A stretch of DNA of 39,914 nucleotides from Cetobacterium sp. ZOR0034. Lineage in GTDB: Bacteria > Fusobacteriota > Fusobacteriia > Fusobacteriales > Fusobacteriaceae. The stretch is taken from positions 1 through 39,914 of the forward strand of contig NZ_JTLI01000104.1 in NCBI RefSeq assembly GCF_000799075.1, in the 5' to 3' direction. The notes under the pieces are model-generated. The model saw only the letters and a list, made by a program, of their open reading frames with translations. It did no database searches and was not told the DNA's origin. Both the position numbers and the translations under genes were made by a program. Positions 1 to 39,914 of this stretch are shown here, in pieces (positions within the stretch are counted from its first letter, which is position 1; each line of letters opens with the position of its first letter).

Positions 1-49
1 ATCTAACGATATAGAAATCTCCTATTATTTAGCTATTTTTTATTTTTTG

Positions 50-71
50 TAATCTACCAGCTGAGTAGTTA
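50..71 (-). other. Small imperfect hairpin downstream of rpmA
   Basis: Bases 50-57 and 65-71 can pair (TAA.CTAC with GTAGTTA, one bulged base) around a 7-nt loop. On the minus strand the right arm is followed by an A/T-rich tract, so it might be a secondary terminator after the main one at 90-121. It may also be chance. Nothing else recognisable is present in bases 1-89. Confidence 0.25.
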
Positions 72-89
72 CTAAAATATTTGGATATG

Positions 90-121
90 AAAAAAAGAAG
101 AGATTAAAAAAATCTCTTCTT
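90..121 (-). terminator. Intrinsic terminator after rpmA
   Basis: An 11-bp inverted repeat (AAGAAGAGATT at 95-105, AATCTCTTCTT at 111-121) flanks a short A-rich loop. Read on the minus strand it is followed by a run of U from the A-run at 90-96. It lies 10 bases past the rpmA stop codon and ends the rplU-prp-rpmA unit. Confidence 0.8.
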
Positions 122-131
122 TAAAAGAATC

Positions 132-422
132 TTAGTTAGCTTTTTCAGCGTAAACTGAAACTTGCTTCTTGTCTCTTCCTAATCTCTCGAACTTTACGTA
201 TCCATCGATTAATGCGAATAGAGTATGATCTTTTCCACATCCCATGTTGTTTCCAGCGTGGAATTTGTTTCCTCTTTGTCTAACGATGATGTTTCCAGCT
301 TTTACAACCTCTCCATCATACTTTTTAACTCCAAGGTAATTTGGATTAGAATCTCTTCCGTTCTTAACAGAACCTTGTCCTTTTTTCTTCGCAAATAATT
401 GTATATTTAATGTAAATAGCAT
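132..422 (-). CDS. rpmA: 50S ribosomal protein L27 with cleavable N-terminal extension
   Basis: L27 is a large-subunit protein near the peptidyl-transferase centre. The 96-residue product has the family core ([14 protein letters not shown], then GNIIVRQRG and [17 protein letters not shown]). It starts with [18 protein letters not shown], the extension found in Firmicutes and Fusobacteria that is removed by the cysteine protease Prp so that mature L27 begins after the LQLFA/IQLFA-type site. The prp gene lies immediately upstream, with its stop codon touching this start. It is the last gene of the rplU-prp-rpmA operon, before a strong terminator. Identification is secure; the cleavage is inferred from the family. 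Confidence 0.98.
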
Positions 423-758
423 CTAAATTTCCTCCTTCTCTACAAGCTTTATGTGTTTAGGATAACCCTTAGATAGTTCTTTCAACATTAATACCATTGT
501 ATCTAATAATACATGAACTTCCTTTTCCTTATGAGAAAAATCCATTCCTCTCATATCAACGTCTAAGTACCCATCAGAGTCAATTTCGAATTTTGGAGTA
601 ATATCCAAAATCTCTTGCAATCCTCCTAAAGGAAACTGCATCGCCATCGAAATAGCTGCACAAACAATATCTTGTCCGTACTCTGCATATTCTGCATGAC
701 CATTGGCTCTGTATCTAACTACTTTGCCACTTTTTTTAAATACTTCAATCTTTGTCAT
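423..758 (-). CDS. prp: Ribosomal-processing cysteine protease Prp
   Basis: This 111-residue protein belongs to the Prp (YsxB) family, whose members cut the N-terminal extension from ribosomal protein L27. The expected catalytic pair is visible: His21 in RANGHAEYAEYG and Cys33 in DIVCAAISM, with the 11-residue spacing typical of the family. Length is normal. It is sandwiched between rplU (7-base gap) and rpmA (no gap), the conserved gene order in bacteria whose L27 carries the extension, and rpmA here does encode that extension. The enzyme is expected to act in the cytoplasm on newly made L27 before or during ribosome assembly. Confidence 0.95.
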   Translation of the reverse strand: MTKIEVFKKSGKVVRYRANGHAEYAEYGQDIVCAAISMAMQFPLGGLQEILDITPKFEIDSDGYLDVDMRGMDFSHKEKEVHVLLDTMVLMLKELSKGYPKHIKLVEKEEI

Positions 759-765
759 AAATTAA

Positions 766-1077
766 TTATGCGTTGATTGCTGTAACTTTGATCTCAGTGA
801 AAAGTTGTCTGTGACCTTTCTTTCTGTGATATCCAGTTTTTGGCTTGTATTTGAAGTTAACAACTTTTGCTCCTTTACCTTGAGCTACAACCTCTGCTAC
901 TACTTTAGCACCTTCAACAACAGGAGTTCCAACTTTAACCTCTCCATTGTTTGATACTAAAAGAACATCCGTTAATTCTACAGTTGTGTTAACTTCAGCA
1001 TTTAGTTTTTCAACTCTTAATACTTCACCTACTGCAACTTTGTACTGTTTTCCTCCAGTTTTTATAACTGCGTACAT
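766..1077 (-). CDS. rplU: 50S ribosomal protein L21
   Basis: L21 is an rRNA-binding large-subunit protein. The 103-residue product begins [14 protein letters not shown] and ends with the conserved basic [10 protein letters not shown] stretch followed by FTEIKVTAI; length is normal for the family. A good ribosome-binding site (GGAGGTG) precedes the start. It is the first gene of the rplU-prp-rpmA unit and has its own promoter at 1152-1180, with an approximately 68-base untranslated leader that can fold and may serve for autogenous control. Confidence 0.98.
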
Positions 1078-1146
1078 TCTAACACCTCCAAAAGTATAAA
1101 GATCGCTAGATTCGGTTGCTGACGACCTTATCCAAGCTTAATCTAC
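1078..1146 (-). promoter_or_regulatory. Candidate structured leader of rplU mRNA (L21-leader-like)
   Basis: The predicted transcript starts near 1145, so its first bases form one arm of a stem: UAGAUU (plus-strand 1140-1145) pairs with AAUCUA (1107-1112). Between the arms a smaller GGU...ACC hairpin can form. The ribosome-binding site is just downstream. Autogenous L21 leaders are known in Firmicutes; membership of that family here is my inference and was not tested with a covariance model. Confidence 0.4.
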
Positions 1147-1151
1147 TGTAT

Positions 1152-1180
1152 ATATTATCATTTTTTTTATTATTTGTCAA
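1152..1180 (-). promoter_or_regulatory. Sigma-70 promoter of rplU-prp-rpmA
   Basis: On the minus strand a perfect -35 box TTGACA (1175-1180) is followed after exactly 17 bases by TAATAT (1152-1157). Predicted start is near 1145. It lies just past the stop codon of the lipoprotein gene, so the ribosomal operon does not depend on readthrough. Confidence 0.8.
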
Positions 1181-1186
1181 CTTATT

Positions 1187-1951
1187 TTATTTATGCCATT
1201 CTTGTGAAGTTGGCGAACCATTTCTAAAGATAGTAACTTTTTCTAACTCACCTTTTTGTGTGAAATATCTCCATTCACCATTTGCTAAGCCATTTGCAAG
1301 TCTTCCTTTTTCTCTAACTTGTCCATTATCCCAATAAGCTACCCATTCACCATTTCCACCTTTAAAGTCCTCTTGATAAACCATTTTACCTTTATTATCA
1401 TACCAACTCATCGGTCCTGACACTCTTCCACCTGAATAAGTTATCTTCGAACGAATATTCCCGTTATTTCTGTAATAAGTTTCTTGGACTCCACTTTTCA
1501 CTCCATCTACATATGGTTCTTTCATTCCTACTCTTCCTGCTTCTGAATACCAAATTTTATATCCATCCAATTTACCATCTTTGTACTCTTCAACATAGTG
1601 TTTATGAACACCTACTACCGCTGCAAATGATCCCGTAAACGGTGTTGTTGAAGAACCATTATATACCAATTTATTTCTTACTTGTTTTTTCGATATATTA
1701 ACTTGATCTACTCCATTTAATTTTACTTCTGTTATTGCATTTTCAGCTAACGATACATTTTGACCTGTATGAATTATATCTGTTTGAGGTATAAAATCAC
1801 CCTCAGATATTGTAGAAATAGTTACATCATAAGCTTCTTTAGGAACCGTTGGTAACAATATACGCTCCTCTTCACTTTGTCTTTTCTCTAAAGGAGTACA
1901 TCCAATTAATGTTAATAATATTACACCTACTACAAGTTTCATTTTTTTCAT
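1187..1951 (-). CDS. MORN-repeat (YwqK-like) lipoprotein
   Basis: The 254-residue product begins with a lipoprotein signal peptide: basic MKKMK, a hydrophobic stretch, then the lipobox LIGC with Cys18 as the predicted lipidated residue. Residues from about 115 onward consist of degenerate MORN_2/YwqK repeats of the pattern G...WY...G....E.Y.DGK..G, for example YKDGKLDGYKIWY, DGVKSGVQETYY, GGNGEWVAYW and NGLANGEWRYF. Such repeats form elongated beta-sheet surfaces, but function in this protein is unknown. A GGAG ribosome-binding site lies 7 bases before the chosen ATG. It sits between rnpB and the rplU promoter; I see no convincing promoter of its own, so it may be read through from upstream. 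Confidence 0.8.
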   Translation of the reverse strand: MKKMKLVVGVILLTLIGCTPLEKRQSEEERILLPTVPKEAYDVTISTISEGDFIPQTDIIHTGQNVSLAENAITEVKLNGVDQVNISKKQVRNKLVYNGSSTTPFTGSFAAVVGVHKHYVEEYKDGKLDGYKIWYSEAGRVGMKEPYVDGVKSGVQETYYRNNGNIRSKITYSGGRVSGPMSWYDNKGKMVYQEDFKGGNGEWVAYWDNGQVREKGRLANGLANGEWRYFTQKGELEKVTIFRNGSPTSQEWHK

Positions 1952-1980
1952 ATTATACTTCTCCTAATAAGATTTTTTAT

Positions 1981-2019
1981 AAAAAATAAAGCCAAGGAAT
2001 TTTTTAAAATTTCTTGACT
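1981..2019 (-). terminator. Intrinsic terminator after rnpB
   Basis: AGCCAAG (1990-1996) pairs with CTTGACT (2013-2019), and the stem continues inward through A-T pairs after one mismatch. On the minus strand it is followed by UUUAUUUUUU from plus-strand 1981-1989. It lies about 15 bases beyond the rnpB 3' end. Confidence 0.7.
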
Positions 2020-2033
2020 CTTTCTTCTTTTTT

Positions 2034-2369
2034 AATAGGCATTAAGTAAGCCGGGTTTTGTATTTGTTAATCATTTATCTAGAGCTATAATTGCTTATAG
2101 CTTCAAGCAACTTACCCTGAGAGAGGACGAGCAACCCCTATTTCTCTCCTATTTAGTCTTGCTCCAAAGGGGGTTTACCTAGCTTCTTTAGTCTCCTAAA
2201 GAACTGGTGGTCTCTTACACCACCTTTTCACCCTTACTACATAAAGTAGCGGTCTATTTTCTGTGGCACTTTCCTTAAAGTTTCCTTTAGTAGCCGTTAG
2301 CTACCCTTTTGCTCTATGGAGCCCGGACTTTCCTCTTGCTAATGCAAGCGATTAACCCTAATACCTATT
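2034..2369 (-). ncRNA. rnpB: RNase P RNA, bacterial class A
   Basis: This is the catalytic RNA of RNase P, which matures tRNA 5' ends. Read on the minus strand it has the hallmark 5' segment GAGGAAAGUCCGGGCUCC, the central AGGGUGAAAAGGUGGUGUA and GAGACCACC elements, and the 3' ACAAAACCCGGCUUA that pairs to form P4. The ends were set by helix P1: bases 2359-2369 and 2034-2044 form an 11-bp stem with one G-U pair. That gives about 336 nt, normal for class A. The 5' end overlaps the stop codon of the upstream TPM-domain gene (2365-2367), so the RNA is either processed from a longer transcript or started from a promoter inside that gene. Confidence 0.95.
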
Positions 2370-2928
2370 TTTTATTAAACTTATATTTTTTCTTTTTTCT
2401 TTTTACCTGTATTATTCTAATAGATAATAGTAAAATTGTCAATACAATTCCTAAAAATACTTTAGTACCTAATGACAACTGTTCTAATTCCTTACTATCT
2501 TCTTCGTTTTGAGATGAAGCTACAAATATCTCTTGTAAGCCTTCAACTAAATTTGTCGCTACAACAGTTTCATCTTTTTCTGCTGCAAACTCCTCTACAT
2601 TTGTTAAAAGAAGTGTTAAATCAGATGAGATTTCATCAGGATTTAAATCTTGAGAGATCTTCAATTGAACTTTCAATATTCCATTTTCACTCTCTTTATT
2701 TTTTATTAAATTTATAATCACTGTTTTTTCTTGCTCTTCTGCTTCAAACCCTTCGTTTTCTTCTAACGTATTTAAATATAGTTTTTTTCCTGTTTCTTTT
2801 TGAAATGTTTCAACTAAAGTTGTTAAATTAGTTTTATTCTCTTCAGAAAAAACATTTCTATAATCATTTATTTTTCCAAGGACCAAAGTCGAAAGAAATA
2901 ATGCACCTAATGTTACTTTTTTTAGCAT
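2365..2928 (-). CDS. TPM-domain membrane-anchored protein
   Basis: The product is a predicted 187-residue exported protein: an N-terminal hydrophobic signal (residues 4-18), a TPM-like (YgcG) domain beginning INDYRNVFSEENKTNL with ETGKKLYLNTL, and a single C-terminal membrane helix (about 156-174) followed by a very basic tail (VKRKKKKYKFNKK). TPM domains occur in envelope proteins, some linked to photosystem II repair or phosphatase activity; no function is assigned here. I chose the internal ATG at 2928 rather than an upstream in-frame ATG at 2970, because AAGGAG lies 9 bases before it and the upstream start would lie inside nif3 and spoil the signal peptide. The stop codon overlaps the 5' helix of rnpB. 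Confidence 0.7.
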   Translation of the reverse strand: MLKKVTLGALFLSTLVLGKINDYRNVFSEENKTNLTTLVETFQKETGKKLYLNTLEENEGFEAEEQEKTVIINLIKNKESENGILKVQLKISQDLNPDEISSDLTLLLTNVEEFAAEKDETVVATNLVEGLQEIFVASSQNEEDSKELEQLSLGTKVFLGIVLTILLLSIRIIQVKRKKKKYKFNKK

Positions 2929-2941
2929 TCCTATGTTCTCC

Positions 2942-3730
2942 TTACATTTTTTCAAAAACTGGGCCATCATTAAAAATTGTTATATCTATTTCAAACTCTT
3001 TTTTCAGTATATCTTCTAATAAGTTTGAAAAAACCCATTCACTTTCAAAATGTCCAATATCAATCAGACTAAAGTTTTCCTCTTTTGCATCCATGGCTTC
3101 ATGATATTTTACATCTCCTGTAATTAGAACTCCCGCTCCTAATTTCTTAGCTTTTCTCCAGTACGATGCTCCAGAACCACTTACTAAAGCTATTTTTTTT
3201 ATCTCTTTTTGCTCATTTGCTTTCACTACAGTTATACTATTTAACTCTAATTTTTCTTTCAATATTTCTGATATTTTTTCAAGAGATAAAGCCTCATCTA
3301 GTTTATACACTCTACCAATTCCATATTCAATTCCATTTTTTTCTAAAGGATCTAATATAACTCCATTTTTCAATTTCAATATATTTTCTCCTAAAAAATC
3401 ATTTAATCCATGTTTTGAAGAATCTAGATTTGTATGCATAGAATAAACTGAAATTTTATTTTCAATTAATTTTATTATTTTTTTTCCTGTTAATGTATCA
3501 CCAGTAATATTTTTTAATGGTTTAAATATCATTGGATGATGAGTTATAATTAAATTAGCTCCAACTTCAATAGCTTTATCTATGACCTTCTCAGTTAAAT
3601 CTAAAGCTAAAAGTATTCCATCTATCTTAGAATCTCTTTTTCCTACCAATAATCCAACATTATCCCACTCTTCTGCTAAAGATCTTGGGAATTTTTCTTC
3701 TAAAAAATTTACAAGTTTACTTAACTTCAT
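2942..3730 (-). CDS. Nif3-like dinuclear metal-centre hexameric protein (DUF34)
   Basis: The 262-residue protein carries all metal-ligand motifs of the Nif3/YbgI/YqfO family: His64-His65 in ITHHPM, Asp103 in HTNLD, and His227 with Glu231 in IGHFESE, after the N-terminal EEWDNVGLLVG signature. The family is annotated as GTP cyclohydrolase 1 type 2 homologues, but the physiological reaction is unsettled. This is the short form, without the PII-like insert seen in the roughly 370-residue Firmicute members. Its start overlaps the stop of the sigma-like gene by 4 bases (ATGA), so the two are translationally coupled. Confidence 0.93.
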   Translation of the reverse strand: MKLSKLVNFLEEKFPRSLAEEWDNVGLLVGKRDSKIDGILLALDLTEKVIDKAIEVGANLIITHHPMIFKPLKNITGDTLTGKKIIKLIENKISVYSMHTNLDSSKHGLNDFLGENILKLKNGVILDPLEKNGIEYGIGRVYKLDEALSLEKISEILKEKLELNSITVVKANEQKEIKKIALVSGSGASYWRKAKKLGAGVLITGDVKYHEAMDAKEENFSLIDIGHFESEWVFSNLLEDILKKEFEIDITIFNDGPVFEKM

Positions 3731-4563
3731 ATTTTTAAGCTTCTTCCTCCTCCTAAAGATATTTTAGTTAAAGCCTCTTCAAATAAGTGCTCTCCCTCTC
3801 CTCTTTTTAAATCTAAAGCATTTTCTATCTCAAATAAAGATTCTCTTTTTTCTCCTACTAATCCATAGTATCTTTTAAGTATCTCTTCCTCTGTATGAGA
3901 TATTTTTTTAGGAACAGATGTATAATCTAATTTTTGAAGTTCATTTATCTTCTCTTCTATAATTTCTGATCTCTCTTCCGAAGGAATAGCTTCTACTTCC
4001 TCATCCTCTTCTAATTCAGCAACTATCTCATGCTCTAAAACTTCCTCTTTTCTCTTCAAGAAGTAACCTCTATACATATGTTTCTCTGTTTCTACTCTTT
4101 CGTCAACAAATAATAGCATCTCTCTTCTAACCCATAATTTAATATATTCTAACAGCTCACCATTCGAAGGTCTATACTCATCTAAAGCTTTAATTACTCC
4201 TATGCTTCCCTCTTGAATTAAATCTAAATAGTCTATTCCAGCAATCAGATAATCAAAAGCTATATTTGCAACTTCTCTTAGATTTCCCTCTGTTAATGCA
4301 TGAAGACTCTCCTCTTCGTCTAATGTTTCTAATAATCTTTCTATATCTTTCTTTTCTAACGGTTGTATATATGAAATCTCTTCTAAGTATTCACCTACAA
4401 TTCCTTCTACAACATAGCTGTTATCTTCAACTTTTTCTTCTTTTCTAACATCTATACTATCTAACTCTAATTTTAATCCTGGATTCTCTTTTAAAAATTT
4501 TATAAACTCTTTATCTTCAACACAATTTGTTAATATCTCTTTTTCAAATACTTTTACTTTCAT
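3727..4563 (-). CDS. Degenerate sigma-70 family protein (RpoD paralogue)
   Basis: This 278-residue protein aligns with the neighbouring RpoD. Residues 52-120 follow sigma regions 1.2-2.1, and residues 114-130 (DLIQEGSIGVIKALDEY) nearly copy the core-binding segment of RpoD. Region 2.3 lacks the FSTYATW melting motif (LLEYIKLW instead); region 2.4 is WVRREMLLFVDE. The C-terminus (about 224-268) echoes region 4 (EEEILKRYYGL), but the recognition helix has lost the RERIRQ residues and reads RGEGEHLFE. A long acidic linker separates the halves. It probably binds core RNA polymerase; normal promoter recognition looks doubtful. An attenuator-like hairpin separates it from rpoD, and AAGGGG precedes its ATG. 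It could be an alternative sigma factor or a competitor of RpoD; I cannot decide from sequence. Confidence 0.75.
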   Translation of the reverse strand: MKVKVFEKEILTNCVEDKEFIKFLKENPGLKLELDSIDVRKEEKVEDNSYVVEGIVGEYLEEISYIQPLEKKDIERLLETLDEEESLHALTEGNLREVANIAFDYLIAGIDYLDLIQEGSIGVIKALDEYRPSNGELLEYIKLWVRREMLLFVDERVETEKHMYRGYFLKRKEEVLEHEIVAELEEDEEVEAIPSEERSEIIEEKINELQKLDYTSVPKKISHTEEEILKRYYGLVGEKRESLFEIENALDLKRGEGEHLFEEALTKISLGGGRSLKI

Positions 4564-4583
4564 TATTTCCCCTTTACTTTATT

Positions 4584-4613
4584 AATATAAAATGGGGGCA
4601 CTAGTCTCCCCCA
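4584..4613 (-). terminator. Terminator or attenuator between rpoD and the sigma-like gene
   Basis: TGGGGG (4593-4598) and CCCCCA (4608-4613) form a 6-bp GC-rich stem with a 9-nt loop, followed on the minus strand by UUUUAUAUU. The downstream gene begins 20 bases further on with no clear promoter in between, so partial termination that lowers expression of the sigma-like gene is more likely than a full stop. Confidence 0.6.
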
Positions 4614-4618
4614 CATTT

Positions 4619-5854
4619 TTATACTTTAAAATCTTCTAATTTTTTTCTTCTACTTGGATGTCTTAATTTTCTAAGAGCTTTCACTTCTATTTGTCTGATT
4701 CTCTCTCTTGTTACTTTAAATATTTTTCCAACCTCTTCTAAAGTTTTCGGAGCACCATCATTCAATCCATATCTGAAGATTAAAACTTGCTCTTCTCTGC
4801 TACTTAAAGTTTTTAAAACATCATTTAATTGCTCTCTAAGTAAAGTTCTATTAGTTAGTTCATATGGATTTTGCATTTTGTTATCCTCTACGAAATCTCC
4901 TAACTCACTATCCTCTTCACTTCCAACTGGAGTTTCTAGAGATATAGGATCTTGATTCATTTCTTGGATACTTTTTATTTTGTCAACTTCCATACCTAAT
5001 CTATCAGCTAAAACTTCTGGAGTAGCATCTTTTCCTGTTTCTTGAAGGTAAATTCTAGCTTCTTTCTTTATTTTATTTATTGTTTCAATCATATGAACTG
5101 GTATACGAATTGTTCTTCCTTGATCAGCTATCGCTCTTGTTATAGCTTGTCTAATCCACCAAGTTGCATAAGTTGAGAATTTATATCCTTTACTGTATTC
5201 AAATTTTTCTACAGCTTTCATCAATCCAATATTTCCTTCTTGAATTAAATCAAGAAGTTTTAATCCTCTATTTGTATGTTTTTTAGCAATACTTACAACT
5301 AGTCTTAAATTCGCTTCTATAAGTTGTTGTTGTGAATATTCGTCACCTTCTAAAGCTGCCTTTGCATATCCTAACTCTTCATCATGAGTTAATAGAGGTA
5401 TCTGCCCAATCTCTCTTAAATACATTTTTATTGGTTCATCAACTTCCATCTCACCAGTAATGCTGAATAAATCATCATTTACTAAGTCATCTTCACTAAC
5501 TTCTTCTATATCATCTGGATTGAAATCGAAATCTTCAGAATACTCTTTACCTTTTTCCTCTTCATCATCGTCATCTTCAAGTTCAACAACAGGTCTCTTT
5601 ATTATTGGAGTTATAATTTTTTTTGCATCTTTTTTATCTTCTTCTTTTCTTTTTGTAACTTCTTGTTTTTTTACATCTGCTTGAGAAACAATTTTAATAC
5701 CTTGTTCCGTCATTCCATTTATTAAAAACTCTATTCTTTCAGGCGGAAAATCTGAACTTAATTTGCTATTAATCTCTTCATAGCTTATTACTTTATTTTC
5801 CATTGCCTTTCTTAATAAAGCTAAAACCTTTTCATTTTTTATAAACTCCTTCAT
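4619..5854 (-). CDS. rpoD: RNA polymerase primary sigma factor (sigma-70/RpoD)
   Basis: The 411-residue housekeeping sigma factor directs RNA polymerase to -10/-35 promoters. Visible in order are region 1.1 (about 1-57), an acidic linker (90-130), region 1.2 ([13 protein letters not shown], 139-151), region 2 with [17 protein letters not shown] (202-218), the melting motif [12 protein letters not shown] (226-237), RTIRIPVHM (247-255), region 3, and region 4 with [20 protein letters not shown] (371-390). A GAGGAGG ribosome-binding site precedes the start. It follows dnaG by 43 bases, the conserved dnaG-rpoD order of the macromolecular-synthesis operon, and is followed by a GC-rich hairpin. Confidence 0.98.
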
Positions 5855-5897
5855 TAGTTGAAGCCTCCTCTATTGAATAAAATTATCTTTCAAAATT

Positions 5898-7679
5898 TTA
5901 TGCATTGATATTTTTAAACTCTTGATACAATGCTCGAAGGTCATTGAACTCTATTTGCTGTTTCAATTTATCCTCTATTTTTTTCAACTGAATATGCTTT
6001 AAAAGATTTGTTCTCTCTTTTAAAGATTCTTTTAGCTCTAGTATAAACCACGACATAAAAATAATTTGGAATCCTTTTTCTACATCTAATTTATTTGAAA
6101 AATCGTCTATAGAAAGTAAGGATATATTTACCAACTCCTTCTCTTCATCTTGGGTTAAATTTCCTGTTAATATTATATCTTTTATTATATTAGTACTTTT
6201 TTGGTTGTTTTCTAATAAAAATTCAATGTATTCAAATATTTTTCTACCTAAACTACTATTGATTTTTTTATTTCTAAAATCATTAAAATACTCATTTTCA
6301 GAAAGAACTAATGCTAAAGTTAATTTCTCTAGATTACATAGACCTTTTTCGTCTAAATCTTTAGTTTCCTCTTTTTTTTCATAAGTATTTTTTACTCTTT
6401 TTTTGTTATTAACTACTAAAATCGATTTCAATATATCTATATCTATATTCAATGATTTTGATAGTTTATCCATATATAAACTTTTTTCAAGATCATTTTC
6501 TAAGCATTGGAAAAACTCTTTAAATCTATTGATGAAATTCTGCTTAGACATATGATCATCTAAACTATACTCCGCAGAGTATCTATTATATAAATAATCA
6601 AAAGCTTCTAAAGACTCTTTAACCACTTTTAAAAAAGCTTCTTTTCCAAACTTTTTTAAATAATCATCCGGATCTTTTGCGTCTTTATAAACTAATACCC
6701 TTATATTAAAGCCCTCTGATTTTAAAATCATTATTGCTCTTTCTGTTGCTTTTTGCCCAGCCTCATCCATATCAAAAGATAAAATAACATTGCTAGTATA
6801 CTTTTTTAATAGCTGTCCTTGCTCTTCTGTTAAAGCTGTCCCTAGTGGTGCTAATGCAACATCAAATCCATATGAATGTGCTGATAATACATCCATATAT
6901 CCTTCCATCAGTATCGAATAACTCTTCTTTTTTATATTACTTCCTTTTTGAATAAAACCATACAGATTTTTCCCTTTACTGAATATTGGTGTTTCTTGAG
7001 AGTTAATATACTTTGGAATCTCTTTACTATCTTCTAGTGATCTTCCTCCAAAAGCTATAACTTTTCCTGCTACTGAATAGATTGGAAATATTATTCTGTT
7101 TCTAAACGAATCATATATCCCTTTTTCATTCTCTTTAGCAAGACCCAAATCAAATATTTTTTGTTTTGGAAATCCTTTTATTATAAGATAATCATAAAGA
7201 CCTGTCCATAAATTAGGAGCATACCCTATCTCATTATCTTTTATAAGTTTTGGATTTATTTTTCTCTTTGATAAATATTCTAAAGCATCTCTTGCTGTAT
7301 TTTTAAATATCTCTTCTTTGTAATAATTATGAGCTTCTTCCATAATGTCATAATACTCTTTATTTTCATTGACTCTACTATTCCCCACTTTTTTTATTGG
7401 AATATTATATTTTTTTGCTAATTCTTCTACTGCTTCAACAAAAGATATTTTTTTATACTCTGAATAGAATTTTATAGGATTTCCACCTGCACCACAAACA
7501 AAACATTTACAAATATTTTTGCTTGGACTGACTACAAATGATGGGTTGTTGTCTTGATGAAATGGGCATAATCCTTTATAGTTAGCCCCTGTTTTTTTTA
7601 AGTCTACAACCTCTCCTACAACATCTTCAATATGTAATTGTTGTAACAATAAATCAATATCTTCTGATTTATATTTCAT
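5898..7679 (-). CDS. dnaG: DNA primase
   Basis: Primase makes the RNA primers for replication and works with the replicative helicase. The 593-residue protein has an N-terminal CHC2 zinc-binding domain (Cys38, His41, Cys59, Cys62 in CPFH...KCFVC), the RNA-polymerase core with PKYINSQETPIF and KGKNLYG, a TOPRIM fold with MEGYMDVLSAH and SFDMDEAGQKA plus DPDDYLKK, and a long helical C-terminal domain for helicase binding. Length is typical. It is first in the dnaG-rpoD unit, behind a near-consensus promoter at 7748-7776. Confidence 0.97.
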   Translation of the reverse strand: MKYKSEDIDLLLQQLHIEDVVGEVVDLKKTGANYKGLCPFHQDNNPSFVVSPSKNICKCFVCGAGGNPIKFYSEYKKISFVEAVEELAKKYNIPIKKVGNSRVNENKEYYDIMEEAHNYYKEEIFKNTARDALEYLSKRKINPKLIKDNEIGYAPNLWTGLYDYLIIKGFPKQKIFDLGLAKENEKGIYDSFRNRIIFPIYSVAGKVIAFGGRSLEDSKEIPKYINSQETPIFSKGKNLYGFIQKGSNIKKKSYSILMEGYMDVLSAHSYGFDVALAPLGTALTEEQGQLLKKYTSNVILSFDMDEAGQKATERAIMILKSEGFNIRVLVYKDAKDPDDYLKKFGKEAFLKVVKESLEAFDYLYNRYSAEYSLDDHMSKQNFINRFKEFFQCLENDLEKSLYMDKLSKSLNIDIDILKSILVVNNKKRVKNTYEKKEETKDLDEKGLCNLEKLTLALVLSENEYFNDFRNKKINSSLGRKIFEYIEFLLENNQKSTNIIKDIILTGNLTQDEEKELVNISLLSIDDFSNKLDVEKGFQIIFMSWFILELKESLKERTNLLKHIQLKKIEDKLKQQIEFNDLRALYQEFKNINA

Positions 7680-7725
7680 TAATATTCTCCCAATCTTTTA
7701 AGGTTTTATGAGTAAATAATATTTA

Positions 7726-7740
7726 AGAGCAAACCGCTCT
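7726..7740 (-). other. Short hairpin at the predicted 5' end of the dnaG transcript
   Basis: AGAGC (7726-7730) and GCTCT (7736-7740) pair around a 5-nt loop. The predicted start point, about 7 bases past the -10 box, is near 7741, so the hairpin would lie at the extreme 5' end of the mRNA. Such terminal stem-loops can protect mRNA from decay; that role here is only a suggestion. Confidence 0.35.
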
Positions 7741-7747
7741 ATCCTAA

Positions 7748-7776
7748 ATTATATTATATTTCTAGTAAATATGCAA
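7748..7776 (-). promoter_or_regulatory. Sigma-70 promoter of the dnaG-rpoD unit
   Basis: On the minus strand TTGCAT (7771-7776) is followed after 17 bases by a consensus TATAAT (7748-7753). It stands between the terminator of the foldase gene and dnaG, giving a leader of about 60 bases. Confidence 0.8.
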
Positions 7777-7792
7777 TTTTTTTTTAATAAAA

Positions 7793-7827
7793 ATAAAGAA
7801 AAAGAAGGATTTTAAAAATCCTTCTTT
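7793..7827 (-). terminator. Intrinsic terminator after the PpiD-like gene
   Basis: A 14-bp perfect inverted repeat (7801-7814 with 7814-7827, tight loop) is followed on the minus strand by a U-rich run from plus-strand 7793-7804. It lies 7 bases past the stop codon and separates the foldase unit from dnaG. Confidence 0.85.
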
Positions 7828-7834
7828 AATTTCT

Positions 7835-9583
7835 TTAATTTTCTGTAGTTCTTGTGCTTAATTCTATCTCTTTTAATGCTTCTTGAGCCTTAGCATTTAT
7901 ATAATCAGATTTAACTTGTTCCATGAATTCTGAAAGCTCTGCTTTCTTCTCTTCTACTTGAACATCTTTTCTATAAATTATATAATCTTTTTGATCTTTT
8001 ATAAATCCGATTTTATCTAATTCAGATCCATAAATTGCTTTTGCTAAATCCTCATTATATCCTAATCCTGGAATATACCCTTCTTCTGTTATTCCATCTA
8101 TCTTTTCAGAGAAAACAATTCCTGCTTCATTTTTCAAATCAGCAAAAGTTATTGTTTTATTAGTTAAATCTGCCACAATTTGAGAAACTTGCTCTAATTT
8201 AGACGCCAATGTTTCTTCAGAAGGTTCAGGAATTATTAAAATATGGCTTGCTGTAACTGTTTCATCAGCATCATTTTTTTCTTGAACAAAAATCAAATGA
8301 TAACCAAATTGAGTTTTTACAACTTCAGGATAAATCTCTCCTGCTTTTCCTGAGAAAGCTGCATCCTCAAACGGTTTTACCATATCTCCCTTTTTAAATG
8401 TTCCTAATGATCCTCCAGCTGGTCCACTTGGTCCATCTGAATTTTTTTTAGCCATTTCAGCAAAGTTTTTAGGAGTCAATTTCTTTAATAACTCCTCTGC
8501 CTTTACTTTTGCTACTTGATCATCAGCTTCTGTTGCTTCCACTTTTAAAATTGCTATATCAGCATCAGCACTTTTTTGTGTATCGTAGTTTAGTCTATTT
8601 TCTTCGAAAAATTCTTTTAAATCATTTTCTGTATATTTAACTTCCGATTTTAATTGAGTATAAAGCTCTTTAACAGAATTTGCAACTTGTAGATCTAAAG
8701 GTAATCCCATTTCTGGTTTTATTCCTTTTTCTTCTGAAGCTTTTAAAAGCTTTATCTCAGATTCAATTGAAGTTTTTGCTAACTCTTTTGCACCTTCAAC
8801 ATCCCCTTTTGTCATAGCTAAGCTATTCAAAATTCTCTTTGCATACTCTACATTTGTTACCTTAATTCCATCAAATTCAAACTCTTCTTTCTCTATATAG
8901 TTATCGAACGTTTTATCTAAATCCTCTAACTTCATCTCTGATCTTGCTTTTGACATCTCTTTAGCATAGATTTCAGAACCTTTTTGAGCTTTTAATCCCT
9001 GCTCAATTTGAGCTTGAACATTTTCTAAAGGCTGACCTTGGAACATTGTATATTTATAATCTGCATAATAATCTGCAATCTCCTCTGGAGTTATCTTTAC
9101 TTCTGCTCCTATCATATCAGAAACTTTTTGTAAAATTAAGTTTTCTCTAATCTCTTTTTCTAACGTCTTTGTTGTATACCCTTGACTTAAAAGCGCATTT
9201 TTGAATTGATCCTTATCTGGGAATGCTGCTTTTATTTGATTCATTTGTTCATCTACTTCTGAACCAGAAACCTTTACTTTAAGTTTATCTCCCATACCTA
9301 ATAAAAGATTTCTATTTATAACCTCATTAAATGCTATTACATTCATTGTCTCTGGATCTATTGTTGGCCCTAAATATCTTTTATAATTTTCAGACATTAT
9401 TGCCATAGATCTATGAGCTTCTACCATAGTAACTTTTTTTCCATTTAATTTAAAAGCCAGTTGTGAATTTGCTGAACCGCTTTTAAATGACATAGCATAA
9501 CCTGCTATTAAACTAATAAAAAAGAATACTGTTACTACCCAGATAACTGGTTTCATATTTTTTCTAAACTTTCTAATTGCCAT
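7835..9583 (-). CDS. Membrane-anchored parvulin-type peptidyl-prolyl isomerase (PpiD/SurA-like)
   Basis: The 582-residue protein has an N-terminal membrane anchor (about residues 12-32, after basic RKFRKNMK) and then a large extracytoplasmic part. Residues 43-175 resemble the SurA/PpiD N-terminal chaperone segment. A parvulin domain runs from about 338 to 437 (NFAEMAKKNSDGPSGPAGGSLG, then GDMVKPFEDAAF and TQFGYHLIFV). A second, degenerate parvulin-like unit starts at ASHILI (445-450) and lacks the later signature. The layout matches PpiD, a periplasmic folding factor for exported and outer-membrane proteins. GGAGGGG precedes the ATG. It lies 31 bases after the response regulator gene, probably in the same transcript, and a strong terminator follows. 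Confidence 0.88.
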   Translation of the reverse strand: MAIRKFRKNMKPVIWVVTVFFFISLIAGYAMSFKSGSANSQLAFKLNGKKVTMVEAHRSMAIMSENYKRYLGPTIDPETMNVIAFNEVINRNLLLGMGDKLKVKVSGSEVDEQMNQIKAAFPDKDQFKNALLSQGYTTKTLEKEIRENLILQKVSDMIGAEVKITPEEIADYYADYKYTMFQGQPLENVQAQIEQGLKAQKGSEIYAKEMSKARSEMKLEDLDKTFDNYIEKEEFEFDGIKVTNVEYAKRILNSLAMTKGDVEGAKELAKTSIESEIKLLKASEEKGIKPEMGLPLDLQVANSVKELYTQLKSEVKYTENDLKEFFEENRLNYDTQKSADADIAILKVEATEADDQVAKVKAEELLKKLTPKNFAEMAKKNSDGPSGPAGGSLGTFKKGDMVKPFEDAAFSGKAGEIYPEVVKTQFGYHLIFVQEKNDADETVTASHILIIPEPSEETLASKLEQVSQIVADLTNKTITFADLKNEAGIVFSEKIDGITEEGYIPGLGYNEDLAKAIYGSELDKIGFIKDQKDYIIYRKDVQVEEKKAELSEFMEQVKSDYINAKAQEALKEIELSTRTTEN

Positions 9584-9614
9584 TTTTTAACCCCTCCGAA
9601 AATTTTGTAAAATA

Positions 9615-11000
9615 TTATTTTGTATCTAATCCGTACTTTCTTATTTTCTCATAAAGAGTTGTTCTTCCAATTCCTAAAAGCTTAGAAGTTTCCTGCTTAT
9701 TCCATCTTGTTTTTTGTAATGCCATAGCTATTACAACTTTTTCAACTTCATCTAAAGCATAGATCTCTTGCTCTAATATATTTTTTAAAGGTCCTACTCC
9801 AATTACAGTTTTATTTTCAACTGTATCAGATTTCATTTTAATTTCTAAAGGTAAATCCTCTACATCAATATTTCTATCGTTACATAAAATTACCATTCTT
9901 TCAATCATGTTTTTTAACTCTCTAATATTTCCAGGGTATGAATATTCCATTAAATATTTCATAGCATCTCCAGAAATTACAGGAATCTCTCTTCTTAAAT
10001 CTTTTACTATTTTATTTAAGAAATAGTTTGCTAACATAGGAATATCATCTTTTCTATCTCTTAGAGGTGGAACTTCAATTGGGAAAGCTGTTAATCTATG
10101 GTATAAATCTTTTCTGAATTTACCTTTTTCAGTTTCCTCTTTTAAATCTCTATTTGTTGAAACAATAAATCTAACATCTACTCTTCTAGATTTATTTCCT
10201 CCAACTCTTCTGAACTCTCCATATTCAATAACTCTTAAAACTTTAGATTGAGCTTTTAAATCCATAGCTGAAATCTCATCTAAGAATACAGTTCCTCCAT
10301 CAGCCTCTTCTAAAATTCCCTTTTTACTTGTTGTCGCTCCTAAGAAAGCTCCTCTTTCATATCCAAATAACTCTCTTTCGATTAAATCTTCTGGTAATGA
10401 AGCACAAGAGATTGTGATGTAGTTTTCTTTTCTTCTATCACTTTTCTTAAATATCTCTTTAGCAATTAACTCTTTTCCTACTCCGTTTTCTCCAGTTATT
10501 AAAACTGTTAAATCACTTTCAGCAACCTTCTCGATTAAGTTTTTAACCTCTTTAACTCTTGCAGATTGTCCAATGATTTCATTTTCATCTTCGCTATCTG
10601 AAAGTTTCTCTTCTAATTTTCTTTTCTCTTTTACAATTTCTAAGTTTCTTAAAGCTGGTATCATTATTCTGTTCATTTCTTTTACATCTACTGGTTTTAA
10701 TAAGTAGTTATAAATATCAGCTTCCTTCATTTCTTGAATTAAAGCTTCGTTTTCTTCGTCTAATAATCCGATTACAACAAAGTCCTTTCCTATTCCATTT
10801 AATTTTCTTTTTGCTTCTGAGAAGTTAAACCAAGTTAAGTATTCATCTAATAATACCACATCAAAGTCACTCTCTCTTAACATATCTAACGCATCTAACA
10901 GGTTATTAAATGTAATTATTTCATAAACTTCTGACAAAGCTTTTCTTACTTGTTTTAACGTTTCTTTTCTTTCTGAAACTACTAATATCGATTTTTTCAT
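9615..11000 (-). CDS. NtrC-family response regulator with GAFLGA loop
   Basis: The 461-residue protein has an N-terminal receiver domain (phosphoacceptor Asp52 in VVLLDEY, Lys102 in LLKP), a AAA+ domain with Walker A GENGVGKE (170-177), Walker B VFLDE ending at Asp241-Glu242 and arginine-finger region FRKDLYHRL, and a C-terminal Fis-type helix-turn-helix (about 420-458). In the receiver, the usual acidic pair near the N-terminus is S9-E10. The sigma-54 contact loop, normally GAFTGA, reads GAFLGA (217-222), so ordinary sigma-54 activation is uncertain. No sensor kinase gene is adjacent. It has its own promoter with an inverted repeat over the -35 box and precedes a foldase gene, hinting at an envelope-related role. 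Confidence 0.92.
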   Translation of the reverse strand: MKKSILVVSERKETLKQVRKALSEVYEIITFNNLLDALDMLRESDFDVVLLDEYLTWFNFSEAKRKLNGIGKDFVVIGLLDEENEALIQEMKEADIYNYLLKPVDVKEMNRIMIPALRNLEIVKEKRKLEEKLSDSEDENEIIGQSARVKEVKNLIEKVAESDLTVLITGENGVGKELIAKEIFKKSDRRKENYITISCASLPEDLIERELFGYERGAFLGATTSKKGILEEADGGTVFLDEISAMDLKAQSKVLRVIEYGEFRRVGGNKSRRVDVRFIVSTNRDLKEETEKGKFRKDLYHRLTAFPIEVPPLRDRKDDIPMLANYFLNKIVKDLRREIPVISGDAMKYLMEYSYPGNIRELKNMIERMVILCNDRNIDVEDLPLEIKMKSDTVENKTVIGVGPLKNILEQEIYALDEVEKVVIAMALQKTRWNKQETSKLLGIGRTTLYEKIRKYGLDTK

Positions 11001-11034
11001 TTTTCCTCCTATTTTCTATTTTCGTTAACAATGT

Positions 11035-11063
11035 ATTATAATTGATATTTTGTTATTTTTCAA
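11035..11063 (-). promoter_or_regulatory. Sigma-70 promoter of the response regulator/foldase unit
   Basis: On the minus strand TTGAAA (11058-11063) and TATAAT (11035-11040) are separated by 17 bases; predicted start is near 11028. A strong AGGAGG ribosome-binding site follows in the leader. The presence of a good sigma-70 promoter shows that this unit itself need not depend on sigma-54. Confidence 0.75.
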
Positions 11064-11077
11064 GACTTTTTTGAAAA
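11057..11077. promoter_or_regulatory. Operator-like inverted repeat over the -35 box
   Basis: TTTTCAA (11057-11063), a 7-base spacer and TTGAAAA (11071-11077) form a perfect 7-bp inverted repeat that covers the -35 element. The position fits a repressor or autoregulatory site. AT-rich sequence makes chance repeats common, so the call is weak. Confidence 0.35.
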
Positions 11078-11099
11078 TTTCTGTTCTAGATTATTTCAA

Positions 11100-11129
11100 A
11101 GAGTTTCACTCTAAACATTAGTTCTAATT
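11100..11129. repeat. Two short inverted repeats between tetR and the response regulator
   Basis: AGAGT-TTC-ACTCT (11100-11112) and ATTAG-TT-CTAAT (11118-11129) lie 37-66 bases upstream of the -35 box of the response regulator promoter. They may be binding sites for the response regulator or for the TetR-type protein encoded just upstream, or part of a weak tetR terminator. No experimental or comparative support is available. Confidence 0.3.
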
Positions 11130-11159
11130 TTTAGGCTTTTTTCCTTTTTTTTACACTAC

Positions 11160-11768
11160 CTATTTTACTATCGATTTCAAAAACAGATTATAATACATAT
11201 CTATCTCTTTATCTATGTCTAAAGTAGCATATTTTTCTACCATTTTTTTATAACTTTCTTCACTTGTTACTGAAACTCCAGTTTGTGTAATTAAAAATAA
11301 CAATAATGCAGTTAAAGATGAACTTAGCATTGTTCTTATTTTTTCAATCTCATCTTTATATTCATCTTTTATATGCTCTTTATTGTTTGCTAAAAACTCG
11401 CTAAAAATTATATCTCTTTTCATATATTCATCATAAGTTAAGTTTATCTCTCCGTTTTCATATATTTTTGCGAATAAAAACAGATTATATCTATCATCTC
11501 TTAAACTTAATCTTCTTCTTACTATCATTTTTAGTTTATCTTCAAAAGGTATATCTAAATCTCCAACCTCTTTTAAAAATTCTCTTCTGCTTATTACAGA
11601 GTTATCCATTATCTCCTGTAACAACTCCTCTTTACTCTTAAAATAGTAATAGAAACCTCCTTTGGCCATTTCTAAAACATTTGCTATATCCTCTATCTTC
11701 GTATTTCTTATTCCATTTGCTGCAAATAAAATTGTTGCAGTTCTTTTTATACGATCTCTTTTAGTCAC
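11160..11768 (-). CDS. TetR/AcrR-family transcriptional regulator
   Basis: The 202-residue protein has the TetR N-terminal helix-turn-helix: RIKRTATILFAANGIRNTKIEDIANVLEMAKGG-type spacing with the diagnostic GGFYYYFKSKEELL (residues about 37-50). The rest is an all-helical ligand-binding and dimerisation domain whose sequence does not reveal an inducer. It follows rseP by 22 bases and may be the last gene of the uppS-rseP string. Two inverted repeats lie between it and the response regulator gene. The regulated genes are unknown; self-regulation or control of the neighbouring unit is possible. Confidence 0.92.
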   Translation of the reverse strand: MTKRDRIKRTATILFAANGIRNTKIEDIANVLEMAKGGFYYYFKSKEELLQEIMDNSVISRREFLKEVGDLDIPFEDKLKMIVRRRLSLRDDRYNLFLFAKIYENGEINLTYDEYMKRDIIFSEFLANNKEHIKDEYKDEIEKIRTMLSSSLTALLLFLITQTGVSVTSEESYKKMVEKYATLDIDKEIDMYYNLFLKSIVK

Positions 11769-11790
11769 AATACCACATCCTTATTTTTAA

Positions 11791-12819
11791 TTAAATTTTA
11801 AAAATATTAAATAAATCATTAGCAGTTGCAAATATTATAAGACCAAACAACAGTAACATTCCTGCTGTATGAACTCTTTCTTCTAGCTTTTTATCAACTT
11901 TTATTCCTACTAACTCTAAAATTACAAATATTATTCTTCCACCATCTAAAGCAGGGAATGGTAATAAATTAAATATACCTACATTTACAGATAAAATAGC
12001 TAGCAACCACACCAGTATTCCAGAACTTTGACTTCTACTAGCATCTCCCACAACTTTTACTATCCCTACAGGTCCACTTATATCTTTCGCTTTTACCTTT
12101 CCTGTTAAAAGCATCTTTACTCCACCTAAAGTATCTTCAAAGACACCTACAAATATTTTTGAAGCTTGCTTCACTCCTTCAACTACTCCAAATTTTTCAA
12201 AAGTATACTCTGGAATTATCCCCATTATAGGAGCTCTTTCATCACTTACTTTTGTTAAAGGAACTTGAAGATCTAAATCTTTTCCATCTCTTTCTACAAC
12301 AATATCTAAAATGTCCTTAGTTGCAGAATCTTTTGAAACGGTTTCACCTATATCACTCCATGTAACTATCTTTACACCTTCAATCTCTTTTATTACATCT
12401 TTCTCTTTTAAAACAGTTGAAGCTTTAACATCTTTTATTATACTTCCTACTACAGGATTTGTATTTTGAACTCCCTTACCTGAAGCAAATGTAACTCCTA
12501 GTATAACTAAAAATGCTAACATAAAGTTCATAAATACACCCGCAAACAAAACTGTAAATCTTGCAAGAGGGGATTTACTATTAAATCCATTTTCAACTTT
12601 ACTATCTACTTCCATACCATCTATATTTACAAAACCACCAATTGGTATTATTCTCACCGAATATAATGTTCTTCCTGTGTAGTAAGAATATAGTTCTGGT
12701 CCCATTCCTATTGCAAACTCTGAAACAGGCATTCTAAAAAATCTAGCCGCTAAAAAATGTCCTAACTCATGTATAAAAATTATAACTCCTAGTAGCAGTA
12801 GCGCTATCAATATATCCAT
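11791..12819 (-). CDS. rseP: Site-2 intramembrane zinc metalloprotease RseP/RasP
   Basis: RseP-type proteases cut membrane-embedded substrates such as anti-sigma factors and signal-peptide remnants. The 342-residue protein has the zinc motif HELGH (17-21) in the first membrane helix, a single PDZ domain (about 115-200), and the second active-site motif NLLPFPALDGGR in the C-terminal membrane part, which supplies the third zinc ligand, Asp. Hydrophobic segments are visible near 1-25, 90-112, 262-290 and 318-336. The gene order uppS-cdsA-dxr-(tmk)-rseP matches the widespread envelope cluster. Confidence 0.96.
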   Translation of the reverse strand: MDILIALLLLGVIIFIHELGHFLAARFFRMPVSEFAIGMGPELYSYYTGRTLYSVRIIPIGGFVNIDGMEVDSKVENGFNSKSPLARFTVLFAGVFMNFMLAFLVILGVTFASGKGVQNTNPVVGSIIKDVKASTVLKEKDVIKEIEGVKIVTWSDIGETVSKDSATKDILDIVVERDGKDLDLQVPLTKVSDERAPIMGIIPEYTFEKFGVVEGVKQASKIFVGVFEDTLGGVKMLLTGKVKAKDISGPVGIVKVVGDASRSQSSGILVWLLAILSVNVGIFNLLPFPALDGGRIIFVILELVGIKVDKKLEERVHTAGMLLLFGLIIFATANDLFNIFKI

Positions 12820-12830
12820 TCTTCCTCCTG

Positions 12831-13517
12831 TTATAAAGTTTTCATTACAAGATTATATATCTCATCTGAAATCTCTTCAATTGTTTTAAGTCTTCCATCT
12901 TCAACACATTTTATCTCTAACCAAGAATATTTTTTCGAAATTTCACAAGCATTTGAATGAGATTTTTTTAAATAATCCGCATCTTTTTCATGAATATCTT
13001 TTTTTGCTTCTCCGGTAATTTTATTTTTTCTCTGAGCCATCAATTTTTCAGCCGTCTCAGTAGGCATATTTAAAAATATAACTAAATCTGGTTTTGGAAT
13101 CCCCATTTTATTATACTCTAAATCTTCTAACCAATCCAAATATGAATTTTTCTCTTTTTCATCATCTATTTTCGAAGCCTGATGAACCATATTTGACGTT
13201 GTATATCTATCTGTTACAATCACTCCACCTTCATTGTAAAAAATACCCCAATCTTTTTTGAATGACGCATATCTATCTATAGCGTACATCGTTGAAGCTG
13301 GATACGGATTAACAGCTGTTGCATCCATTCCAAATTCTCCTGCTAAATACATTTTTACCGGTGCACAAGCTGGACTTTCATAGTTAGGAAACGATATCTT
13401 TCTAATTTTTTCAATTTTCTCTGATAATCTCTCAAATAAAAGAGCTGTTTGAGTCTCTTTTCCACTTGAGTCTGTTCCCTCTATTACTATTAATTTTCCT
13501 TTTTTAATATTTTGCAT
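12831..13517 (-). CDS. tmk: Thymidylate kinase-like (dTMP kinase) protein
   Basis: The 228-residue protein is a P-loop nucleoside-monophosphate kinase: Walker [11 protein letters not shown] (14-23), the [10 protein letters not shown] and [13 protein letters not shown] substrate/DRx segments, [10 protein letters not shown] strand and a lid region ([26 protein letters not shown]). It matches the thymidylate kinase family, which makes dTDP from dTMP. The P-loop with DSSGKETQ and the long lid resemble the clostridial/eukaryote-like branch more than E. coli Tmk, so the exact substrate is slightly less certain. Its start overlaps the end of dxr by 14 bases and rseP follows after 11 bases. Confidence 0.85.
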
Positions 13518-14658
13518 AATTATTATAAACCCACTTTCTTGTTTCTTTATCTGTCTCTTTTATAACCTCTAAAGAGTCCACCTCTTTAACTTGATGTTCT
13601 TGCATAGCTCTCTCTATTATCTCATAAATTTCTAAAAACTTAATTTGTCCTTTTAAAAACAGCTCTACAGCAACTTCATTTGCTGAATTGAAAACACAAG
13701 GCATTGTTTTTCCTACTCTACCAGCTTTAAAAGCTAAGTCTACTCCTTTAAAGACATCACTATCTACTTCATCAAATGTCAACTCTTTTAATCTTTTCAA
13801 ATTCAATCTCTCTAACTCAGAACTCTCCTCTCTTTTTGGATAAGTAAAAGCATATTGAATTGGTAACTTCATATCAGGAACACCAATCTGAGCTATTATT
13901 GAACTATCTTTAAATTCAACCATCGAATGAATTATACTTTGTGGATGTACTAGAACTTCAATATTATCATAATCTATATTAAATAACATATGAGCCTCAA
14001 TTACCTCTAACCCTTTATTTATTAAAGTTGATGAATCTATTGTTATCTTTCTTCCCATAGACCAATTAGGATGTTTTAAAGCTTGTTCTACTGTTACCTC
14101 TTTTAAATCCTCTAATTTTTTCCCTCTAAATGTTCCACCACTCGCAGTTATAATCAAAGTTTTTACTTCATCTTTAGAACTTCCTTGCATACTTTGGAAA
14201 AGTGCTGAATGCTCACTGTCAACAGGTATAATCTCAGCTTTCGGATATTTTTTTAAAAGGTTATTTATATATTCTCCAGCTGCAACCATTGTTTCTTTAT
14301 TTGCAAGAGCTATTCTCTTCTCTTTTTTTATAGCTTCTACAGTTGCTTCAATTCCTATTGCACCACTTATTGCTGTTAAAACTATGTCTGCTTCATCTAA
14401 AGCTCCCATACTTTTTAATCCATCATCTCCAAAATAGATTACCTTTTTAGGGTACATCTCTTTCAACTCTTCAGCTTTATTTTTATCTCCAATACATATA
14501 TATTTAGGGTCAAACTTCTCAATCTGCTCCTTTAACAACTCAAAATTAGAATACCCTGATATTCCTAAAACTTTAAACTCTTCATTTTTTGCTGCTATAA
14601 CTTTCAAAGCGTTTGTTCCAATACTTCCCGTAGAACCTAAAATAGTTATATTTTTCAT
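13504..14658 (-). CDS. dxr: 1-deoxy-D-xylulose 5-phosphate reductoisomerase
   Basis: Dxr catalyses the first committed step of the MEP isoprenoid pathway, making 2-C-methyl-D-erythritol 4-phosphate with NADPH. The 384-residue protein has the NADPH-binding GSTGSIG (8-14), [12 protein letters not shown], the metal and substrate motif [18 protein letters not shown], and [27 protein letters not shown]-type segments characteristic of the family. Length is normal. It lies with uppS and cdsA, which use isoprenoid and phospholipid precursors. A hairpin terminator lies between cdsA and this gene, and GAGGAG precedes its ATG. Confidence 0.97.
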
Positions 14659-14688
14659 ACTCTACTCCTCTTAAATTGTGTATTCTCT

Positions 14689-14719
14689 AAAAAAATGGTA
14701 GCTTTTTTTACAAGCTACC
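14689..14719 (-). terminator. Intrinsic terminator between cdsA and dxr
   Basis: GGTAGCTT (14697-14704) pairs perfectly with AAGCTACC (14712-14719) around a 7-nt loop, and the minus-strand transcript continues with a run of seven U from plus-strand 14689-14695. The next gene starts only 31 bases on without a clear promoter, so partial readthrough is likely. Confidence 0.75.
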
Positions 14720-14726
14720 CTATTTT

Positions 14727-15539
14727 TTAAATAAGTTTTAATAAATAATATACAGTTGGAACTACAAATAGCATACTGTCAAATCTATCTAATATTCCTC
14801 CATGTTCTCCTAACAGCTTACCTGAGTCTTTAACTTTGAATTCTCTTTTAAACATAGACTCTCCTAAGTCACCTATTTGAGCTACTATACTTATTAAAAA
14901 TCCAACTACTAAAACAACTGCTGTACTAACTTCAGTATCAAAAATGTTGAAATATCTATTTATTAAATAGATTGCTAACATTGTAAAAGTAATCCCACCT
15001 ATAGATCCCTCTATAGATTTTTTAGGACTTATCGAACTGAATCCTTTTTTAAATATCTTTCTTCCAATACCCATTCCTACAAAATAAGCAAATGAATCAC
15101 AAACCCAAACTAAAATTTGAATCGTTAAAAGCCATTTACCTCCATTAGGAAGATAATTCATCAATAATAAATGCGAAAATAATCCAGAAACATAAACTAC
15201 TCCTAAAAGTGTTATCCCTATGTCTCTACTTGAATTTTCAACTTTATTTTGTAAAACTTTTTTTCCGATTAATACTATAGTGAGAATTGTTATTGGCATA
15301 AGTATCAATGTTGTATCAGTTACGTTTGAAAAATAAATAATATTTGGAACTGCCAATCCAGCTAAATAGCCTAGATTTACATCAGCTTTTTTTCCACCAA
15401 TTTCTGCCATTTTATAAAATTCAAATAATCCTACTAAAATAACAAAATTTACAAATAATAATAGTAAAAACCCTCCTTTTAACAATATTGTCATTAAAAG
15501 TGGTATCCCTATTAAAGCTACTAATATTCTATTCAACAT
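14727..15539 (-). CDS. cdsA: Phosphatidate cytidylyltransferase (CDP-diacylglycerol synthase)
   Basis: CdsA makes CDP-diacylglycerol from phosphatidate and CTP at the inner membrane, the precursor for PssA and other phospholipid enzymes. The 270-residue protein is strongly hydrophobic with about seven or eight membrane segments. The family signature is present near the C-terminus: GDLGESMFKREFKVKDSG then GEHGGILDRFDS, preceded by SPKKSIEGSIGG. The start directly abuts the uppS stop codon, so the two are co-translated. A terminator follows. Confidence 0.95.
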   Translation of the reverse strand: MLNRILVALIGIPLLMTILLKGGFLLLLFVNFVILVGLFEFYKMAEIGGKKADVNLGYLAGLAVPNIIYFSNVTDTTLILMPITILTIVLIGKKVLQNKVENSSRDIGITLLGVVYVSGLFSHLLLMNYLPNGGKWLLTIQILVWVCDSFAYFVGMGIGRKIFKKGFSSISPKKSIEGSIGGITFTMLAIYLINRYFNIFDTEVSTAVVLVVGFLISIVAQIGDLGESMFKREFKVKDSGKLLGEHGGILDRFDSMLFVVPTVYYLLKLI

Positions 15540-16226
15540 CTATTTTACTCCTCCAAAACGCCTATCTCTTTTTTGATAACTTTCTATTGCTTTTATCAAC
15601 TCAGCTTTATCAAAGTCTGGCCAATAAGTATCTGTTACATATATTTCAGAATAGGCTATCTGCCACAATAAAAAATTAGAAATTCTTATCTCTCCACTTG
15701 TTCTTATTAATAACTCTGGATCTGGTAATTGATTGTATAAATATTTTTCTACAGTTTCTTCTGTTATATTTTCCTCTTTATTTTCTACAATTTTTTTTAT
15801 AGCATCAACTAATTCAGCTCTTCCTCCATAGTTAAACGCTATATTCAAAGTTATTCCCGTATTTCCTTTCGTTGCTTCCTCTAGTTTTTTAATCTCATTT
15901 AGAAGGTCTTCACTAACTCCCTCTTTTCTTCCAGAAACTAAAAATTTTACATTATTTTTCATCAATAACTTCTTTTCATTTCTTAAATAAGTTTTAAAAA
16001 GAAACATCAATGTATCAACTTCCTCTTTAGCTCTTTTCCAATTTTCAGTAGAAAAAGCATAAACTGTCAAATACTTTACTCCTAACTCACCACAAGAAGT
16101 TAGTATTTTTCTTAGTGTATCCGCTCCAGCTTTATGTCCATATGTTCTAGGCATCCCCTTGGCTTTTGCCCAACGACCATTTCCGTCCATAATAATTGCT
16201 ATGTGATTTGGTACTAATAAATTCAT
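15540..16226 (-). CDS. uppS: Isoprenyl transferase (undecaprenyl diphosphate synthase)
   Basis: UppS condenses isopentenyl diphosphate units onto farnesyl diphosphate to make the C55 carrier lipid for cell-wall and O-antigen synthesis. The 228-residue protein has the conserved IIMDGNGRWAKAKG with catalytic Asp14, RTYGHKAGADTL, FSTENWKR, FNYGGRAELVDA and the C-terminal RTSGEIRISNFLLWQIAYSE-type block followed by YWPDF. The expected P-loop-like and Glu substrate residues are present. It is the first gene of the uppS-cdsA pair, with GAGGAG before the start and a possible promoter upstream. Confidence 0.97.
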   Translation of the reverse strand: MNLLVPNHIAIIMDGNGRWAKAKGMPRTYGHKAGADTLRKILTSCGELGVKYLTVYAFSTENWKRAKEEVDTLMFLFKTYLRNEKKLLMKNNVKFLVSGRKEGVSEDLLNEIKKLEEATKGNTGITLNIAFNYGGRAELVDAIKKIVENKEENITEETVEKYLYNQLPDPELLIRTSGEIRISNFLLWQIAYSEIYVTDTYWPDFDKAELIKAIESYQKRDRRFGGVK

Positions 16227-16255
16227 CTTTTATCTCCTCTCAATAAATCACTAAA

Positions 16256-16284
16256 TTTTACCATATTTAGAACATTTTTTCCAT
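16256..16284 (-). promoter_or_regulatory. Possible promoter of uppS
   Basis: On the minus strand TAAAAT (about 16256-16261) is preceded at 17 bases by TGGAAA (about 16279-16284), a 4/6 match to the -35 consensus. The position between the nadD terminator and uppS is right. The -35 is weak, so confidence is limited. Confidence 0.4.
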
Positions 16285-16302
16285 AAAAAAAATGGCCTTT
16301 AA

Positions 16303-16336
16303 GTGAACAAAAGAGGTAGTTTTTATGCTACCTCTT
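16303..16336 (-). terminator. Hairpin terminator after nadD
   Basis: AAGAGGTAG (16311-16319) and CTACCTCTT (16328-16336) form a perfect 9-bp stem with an 8-nt loop, ending one base before the nadD stop codon. On the minus strand it is followed by UUUGUU, a modest U tract. It separates the smc-nadD unit from uppS. Confidence 0.7.
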
Positions 16337-16337
16337 T

Positions 16338-16904
16338 TTACTTATTATATAATTTATTATTTTTTATAAATCTCTCTACTTTTGAAGGAACCATACAAGC
16401 TATTGTTTTACCTTCCTTTATAGCATCTCTTACCTCTGTTGACGAAAAATTGAAAAACTTATTTTTTATATGTATAATATTTGAATTTTTCAATGTCGTT
16501 TCATATCCTTTTCTTTGAAGAATTACAACTTTCGACAACTTTAAAATCTCTTCATAATTTTTCCATTTTTGAAAATATGCACCTGAATCTTCACCAATAA
16601 TTTCAAAGTACTCACAATCAGGATATAGCTCCATAACTTTTAATAGCGTATCATAAGTATAACAAACCTCATCAGAAGAGATTTCAATATCTGATACCTC
16701 TATTTTTCTTTCATTTTCAAAAGCTAGTCTACACATCTCTAATCTTAATTTTCCATCTAACAATAGATTCTCTCTATGTGATGGATTTCCTACAGGAATT
16801 ATCAATAATTTGTCTAATTTTAATTCTTCTAACACAAGTTTAGCTATATAAACATGTCCATTATGAATAGGATTAAAGCTCCCACCATATATGCCTACCT
16901 TCAT
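16338..16904 (-). CDS. nadD: Nicotinate-nucleotide adenylyltransferase
   Basis: NadD joins nicotinate mononucleotide and ATP to nicotinate adenine dinucleotide in NAD synthesis. The 188-residue protein starts with the nucleotidyltransferase signature GIYGGSFNPIHNGH (4-17, with the HxGH-type catalytic pair His14/His17) and has the second motif FSSTEVRDAI near the C-terminus. Length is normal. Its ATG follows the stop codon of the PTS gene without a gap, so coupling is likely. Confidence 0.95.
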   Translation of the reverse strand: MKVGIYGGSFNPIHNGHVYIAKLVLEELKLDKLLIIPVGNPSHRENLLLDGKLRLEMCRLAFENERKIEVSDIEISSDEVCYTYDTLLKVMELYPDCEYFEIIGEDSGAYFQKWKNYEEILKLSKVVILQRKGYETTLKNSNIIHIKNKFFNFSSTEVRDAIKEGKTIACMVPSKVERFIKNNKLYNK

Positions 16905-17357
16905 CTATCCAATCTCCGCAATAGCTTCGATTAAACACTCTGTTGTAGTGCTATCTAATATGCTTTCTCTTGTTTTTTTATCTCTGAAAATACGAGATAA
17001 TGATGATAGTAGTTCTAGATATTTTTTACTCTCTCCCTTTGGAGCTCCAACCAATATCACTATTTTTACTTTTTCATTATCTAAAGAGTTAAAGTCCACA
17101 GGCTGTTTCAATAATCCGACAGCTACAACAATATCTTTTACTGCTTCTGTTCTAGCATGAGGAATTGCAACTCCCATTCCTATTCCTGTTGTTCCGACTT
17201 TCTCTCTTTCTAAAACCTCTTCATAAAATTTATCTCTATCTAATATAAACTCACTGTTTTCAGCCATATTAAATACTAATTTTCTTAGTATTTCATCTTT
17301 TGAAACAGATTTATTGTCTAAAATGTTAATCATTTTTATATTAAAATAATTTAACAC
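16905..17357 (-). CDS. PTS EIIA type-2 domain protein (PtsN-like)
   Basis: The 150-residue protein is a free-standing fructose/mannitol-type EIIA domain. The phosphorylatable histidine is His67 in GMGVAIPHART. No EIIB or EIIC gene is nearby, so a regulatory PtsN-like role, as in many Gram-negative bacteria, is more likely than sugar uptake, though this is inference. I kept the GTG start at 17357 because AGGGGG lies 6 bases before it; the in-frame ATG eight codons later has no ribosome-binding site. It is located between an unknown gene and nadD in the smc-lpxK string. Confidence 0.85.
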   Translation of the reverse strand: MLNYFNIKMINILDNKSVSKDEILRKLVFNMAENSEFILDRDKFYEEVLEREKVGTTGIGMGVAIPHARTEAVKDIVVAVGLLKQPVDFNSLDNEKVKIVILVGAPKGESKKYLELLSSLSRIFRDKKTRESILDSTTTECLIEAIAEIG

Positions 17358-17370
17358 CTGTTGCCCCCTT

Positions 17371-18081
17371 TTAAAGTTTTATACTTTTTAAAATCTCTTT
17401 TTCTACTTCTGAATAGTTTTTAAACTTAATCTTTCTAGAGCTTTCATTTAAAACTCCAATATATTTTTTAGCATTAGTATATTCATAACTTTCTAAAACT
17501 TTTTTATACGCAACTAAAGCTAACGAATCCTCTTGAATAGTTTCTAAAGCCTCTTTTTCCTCTACATTTTCTAAAAGGTGAAGGTCATATCTTTGTTTTG
17601 TAAAATAACTTATTACCAAATATCCTAACTCATCAATCCAACCAAGAGTATTTAGAATCTCTTTCATCGATAATGCCATCAATGCTTTCATTGATGATGG
17701 GTTATCCATTAATGCTAAATTAAATAGTGTTTTCAAAAACTCCTCTTTATCTCTTAAAGCCAGTTCCTTTGCATATCTTTTAGAGAATTCTATCTCTCCT
17801 TTTACCACTAACTTAACAAGATTTTCCTTTAATTTATCCACAGATAGATTTGATAATCTTTCTATTTTCTTCTCTTTTTCTCTCTCAACTTTATTACACT
17901 CTTTTTCTAAAGTCATATTGAAAACTTCATCATTTTGACAAAACACCATTGCCGGTATTGTCAAATTCATATCTTTTCTTTTTATAACTCCTTCAGCATC
18001 AACTGTTAAATATGCTCTTTTATCAAGAATCTCTGCATTTTCAATAACTCTTGCAACTCTTTCTTGTATTTTATTTTTCAT
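17371..18081 (-). CDS. Unknown helical protein between lpxK and the PTS IIA gene
   Basis: I do not recognise this protein of about 236 residues. The first 50 residues include a beta-like YLTVDAEGVIKRKDM segment and IPAMVFCQNDEVF. The rest is charged and helical, with repeat-like helices (KRYAKELALRDKEEFLKTLFNLALMD and similar) suggestive of an alpha-solenoid. There is no signal peptide or membrane segment, so it is probably cytoplasmic. The start overlaps the end of lpxK; ATG at 18081 was chosen, but GTG at 18090 with a closer AAGGA, or TTG at 18093, is possible. A position between lpxK and a PtsN-like gene gives no firm clue to function. Confidence 0.7.
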   Translation of the reverse strand: MKNKIQERVARVIENAEILDKRAYLTVDAEGVIKRKDMNLTIPAMVFCQNDEVFNMTLEKECNKVEREKEKKIERLSNLSVDKLKENLVKLVVKGEIEFSKRYAKELALRDKEEFLKTLFNLALMDNPSSMKALMALSMKEILNTLGWIDELGYLVISYFTKQRYDLHLLENVEEKEALETIQEDSLALVAYKKVLESYEYTNAKKYIGVLNESSRKIKFKNYSEVEKEILKSIKL

Positions 18082-19087
18082 TACTTTCACCAAATCCTTC
18101 TAAACTATTATCTTCTAACATTGTGAACTCTATTTTAAGAACAAATAAATTGTCTATATTTAAGTCCTTTGGTATTTTTACCAAATCTTTTTCTGTTGTT
18201 ATTATAAAATCTGCATCCATAGCTGCTGCTCTTCTTTTTATAACATCAAAGTCTTTCTCTTTAAAATCATGGTGATCCATGAAATCAACTCTTTCAATAT
18301 ATTCCGGATTTAAAGAGATTACTGTCTTTTCAAAATTAAGTGGGTTTGCTAATCCTGAGAAAAGTAAAACTCTTTTTCCAGCTACCCAAAATAATGGTTT
18401 TGCATTCCCTTTCACATCGCATAGTGATGTTACACCATGCTTTGCTACTGAAACTGGTTTTTTAAATTTAACTTTTAAAAATCTTTTTATTGTTTCTAAT
18501 TCACTCTCTGATATCAAATCTGATTTTGTTATTATAAACTCACTAGCTCTATCTCCACCCGTTTGAAAATCTTCTCTTAAAGTTCCTTTAGGTAATAAAG
18601 CTCCCCAACCAAATGGATTAGTTGCATCAATTAGTACTATATCTCTATCTCTTTTTAATTTTCTATGTTGAAAACCATCATCTAATATAATTGTATCTAC
18701 GCCAAATTTTTCAACTGCCAATTTGCAAGCTGTGTATCTATCTCTTCCAACTATAACAGGAACTTTTAAATTCAAAGCATGGATATATGGTTCATCTCCA
18801 CTCTCTTTTGAACTTACTAAAATTTTCTTCCCATCACTTACTATTAGTGGATCAACCTTTCTTTTCCCTCTATATCCCCTTGATACTATCGCAACTTTCC
18901 TCTCCATTTTCAGAAGTTTCTTTGCAAAGAATTGAACTGCTGGAGTTTTCCCAGTACCTCCAACAGTTATATTTCCTATGCATAAAATATCAACATCTGG
19001 TATCTCATTTATTTTAAGATACCTTTTATCGTAAAGCCAATTTCGTATTGAGGTTATTAAAAAATATATATACGATAAAAGTCTCAT
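18071..19087 (-). CDS. lpxK: Tetraacyldisaccharide 4'-kinase
   Basis: LpxK phosphorylates the 4' position of the lipid A disaccharide at the inner membrane. The 338-residue protein has an N-terminal membrane-associated segment, the P-loop GNITVGGTGKTPA (38-50), VAIVSRGYRGK, and the family block ILDDGFQHRKLKRD with NPFGWGALLPKGTLRE. These are diagnostic. It follows smc by 15 bases and overlaps the next gene slightly. It completes the lipid A set whose other genes lie at 24003-29770, but is separated from them by rph, rdgB and smc. Confidence 0.96.
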   Translation of the reverse strand: MRLLSYIYFLITSIRNWLYDKRYLKINEIPDVDILCIGNITVGGTGKTPAVQFFAKKLLKMERKVAIVSRGYRGKRKVDPLIVSDGKKILVSSKESGDEPYIHALNLKVPVIVGRDRYTACKLAVEKFGVDTIILDDGFQHRKLKRDRDIVLIDATNPFGWGALLPKGTLREDFQTGGDRASEFIITKSDLISESELETIKRFLKVKFKKPVSVAKHGVTSLCDVKGNAKPLFWVAGKRVLLFSGLANPLNFEKTVISLNPEYIERVDFMDHHDFKEKDFDVIKRRAAAMDADFIITTEKDLVKIPKDLNIDNLFVLKIEFTMLEDNSLEGFGESNEK

Positions 19088-19102
19088 TTTTTCCTCTCTT
19101 TT

Positions 19103-22100
19103 CTAAATTTTAACTTGAACTAATTTAGAAATTCCTATTTTTTTATTCATTGTTACTCCATATAGAGAATCTGAAGCTTTCATAGTTTCTTTGTTATGTG
19201 TTATTAAAATAAATTGAGATCTATCAGTGAATTCTTTTAACTTTCCAATTAATTTTCTGGTATTTTTTTCATCTAAAGCGGCCTCAATCTCATCTAAGAA
19301 TGTGAATGGACTTGGCTTATACATGAATATCGCCATAATGAACGCTATTGCTACCATCGATTTTTCTCCACCAGAAAGTAAAGATAGTGCTTGTCTCTTT
19401 TTATTTTTGTACTTAACAGAGATCTCAACTCCACAATTTGTAAAATCTTCTCCGTTGTGAAGTGAAAGTTGCCCCTCTGAATTGTCCAATGTTTCTACAC
19501 ACATCTCATTGAAATTTTTATTAATCTCTTCATACGCTTCGTAGAATTTTTCCTCTATTGTTTCATCAATCTCTTTAATTAATAGAGATAAACTTTTCTC
19601 ACCCTTAACTAAATCCTCTCTTTGAAGGTCAATGAATTTATATTTATTATCTAACTCTTTAAACTCTTCAATCGAAAGAAGGTTAACTGAATCAAATCCT
19701 CTTAACTTAACCTCTAACTCTCTTACTCTTGCTCTAGAAGTTTTTATCTCCTCTTCGTTCAGTTGTTGAATCTCTACCTCTACAAGTTCTTCTAATTGAG
19801 TTAATATTTCCTCTATTTCTTTTGAAATTCTATCTTTTCTTTCTAACTCTCTATTTAAAATCTCTTTCTCTTTAAATAAAGTAGATTCAATCTCTCTAGA
19901 TGATTTCATTAACTCTTTTGATTTTTCTTCTAAGATATGATCCTCTTTCTTCATCTCTTTTAGTTCTGCGTTTTCATTTTCAAATTTTATATTTTTGTTC
20001 TTTATCTCATCTATTATAGTATGAGCCTTTTCCTCTAATTTTTCAAGTTCTTTTTTAATTTCTGATAAAATTTTTGAATTTTTTTCTTTTTTATCTAAAA
20101 TTTCATCTTGTTCAACTTTCTCTCTTAACTCTTCTCTTTCAATTTGAACAAATCTATCCTTACTGTTTAGATATAAAATTCTTATATCTGAGAATTGATT
20201 TTTTAGTTCATTTATCTCAGAATTTAAATTTTGAATAGATATATTTTCATTATCTAGTTCATTTTTTAATTCAGCTACTATCTTCTCTGTTATCTCTTTT
20301 TCACTTTGAGAACTCTCTACTCTTTTTGCATATTCTTTGCTATAGTTTTCCTCTTCTGCAATCTCTATAGCTACTACTCTACTCTCTTTTGCTAATTTCT
20401 CACCCTTAGATTTCAAATCATTATACAGCTCTTCAGCCAACTTAGATTGTTTTCTTAAAGAATCCTCTAGAGCATCTATTCCACCGATTTCATCTTCATA
20501 TTTCTCAAGTTTATCACTCATTATAGTGACCTTTTCATTCCACTCTTTCAATTTTGATGTCATCTCTTTTATGCTATCTTCTAATGTTTTTATCTCTTTT
20601 TTTCTTTCAAAAATTTGACTAACTATAGAGTTTGTATTTTCTCCACCCGTTATTCTTCCTCTAGAACTCAGCAGTTCTCCTGAAAGTGTTACAATATTTC
20701 CACTATAACTATTACTTTTTAAAATCTTTAAAGCGATATCCGTATCTTTTACAACCAAGATATTTCCTAGCAACATATCTAGTACTTTAGAATATTTTTT
20801 TTCAGCTGAAACCAAATCACTTGCTCTTCCAATAACTCCATCTAGTTTAGGAATATCTTTAACTCCTCCAACTTTTATTGTATCTAGTGCTAAGAACGAT
20901 GCTCTTCCAGCTTTTTTCTCTTTCAATACCTCAATACCTTTTTTAGCAACCTCACTACTAGTAACAACTATATCTTGTAAATTTCCTGGAATAGCTGCTT
21001 CAATTGCCTTTTGATAATCTTCTGGAACCGTTATTAGAGATATTACAGCTCCCTCTACTCCTGCTATTTTAGCATTTAAAACCTCTTTAACCCCTTTATA
21101 GAATCCTTCGTTACTCTCTTGAACTCTGTAAAGACCCCCAAGTCTTGCTGAGGCTCTTTTCTCTTCAAATTCAGCATTTCTTATAAGTTCAGCAGCTTTA
21201 TTCATATCACGACTTAACTCACTTATCTCTTGCTCTAACTTAATCTGTCTCTCTTCTGTTTCTTTTAACTCTTTTATTTTTAAATCTCTATTTTTTAAAG
21301 CTTTCTCTAGTTCAGCTGAATTTTCATCAATCTTTTTCTGGAATCCCTCTTGCTCATCTTTTAAAGAATTAATTTTGAATTCGCTTCCCTTCATTCTTCT
21401 TGTTGAACTCTCTATCTCATTTAATAGCTTCAGTTTTTCAACTTCTAAATCCATTATTTTTCTCTTTTTTAGCTCAACACTTATCTCTTTATCTTTTTTA
21501 CTATTCTCTTTTTCTTCAATCGCTCTTTCAAACTCTCTATTTTTTCCTTCGATTTCAAGAACTCTCTCTTTTACTCTCTCTTTTTCCTCTTCTAACTTTT
21601 GAGCTATCTCTTTTTTCGATAAAATTGTTTTCTCAATCGATAACAACTCCTCTTCTTTTTGCTTTAGCTCTCTTGTATAAGATGTACTTCTTTCTCTTAC
21701 TCTTATCTCCTCTTTTTCAAGAGTTTCTATCTCTGATTTTAAAGATGTATTGCTCTCTGAGAAATTCTCTATTTTTTCATATAACTCTTTTCTTCTTGCC
21801 TCGATACTATTTAATTCTATTTCAGATCTCTTCAACTCTTCATCTAAAGTTACTGTTATACTTTGAAGTCTTTCCTGCTCTTTCTCTCCAGATTTTATTA
21901 TTGTTTCTTTCGAGTTCAAATCAAATGTTAAAACTCCTTTTTGAAGAGTATTTTTTTCATCTTTTATCTCTAAATATTCAACTGCTTTTTTAGATTGCTT
22001 TTCAACTCTACTTCTATTCTCTCCAATTTCAGTTAAAACTAACTCTATTTTTTCAAGTTCATTTTGAACTTTCTCCAATCTTTTTTCAGCTTCTAATTTT

Positions 22101-22618
22101 TTATATTGGAATTTTTTTACTCCAGCAGCCTCTTCTATTATACTTTTTATCTCTTTATTCGAAGATGATATTATTCTTTCAACCTTACCTTGTCCTATTA
22201 CAGAGTAAGCACTCTTTCCAACTCCAGTATCTAAGAATAACTCTCCAATATCTTTAAGTCTAACCTTTTTATCGTTTATTAAATAGTCGTTATCTCCATT
22301 TTGAGACATCTTTCTTGTTATCTTTATGTTCTCGGCTTCTATTGGAAAGAAATTATCTCTATTATCTATAAAAAGTGATACTTCAGCATAACTAGCAGGC
22401 TTCTTTCCCTCTCCACCCGAGAATATGATATCCTTACTCTCTTTGGCTCTTATATTCTTATATGATTGTTCTCCTAAAACCCATAATATTCCATCTAATA
22501 TATTTGATTTTCCACTTCCGTTAGGTCCAATAATCGATGTGATCCCGCCATCAAAATCGATTCTTATTCTTTCTCCGAAAGATTTAAATCCATAAATCTC
22601 TACACCTTTTAAGTACAT
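19103..22618 (-). CDS. smc: Chromosome segregation ATPase SMC
   Basis: SMC is the ATPase of bacterial condensin, which compacts and resolves sister chromosomes. The 1171-residue protein has the N-terminal Walker A GPNGSGKSN (31-39), two long charged coiled coils (about 165-490 and 670-1000), a hinge domain between them (about 500-650, with VEGAVISLI and GRITGGE), and a C-terminal head with signature LSGGEKSMVAIAF and Walker B FTFLDEIEAALDE. Length is normal. A rdgB terminator hairpin lies between this gene and the upstream unit, so a weak local promoter or readthrough must drive it. ScpA and ScpB are not in the window. Confidence 0.97.
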   Translation of the reverse strand: MYLKGVEIYGFKSFGERIRIDFDGGITSIIGPNGSGKSNILDGILWVLGEQSYKNIRAKESKDIIFSGGEGKKPASYAEVSLFIDNRDNFFPIEAENIKITRKMSQNGDNDYLINDKKVRLKDIGELFLDTGVGKSAYSVIGQGKVERIISSSNKEIKSIIEEAAGVKKFQYKKLEAEKRLEKVQNELEKIELVLTEIGENRSRVEKQSKKAVEYLEIKDEKNTLQKGVLTFDLNSKETIIKSGEKEQERLQSITVTLDEELKRSEIELNSIEARRKELYEKIENFSESNTSLKSEIETLEKEEIRVRERSTSYTRELKQKEEELLSIEKTILSKKEIAQKLEEEKERVKERVLEIEGKNREFERAIEEKENSKKDKEISVELKKRKIMDLEVEKLKLLNEIESSTRRMKGSEFKINSLKDEQEGFQKKIDENSAELEKALKNRDLKIKELKETEERQIKLEQEISELSRDMNKAAELIRNAEFEEKRASARLGGLYRVQESNEGFYKGVKEVLNAKIAGVEGAVISLITVPEDYQKAIEAAIPGNLQDIVVTSSEVAKKGIEVLKEKKAGRASFLALDTIKVGGVKDIPKLDGVIGRASDLVSAEKKYSKVLDMLLGNILVVKDTDIALKILKSNSYSGNIVTLSGELLSSRGRITGGENTNSIVSQIFERKKEIKTLEDSIKEMTSKLKEWNEKVTIMSDKLEKYEDEIGGIDALEDSLRKQSKLAEELYNDLKSKGEKLAKESRVVAIEIAEEENYSKEYAKRVESSQSEKEITEKIVAELKNELDNENISIQNLNSEINELKNQFSDIRILYLNSKDRFVQIEREELREKVEQDEILDKKEKNSKILSEIKKELEKLEEKAHTIIDEIKNKNIKFENENAELKEMKKEDHILEEKSKELMKSSREIESTLFKEKEILNRELERKDRISKEIEEILTQLEELVEVEIQQLNEEEIKTSRARVRELEVKLRGFDSVNLLSIEEFKELDNKYKFIDLQREDLVKGEKSLSLLIKEIDETIEEKFYEAYEEINKNFNEMCVETLDNSEGQLSLHNGEDFTNCGVEISVKYKNKKRQALSLLSGGEKSMVAIAFIMAIFMYKPSPFTFLDEIEAALDEKNTRKLIGKLKEFTDRSQFILITHNKETMKASDSLYGVTMNKKIGISKLVQVKI

Positions 22619-22647
22619 TTTATCTCCCTAATAACTTCTTTTATCTT

Positions 22648-22672
22648 AAAAAAAGCTAACCCTTAGGTTAGC
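22648..22672 (-). terminator. Intrinsic terminator overlapping the rdgB stop codon
   Basis: GCTAACC (22655-22661) and GGTTAGC (22666-22672) form a 7-bp stem with a CTTA loop. The minus-strand transcript then runs into seven U from plus-strand 22648-22654. The outer arm contains the rdgB stop codon at 22668-22670, so translation to the end of rdgB could affect folding. Confidence 0.75.
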
Positions 22673-23258
22673 CTCTATTTAATATTTTATCAATTCCACC
22701 TTTTAAAGCTTCTAAAGCCTTTGCTCTGTGGCTAATTTGATTTTTTATCTCAGGCATCTCTGCAAATGTTTTATCATACTCTGGTAAATAGAAGTGAGGG
22801 TCATAACCAAATCCTTCTGCTCCTCTTGCCTCATCTACTATTACTCCCTCAATCTCACCTCTGAAAGAGTGAGACTCTCCATTTGGCATTCCTAAGGTAA
22901 TAACTGTTACGAATTTAGCTTTTCTATTCTCTATACCTTTCAGATTTTCTATAAGCTTTTTATTGTTAGCGGCATCATTTCCATCCTCACCAGCATATCT
23001 AGCAGAATAAACTCCTGGCTCGCCATTTAAAGCTTCTACACAAAGTCCTGAGTCATCTGAAATTGTAATCATATTTGTAAACTTTGCAATCTCTAAAGCC
23101 TTTTTCTTTGAGTTTTCTTCAAAAGTATCTCCATCTTCTATAACCTCAGGAATCTCGATTCCATCTTTTATAGAAAGTATCTCAAAATTAGAGTTACTTA
23201 AAATTTTAGACATTTCATCTATCTTTTTTTTATTTCCTGTGGCTAAAAATATCTTCAT
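22668..23258 (-). CDS. rdgB: Non-canonical purine NTP pyrophosphatase (RdgB/HAM1)
   Basis: RdgB removes dITP, XTP and related nucleotides to keep them out of DNA and RNA. The 196-residue protein has FLATGNKKKIDEM (4-16), the active-site block TISDDSGLCVEALNGEPGVYSARYAGE, and the C-terminal GFGYDPHFYLPEYDKTFAEM and SHRAKAL segments. Start and stop positions are firm: its ATG shares one base with the rph stop (TAATG), so the two are coupled, an order (rph-rdgB) common in Firmicutes and related groups. A terminator hairpin overlaps its stop codon. Confidence 0.96.
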   Translation of the reverse strand: MKIFLATGNKKKIDEMSKILSNSNFEILSIKDGIEIPEVIEDGDTFEENSKKKALEIAKFTNMITISDDSGLCVEALNGEPGVYSARYAGEDGNDAANNKKLIENLKGIENRKAKFVTVITLGMPNGESHSFRGEIEGVIVDEARGAEGFGYDPHFYLPEYDKTFAEMPEIKNQISHRAKALEALKGGIDKILNRG

Positions 23259-23989
23259 TACTTTGAAAACTCCTCCTCTATCTCTTTTCTTTGAATATCT
23301 ATTAACTCATAGATACCTTTTTCGGCTAAATCTAACATAGCGTTTAACTCTTTTCTCGAGAATGTTGACTCCTCTCCAGTTCCTTGAATCTCAACAAACT
23401 CTCCTTTATCGTTCATAATAACGTTCATATCTACTTCAGCTTCTGAATCCTCAGTATACATTAAATCTAAAATAGGAGTTCCTTTTACCATTCCTACTGA
23501 AACAGCTGCTAAGTTAGAAACGATTGGGTTCTCTTTTAAAGTTCCAGCTTCCATAAGTCTTCTCATAGCCATCTCTAAAGCTATAAATCCACCTGTTATA
23601 GAAGTAGTTCTTGTTCCACCATCGGCTTGAATAACATCACAGTCAATAGTGATTGTTCTTTCTCCTAATTTCTCTAAATCGATACAAGCTCTTAAAGCTC
23701 TTCCTATAAGTCTTTGAATCTCCATAGTTCTTCCACCAAGTTTACCTTTAGCAGCTTCTCTTTGATTTCTCTCTCCAGTTGCTCTTGGTAACATTGAGTA
23801 TTCAGCTGTTATCCATCCTTTTCCTTGATTTCTTAGGAATGGAGGCACTTTATCTACAACTGTTGCCGTACATATTACCTTTGTATTTCCCATCTCTATT
23901 AATACACAACCTTCTGCATACATTGTGTAATTTCTCGTTATTTTTACTGCTCTTTTTTCATCTGTTTGTCTTCCATCTAATCTTATCAT
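23258..23989 (-). CDS. rph: Ribonuclease PH
   Basis: RNase PH is a phosphorolytic 3'-to-5' exoribonuclease that trims tRNA 3' ends. The protein has the family features [13 protein letters not shown] at the start, [36 protein letters not shown], the phosphate-binding [16 protein letters not shown] and [20 protein letters not shown] chose the second of two adjacent ATGs (23989) over the longer frame at 24010 because AAGGA lies 7 bases upstream and the resulting 243 residues match the family length. It follows msbA by 13 bases. Confidence 0.95.
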
Positions 23990-24002
23990 CATCTCTTCCT
24001 TT

Positions 24003-25844
24003 CTACACATACTGCTCTAACTCTTCAAGTTTTTGAGCTTCAATTAAATCCACTATCTCTATTGGTTCTATCTTCCCAAATTGAATTTCGTAAAGTTTTC
24101 TGTATATTCCATTATTTTGTAGTAATTCTTGGTGGTTTCCAACCTCTTTTATCTCTCCATTTTCCATAACAACAATCTTATCAGCATTTATTATTGTTGA
24201 AAGTCTATGGGCTATAACAAAAGTTGTTCTTCCCTTCATCAATTTATCTAAAGCATCTTGTACCAATCTTTCTGATTCTGTATCTAGAGCTGAAGTTGCT
24301 TCATCTAATATCATTATACTTGGGTTTTGAACTAAGGCTCTAGCTATTGCTATTCTTTGCTTTTGTCCTCCAGAAAGAAGTACTCCTCTTTCTCCAACCT
24401 CTGTATTAAATTGATTTGGTAGTTCCATTATAAAGTTATAAGCATTTGCCATCTTAGCAGCTTTCATTATCTCTTCCTCTGTAACGTTATCTTTTCCAAA
24501 TCCTATATTTTCACCTATAGTTCCACTGAATAGGAAAGTTTCTTGAGGAACTATCCCTATGTGGTTTCTATATTTTTGTAATGACATCTCTCTTATATCT
24601 GTTCCATTAATTTTAATGCTTCCCGAAGTTATATCGTAATATCTTGGAAGTAAGTTTACCAGAGTGGTCTTTCCACTTCCACTCTTTCCAACTAAAGCTA
24701 CAACCTCTCCAGCTTTAACATTCAATGTAAAGTTTTTTAGAACCTTCTCGTCACCGTCATCATATTTAAAATCAACATTATTAAACTTGATATTCTCTAT
24801 GATTTCTGGAACCTCTTTTGGAGCATCACCTATATGATCAACTTCTAAATTAACATCTAAAATCTCAATAACTCTGTCCGCTGATGGAAGAGCTTCCTGC
24901 AATTCACTATTTCTTTTGATTAAAGTTTTTAATGGTTGTTGCATAAGTCCGATTGCTGTTATAAATGATATTAAATCTCCAGGAGTCATAGTTTGAGCAA
25001 CTATTATTTGGTATCCTCCATAAGCTGCAACTAGCAGTATCATTATTGTTGATAGCACCTCATTTATAGGTGAAACCTTTGCTTTTATCTTTGTGGCCTT
25101 ATATATCTTATCAAACTCGTCCTGAGTTACACCTCTATAGTTGTCTATCATCTTTTCACTTCTGTTAAATCCTTTTATAACAGAGATTCCTGATAATGAT
25201 TCTTGCACAAAAGCAGTCACATCTCCAACTGTATCTTGTCTAACTCTTCCTGATTTCCTAATCTTTTTAGTATATTTTTTTACTAGCGATAAGATTGCTG
25301 GTAAAACTGTCAGCGATATTAAAGCTAAAATGAAATCAACTTGGAACATTCTAACTAAAAGAGCTAAAACTGTTACAAACTCTTTTAACATATCAAATAA
25401 CATAAATCCAATTCTTCCTAAAGTAGTTGAGTCTCCTGAAAGTCTGGCCATTAAGTCCCCAAGTTTATTTTGTTTGAAATAAGCCAAAGGTAAATTTTGT
25501 AGATGTGAAAACACATCTATTTTTATATCTCTTCTTATTTTTTCTGTAATATATCCCGAATAGATATCCGAAAAATAGTTTGTAACAACCTTCAAAATTG
25601 TTGAAACGAATATTGCTCCAATTACAATTGACATCATTTTTGAATTCTTTGCAACAAGAACATCATCTATTAGATATTTACTTAGCCAAGCTGGTACAGC
25701 ACTCATTAAAGATGTCACTGTAGATAGTGTTATTACACCTAACATAGCCATTTTGTATTTTAAACTGTATCTTAAAAAAGTTTTTAAAGATTTATTTTTA
25801 AAAAACCCCATTATTTTCGAATCTATTTTATTAACTTTTTCCAT
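24003..25844 (-). CDS. msbA: Lipid A export ABC transporter MsbA
   Basis: The 613-residue protein is a fused ABC exporter half-transporter: six membrane segments (about 40-330) followed by an ATPase domain with Walker [10 protein letters not shown], signature [16 protein letters not shown], Walker [14 protein letters not shown] and the switch His in VIAHRLST. Homodimers of this type flip lipid A-core from the inner to the outer leaflet. Sequence alone does not separate MsbA from other multidrug exporters, but its position directly after lpxB, with one base between them, in a lipid A operon strongly supports MsbA. Confidence 0.9.
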
Positions 25845-25845
25845 T

Positions 25846-26916
25846 TTATTTTCCTTTCAATAAAAATTCAGCATACCTTTTTGTAATGTCTGTACCTGAA
25901 AGTTTTTCTCTTATTCTCTCTATATCTTTTTGAACAGAGTCCAAATCTTTTAAAATTATTTTCATACTCTTTTCTATTTCATCAGCATTACATTCTTTTT
26001 GAAGTAGCTCTGGAAAAACTTCCTCGTTCAACGTCAAATTTGGCAGAGATACAAATCCAACATTCAGAATATATTTAGCTATAAAATAGTTTATAAAATT
26101 GGTTTTATAAACAACAATCGTTGGTATTCCTAGTAATGCTAACTCTAAAGTTACTGTTCCTGATGCTGCTATCGCAATTTTACTTTTTCCCACTGCTGCT
26201 GCTAAGCTTAAATCATAACTAATTTCTAGATTACTATATTTTGTTAAATCTTCATCTATCCATTTCAGATGATCTTTCGAAGATAGTTTTAAAAGATAAC
26301 TTTCGTTTTTATTTCTTTTTACAATTTCTAAGAAATCTGGTATTAAAGATTTTATCTCCTGTTTTCTACTTCCAGGTAATAAAAGAATACTCTTATTTTC
26401 TCTTTCTATATTTTTATATCTCTCTGTAAAAGGATTTCCATAATATATAGCATCTACGCCATGACTCTTATAAAAATCAACTTCCCAAGGAAATATAACC
26501 ATTATATGATCTGCTAATTTTAGCTTTTCAATTCTCTTCTCTCCCCAAATCCAAAGTTTTGGTGGAATATAATAGAATACTTCGATGTCTTCAATCTCTT
26601 TTTTTAGCATCTCTAAAAACTTCAGATTAAATCCTCCATAATCTACCATTATAACTTTTTTTATCTGTTCTTTTTTTATAAACTCCAGATATTCTATTGC
26701 TTTATTTTTTAAATAACTATATTTTTTTATAGCTTCTGTAAATCCCATAATTGCAAGTTCATCTATATCTTGGATAATATTTACACCTGCATTTTTAGAG
26801 TGTTTTCCTGCAACTCCATAAAATTCAACATTTTTATCTAACTCTTTAGCCTCTTTAACTAAATAGGATAGGTGTAAATCTCCTGATACCTCTCCTGTTG
26901 AAACAAATATTTTCAT
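25846..26916 (-). CDS. lpxB: Lipid-A-disaccharide synthase
   Basis: LpxB condenses UDP-2,3-diacylglucosamine with lipid X to the tetraacyl disaccharide 1-phosphate. The 356-residue GT-B glycosyltransferase has the family start KIFVSTGEVSGDLHLS, VDYGGFNLKF, YYIPPKLWIWGEKRIEKL, the UDP-binding LLLPGSRKQEI, and AIAASGTVTLELALLGIPT. Length is slightly below E. coli LpxB (382) but normal for short members. The ATG overlaps the lpxI stop by 4 bases; the pathway order lpxC-lpxA-lpxI-lpxB is preserved in the operon. Confidence 0.96.
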   Translation of the reverse strand: MKIFVSTGEVSGDLHLSYLVKEAKELDKNVEFYGVAGKHSKNAGVNIIQDIDELAIMGFTEAIKKYSYLKNKAIEYLEFIKKEQIKKVIMVDYGGFNLKFLEMLKKEIEDIEVFYYIPPKLWIWGEKRIEKLKLADHIMVIFPWEVDFYKSHGVDAIYYGNPFTERYKNIERENKSILLLPGSRKQEIKSLIPDFLEIVKRNKNESYLLKLSSKDHLKWIDEDLTKYSNLEISYDLSLAAAVGKSKIAIAASGTVTLELALLGIPTIVVYKTNFINYFIAKYILNVGFVSLPNLTLNEEVFPELLQKECNADEIEKSMKIILKDLDSVQKDIERIREKLSGTDITKRYAEFLLKGK

Positions 26917-27716
26917 ATTTTCACTCCAATAATAAAGATATTATTTTTATCTGCTAACTCAATACACTCTTTCATATCTAAGAATAACATCTTATTAGCT
27001 TCTGCTACTATCCCTTTAGCTTTTATCTTAACAGCTCTTTTTACTGTTTCAATTCCTACAGCAGGAATATCTACTCTCATATCTTGTTGAGGTCTTGCCA
27101 TTTTTATTATAACACAATCCTCACCTGCATACTCACCTGCTCTATCTATTGTTTTATCTGTTCCCTCTATCCCCTCTAAAGCAACAACAGAGGACTCTTT
27201 ACAAACAACAGTTTGTCCTGCATCAACTTCACTCAATGCTTTTGCAGCTTCTGCTCCTATTTTTATTGTTTTTTTATCCTCTAAATTAGGTTTATTCTTT
27301 GTATAACATTTTTCTTTAAACATCATATCACCTAAAAGATGATTTTGAGGTAAAACTTTTATTTTATTTAATCTTAAAAAAGAGATTACACCAAAAAGAA
27401 GTGTTTCATCTTTTCTATCCGGTAGCTTTTCCATCAATCCTTCACCAAAAGAATCCAATTTCATCTCTTGGAATAAAATTGATTTTTCAACTTTACCAAG
27501 CATAACTACCTCTTTAATATCGTTCAACAGTAAAAATTTTGTGATTTTTCCAATCTCTCCAATATTAAAGGCTCTATAATTTTTATGAGATTTAATCTCT
27601 TCCTCAATAGTTTCAAATAAACCGATTAAATATACCTCTATCCCTTTAGCCTCAGCTTCTCTAAGGAAATATAGAGGTAACTTACCGTTACCCACTATTA
27701 TTCCAACTTTTTTCAT
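26913..27716 (-). CDS. lpxI: UDP-2,3-diacylglucosamine pyrophosphatase LpxI
   Basis: LpxI hydrolyses UDP-2,3-diacylglucosamine to lipid X and UMP, the step done by LpxH in E. coli. The 267-residue protein matches the family: KVGIIVGNGKLPLYFLREA at the N-terminus, YRAFNIGEIGKITKFL, KVEKSILFQEM, and the C-terminal half with GQTVVCKESSVVALEGIEGTD, VIIKMARPQQDMRVDIPAVG. No LpxH-like phosphoesterase is present in the cluster, so LpxI is expected to supply this step. Its ATG shares one base with the lpxA stop (TAATG). Confidence 0.95.
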   Translation of the reverse strand: MKKVGIIVGNGKLPLYFLREAEAKGIEVYLIGLFETIEEEIKSHKNYRAFNIGEIGKITKFLLLNDIKEVVMLGKVEKSILFQEMKLDSFGEGLMEKLPDRKDETLLFGVISFLRLNKIKVLPQNHLLGDMMFKEKCYTKNKPNLEDKKTIKIGAEAAKALSEVDAGQTVVCKESSVVALEGIEGTDKTIDRAGEYAGEDCVIIKMARPQQDMRVDIPAVGIETVKRAVKIKAKGIVAEANKMLFLDMKECIELADKNNIFIIGVKI

Positions 27717-28489
27717 TATCTTGTAATCCCCCTATTACTTTCTTTTATGAATTCTACAAGATATTTTATATTCTTATCCTCTGGGAACTCAGCTTCTAAT
27801 TCAGCTAAAGCGTCCTTCAGTGGATTTCCATTTCTAAATATTATTCTGTAAGCTTTTTTCAGATTTGAACGATCCTCTTCTGTGAACCCTTTTCTTCTAA
27901 GACCTACTGTATTTAATCCTCTAATTACAGCTTTGTTTCCTTCAGCCATAACAAACGGGCATATATCTTGGTTTATTGCACTTCCTCCACCAGTCATAGA
28001 GTATGATCCTACTCTACAGAATTGATGAACCGGTGTTAAACCACCTATTATCGCAAAATCATCCACTGTTACGTGACCAGCTAAAGTAACTCCATTAGCT
28101 AGTATACAATTACTTCCAACAATAACATCATGAGCAACATGAACATAAGCCATCAATAAGTTATTACTTCCAACTCTCGTTTCCCATCTGTCATCTGTTC
28201 CTCTGTGAATTGTTACAAACTCTCTAATACTATTATTATCTCCAATTATAGTTTTAGTCGGCTCTCCTTTATATTTTAAATCTTGTGAAGCCTTTCCTAT
28301 TGAAACAAAAGAGTAAATTGTATTGTTCTCTCCTATCTCTGTTATTCCTTCAACTACAACGTGAGATTGTAATACTGTGTTCTTTCCTATCTTTACGTCT
28401 TTCCCCACTATACAGAAAGGACCTATCTTAACTCCAGGTTCCAGTATCGCTCCATCCTCAACTATAGCAGTGCTATGTATTTCAGCCAC
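27716..28489 (-). CDS. lpxA: Acyl-ACP--UDP-N-acetylglucosamine O-acyltransferase
   Basis: LpxA transfers a 3-hydroxyacyl chain from ACP to UDP-GlcNAc, the first step of lipid A synthesis. The 257-residue protein is a left-handed beta-helix made of hexapeptide repeats from residue 5 to about 185 (IVEDGAILEPGVKIGPFC, VKIGKNTVLQSHV and so on). Catalytic His120 is in AYVHVAHDVIVGSN, corresponding to His125 of E. coli. The C-terminal helical domain with GLRRKGFTEEDRSNLKKAYRIIFR is typical. It lies between fabZ and lpxI in the lipid A operon. Confidence 0.97.
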   Translation of the reverse strand: MAEIHSTAIVEDGAILEPGVKIGPFCIVGKDVKIGKNTVLQSHVVVEGITEIGENNTIYSFVSIGKASQDLKYKGEPTKTIIGDNNSIREFVTIHRGTDDRWETRVGSNNLLMAYVHVAHDVIVGSNCILANGVTLAGHVTVDDFAIIGGLTPVHQFCRVGSYSMTGGGSAINQDICPFVMAEGNKAVIRGLNTVGLRRKGFTEEDRSNLKKAYRIIFRNGNPLKDALAELEAEFPEDKNIKYLVEFIKESNRGITR

Positions 28490-28508
28490 TATTTTTTCAC
28501 CCTACTCT

Positions 28509-28934
28509 CTATTTATCCATTATAGTAAATGTAAACGATGCTTCTGTTACAACTTTTCCATCTACTTTTGCTACTCCTGTAGCCTTTACTATATTTCTTC
28601 TTAATTTATCTACTTGCACTTCATATATTAATTGGTCTCCTGGTCTAACTGGAGCCTTAAATTTTACTCCTTCTATAGCCGCAAAATAAGGAACCTTTGA
28701 TCCTGAATCATCAAGTATTAAAACTCCTAAACATTGAGCCATTCCTTCAACGATTAAAACACCTGGCATAATTGGATGTCCTGGGAAGTGACCGTTAAAA
28801 AACTCCTCATTTACTGTTACGTTTTTTAATCCTCTTATTTTTTGTCCTTCTACATCCATCTCTAAAATTCTATCAACTAATAAAAACGGATATCTGTGTG
28901 GTATTCTCTTCATTATCTCCATAACATCTAACAT
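28509..28934 (-). CDS. fabZ: 3-hydroxyacyl-ACP dehydratase FabZ
   Basis: FabZ dehydrates 3-hydroxyacyl-ACP in fatty acid elongation; it competes with LpxA/LpxC for 3-hydroxyacyl-ACP, so its place among lpx genes is meaningful. The 141-residue hot-dog-fold protein has RIPHRYPFLLVDRILE and the active-site block NGHFPGHPIMPGVLIVEGMAQ-type with His49 and Glu63. It starts 7 bases inside the end of lpxC, an arrangement that couples their translation and keeps fatty acid and lipid A synthesis in step. Confidence 0.97.
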   Translation of the reverse strand: MLDVMEIMKRIPHRYPFLLVDRILEMDVEGQKIRGLKNVTVNEEFFNGHFPGHPIMPGVLIVEGMAQCLGVLILDDSGSKVPYFAAIEGVKFKAPVRPGDQLIYEVQVDKLRRNIVKATGVAKVDGKVVTEASFTFTIMDK

Positions 28935-29770
28935 ATTTCTTCCTCCTGCTTTTTAAGTAATTTTGCAAATTCTATATCTAAAGCATGTCCTGCTTTGATA
29001 GCTATTATGTGTCCTTTTATCGGTTTATTTAAAACCTTTAAATCCCCAATTAAATCTAATATTTTATGTCTTACGAATTCATCGTCATATCTTAATCCAC
29101 TTGGATTTAAAACTCCATCTTTTTTTACAACAATTGCATTATCTAAAGTTCCACCTAAAGCTAAATTATTTTTCTTTAAATAATCAATCTCATAATCAAA
29201 TCCAAAAGTTCTAGCGTTTGATATCTCTGCTTTATAAGTTTCCATATCTAAAACAACTTCTAGCATTTGACTTTTCAAAAATGTGTGATCAAACTTTATT
29301 GTGTAGGTAACTTTATATCCATCAAAAGGTAAGGCTACAATATGTTTATCTCCAACCGTTAAGCTTATAGGAGATTTTATTACAATCGCTTCTATATCCT
29401 CATCTAACTCTTTTACTCCAACGCTTTCAATAACTTCTATAAAAACTTTTGCACTTCCATCACCTATAGGTAACTCATTACCATCTAACTCAACAACTAA
29501 ATCTGTTATTTCCGCTATATAAAGTGCAGATAAAAAATGTTCTATTGTATAAACTGCTGCTCCAAACTCATTTTTCAGATTCGTTCCTCTTGTTAAATCA
29601 AAAGTATTTTCTAAGGACATCGATATAATGTTTTTTCCCTCTTCTAAATCAACTCTTTTAAAAACTATTCCACCATTCTGAGCTGGAATTAATCTCATTT
29701 TTATCTCTTCGCCTTTGTGAAGTCCAATTCCATTATATTGAACCTCTTTATTCAAAGTTTTTCTTTTCAT
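28928..29770 (-). CDS. lpxC: UDP-3-O-acyl-N-acetylglucosamine deacetylase
   Basis: LpxC is the zinc deacetylase of the committed step in lipid A synthesis. The 280-residue protein keeps the zinc ligands His78 (TIEHFLSALY), His235 and Asp239 (VRHKILDLIGDL) and the general acid region His262 (KAGHALDIEFAK). The start GIGLHKGEEIKMRL and SNARTFGF are also typical. At 280 residues it lacks the longer C-terminal tail that controls FtsH-dependent turnover in E. coli, so regulation may differ; that is inference. It is followed directly by fabZ. Confidence 0.96.
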   Translation of the reverse strand: MKRKTLNKEVQYNGIGLHKGEEIKMRLIPAQNGGIVFKRVDLEEGKNIISMSLENTFDLTRGTNLKNEFGAAVYTIEHFLSALYIAEITDLVVELDGNELPIGDGSAKVFIEVIESVGVKELDEDIEAIVIKSPISLTVGDKHIVALPFDGYKVTYTIKFDHTFLKSQMLEVVLDMETYKAEISNARTFGFDYEIDYLKKNNLALGGTLDNAIVVKKDGVLNPSGLRYDDEFVRHKILDLIGDLKVLNKPIKGHIIAIKAGHALDIEFAKLLKKQEEEIC

Positions 29771-29788
29771 AAAATTCTCTCCTTTGAA

Positions 29789-31978
29789 TTATGCCTTAGT
29801 TAAAAATTTCGTAGCTAAAACTAAAGCTATATCTTTTTTCCCATCTACAAATTGAACTCCTATTTTTTTCTCCGATATCTCTACCACTTTTCCTAGTCCA
29901 AACTTTGTATGTATAACTTTTTCTCCCATTTTAAATGGTGAGTTTGCAATGTCTTTCATTTTTTTCAAGTCACTTGCATCTATAATATTTTTAAATCCTG
30001 TTACTTTTTTTGTTTCAGTTGAAATTCTTGATTTAGGTAGAAGCTCCTCTGCTCTTCTCTCCTCTTCTACAACCTCTCTAGGTAACTCATCTATAAATCT
30101 AGATTTTATCTTTCCTAGAAATTCACCATAAACAAATCTACTTTTAGCATAACTCATATATAGCTTCTCTTCAGCTCTTGTTATTGCTACATAACAAAGT
30201 CTTCTCTCCTCTTCTAACTCTTCAGGATTGAAAAGAATTTTTTTAGATCCTGGGAATATGTCATCCTCTACTCCTGTTAAAAATACAACCGGAAACTCTA
30301 ATCCTTTCGAATTATGAATAGTCATAAGTTTTACATAATCTACATCAGTATCTAAATCATCTGTTGCACTTACTAAAGATATATTTTCTAAATACTCTCT
30401 CAAAGTTAAAAAATCAACAGTTTTTTCTAATTCTACAATTGAGTTCTTTAACTCTTCAACGTTCTCAACTCTTCCTTCAGCTTCTGCCCCATAGTTTGAG
30501 TTTAGGTATGAAAAATATCCTACTCTTCTAATTAACTCATCAAAAACTTCACTTACAGATCCATCGTTTGTTAGCTCAATCAAATCTGTCAATGTTGTAT
30601 AAAGTTCATCTAAGGCAATTCTTACTCCAGCCGTTAACCCAGGAATATCATTTGCTTTTCCAAGAGCTTCAAACATTGATATTGAACTCTCATTTGCAAA
30701 ATCTCTAATTTTCTCTATACTTTTATCTCCAATTTTTCTTTTAGGAACATTTATTATTCTATTTAGATTGATTGTATCCTGAGGATTATTTATAACCGTT
30801 AAGTAAGCAACAATATCTTTTATCTCTGCTCTTTGGTAGAATTGCATTCCTCCAAAAACTTTATATGGAATATTATATTTTAATAATCCCTCTTCAAAAA
30901 GTCTTGATTGTGCATTTGTTCTATAAAGAACTGTAAACTCTTTATATGCTTTACCAAGATTTTTTCTTTTTACAATCTCTTCAATTACATAGTTAACTTC
31001 CGCTCTTCCATCTAAGCACTCTTTAACTGTTATAAGTTCACCTTGAGGTTTTTTAGTCCAAAGATTTTTATCCTTTGAAGTTTTATTGTTTTTTATAACT
31101 TCGTTTGCAGCCGTTAAAATAGCTGATGTTGAACGATAGTTTTCCTCTAGTTTCACAACTAAAGCATCCTTGTAGTCTTTTTCAAAATCTAAAATATTTT
31201 TTATATTAGCTCCTCTAAAACCATATATACTTTGATTTTCGTCTCCTACTACACAGATATTTCTGTATTTAGCCGATATTTTTGTTATTATATTATATTG
31301 AATGTTATTTGTATCTTGATACTCATCTACCATAACATACTGGAATTTCTCTTGTAATTTTTCTAAAACTTCAGGTATATCTAGCAATCTATGTAGGTTA
31401 ACTAATATATCTGAAAAATCCATTCCGTTATTTTCTTTTAAAACCACATTATATCTTCTGTAACACTCTAAAATAATTTTATAATTATTATCAAATCTAT
31501 TTTCTTTTTCATAATCAGCTACGCTTACACTATTTTCTTTTAATTTTGAAATTATTGATACGACAGCTCCCTCTGTTAAAGATTTATCTGTTACTACAAG
31601 CTCTTTCATTATAGCTCTAACAACTCTTTTCTGGTCATCCGTATCATATATTGTAAAATTAGCTCCATAACCTAATTTGTCTCCATAAACTCTCAATAGT
31701 CTTACACCAAACGAGTGGAATGTCGATATCATGGCTTTATGAGCATCATCACCTATTAGCAACTCAACTCTTTCTCTCATCTCTTTAGCCGCCTTATTTG
31801 TAAACGTTACAGCTAAAATTTTATAAGGTGAAATCCCTTTTTCATTTATCATATGAGCTATTCTGTAAGTTATAGTTCTTGTTTTTCCAGAACCCGCTCC
31901 TGCTAATATTAGTAGTGGTCCTTCTATTTTCTGAGCTGCAGCCCTTTGTTTTTCATTTAATTTATCTAATATACTCAT
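29789..31978 (-). CDS. pcrA: UvrD/PcrA-type superfamily 1 DNA helicase
   Basis: The product is a 3'-to-5' SF1A helicase acting in repair and in clearing proteins and structures from DNA. Motifs are complete: Q-motif LNEKQRAAAQ, Walker A LAGAGSGKTRT, VTFTNKAAKEM, STFHSFG, Walker B MVDEYQDTN, DENQSIYGFRGA, LEENYRST, LMTIHNSKGLEFP and CYVAITRAEEKLY. The C-terminal KMGEKVIHTKFGLGKVV resembles the PcrA RNA-polymerase-interacting Tudor-like tail. I chose ATG at 31978 (729 residues, preceded by AAAGGAG) over a frame extended to 32044, which runs back through the promoter and terminator. It heads the unit that continues into the lipid A genes. Confidence 0.95.
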   Translation of the reverse strand: MSILDKLNEKQRAAAQKIEGPLLILAGAGSGKTRTITYRIAHMINEKGISPYKILAVTFTNKAAKEMRERVELLIGDDAHKAMISTFHSFGVRLLRVYGDKLGYGANFTIYDTDDQKRVVRAIMKELVVTDKSLTEGAVVSIISKLKENSVSVADYEKENRFDNNYKIILECYRRYNVVLKENNGMDFSDILVNLHRLLDIPEVLEKLQEKFQYVMVDEYQDTNNIQYNIITKISAKYRNICVVGDENQSIYGFRGANIKNILDFEKDYKDALVVKLEENYRSTSAILTAANEVIKNNKTSKDKNLWTKKPQGELITVKECLDGRAEVNYVIEEIVKRKNLGKAYKEFTVLYRTNAQSRLFEEGLLKYNIPYKVFGGMQFYQRAEIKDIVAYLTVINNPQDTINLNRIINVPKRKIGDKSIEKIRDFANESSISMFEALGKANDIPGLTAGVRIALDELYTTLTDLIELTNDGSVSEVFDELIRRVGYFSYLNSNYGAEAEGRVENVEELKNSIVELEKTVDFLTLREYLENISLVSATDDLDTDVDYVKLMTIHNSKGLEFPVVFLTGVEDDIFPGSKKILFNPEELEEERRLCYVAITRAEEKLYMSYAKSRFVYGEFLGKIKSRFIDELPREVVEEERRAEELLPKSRISTETKKVTGFKNIIDASDLKKMKDIANSPFKMGEKVIHTKFGLGKVVEISEKKIGVQFVDGKKDIALVLATKFLTKA

Positions 31979-31993
31979 ATTTTCTCCTTTGAA

Positions 31994-32023
31994 ATTATAC
32001 CATATAATTATATTACTATTCAA
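31994..32023 (-). promoter_or_regulatory. Promoter of pcrA and the lipid A genes
   Basis: On the minus strand TATAAT (31994-31999) is preceded at 18 bases by TTGAAT (32018-32023). The predicted start near 31988 lies at the edge of the AAAGGAG ribosome-binding site, giving an extremely short leader of roughly ten bases. The -35 overlaps the pssA terminator tail. Confidence 0.5.
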
Positions 32024-32070
32024 ATAAAATACCCGATTTTCCAATAGTTTTTTTGGATTTTATCGGGTAT
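32021..32070 (-). terminator. Intrinsic terminator after pssA
   Basis: ATACCCGAT (32029-32037) and ATCGGGTAT (32062-32070) form a perfect 9-bp stem; inner bases can extend it (CCAA/TTGG around an A-rich loop). On the minus strand it is followed by UUUAUUUG. It lies 17 bases past the pssA stop codon. Confidence 0.75.
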
Positions 32071-32086
32071 CATAGTTCATTATTTT

Positions 32087-32803
32087 CTATTCAAGTTCCT
32101 CTTTTGATCTCTCCGAGAAAAACTTCATTAAATTTACTAAAATATAGTAGCAAGTAACAATAAACATGCTATATTTTAGTGTAGCTAATATCAATACTAC
32201 AAACGGTAACATCAGTTTTTTAGGAACAAATCCAAACACTTTATCAGGTGTTTTAAATGGAATTGTACTAACCATTAATATCGCAGCTAATAAAGTTAAC
32301 CCTACAAATGCTTCTACTGAGAATAAATTCATTCCAAAGCTCTCTTTCATTGCCTCAACAAATAAAAGATATGAACAAACTACCGATGCTCCTGACGGAA
32401 TAGGCATTCCACTAAAGTCATCTTTTTCACTTGAAGCTGTTGTTACTATGTTAAACTTTACTAATCTCATAACTCCACATAACGCATATATAAACGATAT
32501 TGGAACTACAAACGATCTTATGCTATTTAATCCTAAAGCATTAAGACGTGAATAAACTAATATTGCCGGTGCTAATCCAAAAGTTATTGCATCACAGAAA
32601 GAGTCAAACTCTTTTCCGAATTCACTAAATGCATCTAATTTTCTTGCTGTTTTTCCATCTAATCCATCGCAAACCATACCTAATATTATAAACCAGATAG
32701 CTTTTGAATAATCCCCCGCTATGGAAGCTGTGATACTTAGATATCCTAAAAACATATTCGCTGCTGTAATTGCATTAGGTGCAATATACTTTCTTTCTAC
32801 CAT
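32087..32803 (-). CDS. pssA: CDP-diacylglycerol--serine O-phosphatidyltransferase
   Basis: PssA makes phosphatidylserine, the precursor of phosphatidylethanolamine, from CDP-diacylglycerol and serine at the membrane. The 238-residue protein is highly hydrophobic (about seven membrane segments) and has the complete CDP-alcohol phosphotransferase motif DG-x2-AR-x8-G-x3-D-x3-D in DGKTARKLDAF...GKEFDSFCD. It belongs to the Firmicutes-type PssA group. It stands alone between a divergent promoter and its own terminator, and would use the product of cdsA. Confidence 0.95.
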   Translation of the reverse strand: MVERKYIAPNAITAANMFLGYLSITASIAGDYSKAIWFIILGMVCDGLDGKTARKLDAFSEFGKEFDSFCDAITFGLAPAILVYSRLNALGLNSIRSFVVPISFIYALCGVMRLVKFNIVTTASSEKDDFSGMPIPSGASVVCSYLLFVEAMKESFGMNLFSVEAFVGLTLLAAILMVSTIPFKTPDKVFGFVPKKLMLPFVVLILATLKYSMFIVTCYYILVNLMKFFSERSKEELE

Positions 32804-32835
32804 TTTTAATCATCTCCCTATTTTTACAAATCTAT

Positions 32836-32867
32836 TTGATTTTATCATAAATATGGGATAAAATCAA
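32836..32867. promoter_or_regulatory. Self-complementary divergent promoter pssA / YlmH-like gene
   Basis: An 11-bp perfect inverted repeat (TTGATTTTATC at 32836-32846, GATAAAATCAA at 32857-32867) with a 10-base centre creates the same sigma-70 promoter on both strands: TTGATT, 17 bases, TAAAAT. On plus the -35 is 32836-32841 and the -10 is 32859-32864; on minus the -35 is 32862-32867 and the -10 is 32839-32844. Predicted starts are near 32871 (+) and 32832 (-). Each -10 overlaps the other strand's -35, so polymerase should occupy only one direction at a time. Confidence 0.7.
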
Positions 32868-32910
32868 CTTATCTATGTTTTTCAAAATATTTAAGTGAAA
32901 GAGAGAATTT

Positions 32911-33687
32911 ATGAATAAAAACTATTTTTTCAACCTTTTCAATGGCGAGGACGAGTTTGTAATAGCCTCTGTTTTTGAGGATATATCTCTATGTCTAGAC
33001 ATCGATTATCCAGTTTATGGAAGAACCTTTCTTCCACCTCAAATTGCTAGCAAACTTTGTGAATTTTGTAGCTCTATTGGTCTTCAAATTAAAAGTTTTG
33101 GTTTAACCGAAAACAGCGAAAAAAAATTAATTGTATTTGCTCCTAAAGAGTTTGATGTCAGCACATTAGAACCACCGATTACTTATTTTAAAATTGATGC
33201 AAATAACAAATTTAAAAACTTACAACATAAAGATTTTTTAGGCTCTATTATGAGCCTTGGTCTAAGAAGAGAAACTTTAGGAGATATCTTAGTTAAAGAT
33301 AATATAGGTTATTGCGTCGCTCTAACAGATATTTATAACATCATAGTTAGCTCTTTAGAAGGAATTAATACAATCCCTATAAAAATCAAGGAATTTTCAA
33401 TCTCTGAAATTCCAGAACCTGAATTTAAAGAGTTTACAGATACCATTCCATCTTTTAGATTGGATTCTATAATTGCATGCATCGGCAACTTTTCAAGAAA
33501 CATCAGTGTAAATCTCATCGAAAGTGGAGATGTTCTTGTCAACTACTCTGTCGAAAAGAGTAAAAGTAAAAATATTGAAATCGGTTCTGTTATAACTATC
33601 AGAAAAAAAGGAAAGTTTATCTTAGAGCAAAATCTAGGGGAAAACAAAAAAGGAAAATTTAAAATTCTAATCAAACAATATATTTAG
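32911..33687 (+). CDS. YlmH-like S4-domain RNA-binding protein
   Basis: The 258-residue protein matches the YlmH family: an N-terminal domain of about 75 residues, a central segment with the family signature FLGSIMSLGLRRETLGDILV (109-128), and a C-terminal S4 RNA-binding domain (about 181-238, FRLDSIIACIGNFSR...LIESGDVLVNY). YlmH of Bacillus binds the large ribosomal subunit carrying peptidyl-tRNA and has been linked to rescue of stalled translation; the role here is inferred from the family. The gene is not in the usual cell-division neighbourhood but heads a two-gene plus-strand operon with a MoCF-domain gene 8 bases downstream. Confidence 0.85.
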   Translation: MNKNYFFNLFNGEDEFVIASVFEDISLCLDIDYPVYGRTFLPPQIASKLCEFCSSIGLQIKSFGLTENSEKKLIVFAPKEFDVSTLEPPITYFKIDANNKFKNLQHKDFLGSIMSLGLRRETLGDILVKDNIGYCVALTDIYNIIVSSLEGINTIPIKIKEFSISEIPEPEFKEFTDTIPSFRLDSIIACIGNFSRNISVNLIESGDVLVNYSVEKSKSKNIEIGSVITIRKKGKFILEQNLGENKKGKFKILIKQYI

Positions 33688-33695
33688 GAGGAGAA

Positions 33696-34709
33696 ATGAA
33701 AACTGTTAAAACTATAGATGCAGTCGGTATGATACTATGCCATGATATAACAAAAATTGTTCCTGGAGAGTTTAAAGGTGTTGCTTTTAAAAAAGGACAT
33801 ATCATCACTGAAGAGGATGTACCTGAACTTTTAAAATTAGGGAAAGATAATCTTTTCGTTTGGGAACATATAGAAGGAACACTTCACGAAAATGATGCCG
33901 CTATAAGAATTAAAGAGCACACTGCTGGATGTGGTTTAGATTTCTCTACTATAAAAGAGGGAAAGATAGATTTTTTAGCTGCTGAAAATGGACTTTTAAA
34001 AGTTGATGTTGATGAACTTCTAAAAATTAATTCTCTTAGAGAGATTGTAATTGCAACTCTACATAATAATACTCCTGTAAAAAAGGGAACTAAAGTTGCT
34101 GGAACAAGAGTTATTCCTCTGGTTATCAACGAAGAAAAGATTTTAGAAATGGAAAAAATCTCAAAAAAAGAGATTATAAAGGTTTTACCTATAAAACCAA
34201 AAAAGGTTGCTATAATTACAACTGGTAACGAAGTTTTTTATGGAAGAATTCAAGATAAATTTGGACCAATTTTAACAAAAAAAGTTAACGAATATGGATG
34301 CGAAGTTGTCTATCATACATTCTCATCTGATGATAAAGAGATGATAAAAGAGAAAATTGCTGAGGCTTTAAAATCTGAAGCAGAGGTCATTCTTTGTACT
34401 GGTGGAATGTCTGTTGATCCAGACGATAGAACACCTCTTGCTATAAGAGAGATGGGTGGTGAATTAATAACTTATGGTTCACCAGTTCTTCCAGGAGCTA
34501 TGCTTCTTCTAGCTTACCACGGTGAAAAAGCAATTCTTGGACTTCCAGGTTGTGTTATGCACTCTAAAAGAACGGCATTTGATTTAGTTCTTCCTAGAAT
34601 TTTAACAGATGAAAAACTTACTTTTGAAGATATCGCAAAATATGGACATGGTGGTCTTTGCTTAGACTGTCCGATATGTACATACCCTCATTGTTCATTT
34701 GGAAAATAA
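33696..34709 (+). CDS. Molybdopterin-binding (MoCF-domain) protein with Cys-rich C-terminus
   Basis: The 337-residue protein contains a MoaB/MogA/MoeA-type molybdopterin-binding domain (about 168-305): KKVAIITTGNEVFYGR and the substrate motif ILCTGGMSVDPDDRTPLAI. The N-terminal 165 residues resemble an abbreviated MoeA-like part. The last 20 residues form a cysteine cluster, C322-x2-C325-x2-C328-x4-C333 in LCLDCPICTYPHCSFGK, which could bind zinc or an iron-sulfur cluster. AGGAGG precedes the ATG. No other molybdenum cofactor genes are in the window, so whether it acts on molybdopterin or another nucleotide-like ligand is open. Confidence 0.85.
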   Translation: MKTVKTIDAVGMILCHDITKIVPGEFKGVAFKKGHIITEEDVPELLKLGKDNLFVWEHIEGTLHENDAAIRIKEHTAGCGLDFSTIKEGKIDFLAAENGLLKVDVDELLKINSLREIVIATLHNNTPVKKGTKVAGTRVIPLVINEEKILEMEKISKKEIIKVLPIKPKKVAIITTGNEVFYGRIQDKFGPILTKKVNEYGCEVVYHTFSSDDKEMIKEKIAEALKSEAEVILCTGGMSVDPDDRTPLAIREMGGELITYGSPVLPGAMLLLAYHGEKAILGLPGCVMHSKRTAFDLVLPRILTDEKLTFEDIAKYGHGGLCLDCPICTYPHCSFGK

Positions 34710-34720
34710 CTTTTTTACAT

Positions 34721-34780
34721 TTCAAAAATAAAAAGAGCTTTAGAAGTTGACTAGACTCTAAAGCTCTTTTTATTTTTGAA
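34721..34780. terminator. Bidirectional terminator between convergent genes
   Basis: A 24-bp perfect inverted repeat (34721-34744 with 34757-34780) encloses a 12-nt loop. The stem core is AAGAGCTTTAGA / TCTAAAGCTCTT and both ends are A/T-rich, so U runs follow on either strand. It lies 11 bases past the MoCF gene stop and directly abuts the hsdR stop codon at 34781. Confidence 0.9.
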
Positions 34781-37700
34781 TTATACAATACTCTCTTCAC
34801 ACATTACCTTAGCTTGTTTTAATAATAGTTCTGTTGTATCCTCTGTGTCTGCTGGAGGATAACCAAACTTTCTAAGAAGTCTTCTGATAGATGTTCTCAT
34901 CTTAGCTTGTATGCTCTCTTTATCATACCAATCTATAGTCATATTTTTTCTAATAGTCTCTGTCAGCTCTTTTGTTATCTGTACCAGTATATCATCACCT
35001 AACATCTCTTTTACTTTTTCATCACGAGTTAAAGCATCATAGAAAGCTACCTCATCCTCAGTTAAACCAAGTGAGTCACCCTCTTTATGAGTTTCCATAA
35101 ACTCCTTAGCCATCTTTAGCAGTTCTTCCATTATCTCTAAACTTGTTAAAGCCTTATTTCTATATGAGCTCATAGCCTTTTGAAGTCTTTGTGAGAACTT
35201 TTCAGCTACCACCAGATTTCTTCTGCTAGAGTATTTAATCTTACCCTCTATTAGTTTTCTTAACATCTCAACAGCTAAATTTTTATATTTTATCTTCTCA
35301 ACCTCTTTTAAAAATTGATCTGAAAGAATAGATATATCCGCATTATCTAATCCTAATTCAGAATAAACATCTATAACCTCTTCAGATATAATTGTTTTAG
35401 ACATAAGTGCTGCTATTCTTTCATTTATCTGAGCCTGAGTTAGTTTCTTAGGATTATCTCCTTTATCCTCAGTTTCTAACTTAATAACACTAGCTTTAAC
35501 AGCTTTAAAATAGCTTATCTCATCATTTAAAGCCTGTCCATCACGAGTTGTTATACATAGAGAATGAGCCTTAGCTAGTGCTAAAACATTATCAATAAAT
35601 CTTTTTTTAATTCCAGGTTCATCATTTTCAAAACCTAAGATGTAATCCATACCCTCTATAATAACTCTAGCACGCTCTAAAGCACTACTACTTTTATATT
35701 TTGAATAATCAAAGTGATGGAATATCTCTTTTAGAATTTCATAGTGTTCAATCATAAGAGCTACCGCTTTTTCTGTATCTACTCCAGTGCACTTTTGATC
35801 ATTTGGTGTATATTGTCTTAATGCTTTTTTAAGTGCATCTCCTATTCCAATATAGTCTACAACTAAGCCACCAGTTTTATCTTTGTATACTCTATTTACC
35901 CTTGCAATAGCTTGCATTAAGTTATGCCCTACCATAGGCTTATCAATATACATAGTATGCATTGATGGAACGTCAAACCCTGTTAGCCACATATCACGAA
36001 CTATAACAATCTCTAACTCGTCACTGTCATCTTTCATTCTATTAGCAAGCTCTTCTCTCTCCTGCTTTGTAGTAAAGTGCTGCTTAAACTCCATAGGGTC
36101 TTTACTAATATCACTTGTCATAACAACTTTTATTTTTCCCTTAGTCTTATCTTCGCTGTGCCACTCTGGTCTTAAGCTTACAATCTCGTTATATAAATCC
36201 ATACATATTTTACGAGACATAGCTACTATCATACATTTACCAAAGGCATTATCTCTTCTCATCTCCCAGTGTTCTATAAAATCCTCTGCCAAAGTTCTTA
36301 TTCTATTTTGTGAACCAATAATAGCTTCCATTTTTGTAATATCTTTTTTAGTATGTTCAACAATTCCTTCGTCTTGACCTTCCATAATCTCTTCAAAATC
36401 ACCATCAAGTTCAGATAAAATAGGGTATGGAATGTCTAGCTTTACAAATCTATTTTCATAATATATTTTAACCGTAGCTCCATCTTCAACAGCTCTACTC
36501 ATATCGTAAGTATCTATGTAGTTACCAAATACAGCAGTTGTAGATTTATCATCAAAATCTATGGGCGTTCCTGTAAATCCAATATAATTTGCATTGGGAA
36601 GTGCATCACGAATATGTTTAGCGTACCCGTATTTACTATTTCCATCTGCATCCATTTTAGCATCTAAACCATACTGCGATCTATGAGCTTCATCAGCTAT
36701 AATATATATGTCATTTCTAGTACTAATAGCCTCTACAATCTCACCAGCTTTAGGAGCAAACTTCTGTATTGTAGAGAATATTATTCCACCACTACTTACA
36801 TTTAGTAATTCTTTTAATCTATCTTTATCGTCTGCTTGTTTTGGTGTCTCTATTAGATAACTTTGAGCTTTTGAGAAAGTTCCGAAAAGTTGATTATCCA
36901 AATCATTTCTATCAGTTAAAACTATAACTGTTGGATTATTAAACTTTTTCATAAGTTGTCCCGTATAAAATGTCATAGTTAGAGATTTTCCACTACCTTG
37001 AGTATGCCAAACAACACCAATTTTTCCATCATTGCTACGAGCATCTGCTGTCTTTTCCAGTGCTTTTTTTATGGCAAAGAACTGGTGATACTGAGCTAAT
37101 ATCTTTATCTTTTCATTTTTACTTTGAAGAAACAAAATATAGTCATGAGTTAACTCTAATACTCTTTCCTTAGATAGCATTCCACGAGTTAAAACTTCCA
37201 TCATTAAAGAGTTTGTATCGGCTATTGTAACCCCATCTATACTTCTAAAGCTCATAAATCTCTCTTCATTTGATGATATCGTTCCAGCTTTTGCATTAAC
37301 TCCATCACTTATAATGATAAAAGAGTTATATTTAAAAAGATTCCCAATCTCATATTTATATCTTTCAATTTGAGTATATGCTTCTTTTATACCTACATTA
37401 TCATTACTTAGAGATTTTAACTCTATAACTACAAGAGGTAATCCATTGATAAATAGTATTATATCTGGTCTACGTCTAGATTTTCCCACTATTGTAAATT
37501 GATTTATTGCTTGAAACTCATTTTTTTTAATATTTTTAAAATCTATTAAATATATTTTTCCACCAGAACGTTTGTTCCCATCCTTGTCTTTATACTCTCC
37601 TACATCCACTCCATTGACTAGCATATTATGAAACTCTTCATTACTCTTAATCAAGTTAGGATGTGAAAGTAGTATTACTTTTCTAATAGCTTCCTCTTTA

Positions 37701-37873
37701 GTAGAGGTTGGCATATCTTTATTTATGTTATAAACTGCTGTTCTTAAATTATCTTCTAGTATTACTGAATGATAGTCATCTCTCTCTAATTTTCTACCAT
37801 CAATACATTCCCATCCCAAATCTTCTAATATTTCAAGATAGGCTACTTCTAATTCATCCTCTGTAAAATTCAT
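34781..37873 (-). CDS. hsdR: Type I restriction endonuclease subunit R
   Basis: HsdR is the motor and nuclease subunit of a type I restriction-modification complex. The 1030-residue protein has the PD-(D/E)xK nuclease (Asp137 in RPDIILF, then Glu151 and Lys153 in VVIELKS), a superfamily 2 translocase with Walker A TQGSGKS (291-297), VLTDRNDLDNQLF, DEAH (394-397) in IIADEAHRSQYG and FTGTPIDF, MWLTGFDVPSMHTMYIDKP, and a C-terminal helical HsdS/M-binding domain. No frameshift or truncation is seen. It is preceded by AGGGGG. It follows fic by 26 bases; hsdM must lie beyond the window. Confidence 0.96.
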   Translation of the reverse strand: MNFTEDELEVAYLEILEDLGWECIDGRKLERDDYHSVILEDNLRTAVYNINKDMPTSTKEEAIRKVILLSHPNLIKSNEEFHNMLVNGVDVGEYKDKDGNKRSGGKIYLIDFKNIKKNEFQAINQFTIVGKSRRRPDIILFINGLPLVVIELKSLSNDNVGIKEAYTQIERYKYEIGNLFKYNSFIIISDGVNAKAGTISSNEERFMSFRSIDGVTIADTNSLMMEVLTRGMLSKERVLELTHDYILFLQSKNEKIKILAQYHQFFAIKKALEKTADARSNDGKIGVVWHTQGSGKSLTMTFYTGQLMKKFNNPTVIVLTDRNDLDNQLFGTFSKAQSYLIETPKQADDKDRLKELLNVSSGGIIFSTIQKFAPKAGEIVEAISTRNDIYIIADEAHRSQYGLDAKMDADGNSKYGYAKHIRDALPNANYIGFTGTPIDFDDKSTTAVFGNYIDTYDMSRAVEDGATVKIYYENRFVKLDIPYPILSELDGDFEEIMEGQDEGIVEHTKKDITKMEAIIGSQNRIRTLAEDFIEHWEMRRDNAFGKCMIVAMSRKICMDLYNEIVSLRPEWHSEDKTKGKIKVVMTSDISKDPMEFKQHFTTKQEREELANRMKDDSDELEIVIVRDMWLTGFDVPSMHTMYIDKPMVGHNLMQAIARVNRVYKDKTGGLVVDYIGIGDALKKALRQYTPNDQKCTGVDTEKAVALMIEHYEILKEIFHHFDYSKYKSSSALERARVIIEGMDYILGFENDEPGIKKRFIDNVLALAKAHSLCITTRDGQALNDEISYFKAVKASVIKLETEDKGDNPKKLTQAQINERIAALMSKTIISEEVIDVYSELGLDNADISILSDQFLKEVEKIKYKNLAVEMLRKLIEGKIKYSSRRNLVVAEKFSQRLQKAMSSYRNKALTSLEIMEELLKMAKEFMETHKEGDSLGLTEDEVAFYDALTRDEKVKEMLGDDILVQITKELTETIRKNMTIDWYDKESIQAKMRTSIRRLLRKFGYPPADTEDTTELLLKQAKVMCEESIV

Positions 37874-37899
37874 TGCTATGCCCCCTAAATTATTTTGAT

Positions 37900-38727
37900 T
37901 TATTCAAAAATTTTTATCTCTTTTAATTCAATGTCTTTGCTGTATAAAAGCTTCAAAAAAAACTCTTCTAAATATGTAAAATTAGGAGATATTTTTTTGG
38001 GAATATTGCTGTAATTTGAAGCCACCAAAGAGTTTCTGAAATACATTGAATTTTCTCTGAAAAGATCATTATTTACAATATAGCCCATACTTAAAAGATA
38101 TTTCTGAATGAAAACTGCAACAGTTCGAGTATTTCCTTCTATAAAAGGGTGTATCTGCCATATTGCAGATGTAAATCGAGCTAAACTTTTAATCTGCTTA
38201 TCTAAACTCATTTCTGAATAATTTTTACTGCTTTCATTTTCAAAATCATATTTCAGAAACTCATCTATTGTAGTGTACTCTCCATATATAACAGTATCAC
38301 CATTTAAAACTGGTTCTTTTTTAGAGATATTGTATTTTCTGTATTCTCCAATGCTGTTATCTCTTTCATCTAGTAGAAGTTCAGAAAAAAGTTTTCTATG
38401 AATACTCTTCAGTTGAATAGGACTAAAAACAAAAGCTCTATCTTCTAGAAGTTTTGCAATTCTTGTAGAGACTATGTCACACTCCATTTCAGAATAATTG
38501 ATAGAATTTTTATCCTGTTTACTGTAATAATTTTTTAAATCCTTCTCTATTTCATCAAAGGTCTTTTTTCCTTCTATAGATTCTTTTGTAAGTTGGATAA
38601 GATAAGAGGATGGAGTTAATCCATCTACCTCATTTAACCCTATTCCAACTTCCCAGTTTTCTATTCTCTTTTCCACTGGGGTATCATACTCTTTTATGAT
38701 TTCATATCGAATATCTTTTAGCGTCAT
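37900..38727 (-). CDS. Fic-domain protein with N-terminal antitoxin-like segment
   Basis: Fic proteins transfer AMP or related groups to target proteins. The 275-residue protein has the active-site motif HPFIEGNTR (193-201) with catalytic His193; the usual GNGR is GNTR here. The substrate-clamping flap is SIGEYRKYNI (about 125-134). Residues 24-68 (ENWEVGIGLNEVDGLTPSSY then a helical TKESIEGKKTFDEIEKDLKNYY) resemble the VbhA-type antitoxin fold fused to the N-terminus; in it, the inhibitory (S/T)xxxE(G/N) motif would correspond to LNEVDG, with Asp instead of Glu. This alignment is from memory and is tentative. It sits inside the hsd operon, between an unknown gene and hsdR. Confidence 0.88.
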   Translation of the reverse strand: MTLKDIRYEIIKEYDTPVEKRIENWEVGIGLNEVDGLTPSSYLIQLTKESIEGKKTFDEIEKDLKNYYSKQDKNSINYSEMECDIVSTRIAKLLEDRAFVFSPIQLKSIHRKLFSELLLDERDNSIGEYRKYNISKKEPVLNGDTVIYGEYTTIDEFLKYDFENESSKNYSEMSLDKQIKSLARFTSAIWQIHPFIEGNTRTVAVFIQKYLLSMGYIVNNDLFRENSMYFRNSLVASNYSNIPKKISPNFTYLEEFFLKLLYSKDIELKEIKIFE

Positions 38728-38748
38728 TTTAATTTTTTCACCTCATTT

Positions 38749-39261
38749 TTAAAATGGAAAATCTTCACCTGAGTAATCTATATCTATAATCTCTGAACCA
38801 TCATCATCTTCATAAATACAGTCATCATATTTGCTTCTAAACTCTTCTAACATAAAACTTTTTTTCAGAATATTATTTAATTTAGTTCCTGAGTAATTAC
38901 TTCCTAATTTTTCAAATCCATCTTTTAAAACTTTTAAATATTTTTTCTCCATAGGAACTAAAGTATATAGAAGACTCTCTTTATATATAACAGTTGGATT
39001 ATCTAAAGAAAAGAGATTCTTAAATCCAGATAACTTTAACTTATTATTTTCTACTTTTTCCACTTTCCTAAATTGAATCTTATTACCATAGAATTGATTT
39101 TTATCAATAGGACTTACCTGTCTATAATAAACAAGAACTCCATCACCATTTTCTAACCTGTCTAAAGATTTTAAAGGATTATTATTTAAAAAATTCTCTA
39201 TCTCTTCAAAAGCTAAATCAGAAACTTTAATCATTTTTTCATCACAACAACTACATTTCAT
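38749..39261 (-). CDS. Unknown 170-aa protein in the hsd operon
   Basis: I do not recognise this protein. The N-terminus MKCSCCDEKM contains C-S-C-C, a possible metal site. Residues about 40-100 look beta-rich (DGVLVYYRQVSPIDKNQFYG, KIQFRKVEKVENNKLKLSGF), and the C-terminus is acidic (YDDCIYEDDDGSEIIDIDY). It has no signal or membrane segment. Its ATG follows the hsdS stop without a gap (TAGATG) with GAGG 5 bases upstream, so it is translationally linked to hsdS. A role in protecting or regulating the R-M or Fic components is possible, but no family evidence supports it. Confidence 0.7.
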   Translation of the reverse strand: MKCSCCDEKMIKVSDLAFEEIENFLNNNPLKSLDRLENGDGVLVYYRQVSPIDKNQFYGNKIQFRKVEKVENNKLKLSGFKNLFSLDNPTVIYKESLLYTLVPMEKKYLKVLKDGFEKLGSNYSGTKLNNILKKSFMLEEFRSKYDDCIYEDDDGSEIIDIDYSGEDFPF

Positions 39262-39914
39262 CTATACCTCAACCTCCCCACTCATAAGTTTAGGAAGAAG
39301 AGTATCTCTTATTTCTGTTAGAGATTGGATTTCTTTTTCTAAGTTCTGAATTTTTTTATTAAAAGATTCTGTAATTTCAAAATATTTTTTTAAAATTAAA
39401 TCTGATGGAATTGTAATATTTATACTTTTCATTCCCTGACTTGATATTTCTTTAAATGTTGAACCCCCCGCAATTGATTCTATATGAGGAGTTATTTCTT
39501 TAAGCAATTGATAAATAAATTCAGTGTTTTCAGAATTATTAGGAATAATAGATTTAAACCCTTGATTAGTTGTTACGTTTACTTCAGCTATAGCCAAATA
39601 TCCAATGGGAGCTCTTGAACTAAATAAAACTGTTCCTTTTGGAAGAAGTTTTGTACTACTTTTAGCCAATCCTTTTTCTGTTATATCTAAACTTCCTTTT
39701 GTTATGAATTTATTTTTATTTAAAGATAAATCTTTTGGTGTTATCCATGGTATTCCATTTTTAGTATAATATTCTTCATTAGATTTGGAAGGTGTTCCTC
39801 CGCTTGCAATTATTCCTATATTCTCAAAGTTTCCTACTTCCCATCCCTCTGGAATCTCTCCAAGTTCACTATCTACCATTTTTCCACCACTACTTCTATA
39901 TGGCTCTCCATTCT
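39262..39914 (-). CDS. hsdS: Type I R-M specificity subunit S, 5' part missing at window edge
   Basis: HsdS chooses the target DNA sequence of a type I system. The frame is open to the end of the window: bases 39880-39914 encode NGEPYRSSGGK directly before MVDSELGEIPEGWEV, so the ATG at 39879 is internal rather than the start. NGEPYRSSGGKM...ELGEIPEGW is the central conserved region seen between the two target-recognition domains; what is visible is the second recognition domain (GTPSKSNEEYY, PWITPKDLSL, KGTVLFSSRAPIGYLAI, NQGFKSI) followed by the C-terminal coiled coil ending IRDTLLPKLMSGEVEV. The first half and probably hsdM lie outside the window. Confidence 0.95.
   Translation of the reverse strand, partial: NGEPYRSSGGKMVDSELGEIPEGWEVGNFENIGIIASGGTPSKSNEEYYTKNGIPWITPKDLSLNKNKFITKGSLDITEKGLAKSSTKLLPKGTVLFSSRAPIGYLAIAEVNVTTNQGFKSIIPNNSENTEFIYQLLKEITPHIESIAGGSTFKEISSQGMKSINITIPSDLILKKYFEITESFNKKIQNLEKEIQSLTEIRDTLLPKLMSGEVEV

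What the first reader, a model, noticed from the sequence alone, without database searches (positions are those of the whole stretch)
3727..4563. RpoD paralogue with intact core-binding segment but eroded DNA-recognition parts
The protein copies region 2.1-2.2 of the adjacent RpoD (DLIQEGSIGVIKALDEY against [17 protein letters not shown]), while the FSTYATW melting motif is gone and the region 4.2 recognition helix ([10 protein letters not shown] in RpoD) reads LKRGEGEHLFE. It lies directly downstream of rpoD behind an attenuator-like hairpin. This is what a duplicated sigma factor turned competitor, anti-RpoD decoy or narrow-specificity sigma would look like.
Basis: partly seen in the sequence, partly recalled or inferred. 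Interest (0 to 1): 0.65.

Follow-up and report, generated by a model that had tools for sequence, protein, structure and literature searches.

The report
Sigma-like protein without promoter-reading parts
Fusobacteria keep, usually next to the gene for their main transcription starter (RpoD), a related protein that in this genus still carries the part that grips RNA polymerase but has swapped out the parts that read promoters, which suggests a sigma factor turned into a regulator or competitor of the transcription machine.

Summary
The ORF at 3727-4563(-) is real. It lies 55 nt downstream of rpoD and overlaps nif3 by 4 bases. The window is a Cetobacterium contig. The protein (278 aa) has a full sigma domain 2 with the core-binding DLIQEG helix and a sigma4-like HTH. 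The FSTYATWW motif, region 3 with the finger, and the basic recognition helix are not kept.

Relatives occur in all 61 nearest genomes tested (order Fusobacteriales), nearly always before nif3 and usually after rpoD. Some genera carry a full-length form with regions 2, 3 and 4. Promoter-contact residues were lost at least twice, probably three or four times. In the two large lineages that lost them, the core-contact residues stay unusually conserved and the -10 contacts do not. In Cetobacterium the gene is under strong purifying selection, and its altered sigma4-like part is the most conserved segment. So it is replaced, not eroded. A tree test disfavours a recent duplication of the fusobacterial rpoD.

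Best reading (about 0.5): a sigma-derived protein that docks on core polymerase and modulates or competes with RpoD. The rival is an alternative sigma factor with unusual specificity. The F. nucleatum counterpart (probably FN1317) is called a sigma factor and was detected in proteomics; I found no functional study.

The parts
3727..4563 (-). Sigma-70-family protein of 278 aa, between rpoD and nif3
   Evidence: present in all 61 nearest genomes
4414..4563 (-). N-terminal segment (residues 1-50), not part of sigma domain 2, with a family-specific FE...F..FL..N motif
   Evidence: Alignment A1: E7 invariant in 26 sequences; helices 3-13 and 17-26 in the model
4093..4410 (-). Sigma region 1.2 to 2.4 domain (residues 52-157)
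   Evidence: AF2 model pLDDT 86, pTM 0.85; S. aureus SigA 8x6f_E, Z 11.5, rmsd 1.7 A over 105 residues; Pfam Sigma70_r2
4183..4227 (-). Region 2.2 core-binding helix, LDLIQEGSIGVIKAL (residues 113-127)
   Evidence: QEG invariant in 26 relatives; core-contact set more conserved than random sets (fraction 0.003)
3904..4092 (-). Residues 158-220: end of a long helix and an acidic linker in place of sigma region 3 and the 3.2 finger
   Evidence: No Sigma70_r3 match; finger columns empty in the genus; pLDDT under 50 at 185-190
3730..3903 (-). Sigma4-like helix-turn-helix (residues 221-278)
   Evidence: Aligned to sigma4; most conserved segment within the genus, 37 of 58 invariant, median dN 0.068
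3778..3810 (-). Replaced recognition helix, LKRGEGEHLFE
   Evidence: net charge of the two HTH helices -3.7 in the genus against +4.6 in RpoD
4589..4617 (-). Terminator- or attenuator-like hairpin between rpoD and the gene
4619..5854 (-). rpoD, principal sigma factor
2942..3730 (-). nif3 family gene, overlapping the sigma-like gene by 4 bases
   Evidence: the pair stays together when rpoD is elsewhere

Best explanation
The gene encodes a sigma-derived core-RNA-polymerase-binding protein. It belongs to an old sigma-70 lineage of the Fusobacteriota that is usually encoded between rpoD and nif3. In Cetobacterium it most likely docks through its sigma2 domain on the beta-prime coiled coil, as RpoD does. 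It probably does not select -10/-35 promoters in the usual way, because the -10 reading face is not maintained, region 3 and the finger are missing, and the recognition helix is acidic. By occupying the sigma site it would compete with RpoD or modify the polymerase, at a dose set by read-through of the hairpin behind rpoD. Shown here by sequence: the domain make-up, the conservation pattern, purifying selection, the repeated loss of promoter contacts, and the gene order. Inferred: core binding, competition or modulation, and read-through dosing.
For: Core-contact positions are conserved beyond random sets in the clade of the window (fraction 0.003) and in rpoD-linked Leptotrichiaceae-like genomes (0.02), while -10 contacts are not (0.45 and 0.31). 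Full-length relatives conserve both (0.02 and 0.009). Sigma2 fold at 1.7 A. No Sigma70_r3 or r4 match. HTH charge reversed. Pairwise dN/dS 0.04-0.08 in close pairs. Kept in 61 of 61 relatives, including genomes of 1.2-1.7 Mb. Hairpin after rpoD recurs. A protein annotated as a sigma factor at the matching locus was detected in F. nucleatum proteomics (PMC4234264).
Against: No experiment. Equivalents of Y430 and W434 remain in the window, and some sigma factors (ECF) lack the WW motif and still open promoters, so promoter activity is not excluded. The sigma4-like part is strongly conserved and could read another sequence. In the Leptotrichiaceae-like genera where the gene left rpoD, the core contacts are no longer conserved, so core binding cannot be its only job there. 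The contact residues tested come from my knowledge of E. coli sigma70, not from a structure of this protein.
Confidence: 0.5

Rival explanations
1. It is a working alternative sigma factor with a divergent promoter: it binds core and opens promoters with altered -10 and -35 elements, like a shortened group 3 or ECF-like factor.
For: Full-length relatives in several genera have all the parts of a sigma factor, including FSTYATWW and a basic HTH. Y140 and, in most of the genus, W144 are kept. The sigma4-like part is the most conserved segment in the genus.
Against: In the window clade the -10 contact positions are no more conserved than average. The recognition helix is acidic with two glycines. 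Region 3 and the finger are lost. Whole-protein net charge is about -31.
Confidence: 0.3
2. It has left RNA polymerase altogether and works with another partner, possibly in the same pathway as the nif3 product, with which it stays paired.
For: The gene stays next to nif3 when rpoD is elsewhere (g19, g23, g27, f6). In those Leptotrichiaceae-like genera the QEG motif is largely lost.
Against: In the window genus and its whole clade QEG is invariant and the core set is the conserved one, and the gene sits behind rpoD.
Confidence: 0.15
3. It is a decaying pseudogene of a duplicated rpoD.
For: Promoter-reading motifs differ from RpoD.
Against: Intact in nearly all relatives tested, dN/dS 0.04-0.08 in close pairs, most altered part most conserved; not a recent rpoD duplicate.
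Confidence: 0.01

Closest known systems
RpoD/SigA group 1 and RpoS-like group 2 sigma factors
   Same: Sigma2 fold with the region 2.2 core-binding helix; full-length relatives also match regions 1.2, 2, 3 and 4, best to RpoD/SigA and RpoS models
   Different: The window protein lacks region 3 and the finger, the FSTYATWW motif and the basic recognition helix; below the cut-off of the RpoD- and RpoS-type family models and just above that of one broad superfamily model (TIGR02937, 44.5 against 42.9 bits)
FN1317/FN1318 of Fusobacterium nucleatum (PMC4234264)
   Same: Two adjacent loci called sigma factors; FN1321 (AtoC-like) matches the response regulator at 9615-11000 of the window, so FN1317 is very likely the counterpart
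   Different: Known only by annotation and detection in proteomics; sequence not compared here
Two-subunit sigma factor SigO/RsoA of Bacillus subtilis (from general knowledge)
   Same: A sigma2-like, core-binding protein separate from promoter -35 reading
   Different: Here both a sigma2 and a sigma4-like part are in one chain and no partner gene is evident
Anti-sigma factors
   Same: Would reduce RpoD activity
   Different: They bind the sigma factor; this protein resembles the sigma factor itself and would bind core

Membership tests
Sigma-70 superfamily | Sigma domain 2 with the region 2.2 core-binding helix | tested here: met
   Pfam Sigma70_r2 above cut-off; TIGR02937 44.5 against cut-off 42.9 bits; fold
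Group 1/2 sigma factor (RpoD/RpoS type) | Regions 2.3-2.4 with the -10 and melting residues | tested here: not met
   18% of contact residues identical to RpoD in the genus; no excess conservation in the clade
Group 1/2 sigma factor (RpoD/RpoS type) | Region 3 and the 3.2 finger | tested here: not met
   No Sigma70_r3 match; finger columns empty
Group 1/2 sigma factor (RpoD/RpoS type) | Region 4.2 helix reading the -35 element | tested here: not met
   No Sigma70_r4 match; [10 protein letters not shown] replaced by LKRGEGEHLFE, charge reversed
Group 1/2 sigma factor (RpoD/RpoS type) | Directs promoter-specific initiation | not testable with these tools
   Needs in vitro transcription
ECF (group 4) sigma factor | Short protein of sigma2 and sigma4 only, with ECF-type promoter reading | tested here: inconclusive
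   Architecture is sigma2 plus sigma4-like, but it has region 1.2 and no Pfam sigma4 match; promoter reading not testable
Recent duplicate of fusobacterial rpoD | Groups with fusobacterial RpoD in a tree | tested here: not met
   AU p 0.02 for full-length relatives with fusobacterial RpoD; long branches
Sigma competitor or decoy (works like) | Binds core polymerase without promoter-specific initiation | not testable with these tools
   Only conservation evidence

The most novel reading that the evidence does not exclude
A lineage of sigma-derived proteins across the Fusobacteriota has repeatedly given up promoter recognition while keeping core binding, and acts as a built-in competitor or extra subunit of RNA polymerase encoded in the rpoD operon.
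Probability: 0.45. Interest if true: 0.8.

Novelty: new variant of a known kind. Interest (0 to 1): 0.6.

Why it matters
If true, sigma factors can evolve into regulators of core polymerase by losing DNA reading, and a whole phylum uses such a protein. The gene is annotated simply as a sigma factor. The existence of full-length, partial and degenerate relatives in living genera makes the change testable step by step.

Tried and rejected
Pseudogene or decay: rejected by dN/dS and conservation. Recent rpoD duplication: disfavoured, though long branches weaken the test; the position of the family between RpoD/RpoS and RpoH-like factors is unresolved. Apparent absence next to rpoD in g19, g22, g23 and g27 was followed up: the gene is elsewhere in those genomes, next to nif3 in g19, g23 and g27. 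Covariation of the hairpin by alignment gave nothing, because the aligner misplaced the arms; single-sequence folds were used instead. Hits in Treponema and Clostridia from the genome scan are ordinary sigma factors (L073 a sigma factor, L074 RpoD itself followed by a methyltransferase-like gene). Paper searches found no functional study in the held library.

Full report
Observation. The ORF at 3727-4563 on the minus strand is open over 278 codons, with an ATG behind a purine-rich ribosome site. It lies 55 nt after rpoD (4619-5854) and overlaps nif3 (2942-3730) by 4 bases. Upstream of rpoD come dnaG, a PpiD-like protein and an NtrC-type response regulator. The window is contig C104 of a 2.74 Mb genome whose nearest named relatives are Cetobacterium. 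Pfam recognises only Sigma70_r2 in the protein, while the adjacent RpoD has regions 1.1 to 4.

Structure. The AlphaFold2 model is good (pLDDT 86, pTM 0.85). Residues 51-157 superpose on sigma domain 2, region 1.2 included, at 1.7 A over 105 residues with S. aureus SigA (Z 11.5). Region 3 and the finger are replaced by a long helix and an acidic linker. The C-terminal 58 residues form a helix-turn-helix in the place of sigma4, with the recognition helix changed from [10 protein letters not shown] to LKRGEGEHLFE. The two HTH helices carry a mean charge of -3.7 in the genus, against +4.6 in RpoD and +3.5 in full-length relatives.

Distribution. All 61 nearest genomes, from four families of the order, have a member. 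In one (G004) only a contig-end fragment is seen, and in one (G050) an insertion cuts off the N-terminus. The order dnaG-rpoD-gene-nif3 is the rule. In two genomes of genus g12 about 3.7 kb lie between rpoD and the gene. In the Leptotrichiaceae-like genera g19, g22, g23 and g27 (mostly small genomes) the gene is away from rpoD, and in g19, g23 and g27 it is still directly before nif3. One class-level outgroup (G097) has the gene before nif3 but away from rpoD; another (G061, 0.8 Mb) showed no member. The contig titles name Cetobacterium for six loci only; other genera are unnamed handles, and the family name Leptotrichiaceae is my inference.

A graded series. In ten members from seven Fusobacteriaceae-like and sister genera the protein is 332-356 aa, with FSTYATWW or a close variant, a region 3 or its trace, and a basic region 4. 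On an RpoD tree these full forms are basal and paraphyletic. The short forms, including the window, are one clade (support 100/99). The Leptotrichiaceae-like forms are changed in a different way, and g12 is partly changed. So promoter contacts were lost at least twice, and three to four times if g12 and G097 count. Full-length members score best against RpoD/SigA and RpoS models, but an AU test disfavours grouping them with fusobacterial RpoD (p 0.02). The family therefore seems to be an old sigma-70 lineage rather than a copy of its neighbour. Branches are long, so this is not firm.

What selection keeps. Using the residues known in E. coli sigma70 to touch core (402, 403, 406, 407, 409, 413) and the -10 element, the core set is more conserved than random sets in full forms (fraction 0.02), in the window's clade (0.003) and in rpoD-linked Leptotrichiaceae-like forms (0.02). 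It is not in the unlinked forms (0.45). The -10 set is conserved only in full forms (0.009), not in the window's clade (0.45) or the linked Leptotrichiaceae-like forms (0.31). These fractions do not correct for relatedness. Within the genus, dN/dS in close pairs is 0.04-0.08, lower than nif3 in all seven pairs shown and above rpoD in all. The sigma4-like part is the most conserved segment. The altered recognition helix is therefore a maintained feature, not decay.

The relocated forms still look like sigma factors in the model (pLDDT 88.8), although the match is weak (best Z 7.3 and within the range of chance for helical proteins; the top hits are nearly all sigma chains).

The hairpin. A terminator-like hairpin follows rpoD in most Fusobacteriaceae-like genomes with different sequence. 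In Leptotrichiaceae-like genomes one arm lies in the last codons of rpoD. In the window alone its energy is unremarkable (z -1.1). It may hold the amount of this protein below that of RpoD; that is inference.

Literature. A proteomics paper on F. nucleatum names FN1091, FN1317 and FN1318 as sigma factors that changed in at least one comparison, and FN1321 as AtoC-like (PMC4234264). The spacing of these loci matches the window (gene, rpoD, dnaG, PpiD-like, response regulator), so FN1317 is very likely this gene and is expressed. The review PMC4598750 states that region 2.2 meets the beta-prime coiled coil and regions 2.3-2.4 the -10 element. No functional study was found in the held library.

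Verdict. An unusual alternative sigma factor remains possible, and only experiments can decide.

Noticed in passing
L092 (G050:C1), 2008-4130: An IS200/IS605 OrfB-like ORF of 417 aa lies between rpoD and the gene and cuts off its first roughly 70 codons; the remaining 253-aa frame keeps sigma2 and the sigma4-like part.
   Followed up: partly
L040, L041, L043, L044, L047, L051, L089, rpoD-gene spacers: In Leptotrichiaceae-like genomes the hairpin after rpoD uses the last codons of rpoD (AGGAGCT and the stop codon) as its 5' arm, pairing with GCTCCT in the spacer.
   Followed up: partly
L074, 4500-6418: In a Clostridia contig the slot after rpoD is taken by a methyltransferase-like gene (possibly trmK), where Fusobacteria have the sigma-like gene.
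   Followed up: no
L083, L108, L113: The relocated forms have lost the QEG core motif (ELINET, ELVDEA, DLIAET) yet are kept beside nif3.
   Followed up: partly
window 2365-2970: A 201-aa protein follows nif3 and is conserved at that place in many relatives; by its look a TPM-domain protein (domain not tested).
   Followed up: no

What the first reader, a model, noticed from the sequence alone, without database searches (positions are those of the whole stretch)
9615..11000. Orphan NtrC-type regulator with GAFLGA instead of GAFTGA
The Thr of the sigma-54 contact loop is replaced by Leu (residue 220), and the receiver acidic pair is S9-E10. The Asp52 and Lys102 phosphorylation residues and the ATPase residues remain. 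No sensor kinase is adjacent, and its own promoter is sigma-70-like. It may be a regulator that has moved away from sigma-54 control, comparable to TyrR-like members, and is linked to a periplasmic foldase.
Basis: partly seen in the sequence, partly recalled or inferred. Interest (0 to 1): 0.5.

Follow-up and report, generated by a model that had tools for sequence, protein, structure and literature searches.

The report
Regulator uncoupled from sigma-54
This gene encodes a transcription regulator built like the activators that normally work only with the sigma-54 factor, but across its bacterial family the contact point for sigma-54 has been lost and the gene is kept even where sigma-54 seems to be gone, so it very probably now works with the ordinary RNA polymerase.

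Summary
Confirmed and extended. Window 11000..9615 (-) encodes a 461-aa NtrC-type regulator reading GAFLGA. In 57 distinct orthologues the Thr position carries nine residues (P19 L13 T10 Q5 S5 I2 V1 E1 H1), while Walker A and the HTH are nearly frozen. All 23 other activators of two rpoN+ genomes keep Thr or Ser there. The window's own genome HAS rpoN, but 17 of 18 Fusobacteriaceae genomes without detectable rpoN keep the gene. No Fusobacteriaceae orthologue combines Thr220 with Walker-B Asp-Glu; the two from other families do. Its promoter is a conserved sigma-70 type; a SurA/PpiD-like foldase gene follows directly in 54 of 61 genomes. Best reading: an ancestral sigma-54 activator that became a sigma-70-linked regulator, possibly of envelope genes. 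The principle is known (RcNtrC, HupR, TyrR, VpsR) and was predicted for an F. nucleatum homologue in 2011. New here: the family-wide natural history, a second such regulator (paralogue B) and the near-invariant DNA-binding domain. Regulon and mechanism are untested.

The parts
9615..11000 (-). NtrC-type response regulator with defective sigma-54 contact loop (gene A)
10671..10988 (-). receiver domain, residues 5-110: Asp52 and Lys102 kept, acidic pair Ser9-Glu10, switch Thr position is Leu79
10074..10577 (-). AAA+ Sigma54_activat domain, residues 142-309
10341..10343 (-). codon 220 (TTA, Leu) in place of the Thr/Ser of GAFTGA
9633..9755 (-). HTH_8 DNA-binding domain, residues 416-456, nearly invariant in 57 orthologues
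11032..11065 (-). conserved sigma-70-type promoter of gene A (-35 at 11063..11058, -10 at 11040..11035) with extra conserved bases
7835..9583 (-). SurA/PpiD-like peptidyl-prolyl isomerase, 31 bp downstream; linkage conserved
5898..7679 (-). dnaG, downstream neighbour
4619..5854 (-). rpoD, downstream neighbour
11160..11768 (-). TetR-type regulator gene upstream; directly before gene A in loci of genera g1 and g2 only
11791..12819 (-). M50 peptidase (RseP-like), upstream neighbour

Best explanation
Gene A descends from a canonical sigma-54 activator and is now a sigma-70-linked transcription regulator. SHOWN: loss of the Thr/Ser contact, persistence where rpoN is not found, an ATP-binding site and putative Arg fingers kept while catalytic residues drift, an almost invariant HTH, a conserved sigma-70-type promoter, and linkage to a foldase gene. 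INFERRED: it binds ATP, forms an oligomer through the AAA+ domain and binds DNA near sigma-70 promoters, where it recruits or blocks RNA polymerase instead of remodelling sigma-54. It probably regulates its own promoter and, less surely, a set of envelope genes (foldase; RND pump in several genera). The receiver is probably not switched by the usual phospho-Thr mechanism.
For: Residue 220: 9 residues and 14 parsimony changes, joint fifth of 254 AAA+ positions, while G213, G221, Walker A G170/G173/G175/K176 and R302 never change. Control: 23 of 23 non-A/B activators of two rpoN+ genomes have T (21) or S (2). rpoN clear in 45 of 98 genomes; A kept in 17 of the 18 rpoN-less Fusobacteriaceae genomes, none with Thr220, one with Ser. 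The three g8 genomes (3-4 contigs each) and G037 (one contig) have only A and B as high-scoring activators. Walker-B Glu242 is E39 D14 Q4 and sensor-I Asn283 N38 D16 S3; T220 with Walker-B DE occurs only in the two orthologues from other families, f2 and f3. HTH identity 90% against 72% (AAA+) and 67% (receiver). Promoter with extra-core conservation, found once in the genome apart from one 3-mismatch site. Foldase gene next in 54 of 61.
Against: The window's species has rpoN, and its own copy keeps all ATPase residues, so the altered loop is the only AAA+ defect there. Ten of 57 orthologues have Thr and 5 have Ser; by genome, 17 of 45 rpoN+ genomes have T or S. Genomes are related, so the counts are not independent events. 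No experiment; no target promoter other than its own is proposed, and even self-binding is inferred. Six of the 18 rpoN-less genomes are under 90% complete, and G057 may have rpoN in an assembly gap, since it carries an intact GAFSGA activator at a contig edge.
Confidence: 0.72

Rival explanations
1. Still a sigma-54 activator: GAFLGA is a tolerated loop variant in Cetobacterium.
For: rpoN and a sigma-54-type promoter sequence exist in this genome; the ATPase residues are intact in the window protein; Thr is kept in 10 of 57 orthologues.
Against: Thr or Ser in 23 of 23 other activators of two rpoN+ genomes; the family is kept in rpoN-less genomes; Francke et al. [quoted passage not shown]
Confidence: 0.07
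2. A sigma-70 regulator that still needs ATP hydrolysis, as proposed for Caulobacter NtrC.
For: Walker B DE and sensor-I Asn are intact in the window protein; PMC10274813, passages seen, reports that Walker A and Walker B mutants of Caulobacter NtrC did not grow in ammonium medium.
Against: Walker-B Glu is Asp or Gln in 18 of 57 orthologues and sensor-I Asn is Asp or Ser in 19 of 57; paralogue B lacks the Walker-B acids.
Confidence: 0.3
3. A local autoregulator of its own operon, not a regulator of many genes.
For: The conserved promoter pattern has one exact match in the genome and one 3-mismatch match.
Against: In the HTH, 20 of the 23 positions 431-453 are invariant in 57 proteins, stronger than one site seems to need.
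Confidence: 0.3
4. A decaying relic without function.
For: Catalytic and switch residues drift; the copy in G027 is split into two frames and that in G056 is cut short.
Against: Present in 60 of 61 Fusobacteriaceae genomes with nearly frozen HTH, Walker A, Asp52 and Lys102.
Confidence: 0.02

Closest known systems
Rhodobacter capsulatus NtrC and HupR (sigma-70-acting relatives of NtrC)
   Same: NtrC-type layout with a defective GAFTGA loop; RcNtrC acts with sigma-70 and needs ATP binding rather than hydrolysis (as summarised in PMC10274813, passages seen; HupR from Francke 2011; the primary papers were not read)
   Different: In RcNtrC the loop is deleted; here it keeps its length and the Thr position varies. 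RcNtrC has the kinase NtrB (a reference title); no kinase gene is adjacent here, and the receiver's switch Thr is Leu
TyrR / DhaR
   Same: sigma-70 regulators related to sigma-54 activators (Francke 2011)
   Different: No receiver there (recalled); the TyrR and DhaR models score far below cut-off
Vibrio cholerae VpsR
   Same: NtrC-type, lacks GAFTGA, regulates sigma-70 promoters; hit by fold search
   Different: Binds c-di-GMP (title of PDB entry 7v2b); about 25% identical in that alignment
Fusobacterium nucleatum putative EBP with Glu at the Thr position
   Same: Same phylum, no sigma-54, proposed to be sigma-70-dependent (Francke 2011)
   Different: Glu, not Leu; the paper calls it orthologous to PhhR; whether it is gene A or paralogue B was not determined, because no genome identified as F. 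nucleatum was examined here
Aquifex NtrC1 / Brucella NtrX
   Same: Best structural matches (1ny5, 5m7p)
   Different: NtrC1 has GAFTGA in the alignment shown; both are otherwise only 30-40% identical

Membership tests
sigma-54-dependent NtrC-type activators | Thr (or Ser) in the GAFTGA loop | tested here: not met
   Leu220; 42 of 57 orthologues have neither T nor S
sigma-54-dependent NtrC-type activators | Walker A and B, sensor I, Arg fingers | tested here: met
   In the window protein all are present; the assignment of R296/R302 as Arg fingers and N283 as sensor I is recalled from related proteins; in the family Walker B and sensor I drift
sigma-54-dependent NtrC-type activators | rpoN present | tested here: met
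   G000:C35, PF04552 and PF04963
sigma-54-dependent NtrC-type activators | activates a sigma-54 promoter | not testable with these tools
   no -24/-12 site with 10 of 11 consensus bases in the window, two with 9
phospho-switched receiver domains | acidic pair, phospho-Asp, Thr/Ser switch, Lys | tested here: not met
   Asp52 57 of 57 and Lys102 56 of 57 are met; the switch position is Leu in 57 of 57; the first acid is Ser/Ala in 57 of 57
sigma-70-acting, GAFTGA-defective NtrC relatives (RcNtrC, HupR, VpsR kind) | contact loop defective | tested here: met
sigma-70-acting, GAFTGA-defective NtrC relatives (RcNtrC, HupR, VpsR kind) | works without sigma-54 | tested here: inconclusive
   the gene is kept in 17 of 18 rpoN-less family genomes; function not assayed
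sigma-70-acting, GAFTGA-defective NtrC relatives (RcNtrC, HupR, VpsR kind) | regulates sigma-70 promoters | not testable with these tools
   own promoter is sigma-70-like but binding was not measured
TyrR | NCBIfam TyrR cut-off of 576 bits | tested here: not met
   243.8 bits
NtrC (nitrogen regulation NR(I)) equivalog | TIGR01818 cut-off of 558.6 bits | tested here: not met
   334.6 bits

The most novel reading that the evidence does not exclude
In Fusobacteriaceae two ex-sigma-54 activators (gene A beside the foldase, paralogue B beside ExbB/ExbD/TonB-like genes and dnaX) were turned into permanent sigma-70 regulators of the cell envelope that use ATP binding, not hydrolysis, as the switch. 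In lineages with the RND pump operon, a PII-like protein encoded just upstream of gene A feeds it an adenine-nucleotide or metabolic signal in place of a histidine kinase.
Probability: 0.2. Interest if true: 0.75.

Novelty: new variant of a known kind. Interest (0 to 1): 0.5.

Why it matters
Sigma-54 activators are usually recognised by their domains, and this family scores far over the cut-off of Pfam's sigma-54 activation domain, so it invites the wrong annotation. The family is a natural experiment on how an ATP-driven activator is rewired to the housekeeping polymerase: single orthologues from two other families keep the full set of residues, the Fusobacteriaceae show graded decay of loop and catalytic residues, and rpoN is absent from several genera while the regulator stays. 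Its near-frozen DNA-binding domain suggests that it controls something important in a phylum whose envelope regulation is little known.

Tried and rejected
1. rpoN loss in this organism as the cause of GAFLGA: rejected, rpoN is present. 2. GAFLGA as a fixed fusobacterial motif: rejected. 3. A cognate kinase beside the gene in older lineages: the gene of 466-472 aa after A in f2, f3 and g7 is SelA-like in the two copies tested, L024 and L093. 4. A regulon search with the conserved promoter pattern gave only the gene's own promoter and one 3-mismatch site, so no regulon was defined. 5. A GTACA-like box some 15-28 bp upstream of the -35: 4 of 25 clade representatives against 0.25 expected from mononucleotide shuffles (8 of 25 against 0.75 for the looser WGTNC), three further representatives having no such promoter; clades are related and the patterns were chosen after looking; kept as weak. 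6. Two tandem TCT-N8/9-ACA elements in the promoter: seen by eye, not tested. 7. The first sigma-54 scan had an index error and found nothing; redone. 8. G057 as an rpoN-less genome: doubtful. 9. A and B as obligate partners: G048 has B without A, and no B-like match was seen in g7 genomes G039/G040. 10. Literature: 10 searches of an open-licence library only; the search for Fusobacterium with GAFTGA gave one paper, Francke 2011, of which passages were read. Of PMC10274813, PMC11005410 and PMC12316311 passages only.

Rows dropped before counts: from the orthologue alignment L002 (duplicate), L097 (paralogue), L032 and L033 (Deltaproteobacteria), L096 (split gene of G027), L031/L095 (cut after 351 aa, G056) and exact duplicates, leaving 57. 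In the genome tally the regex missed 5 of 62 genomes; these were read from the alignments (G041, G042, G043, G046 Pro; G062 Thr). For rpoN the tool counts 53 of 98 genomes with any match and 48 over the cut-off; I counted only those over 60 bits (45), the others lying under 26 bits; the 45 were typed from the list. In one search the 15 comparison promoters seem to include one that is really a gene-A promoter (L143), which makes that contrast conservative; several come from related genomes. In one search the five low-scoring PF00158 matches (under 31 bits) of the two control genomes were not part of the 23.

Full report
What is there. The finding's gene (called gene A) is real: 461 aa, ATG, window 11000..9615 on the minus strand. 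Pfam gives Response_reg (5-110, 36 bits), Sigma54_activat (142-309, 221 bits), AAA_lid_14 and HTH_8 (416-456). The loop reads GAFLGA, Leu220, codon TTA at 10341-10343. None of the 25 NCBIfam models shown (of 35 hits) reaches its cut-off, NtrC, AtoC and TyrR included, so it fits none of those named subfamilies.

Which organism. The best public matches are Cetobacterium assemblies at 95-99% identity, so the window is from a Cetobacterium-like Fusobacteriaceae genome (G000, 2.74 Mb, 121 contigs, 98.5% complete).

rpoN is present here. The own genome has PF04552 (136 bits) and PF04963 (164 bits) side by side in one 401-aa ORF. It has three high-scoring PF00158 proteins: gene A, a paralogue B (GAFEGA) and a 585-aa protein with intact GAFTGA. 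The gene after the 585-aa one has TGGAACAGAAATTGCT upstream, 10 of 11 matches to the sigma-54 consensus; all loci held then (1.16 Mb) contained five distinct sites of that quality. I take that next gene for a cysteine desulfidase by eye, not by a search. So sigma-54 seems to be in use in this organism, just not, on this evidence, through gene A.

The contact residue is free to vary. In 57 distinct orthologues, position 220 is P19 L13 T10 Q5 S5 I2 V1 E1 H1. On a tree built without the loop columns it needs 14 changes; only four of 254 AAA+ positions need more. F212, G213, G221, G228 and Walker A G170, E171, G173, G175, K176 never change, nor do R277 and R302; R296 changes once. As a control I took all 27 high-scoring PF00158 proteins (over 170 bits) of two rpoN+ genomes. 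Of these, 23 are neither A nor B and all have Thr (21) or Ser (2) there. An earlier sample also showed only Thr or Ser in the intact non-A/B activators of rpoN+ genomes, but it was picked mostly from the top of the score list and is biased.

The gene outlives sigma-54. All 98 held genomes of the phylum were searched. Gene A is in 60 of 61 Fusobacteriaceae (family f1; missing only in G048; split in G027, cut short in G056), in the single genomes of f2 and f3, and in 0 of 33 of f4 (weak matches in two f4 genomes and a more distant relative in f6 not counted). Clear rpoN (over 60 bits) is in 45 of 98. The 18 f1 genomes without it were rechecked with a second sigma-54 domain: 0 of 18, while the three positive controls rang. 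Twelve of the 18 are at least 90% complete. Seventeen of the 18 keep gene A. Residue 220 by rpoN status: with rpoN (45 genomes) T13 S4 L13 P9 Q4 V1 I1; without (17) P11 S1 L1 I1 E1 H1 Q1 (five rows completed). These genomes are related, so the counts are not independent events. G057 should be discounted: it has an intact GAFSGA activator at a contig edge, so its rpoN may lie in a gap. The strongest cases are the three g8 genomes (3-4 contigs each) and G037 (one contig), where A and B are the only high-scoring activators left.

The ATPase is decaying too, but not evenly. Walker-B Glu242 is E39 D14 Q4, Asp241 is D52 E5, sensor-I Asn283 is N38 D16 S3. Thr220 together with Walker-B Asp-Glu occurs only in the orthologues from families f2 and f3 (L093, L028); no Fusobacteriaceae row has both. 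Four Fusobacteriaceae rows of genus g5 have Ser with Asp-Glu but Asp at 283, and one row (L015) has Ser with Asp-Glu and Asn. This fits a canonical ancestor and loss of the sigma-54-remodelling function within the family, with ATP binding and subunit contacts still selected. The window's own copy keeps the full ATPase set, so hydrolysis may still occur in Cetobacterium.

The receiver. Asp52 is kept in 57 of 57 and Lys102 in 56 of 57, but the position of the switch Thr/Ser is Leu79 in 57 of 57, and the first acid of the pair is Ser or Ala in all (register from the alignment to NtrC1). The fold is predicted normal (mean pLDDT 84; best PDB matches NtrC1 1ny5 and Brucella NtrX). A standard phospho-switch is therefore doubtful, though Asp52 must matter for something.

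DNA-binding domain and promoter. Residues 431-453 are invariant except positions 432, 439 and 441; mean pairwise identity is 90% for the HTH, 72% for AAA+ and 67% for the receiver. A TTGA(W)(D)-N17-TA(Y)(W)AT promoter lies upstream in 53 of 57, followed directly by ACA in 47 (the match in L093 may be chance, since two other searches found none there). Among 41 distinct well-matched promoters, bases outside the -35 and -10 are unusually conserved: T two bases before the -35 (40 of 41), ACA and ATC in the spacer (33-37 of 41 for each base) and ACA after the -10 (37-41 of 41). In 15 other promoter-like sites found in the loci the same bases occur in 1 to 9 of 15. The pattern has one exact match in the own genome and one 3-mismatch match. 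Something other than polymerase alone probably binds there; the regulator itself is the obvious candidate, but this is inference.

Neighbourhood. Of 61 genomes whose locus holds a gene after A, the SurA/PpiD-like foldase is next in 54, within three genes in 5, and not within three in 2 (f2 and f3). Upstream there are two main arrangements, besides others: rseP-tmk-dxr-cdsA-uppS (as in the window), or a large ORF of RND-pump size within two genes (14 of 62). In one locus, L024, that ORF and its partner were tested and are an AcrB-type pump and an HlyD-type adaptor; the rest are judged by size and place. In several genera a protein of about 100 aa lies between the pump and A. The two copies scanned have no Pfam match, but the predicted fold is PII-like (mean pLDDT 80; best matches TTHA0516 2cz4 and CPII). 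The shared theme is the envelope. That gene A regulates these genes is a guess from position.

A second case, and a third. Paralogue B (25 distinct rows) has its Walker-B acids replaced, by Gly-Asn in 23 of 25, and a loop with E, K, P, Q, rarely T, or no recognisable motif, yet a conserved HTH (84% mean identity). In the window's genome it follows ExbB/ExbD/TonB-like genes and precedes dnaX (names by eye). In two rpoN-less genomes (G002, 98% complete; G047, 78%) a full-length homologue of the 585-aa GAFTGA protein (28-29% identity) has lost the loop motif (L160, L162). So loss of the sigma-54 contact is seen in A, in B and in this third type.

What is known. Francke et al. 2011 (PMC3162934, passages) noted that F. 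nucleatum has no sigma-54 but a putative activator with Glu at the Thr position, and proposed sigma-70 dependence. They also noted about 110 such deviants with a preference for Pro, the commonest residue here. PMC10274813 (passages) describes RcNtrC, VpsR and Caulobacter NtrC as sigma-70-acting relatives with different needs for ATP. The kind is thus known. I did not find this family, its graded decay, its co-occurrence with rpoN, the frozen HTH or the linkage to foldase and pump in the ten searches listed under Tried and rejected, which cover open-licence papers only.

Verdict. A real and well-supported case of a regulator family uncoupled from sigma-54: confidence about 0.9 for the uncoupling in the family as a whole, 0.72 for the sigma-70 mechanism as stated, and low for any named regulon.

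Noticed in passing
L003:1102-2493 (G000:C8) and 24 further distinct rows: Paralogue B: NtrC-type protein with Walker-B acids replaced (LHLGNIE) and an aberrant loop, near ExbB/ExbD/TonB-like genes and dnaX; conserved HTH.
   Followed up: partly
L160 (G002:C6) and L162 (G047:C25): In genomes without detected rpoN a full-length homologue of the 585-aa GAFTGA activator has lost the loop motif and altered its Walker A.
   Followed up: partly
L014:5500-5805, L024:5508-5804 and relatives; stand-alone homologue at G000:C14:95835-96116: A protein of about 100 aa with predicted PII-like fold and no Pfam match, encoded between a pump gene and gene A in several genera, and beside an RND-like gene (by eye) elsewhere (L243).
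   Followed up: partly
L024:7421-8824, L093:5408-6808, L028:2808-4226: A divergent SelA-like protein (PF03841, 84 bits in the first two; the third by resemblance) encoded directly after gene A.
   Followed up: partly
window 3727-4563: 278-aa protein with only a sigma-70 region 2 match (42.6 bits), directly downstream of rpoD.
   Followed up: no
L001:2621-2636: Sigma-54-type promoter sequence TGGAACAGAAATTGCT between the GAFTGA activator gene and the next gene in the window's genome.
   Followed up: partly
L096 (G027:C1:2973084-2974465): Gene A is split into two overlapping frames in this single-contig genome; real disruption or sequencing error not decided.
   Followed up: no
window 34781-39912: Large ORFs that look by eye like a type I restriction-modification locus; not searched.
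   Followed up: no

What the first reader, a model, noticed from the sequence alone, without database searches (positions are those of the whole stretch)
32836..32867. Perfectly symmetric, fully overlapping divergent promoter
An 11-bp inverted repeat produces identical TTGATT-17-TAAAAT promoters on the two strands, with each -10 sitting on the opposite -35. Polymerase binding must be mutually exclusive, coupling phosphatidylserine synthase expression inversely to the YlmH/MoCF operon. The same repeat could also be an operator. Symmetric divergent promoters are known as a class, but one this exact, between a phospholipid gene and a translation-related gene, is worth testing.
Basis: seen in the sequence. 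Interest (0 to 1): 0.6.

Follow-up and report, generated by a model that had tools for sequence, protein, structure and literature searches.

The report
Ancient mirror-image promoter between two genes
Two neighbouring bacterial genes that point away from each other appear to share one mirror-image start signal, kept for a long time in this bacterial family; it is a tidy case of a known kind of gene arrangement, and nothing yet shows that it works as an on/off switch between the two genes.

Summary
In detail: 32836-32867 is an 11-bp perfect inverted repeat (10-bp centre) that writes TTGATT-17-TAAAAT on both strands. Each -35 overlaps the opposite -10 by 3 bp. The promoters are not identical: only pssA has the TG of an extended -10.

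It is more than chance. Perfect 9-bp arms (TTGATTTTA-N14-TAAAATCAA, exactly the union of the overlapping hexamers) lie upstream of pssA in 24 of 58 genomes, in six genera including Cetobacterium (the window's genus) and Psychrilyobacter. Centre, flanks and the N of TGN vary. A pssA tree fits one old gain and about five losses. The site is unique in its genome, unlike a regulon operator.

Best reading: an old, overlapping, divergent housekeeping promoter driving pssA (probably with pcrA-lpxC) one way and ylmH-moeA-like the other. Inverse coupling is not supported: published E. coli bidirectional promoters show no competition at basal activity. Against a general class: elsewhere in bacteria the motif is not enriched between divergent genes once homologues are collapsed (18 of 29 versus 14 of 26 controls), and 15 genomes have divergent ylmH without the symmetry.

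The parts
32836..32867 (.). Symmetric divergent promoter: 11-bp perfect inverted repeat; conserved core is the 9-bp arms 32836-32844 and 32859-32867
32836..32841 (+). -35 TTGATT of the ylmH-direction promoter
32859..32864 (+). -10 TAAAAT of the ylmH-direction promoter; no TG before it; predicted start near 32871, 5'UTR about 39-40 nt
   Evidence: start position inferred
32862..32867 (-). -35 TTGATT of the pssA-direction promoter
32839..32844 (-). -10 TAAAAT of the pssA-direction promoter, preceded by TGA (extended -10, 32845-32847); predicted start near 32832, 5'UTR about 29 nt
   Evidence: start position inferred
32087..32803 (-). pssA, CDP-diacylglycerol--serine O-phosphatidyltransferase; Shine-Dalgarno-like GGGAGATG upstream
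   Evidence: TIGR00473 120.5 bits, cut-off 107; PF01066
29789..32044 (-). UvrD/PcrA-type helicase, next gene after pssA; may also have its own promoter (TTGAAT-18-TATAAT with TG, 32023-31994)
   Evidence: PF00580, PF13361
28928..29770 (-). lpxC, same strand downstream
   Evidence: TIGR00325 264.3 bits, cut-off 187.25
32911..33687 (+). ylmH-like RNA-binding protein gene
   Evidence: PF17774 YlmH_RBD
33696..34709 (+). MoeA-like molybdopterin-binding-domain protein, 8 bp after ylmH, probably co-transcribed
   Evidence: PF00994

Best explanation
The 32-bp site is a housekeeping-sigma divergent promoter in which the -35 of each direction overlaps by three bases the -10 of the other, so that the 9-bp word TTGATTTTA (and its complement) encodes one -35 and the opposite -10. 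One polymerase can occupy it at a time, facing either pssA (with the helicase gene and lpxC behind it) or ylmH-moeA-like. The pssA direction carries an extended -10 (TG) and is probably the stronger. The architecture is old in Fusobacteriaceae and has been kept because both hexamer pairs are used, not because it is an operator. Shown: sequence, geometry, conservation, uniqueness. Inferred: use of both starts, relative strength, steric exclusion. Not shown: any regulatory coupling.
For: Both hexamer pairs at the optimal 17-bp spacing. Perfect 9-bp arms in a fixed 32-bp register upstream of pssA in 24 of 58 pssA genomes, 23 of the 24 with ylmH as the divergent neighbour. In those 23 the palindrome's reverse promoter is the best-scoring ylmH-direction site in the intergenic region (partly circular, because the palindrome fixes those letters). 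Over all 28 pssA genomes of the six genera, losses included, the six positions that serve only the ylmH promoter are conserved in 26.5 of 28 on average against 18.2 of 28 for 36 spacer and flank positions, while position 23, the N of TGN, takes all four bases: the symmetric unit ends at the hexamer borders. pssA tree: 6 changes of the label against a shuffled mean of 18.7, fitting one old gain and about five losses. In G001 pssA has become co-directional behind a tRNA-methyltransferase-family (MnmA-type) gene and the ylmH-side -35 is gone. Within the six genera palindrome and divergent ylmH go together: 23 of 24 with ylmH, 1 of 3 without, G025 not decidable at a contig end (Fisher p 0.025, not corrected for kinship).
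Against: No transcript data. The six genera were picked for holding the palindrome, so the conservation comparison is partly ascertained. 15 genomes have divergent ylmH within about 260 bp and no palindrome (11 of g13, G031, G030, G062, G019); G016 also has divergent ylmH, 829 bp away. G036 keeps the palindrome with a different divergent neighbour of unknown family. Where the ylmH-side -35 was lost (G001, G031, G012) the other arm TTGATTTTAT stayed intact, so its TTA may serve something besides the ylmH -10. In g12 the ylmH leader from this promoter would reach about 172 nt. The generic geometry TTGANNNTA-N14-TANNNTCAA is not enriched in 12 Cetobacterium genomes (20 sites, 11 of them pssA, against 15 for the reversed control).
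Confidence: 0.72

Rival explanations
1. The repeat is an operator for a dimeric repressor or activator that controls both genes; the promoter match is secondary.
For: Perfect dyad between divergent genes. In Clostridia the same core lies between a LysR-family regulator gene and a YeiH-like gene (27 of the 80 loci held fall in one homologous cluster that contains these pairs), where regulator binding is plausible. Weaker LysR-family matches exist in some palindrome-bearing genera outside Cetobacterium (g12, g14, g4, G036).
Against: Only one site in the genome: no other within 2 mismatches, 7 at 3 mismatches, 2 for the reversed control. Symmetry beyond the hexamers is not kept (position 23 free). 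Neither gene of the pair is a regulator. Homologues of the g13 LysR protein are absent (E <= 1e-20) from 12 of 12 Cetobacterium and 2 of 2 g10 genomes although the same search finds them in 12 of 12 g13 genomes.
Confidence: 0.1
2. Only the pssA promoter is real; TTA after its -35 and CAA after its -10 are kept for other reasons (spacer shape, discriminator), and ylmH is driven by another start.
For: pssA-side TG and hexamers are the best conserved part; the TTGATTTTAT arm survives when the other is lost; 15 genomes have divergent ylmH without symmetry.
Against: Outside the palindrome-bearing genera pssA promoters do without TTA and CAA, so pssA does not need them; no equally good ylmH-direction promoter elsewhere in the 23 intergenic regions.
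Confidence: 0.13
3. True either/or switch: mutual exclusion makes pssA and ylmH expression inversely related (an addition to the best explanation, not an alternative to it).
For: Footprints must overlap (geometry, established knowledge); competition does occur at E. coli bidirectional promoters once one direction is activated (PMC12825309).
Against: All five E. coli bidirectional promoters tested had basal activity too low for competition (PMC12825309); no activator site is known here; no expression data.
Confidence: 0.1
4. Chance palindrome inherited among close relatives.
For: An 11-bp inverted repeat appears in 0.8% of shuffles of this intergenic region.
Against: The same 18 arm bases in six genera while spacer and flanks diverged; pattern with at most one mismatch in 40 of 98 Fusobacteriota genomes against 1 of 98 for the reversed control (the 40 include other loci).
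Confidence: 0.03

Closest known systems
Bidirectional promoters of E. coli and Salmonella (Warman, Grainger and colleagues; PMC12825309, PMC10268837)
   Same: Symmetric promoter DNA drives divergent RNAs; opposing polymerases cannot bind together.
   Different: There TSSs lie 7-25 bp apart (peaks 18, 10, 23) around or in a shared -10; here the predicted starts are 39 bp apart and the shared bases are -35 with opposite -10.
Overlapping divergent promoters as a gene-organisation class (recalled from general knowledge, no paper read)
   Same: Two back-to-back promoters overlap in a divergent intergenic region.
   Different: Here the overlap is reciprocal and exactly symmetric over 9 bp, with no regulator gene in the pair.
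LysR-family/YeiH-like divergent promoter regions of Oscillospiraceae
   Same: Identical core TTGATTTTA-N14-TAAAATCAA between divergent genes.
   Different: Often an extended -10 on both strands, an extra TGATAA-N7-TTATCA dyad in many, and a regulator gene on one side; unrelated genes.

Membership tests
Bidirectional promoter (Warman/Grainger definition) | Divergent TSSs 7-25 bp apart around a shared -10 | tested here: not met
   Predicted TSS distance 39 bp and the two -10s do not overlap each other; definition read. The TSSs themselves are not mapped.
Overlapping divergent sigma-70-type promoters | Complete -35/-10 pairs on both strands with overlapping extents | tested here: met
Overlapping divergent sigma-70-type promoters | Divergent genes on both sides | tested here: met
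   pssA (-) and ylmH (+)
Overlapping divergent sigma-70-type promoters | Transcription starts from both strands | not testable with these tools
   no transcript data for this organism
Dimeric repressor/activator operator (regulon) | Several sites in the genome | tested here: not met
   one site; nearest others at 3 mismatches. A single-target regulator would escape this test.
Dimeric repressor/activator operator | Dyad symmetry conserved independently of promoter borders | tested here: not met
   symmetry kept over the 9-bp arms only; position 23 free
LysR (YeiE-like) regulated divergent promoter | Cognate LysR regulator in the genome | tested here: not met
   0 of 12 Cetobacterium genomes at E<=1e-20, 12 of 12 g13 genomes as positive control

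The most novel reading that the evidence does not exclude
A single 32-bp symmetric promoter, kept since an early ancestor in Fusobacteriaceae, acts as a regulator-free either/or device that balances envelope lipid synthesis (pssA-helicase-lpxC) against the YlmH/MoeA-like operon through polymerase occupancy alone.
Probability: 0.1. Interest if true: 0.65.

Novelty: new member of a known kind. Interest (0 to 1): 0.36.

Why it matters
It is a clean natural case in which selection seems to hold two complete promoters in 32 shared bases over genus-level divergence, with relatives that have lost one arm, moved ylmH away, or separated the two promoters. That makes it a good test bed for whether overlapping divergent promoters are kept for regulation, for noise control, or only because they fit a short intergenic space.

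Tried and rejected
Regulon operator: rejected, site unique. Genome-wide class of symmetric promoters in Cetobacterium: generic pattern not enriched, 20 sites against 15 control in 12 genomes. Cross-bacterial class: the scan gave 93 matched stretches, of which 80 were held; 51 of the 64 that could be placed between genes lie between divergent genes against 18 of 35 for an asymmetric control, but after collapsing homologous loci it is 18 of 29 against 14 of 26 (Fisher 0.37), and for non-Fusobacteria against the matched genomes alone 17 of 28 against 9 of 13 (loci at contig edges or inside ORFs left out, 16 of 80 symmetric and 19 of 54 control): rejected as evidence. The matched control used the genomes of 50 of the 70 non-Fusobacteria loci. 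Sites at or below one mismatch outside pssA (opened) include a LysR-family/acyl-CoA dehydrogenase pair in g13 (7 genomes), the ftsZ-rpsF gap in g20 and g26 (codirectional, 4 genomes) and scattered others, so the motif is not specific to pssA. LysR cross-regulation: rejected for Cetobacterium. RNA hairpin in a leader: rejected, the repeat lies upstream of both predicted starts. Paper searches for this gene pair, for overlapping symmetric divergent promoters and for palindromic promoters in Fusobacterium found no such case (zero papers each; listings, related work only). The F. nucleatum TSS paper PMC11005410 was read in passages only: it reports a promoter motif with a strong -10 and weaker -35; I found no pssA data in those passages. 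PMC10268837 and PMC12880088 were read in passages only. The 2021 bidirectional-promoter paper is not held; its content is taken from the later papers.

Full report
Observation. The window belongs to a Cetobacterium-group genome (G000, 2.74 Mb in 121 contigs; the genus name comes from relatives in the same genus code whose contigs, matched by length, are titled Cetobacterium). At 32836-32867 lies TTGATTTTATC-N10-GATAAAATCAA. The scanner reads TTGATT-17-TAAAAT on both strands. The + strand elements point at a ylmH-like gene (32911-33687), followed after 8 bp by a MoeA-like gene; the - strand elements point at pssA (32087-32803), followed by a UvrD/PcrA-type helicase gene and lpxC on the same strand. 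The -35 of one side and the -10 of the other share three bases. The - strand side has TGA before TAAAAT (extended -10); the + side has not, so the two promoters are not identical.

Chance. A perfect inverted repeat of 11 or more occurs in 162 of 20000 shuffles of the intergenic region, and promoter-like matches are common in this AT-rich DNA, so the sequence alone is weak evidence. Comparison decides. A search with at most one mismatch hit 40 of 98 Fusobacteriota genomes, reversed control 1 of 98. pssA was found in 58 of those 98. Upstream of pssA, 24 of the 58 carry perfect 9-bp arms TTGATTTTA-N14-TAAAATCAA in the same register: g1 11 of 12, g10 1 of 2, g14 3 of 3, g4 1 of 1, g12 7 of 7, g2 1 of 3; none of the other 30. 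The distance from the palindrome to the pssA start is 32-55 bp in these genomes, while the predicted ylmH leader varies from about 29 to 172 nt.

What is conserved. All 28 pssA upstream regions of those six genera, losses included, were anchored on the pssA promoter and read in the pssA direction. The letters shared by all or nearly all are the two hexamer pairs and the TG on the pssA side. TTA after the pssA -35 (28, 28 and 27 of 28) and CAA after its -10 (24, 26, 26 of 28) are needed only by the ylmH direction; together they average 26.5 of 28 against 18.2 of 28 for 36 spacer and flank positions. Position 23, the N of TGN, takes all four bases, so the symmetry stops at the hexamer borders. 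Two spacer positions (10 and 19, 27 of 28 each) are also conserved without an explanation. The genera were chosen because they hold the palindrome, which biases this comparison upward.

History. A pssA protein tree of the 58 genomes needs 6 changes of the palindrome label (shuffled mean 18.7). The palindrome-bearing genera form a grade below a 27-genome clade without it, which fits one old gain and about five losses, though the count cannot tell gain from loss. The losses are informative but mixed. In G001 pssA now follows an MnmA-type gene on the same strand and the ylmH-side -35 is gone. In G012 the neighbour is a TetR-type gene and that -35 is gone. In G031 ylmH is still divergent and that -35 is gone. 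In G025, cut by a contig end, both arms differ. In G036 the neighbour is an unknown divergent gene and the palindrome stays. In g13 ylmH is divergent but the intergenic region is longer, and in 7 of 11 genomes the best ylmH-direction promoter-like site is a separate one 30-40 bp from ylmH. So the symmetric arrangement looks like one of two solutions, a shared site or two separate sites.

Operator or promoter. In its own genome the palindrome has no second copy within two mismatches. In Clostridia the same core lies between divergent LysR-family and YeiH-like genes, where a regulator may well bind; YeiE control of the divergent yeiE-yeiH region is published for Salmonella (PMC12880088, passages read). 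The g13 LysR protein that stands beside a one-mismatch copy has no homologue at E <= 1e-20 in any of 12 Cetobacterium genomes, while the same search finds it in 12 of 12 g13 genomes, so that explanation does not transfer to the window. Across bacteria the motif is not enriched between divergent genes once homologous loci are collapsed, so I make no claim for a general class.

Mechanism. Most likely one polymerase at a time binds this site in either orientation under the housekeeping sigma factor; the pssA orientation is favoured by TG. Whether this matters for regulation is open. In E. coli, all five bidirectional promoters tested had too little basal activity for competition, and interference appeared only when one direction was activated (PMC12825309; abstract, introduction, one results section and discussion read). 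Those promoters have starts 10-23 bp apart around a shared -10; here the predicted distance is 39 bp, so by that definition this is an overlapping divergent promoter pair and not a bidirectional promoter in the strict sense.

Noticed in passing
window 34721-34780: 24-bp perfect arms (12-nt loop) exactly between the end of the MoeA-like gene (+) and the end of a long - strand ORF (34781-37873, HsdR-like by eye, not tested); folds at -32 kcal/mol, z -9.0: looks like a bidirectional terminator.
   Followed up: partly
L128, L133, L137, L145, L157, L158, L176, L184, L200: In Oscillospiraceae/Ruminococcus the same symmetric core, with TG on both strands, sits between divergent LysR-family and YeiH-like genes, often beside a TGATAA-N7-TTATCA dyad; a good candidate for a combined promoter and regulator site.
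   Followed up: partly
L059-L065: In seven g13 genomes a one-mismatch copy of the palindrome lies by divergent LysR-family and acyl-CoA dehydrogenase genes.
   Followed up: partly
L078, L080, L081, L082: In four genomes of another family (g26, g20) a one-mismatch copy lies in the gap between ftsZ-like and rpsF-like genes, which are codirectional; gene names by eye.
   Followed up: no
window 31994-32023: TTGAAT-18-TATAAT with TG just upstream of the helicase gene: it may have its own promoter inside the pssA operon.
   Followed up: no
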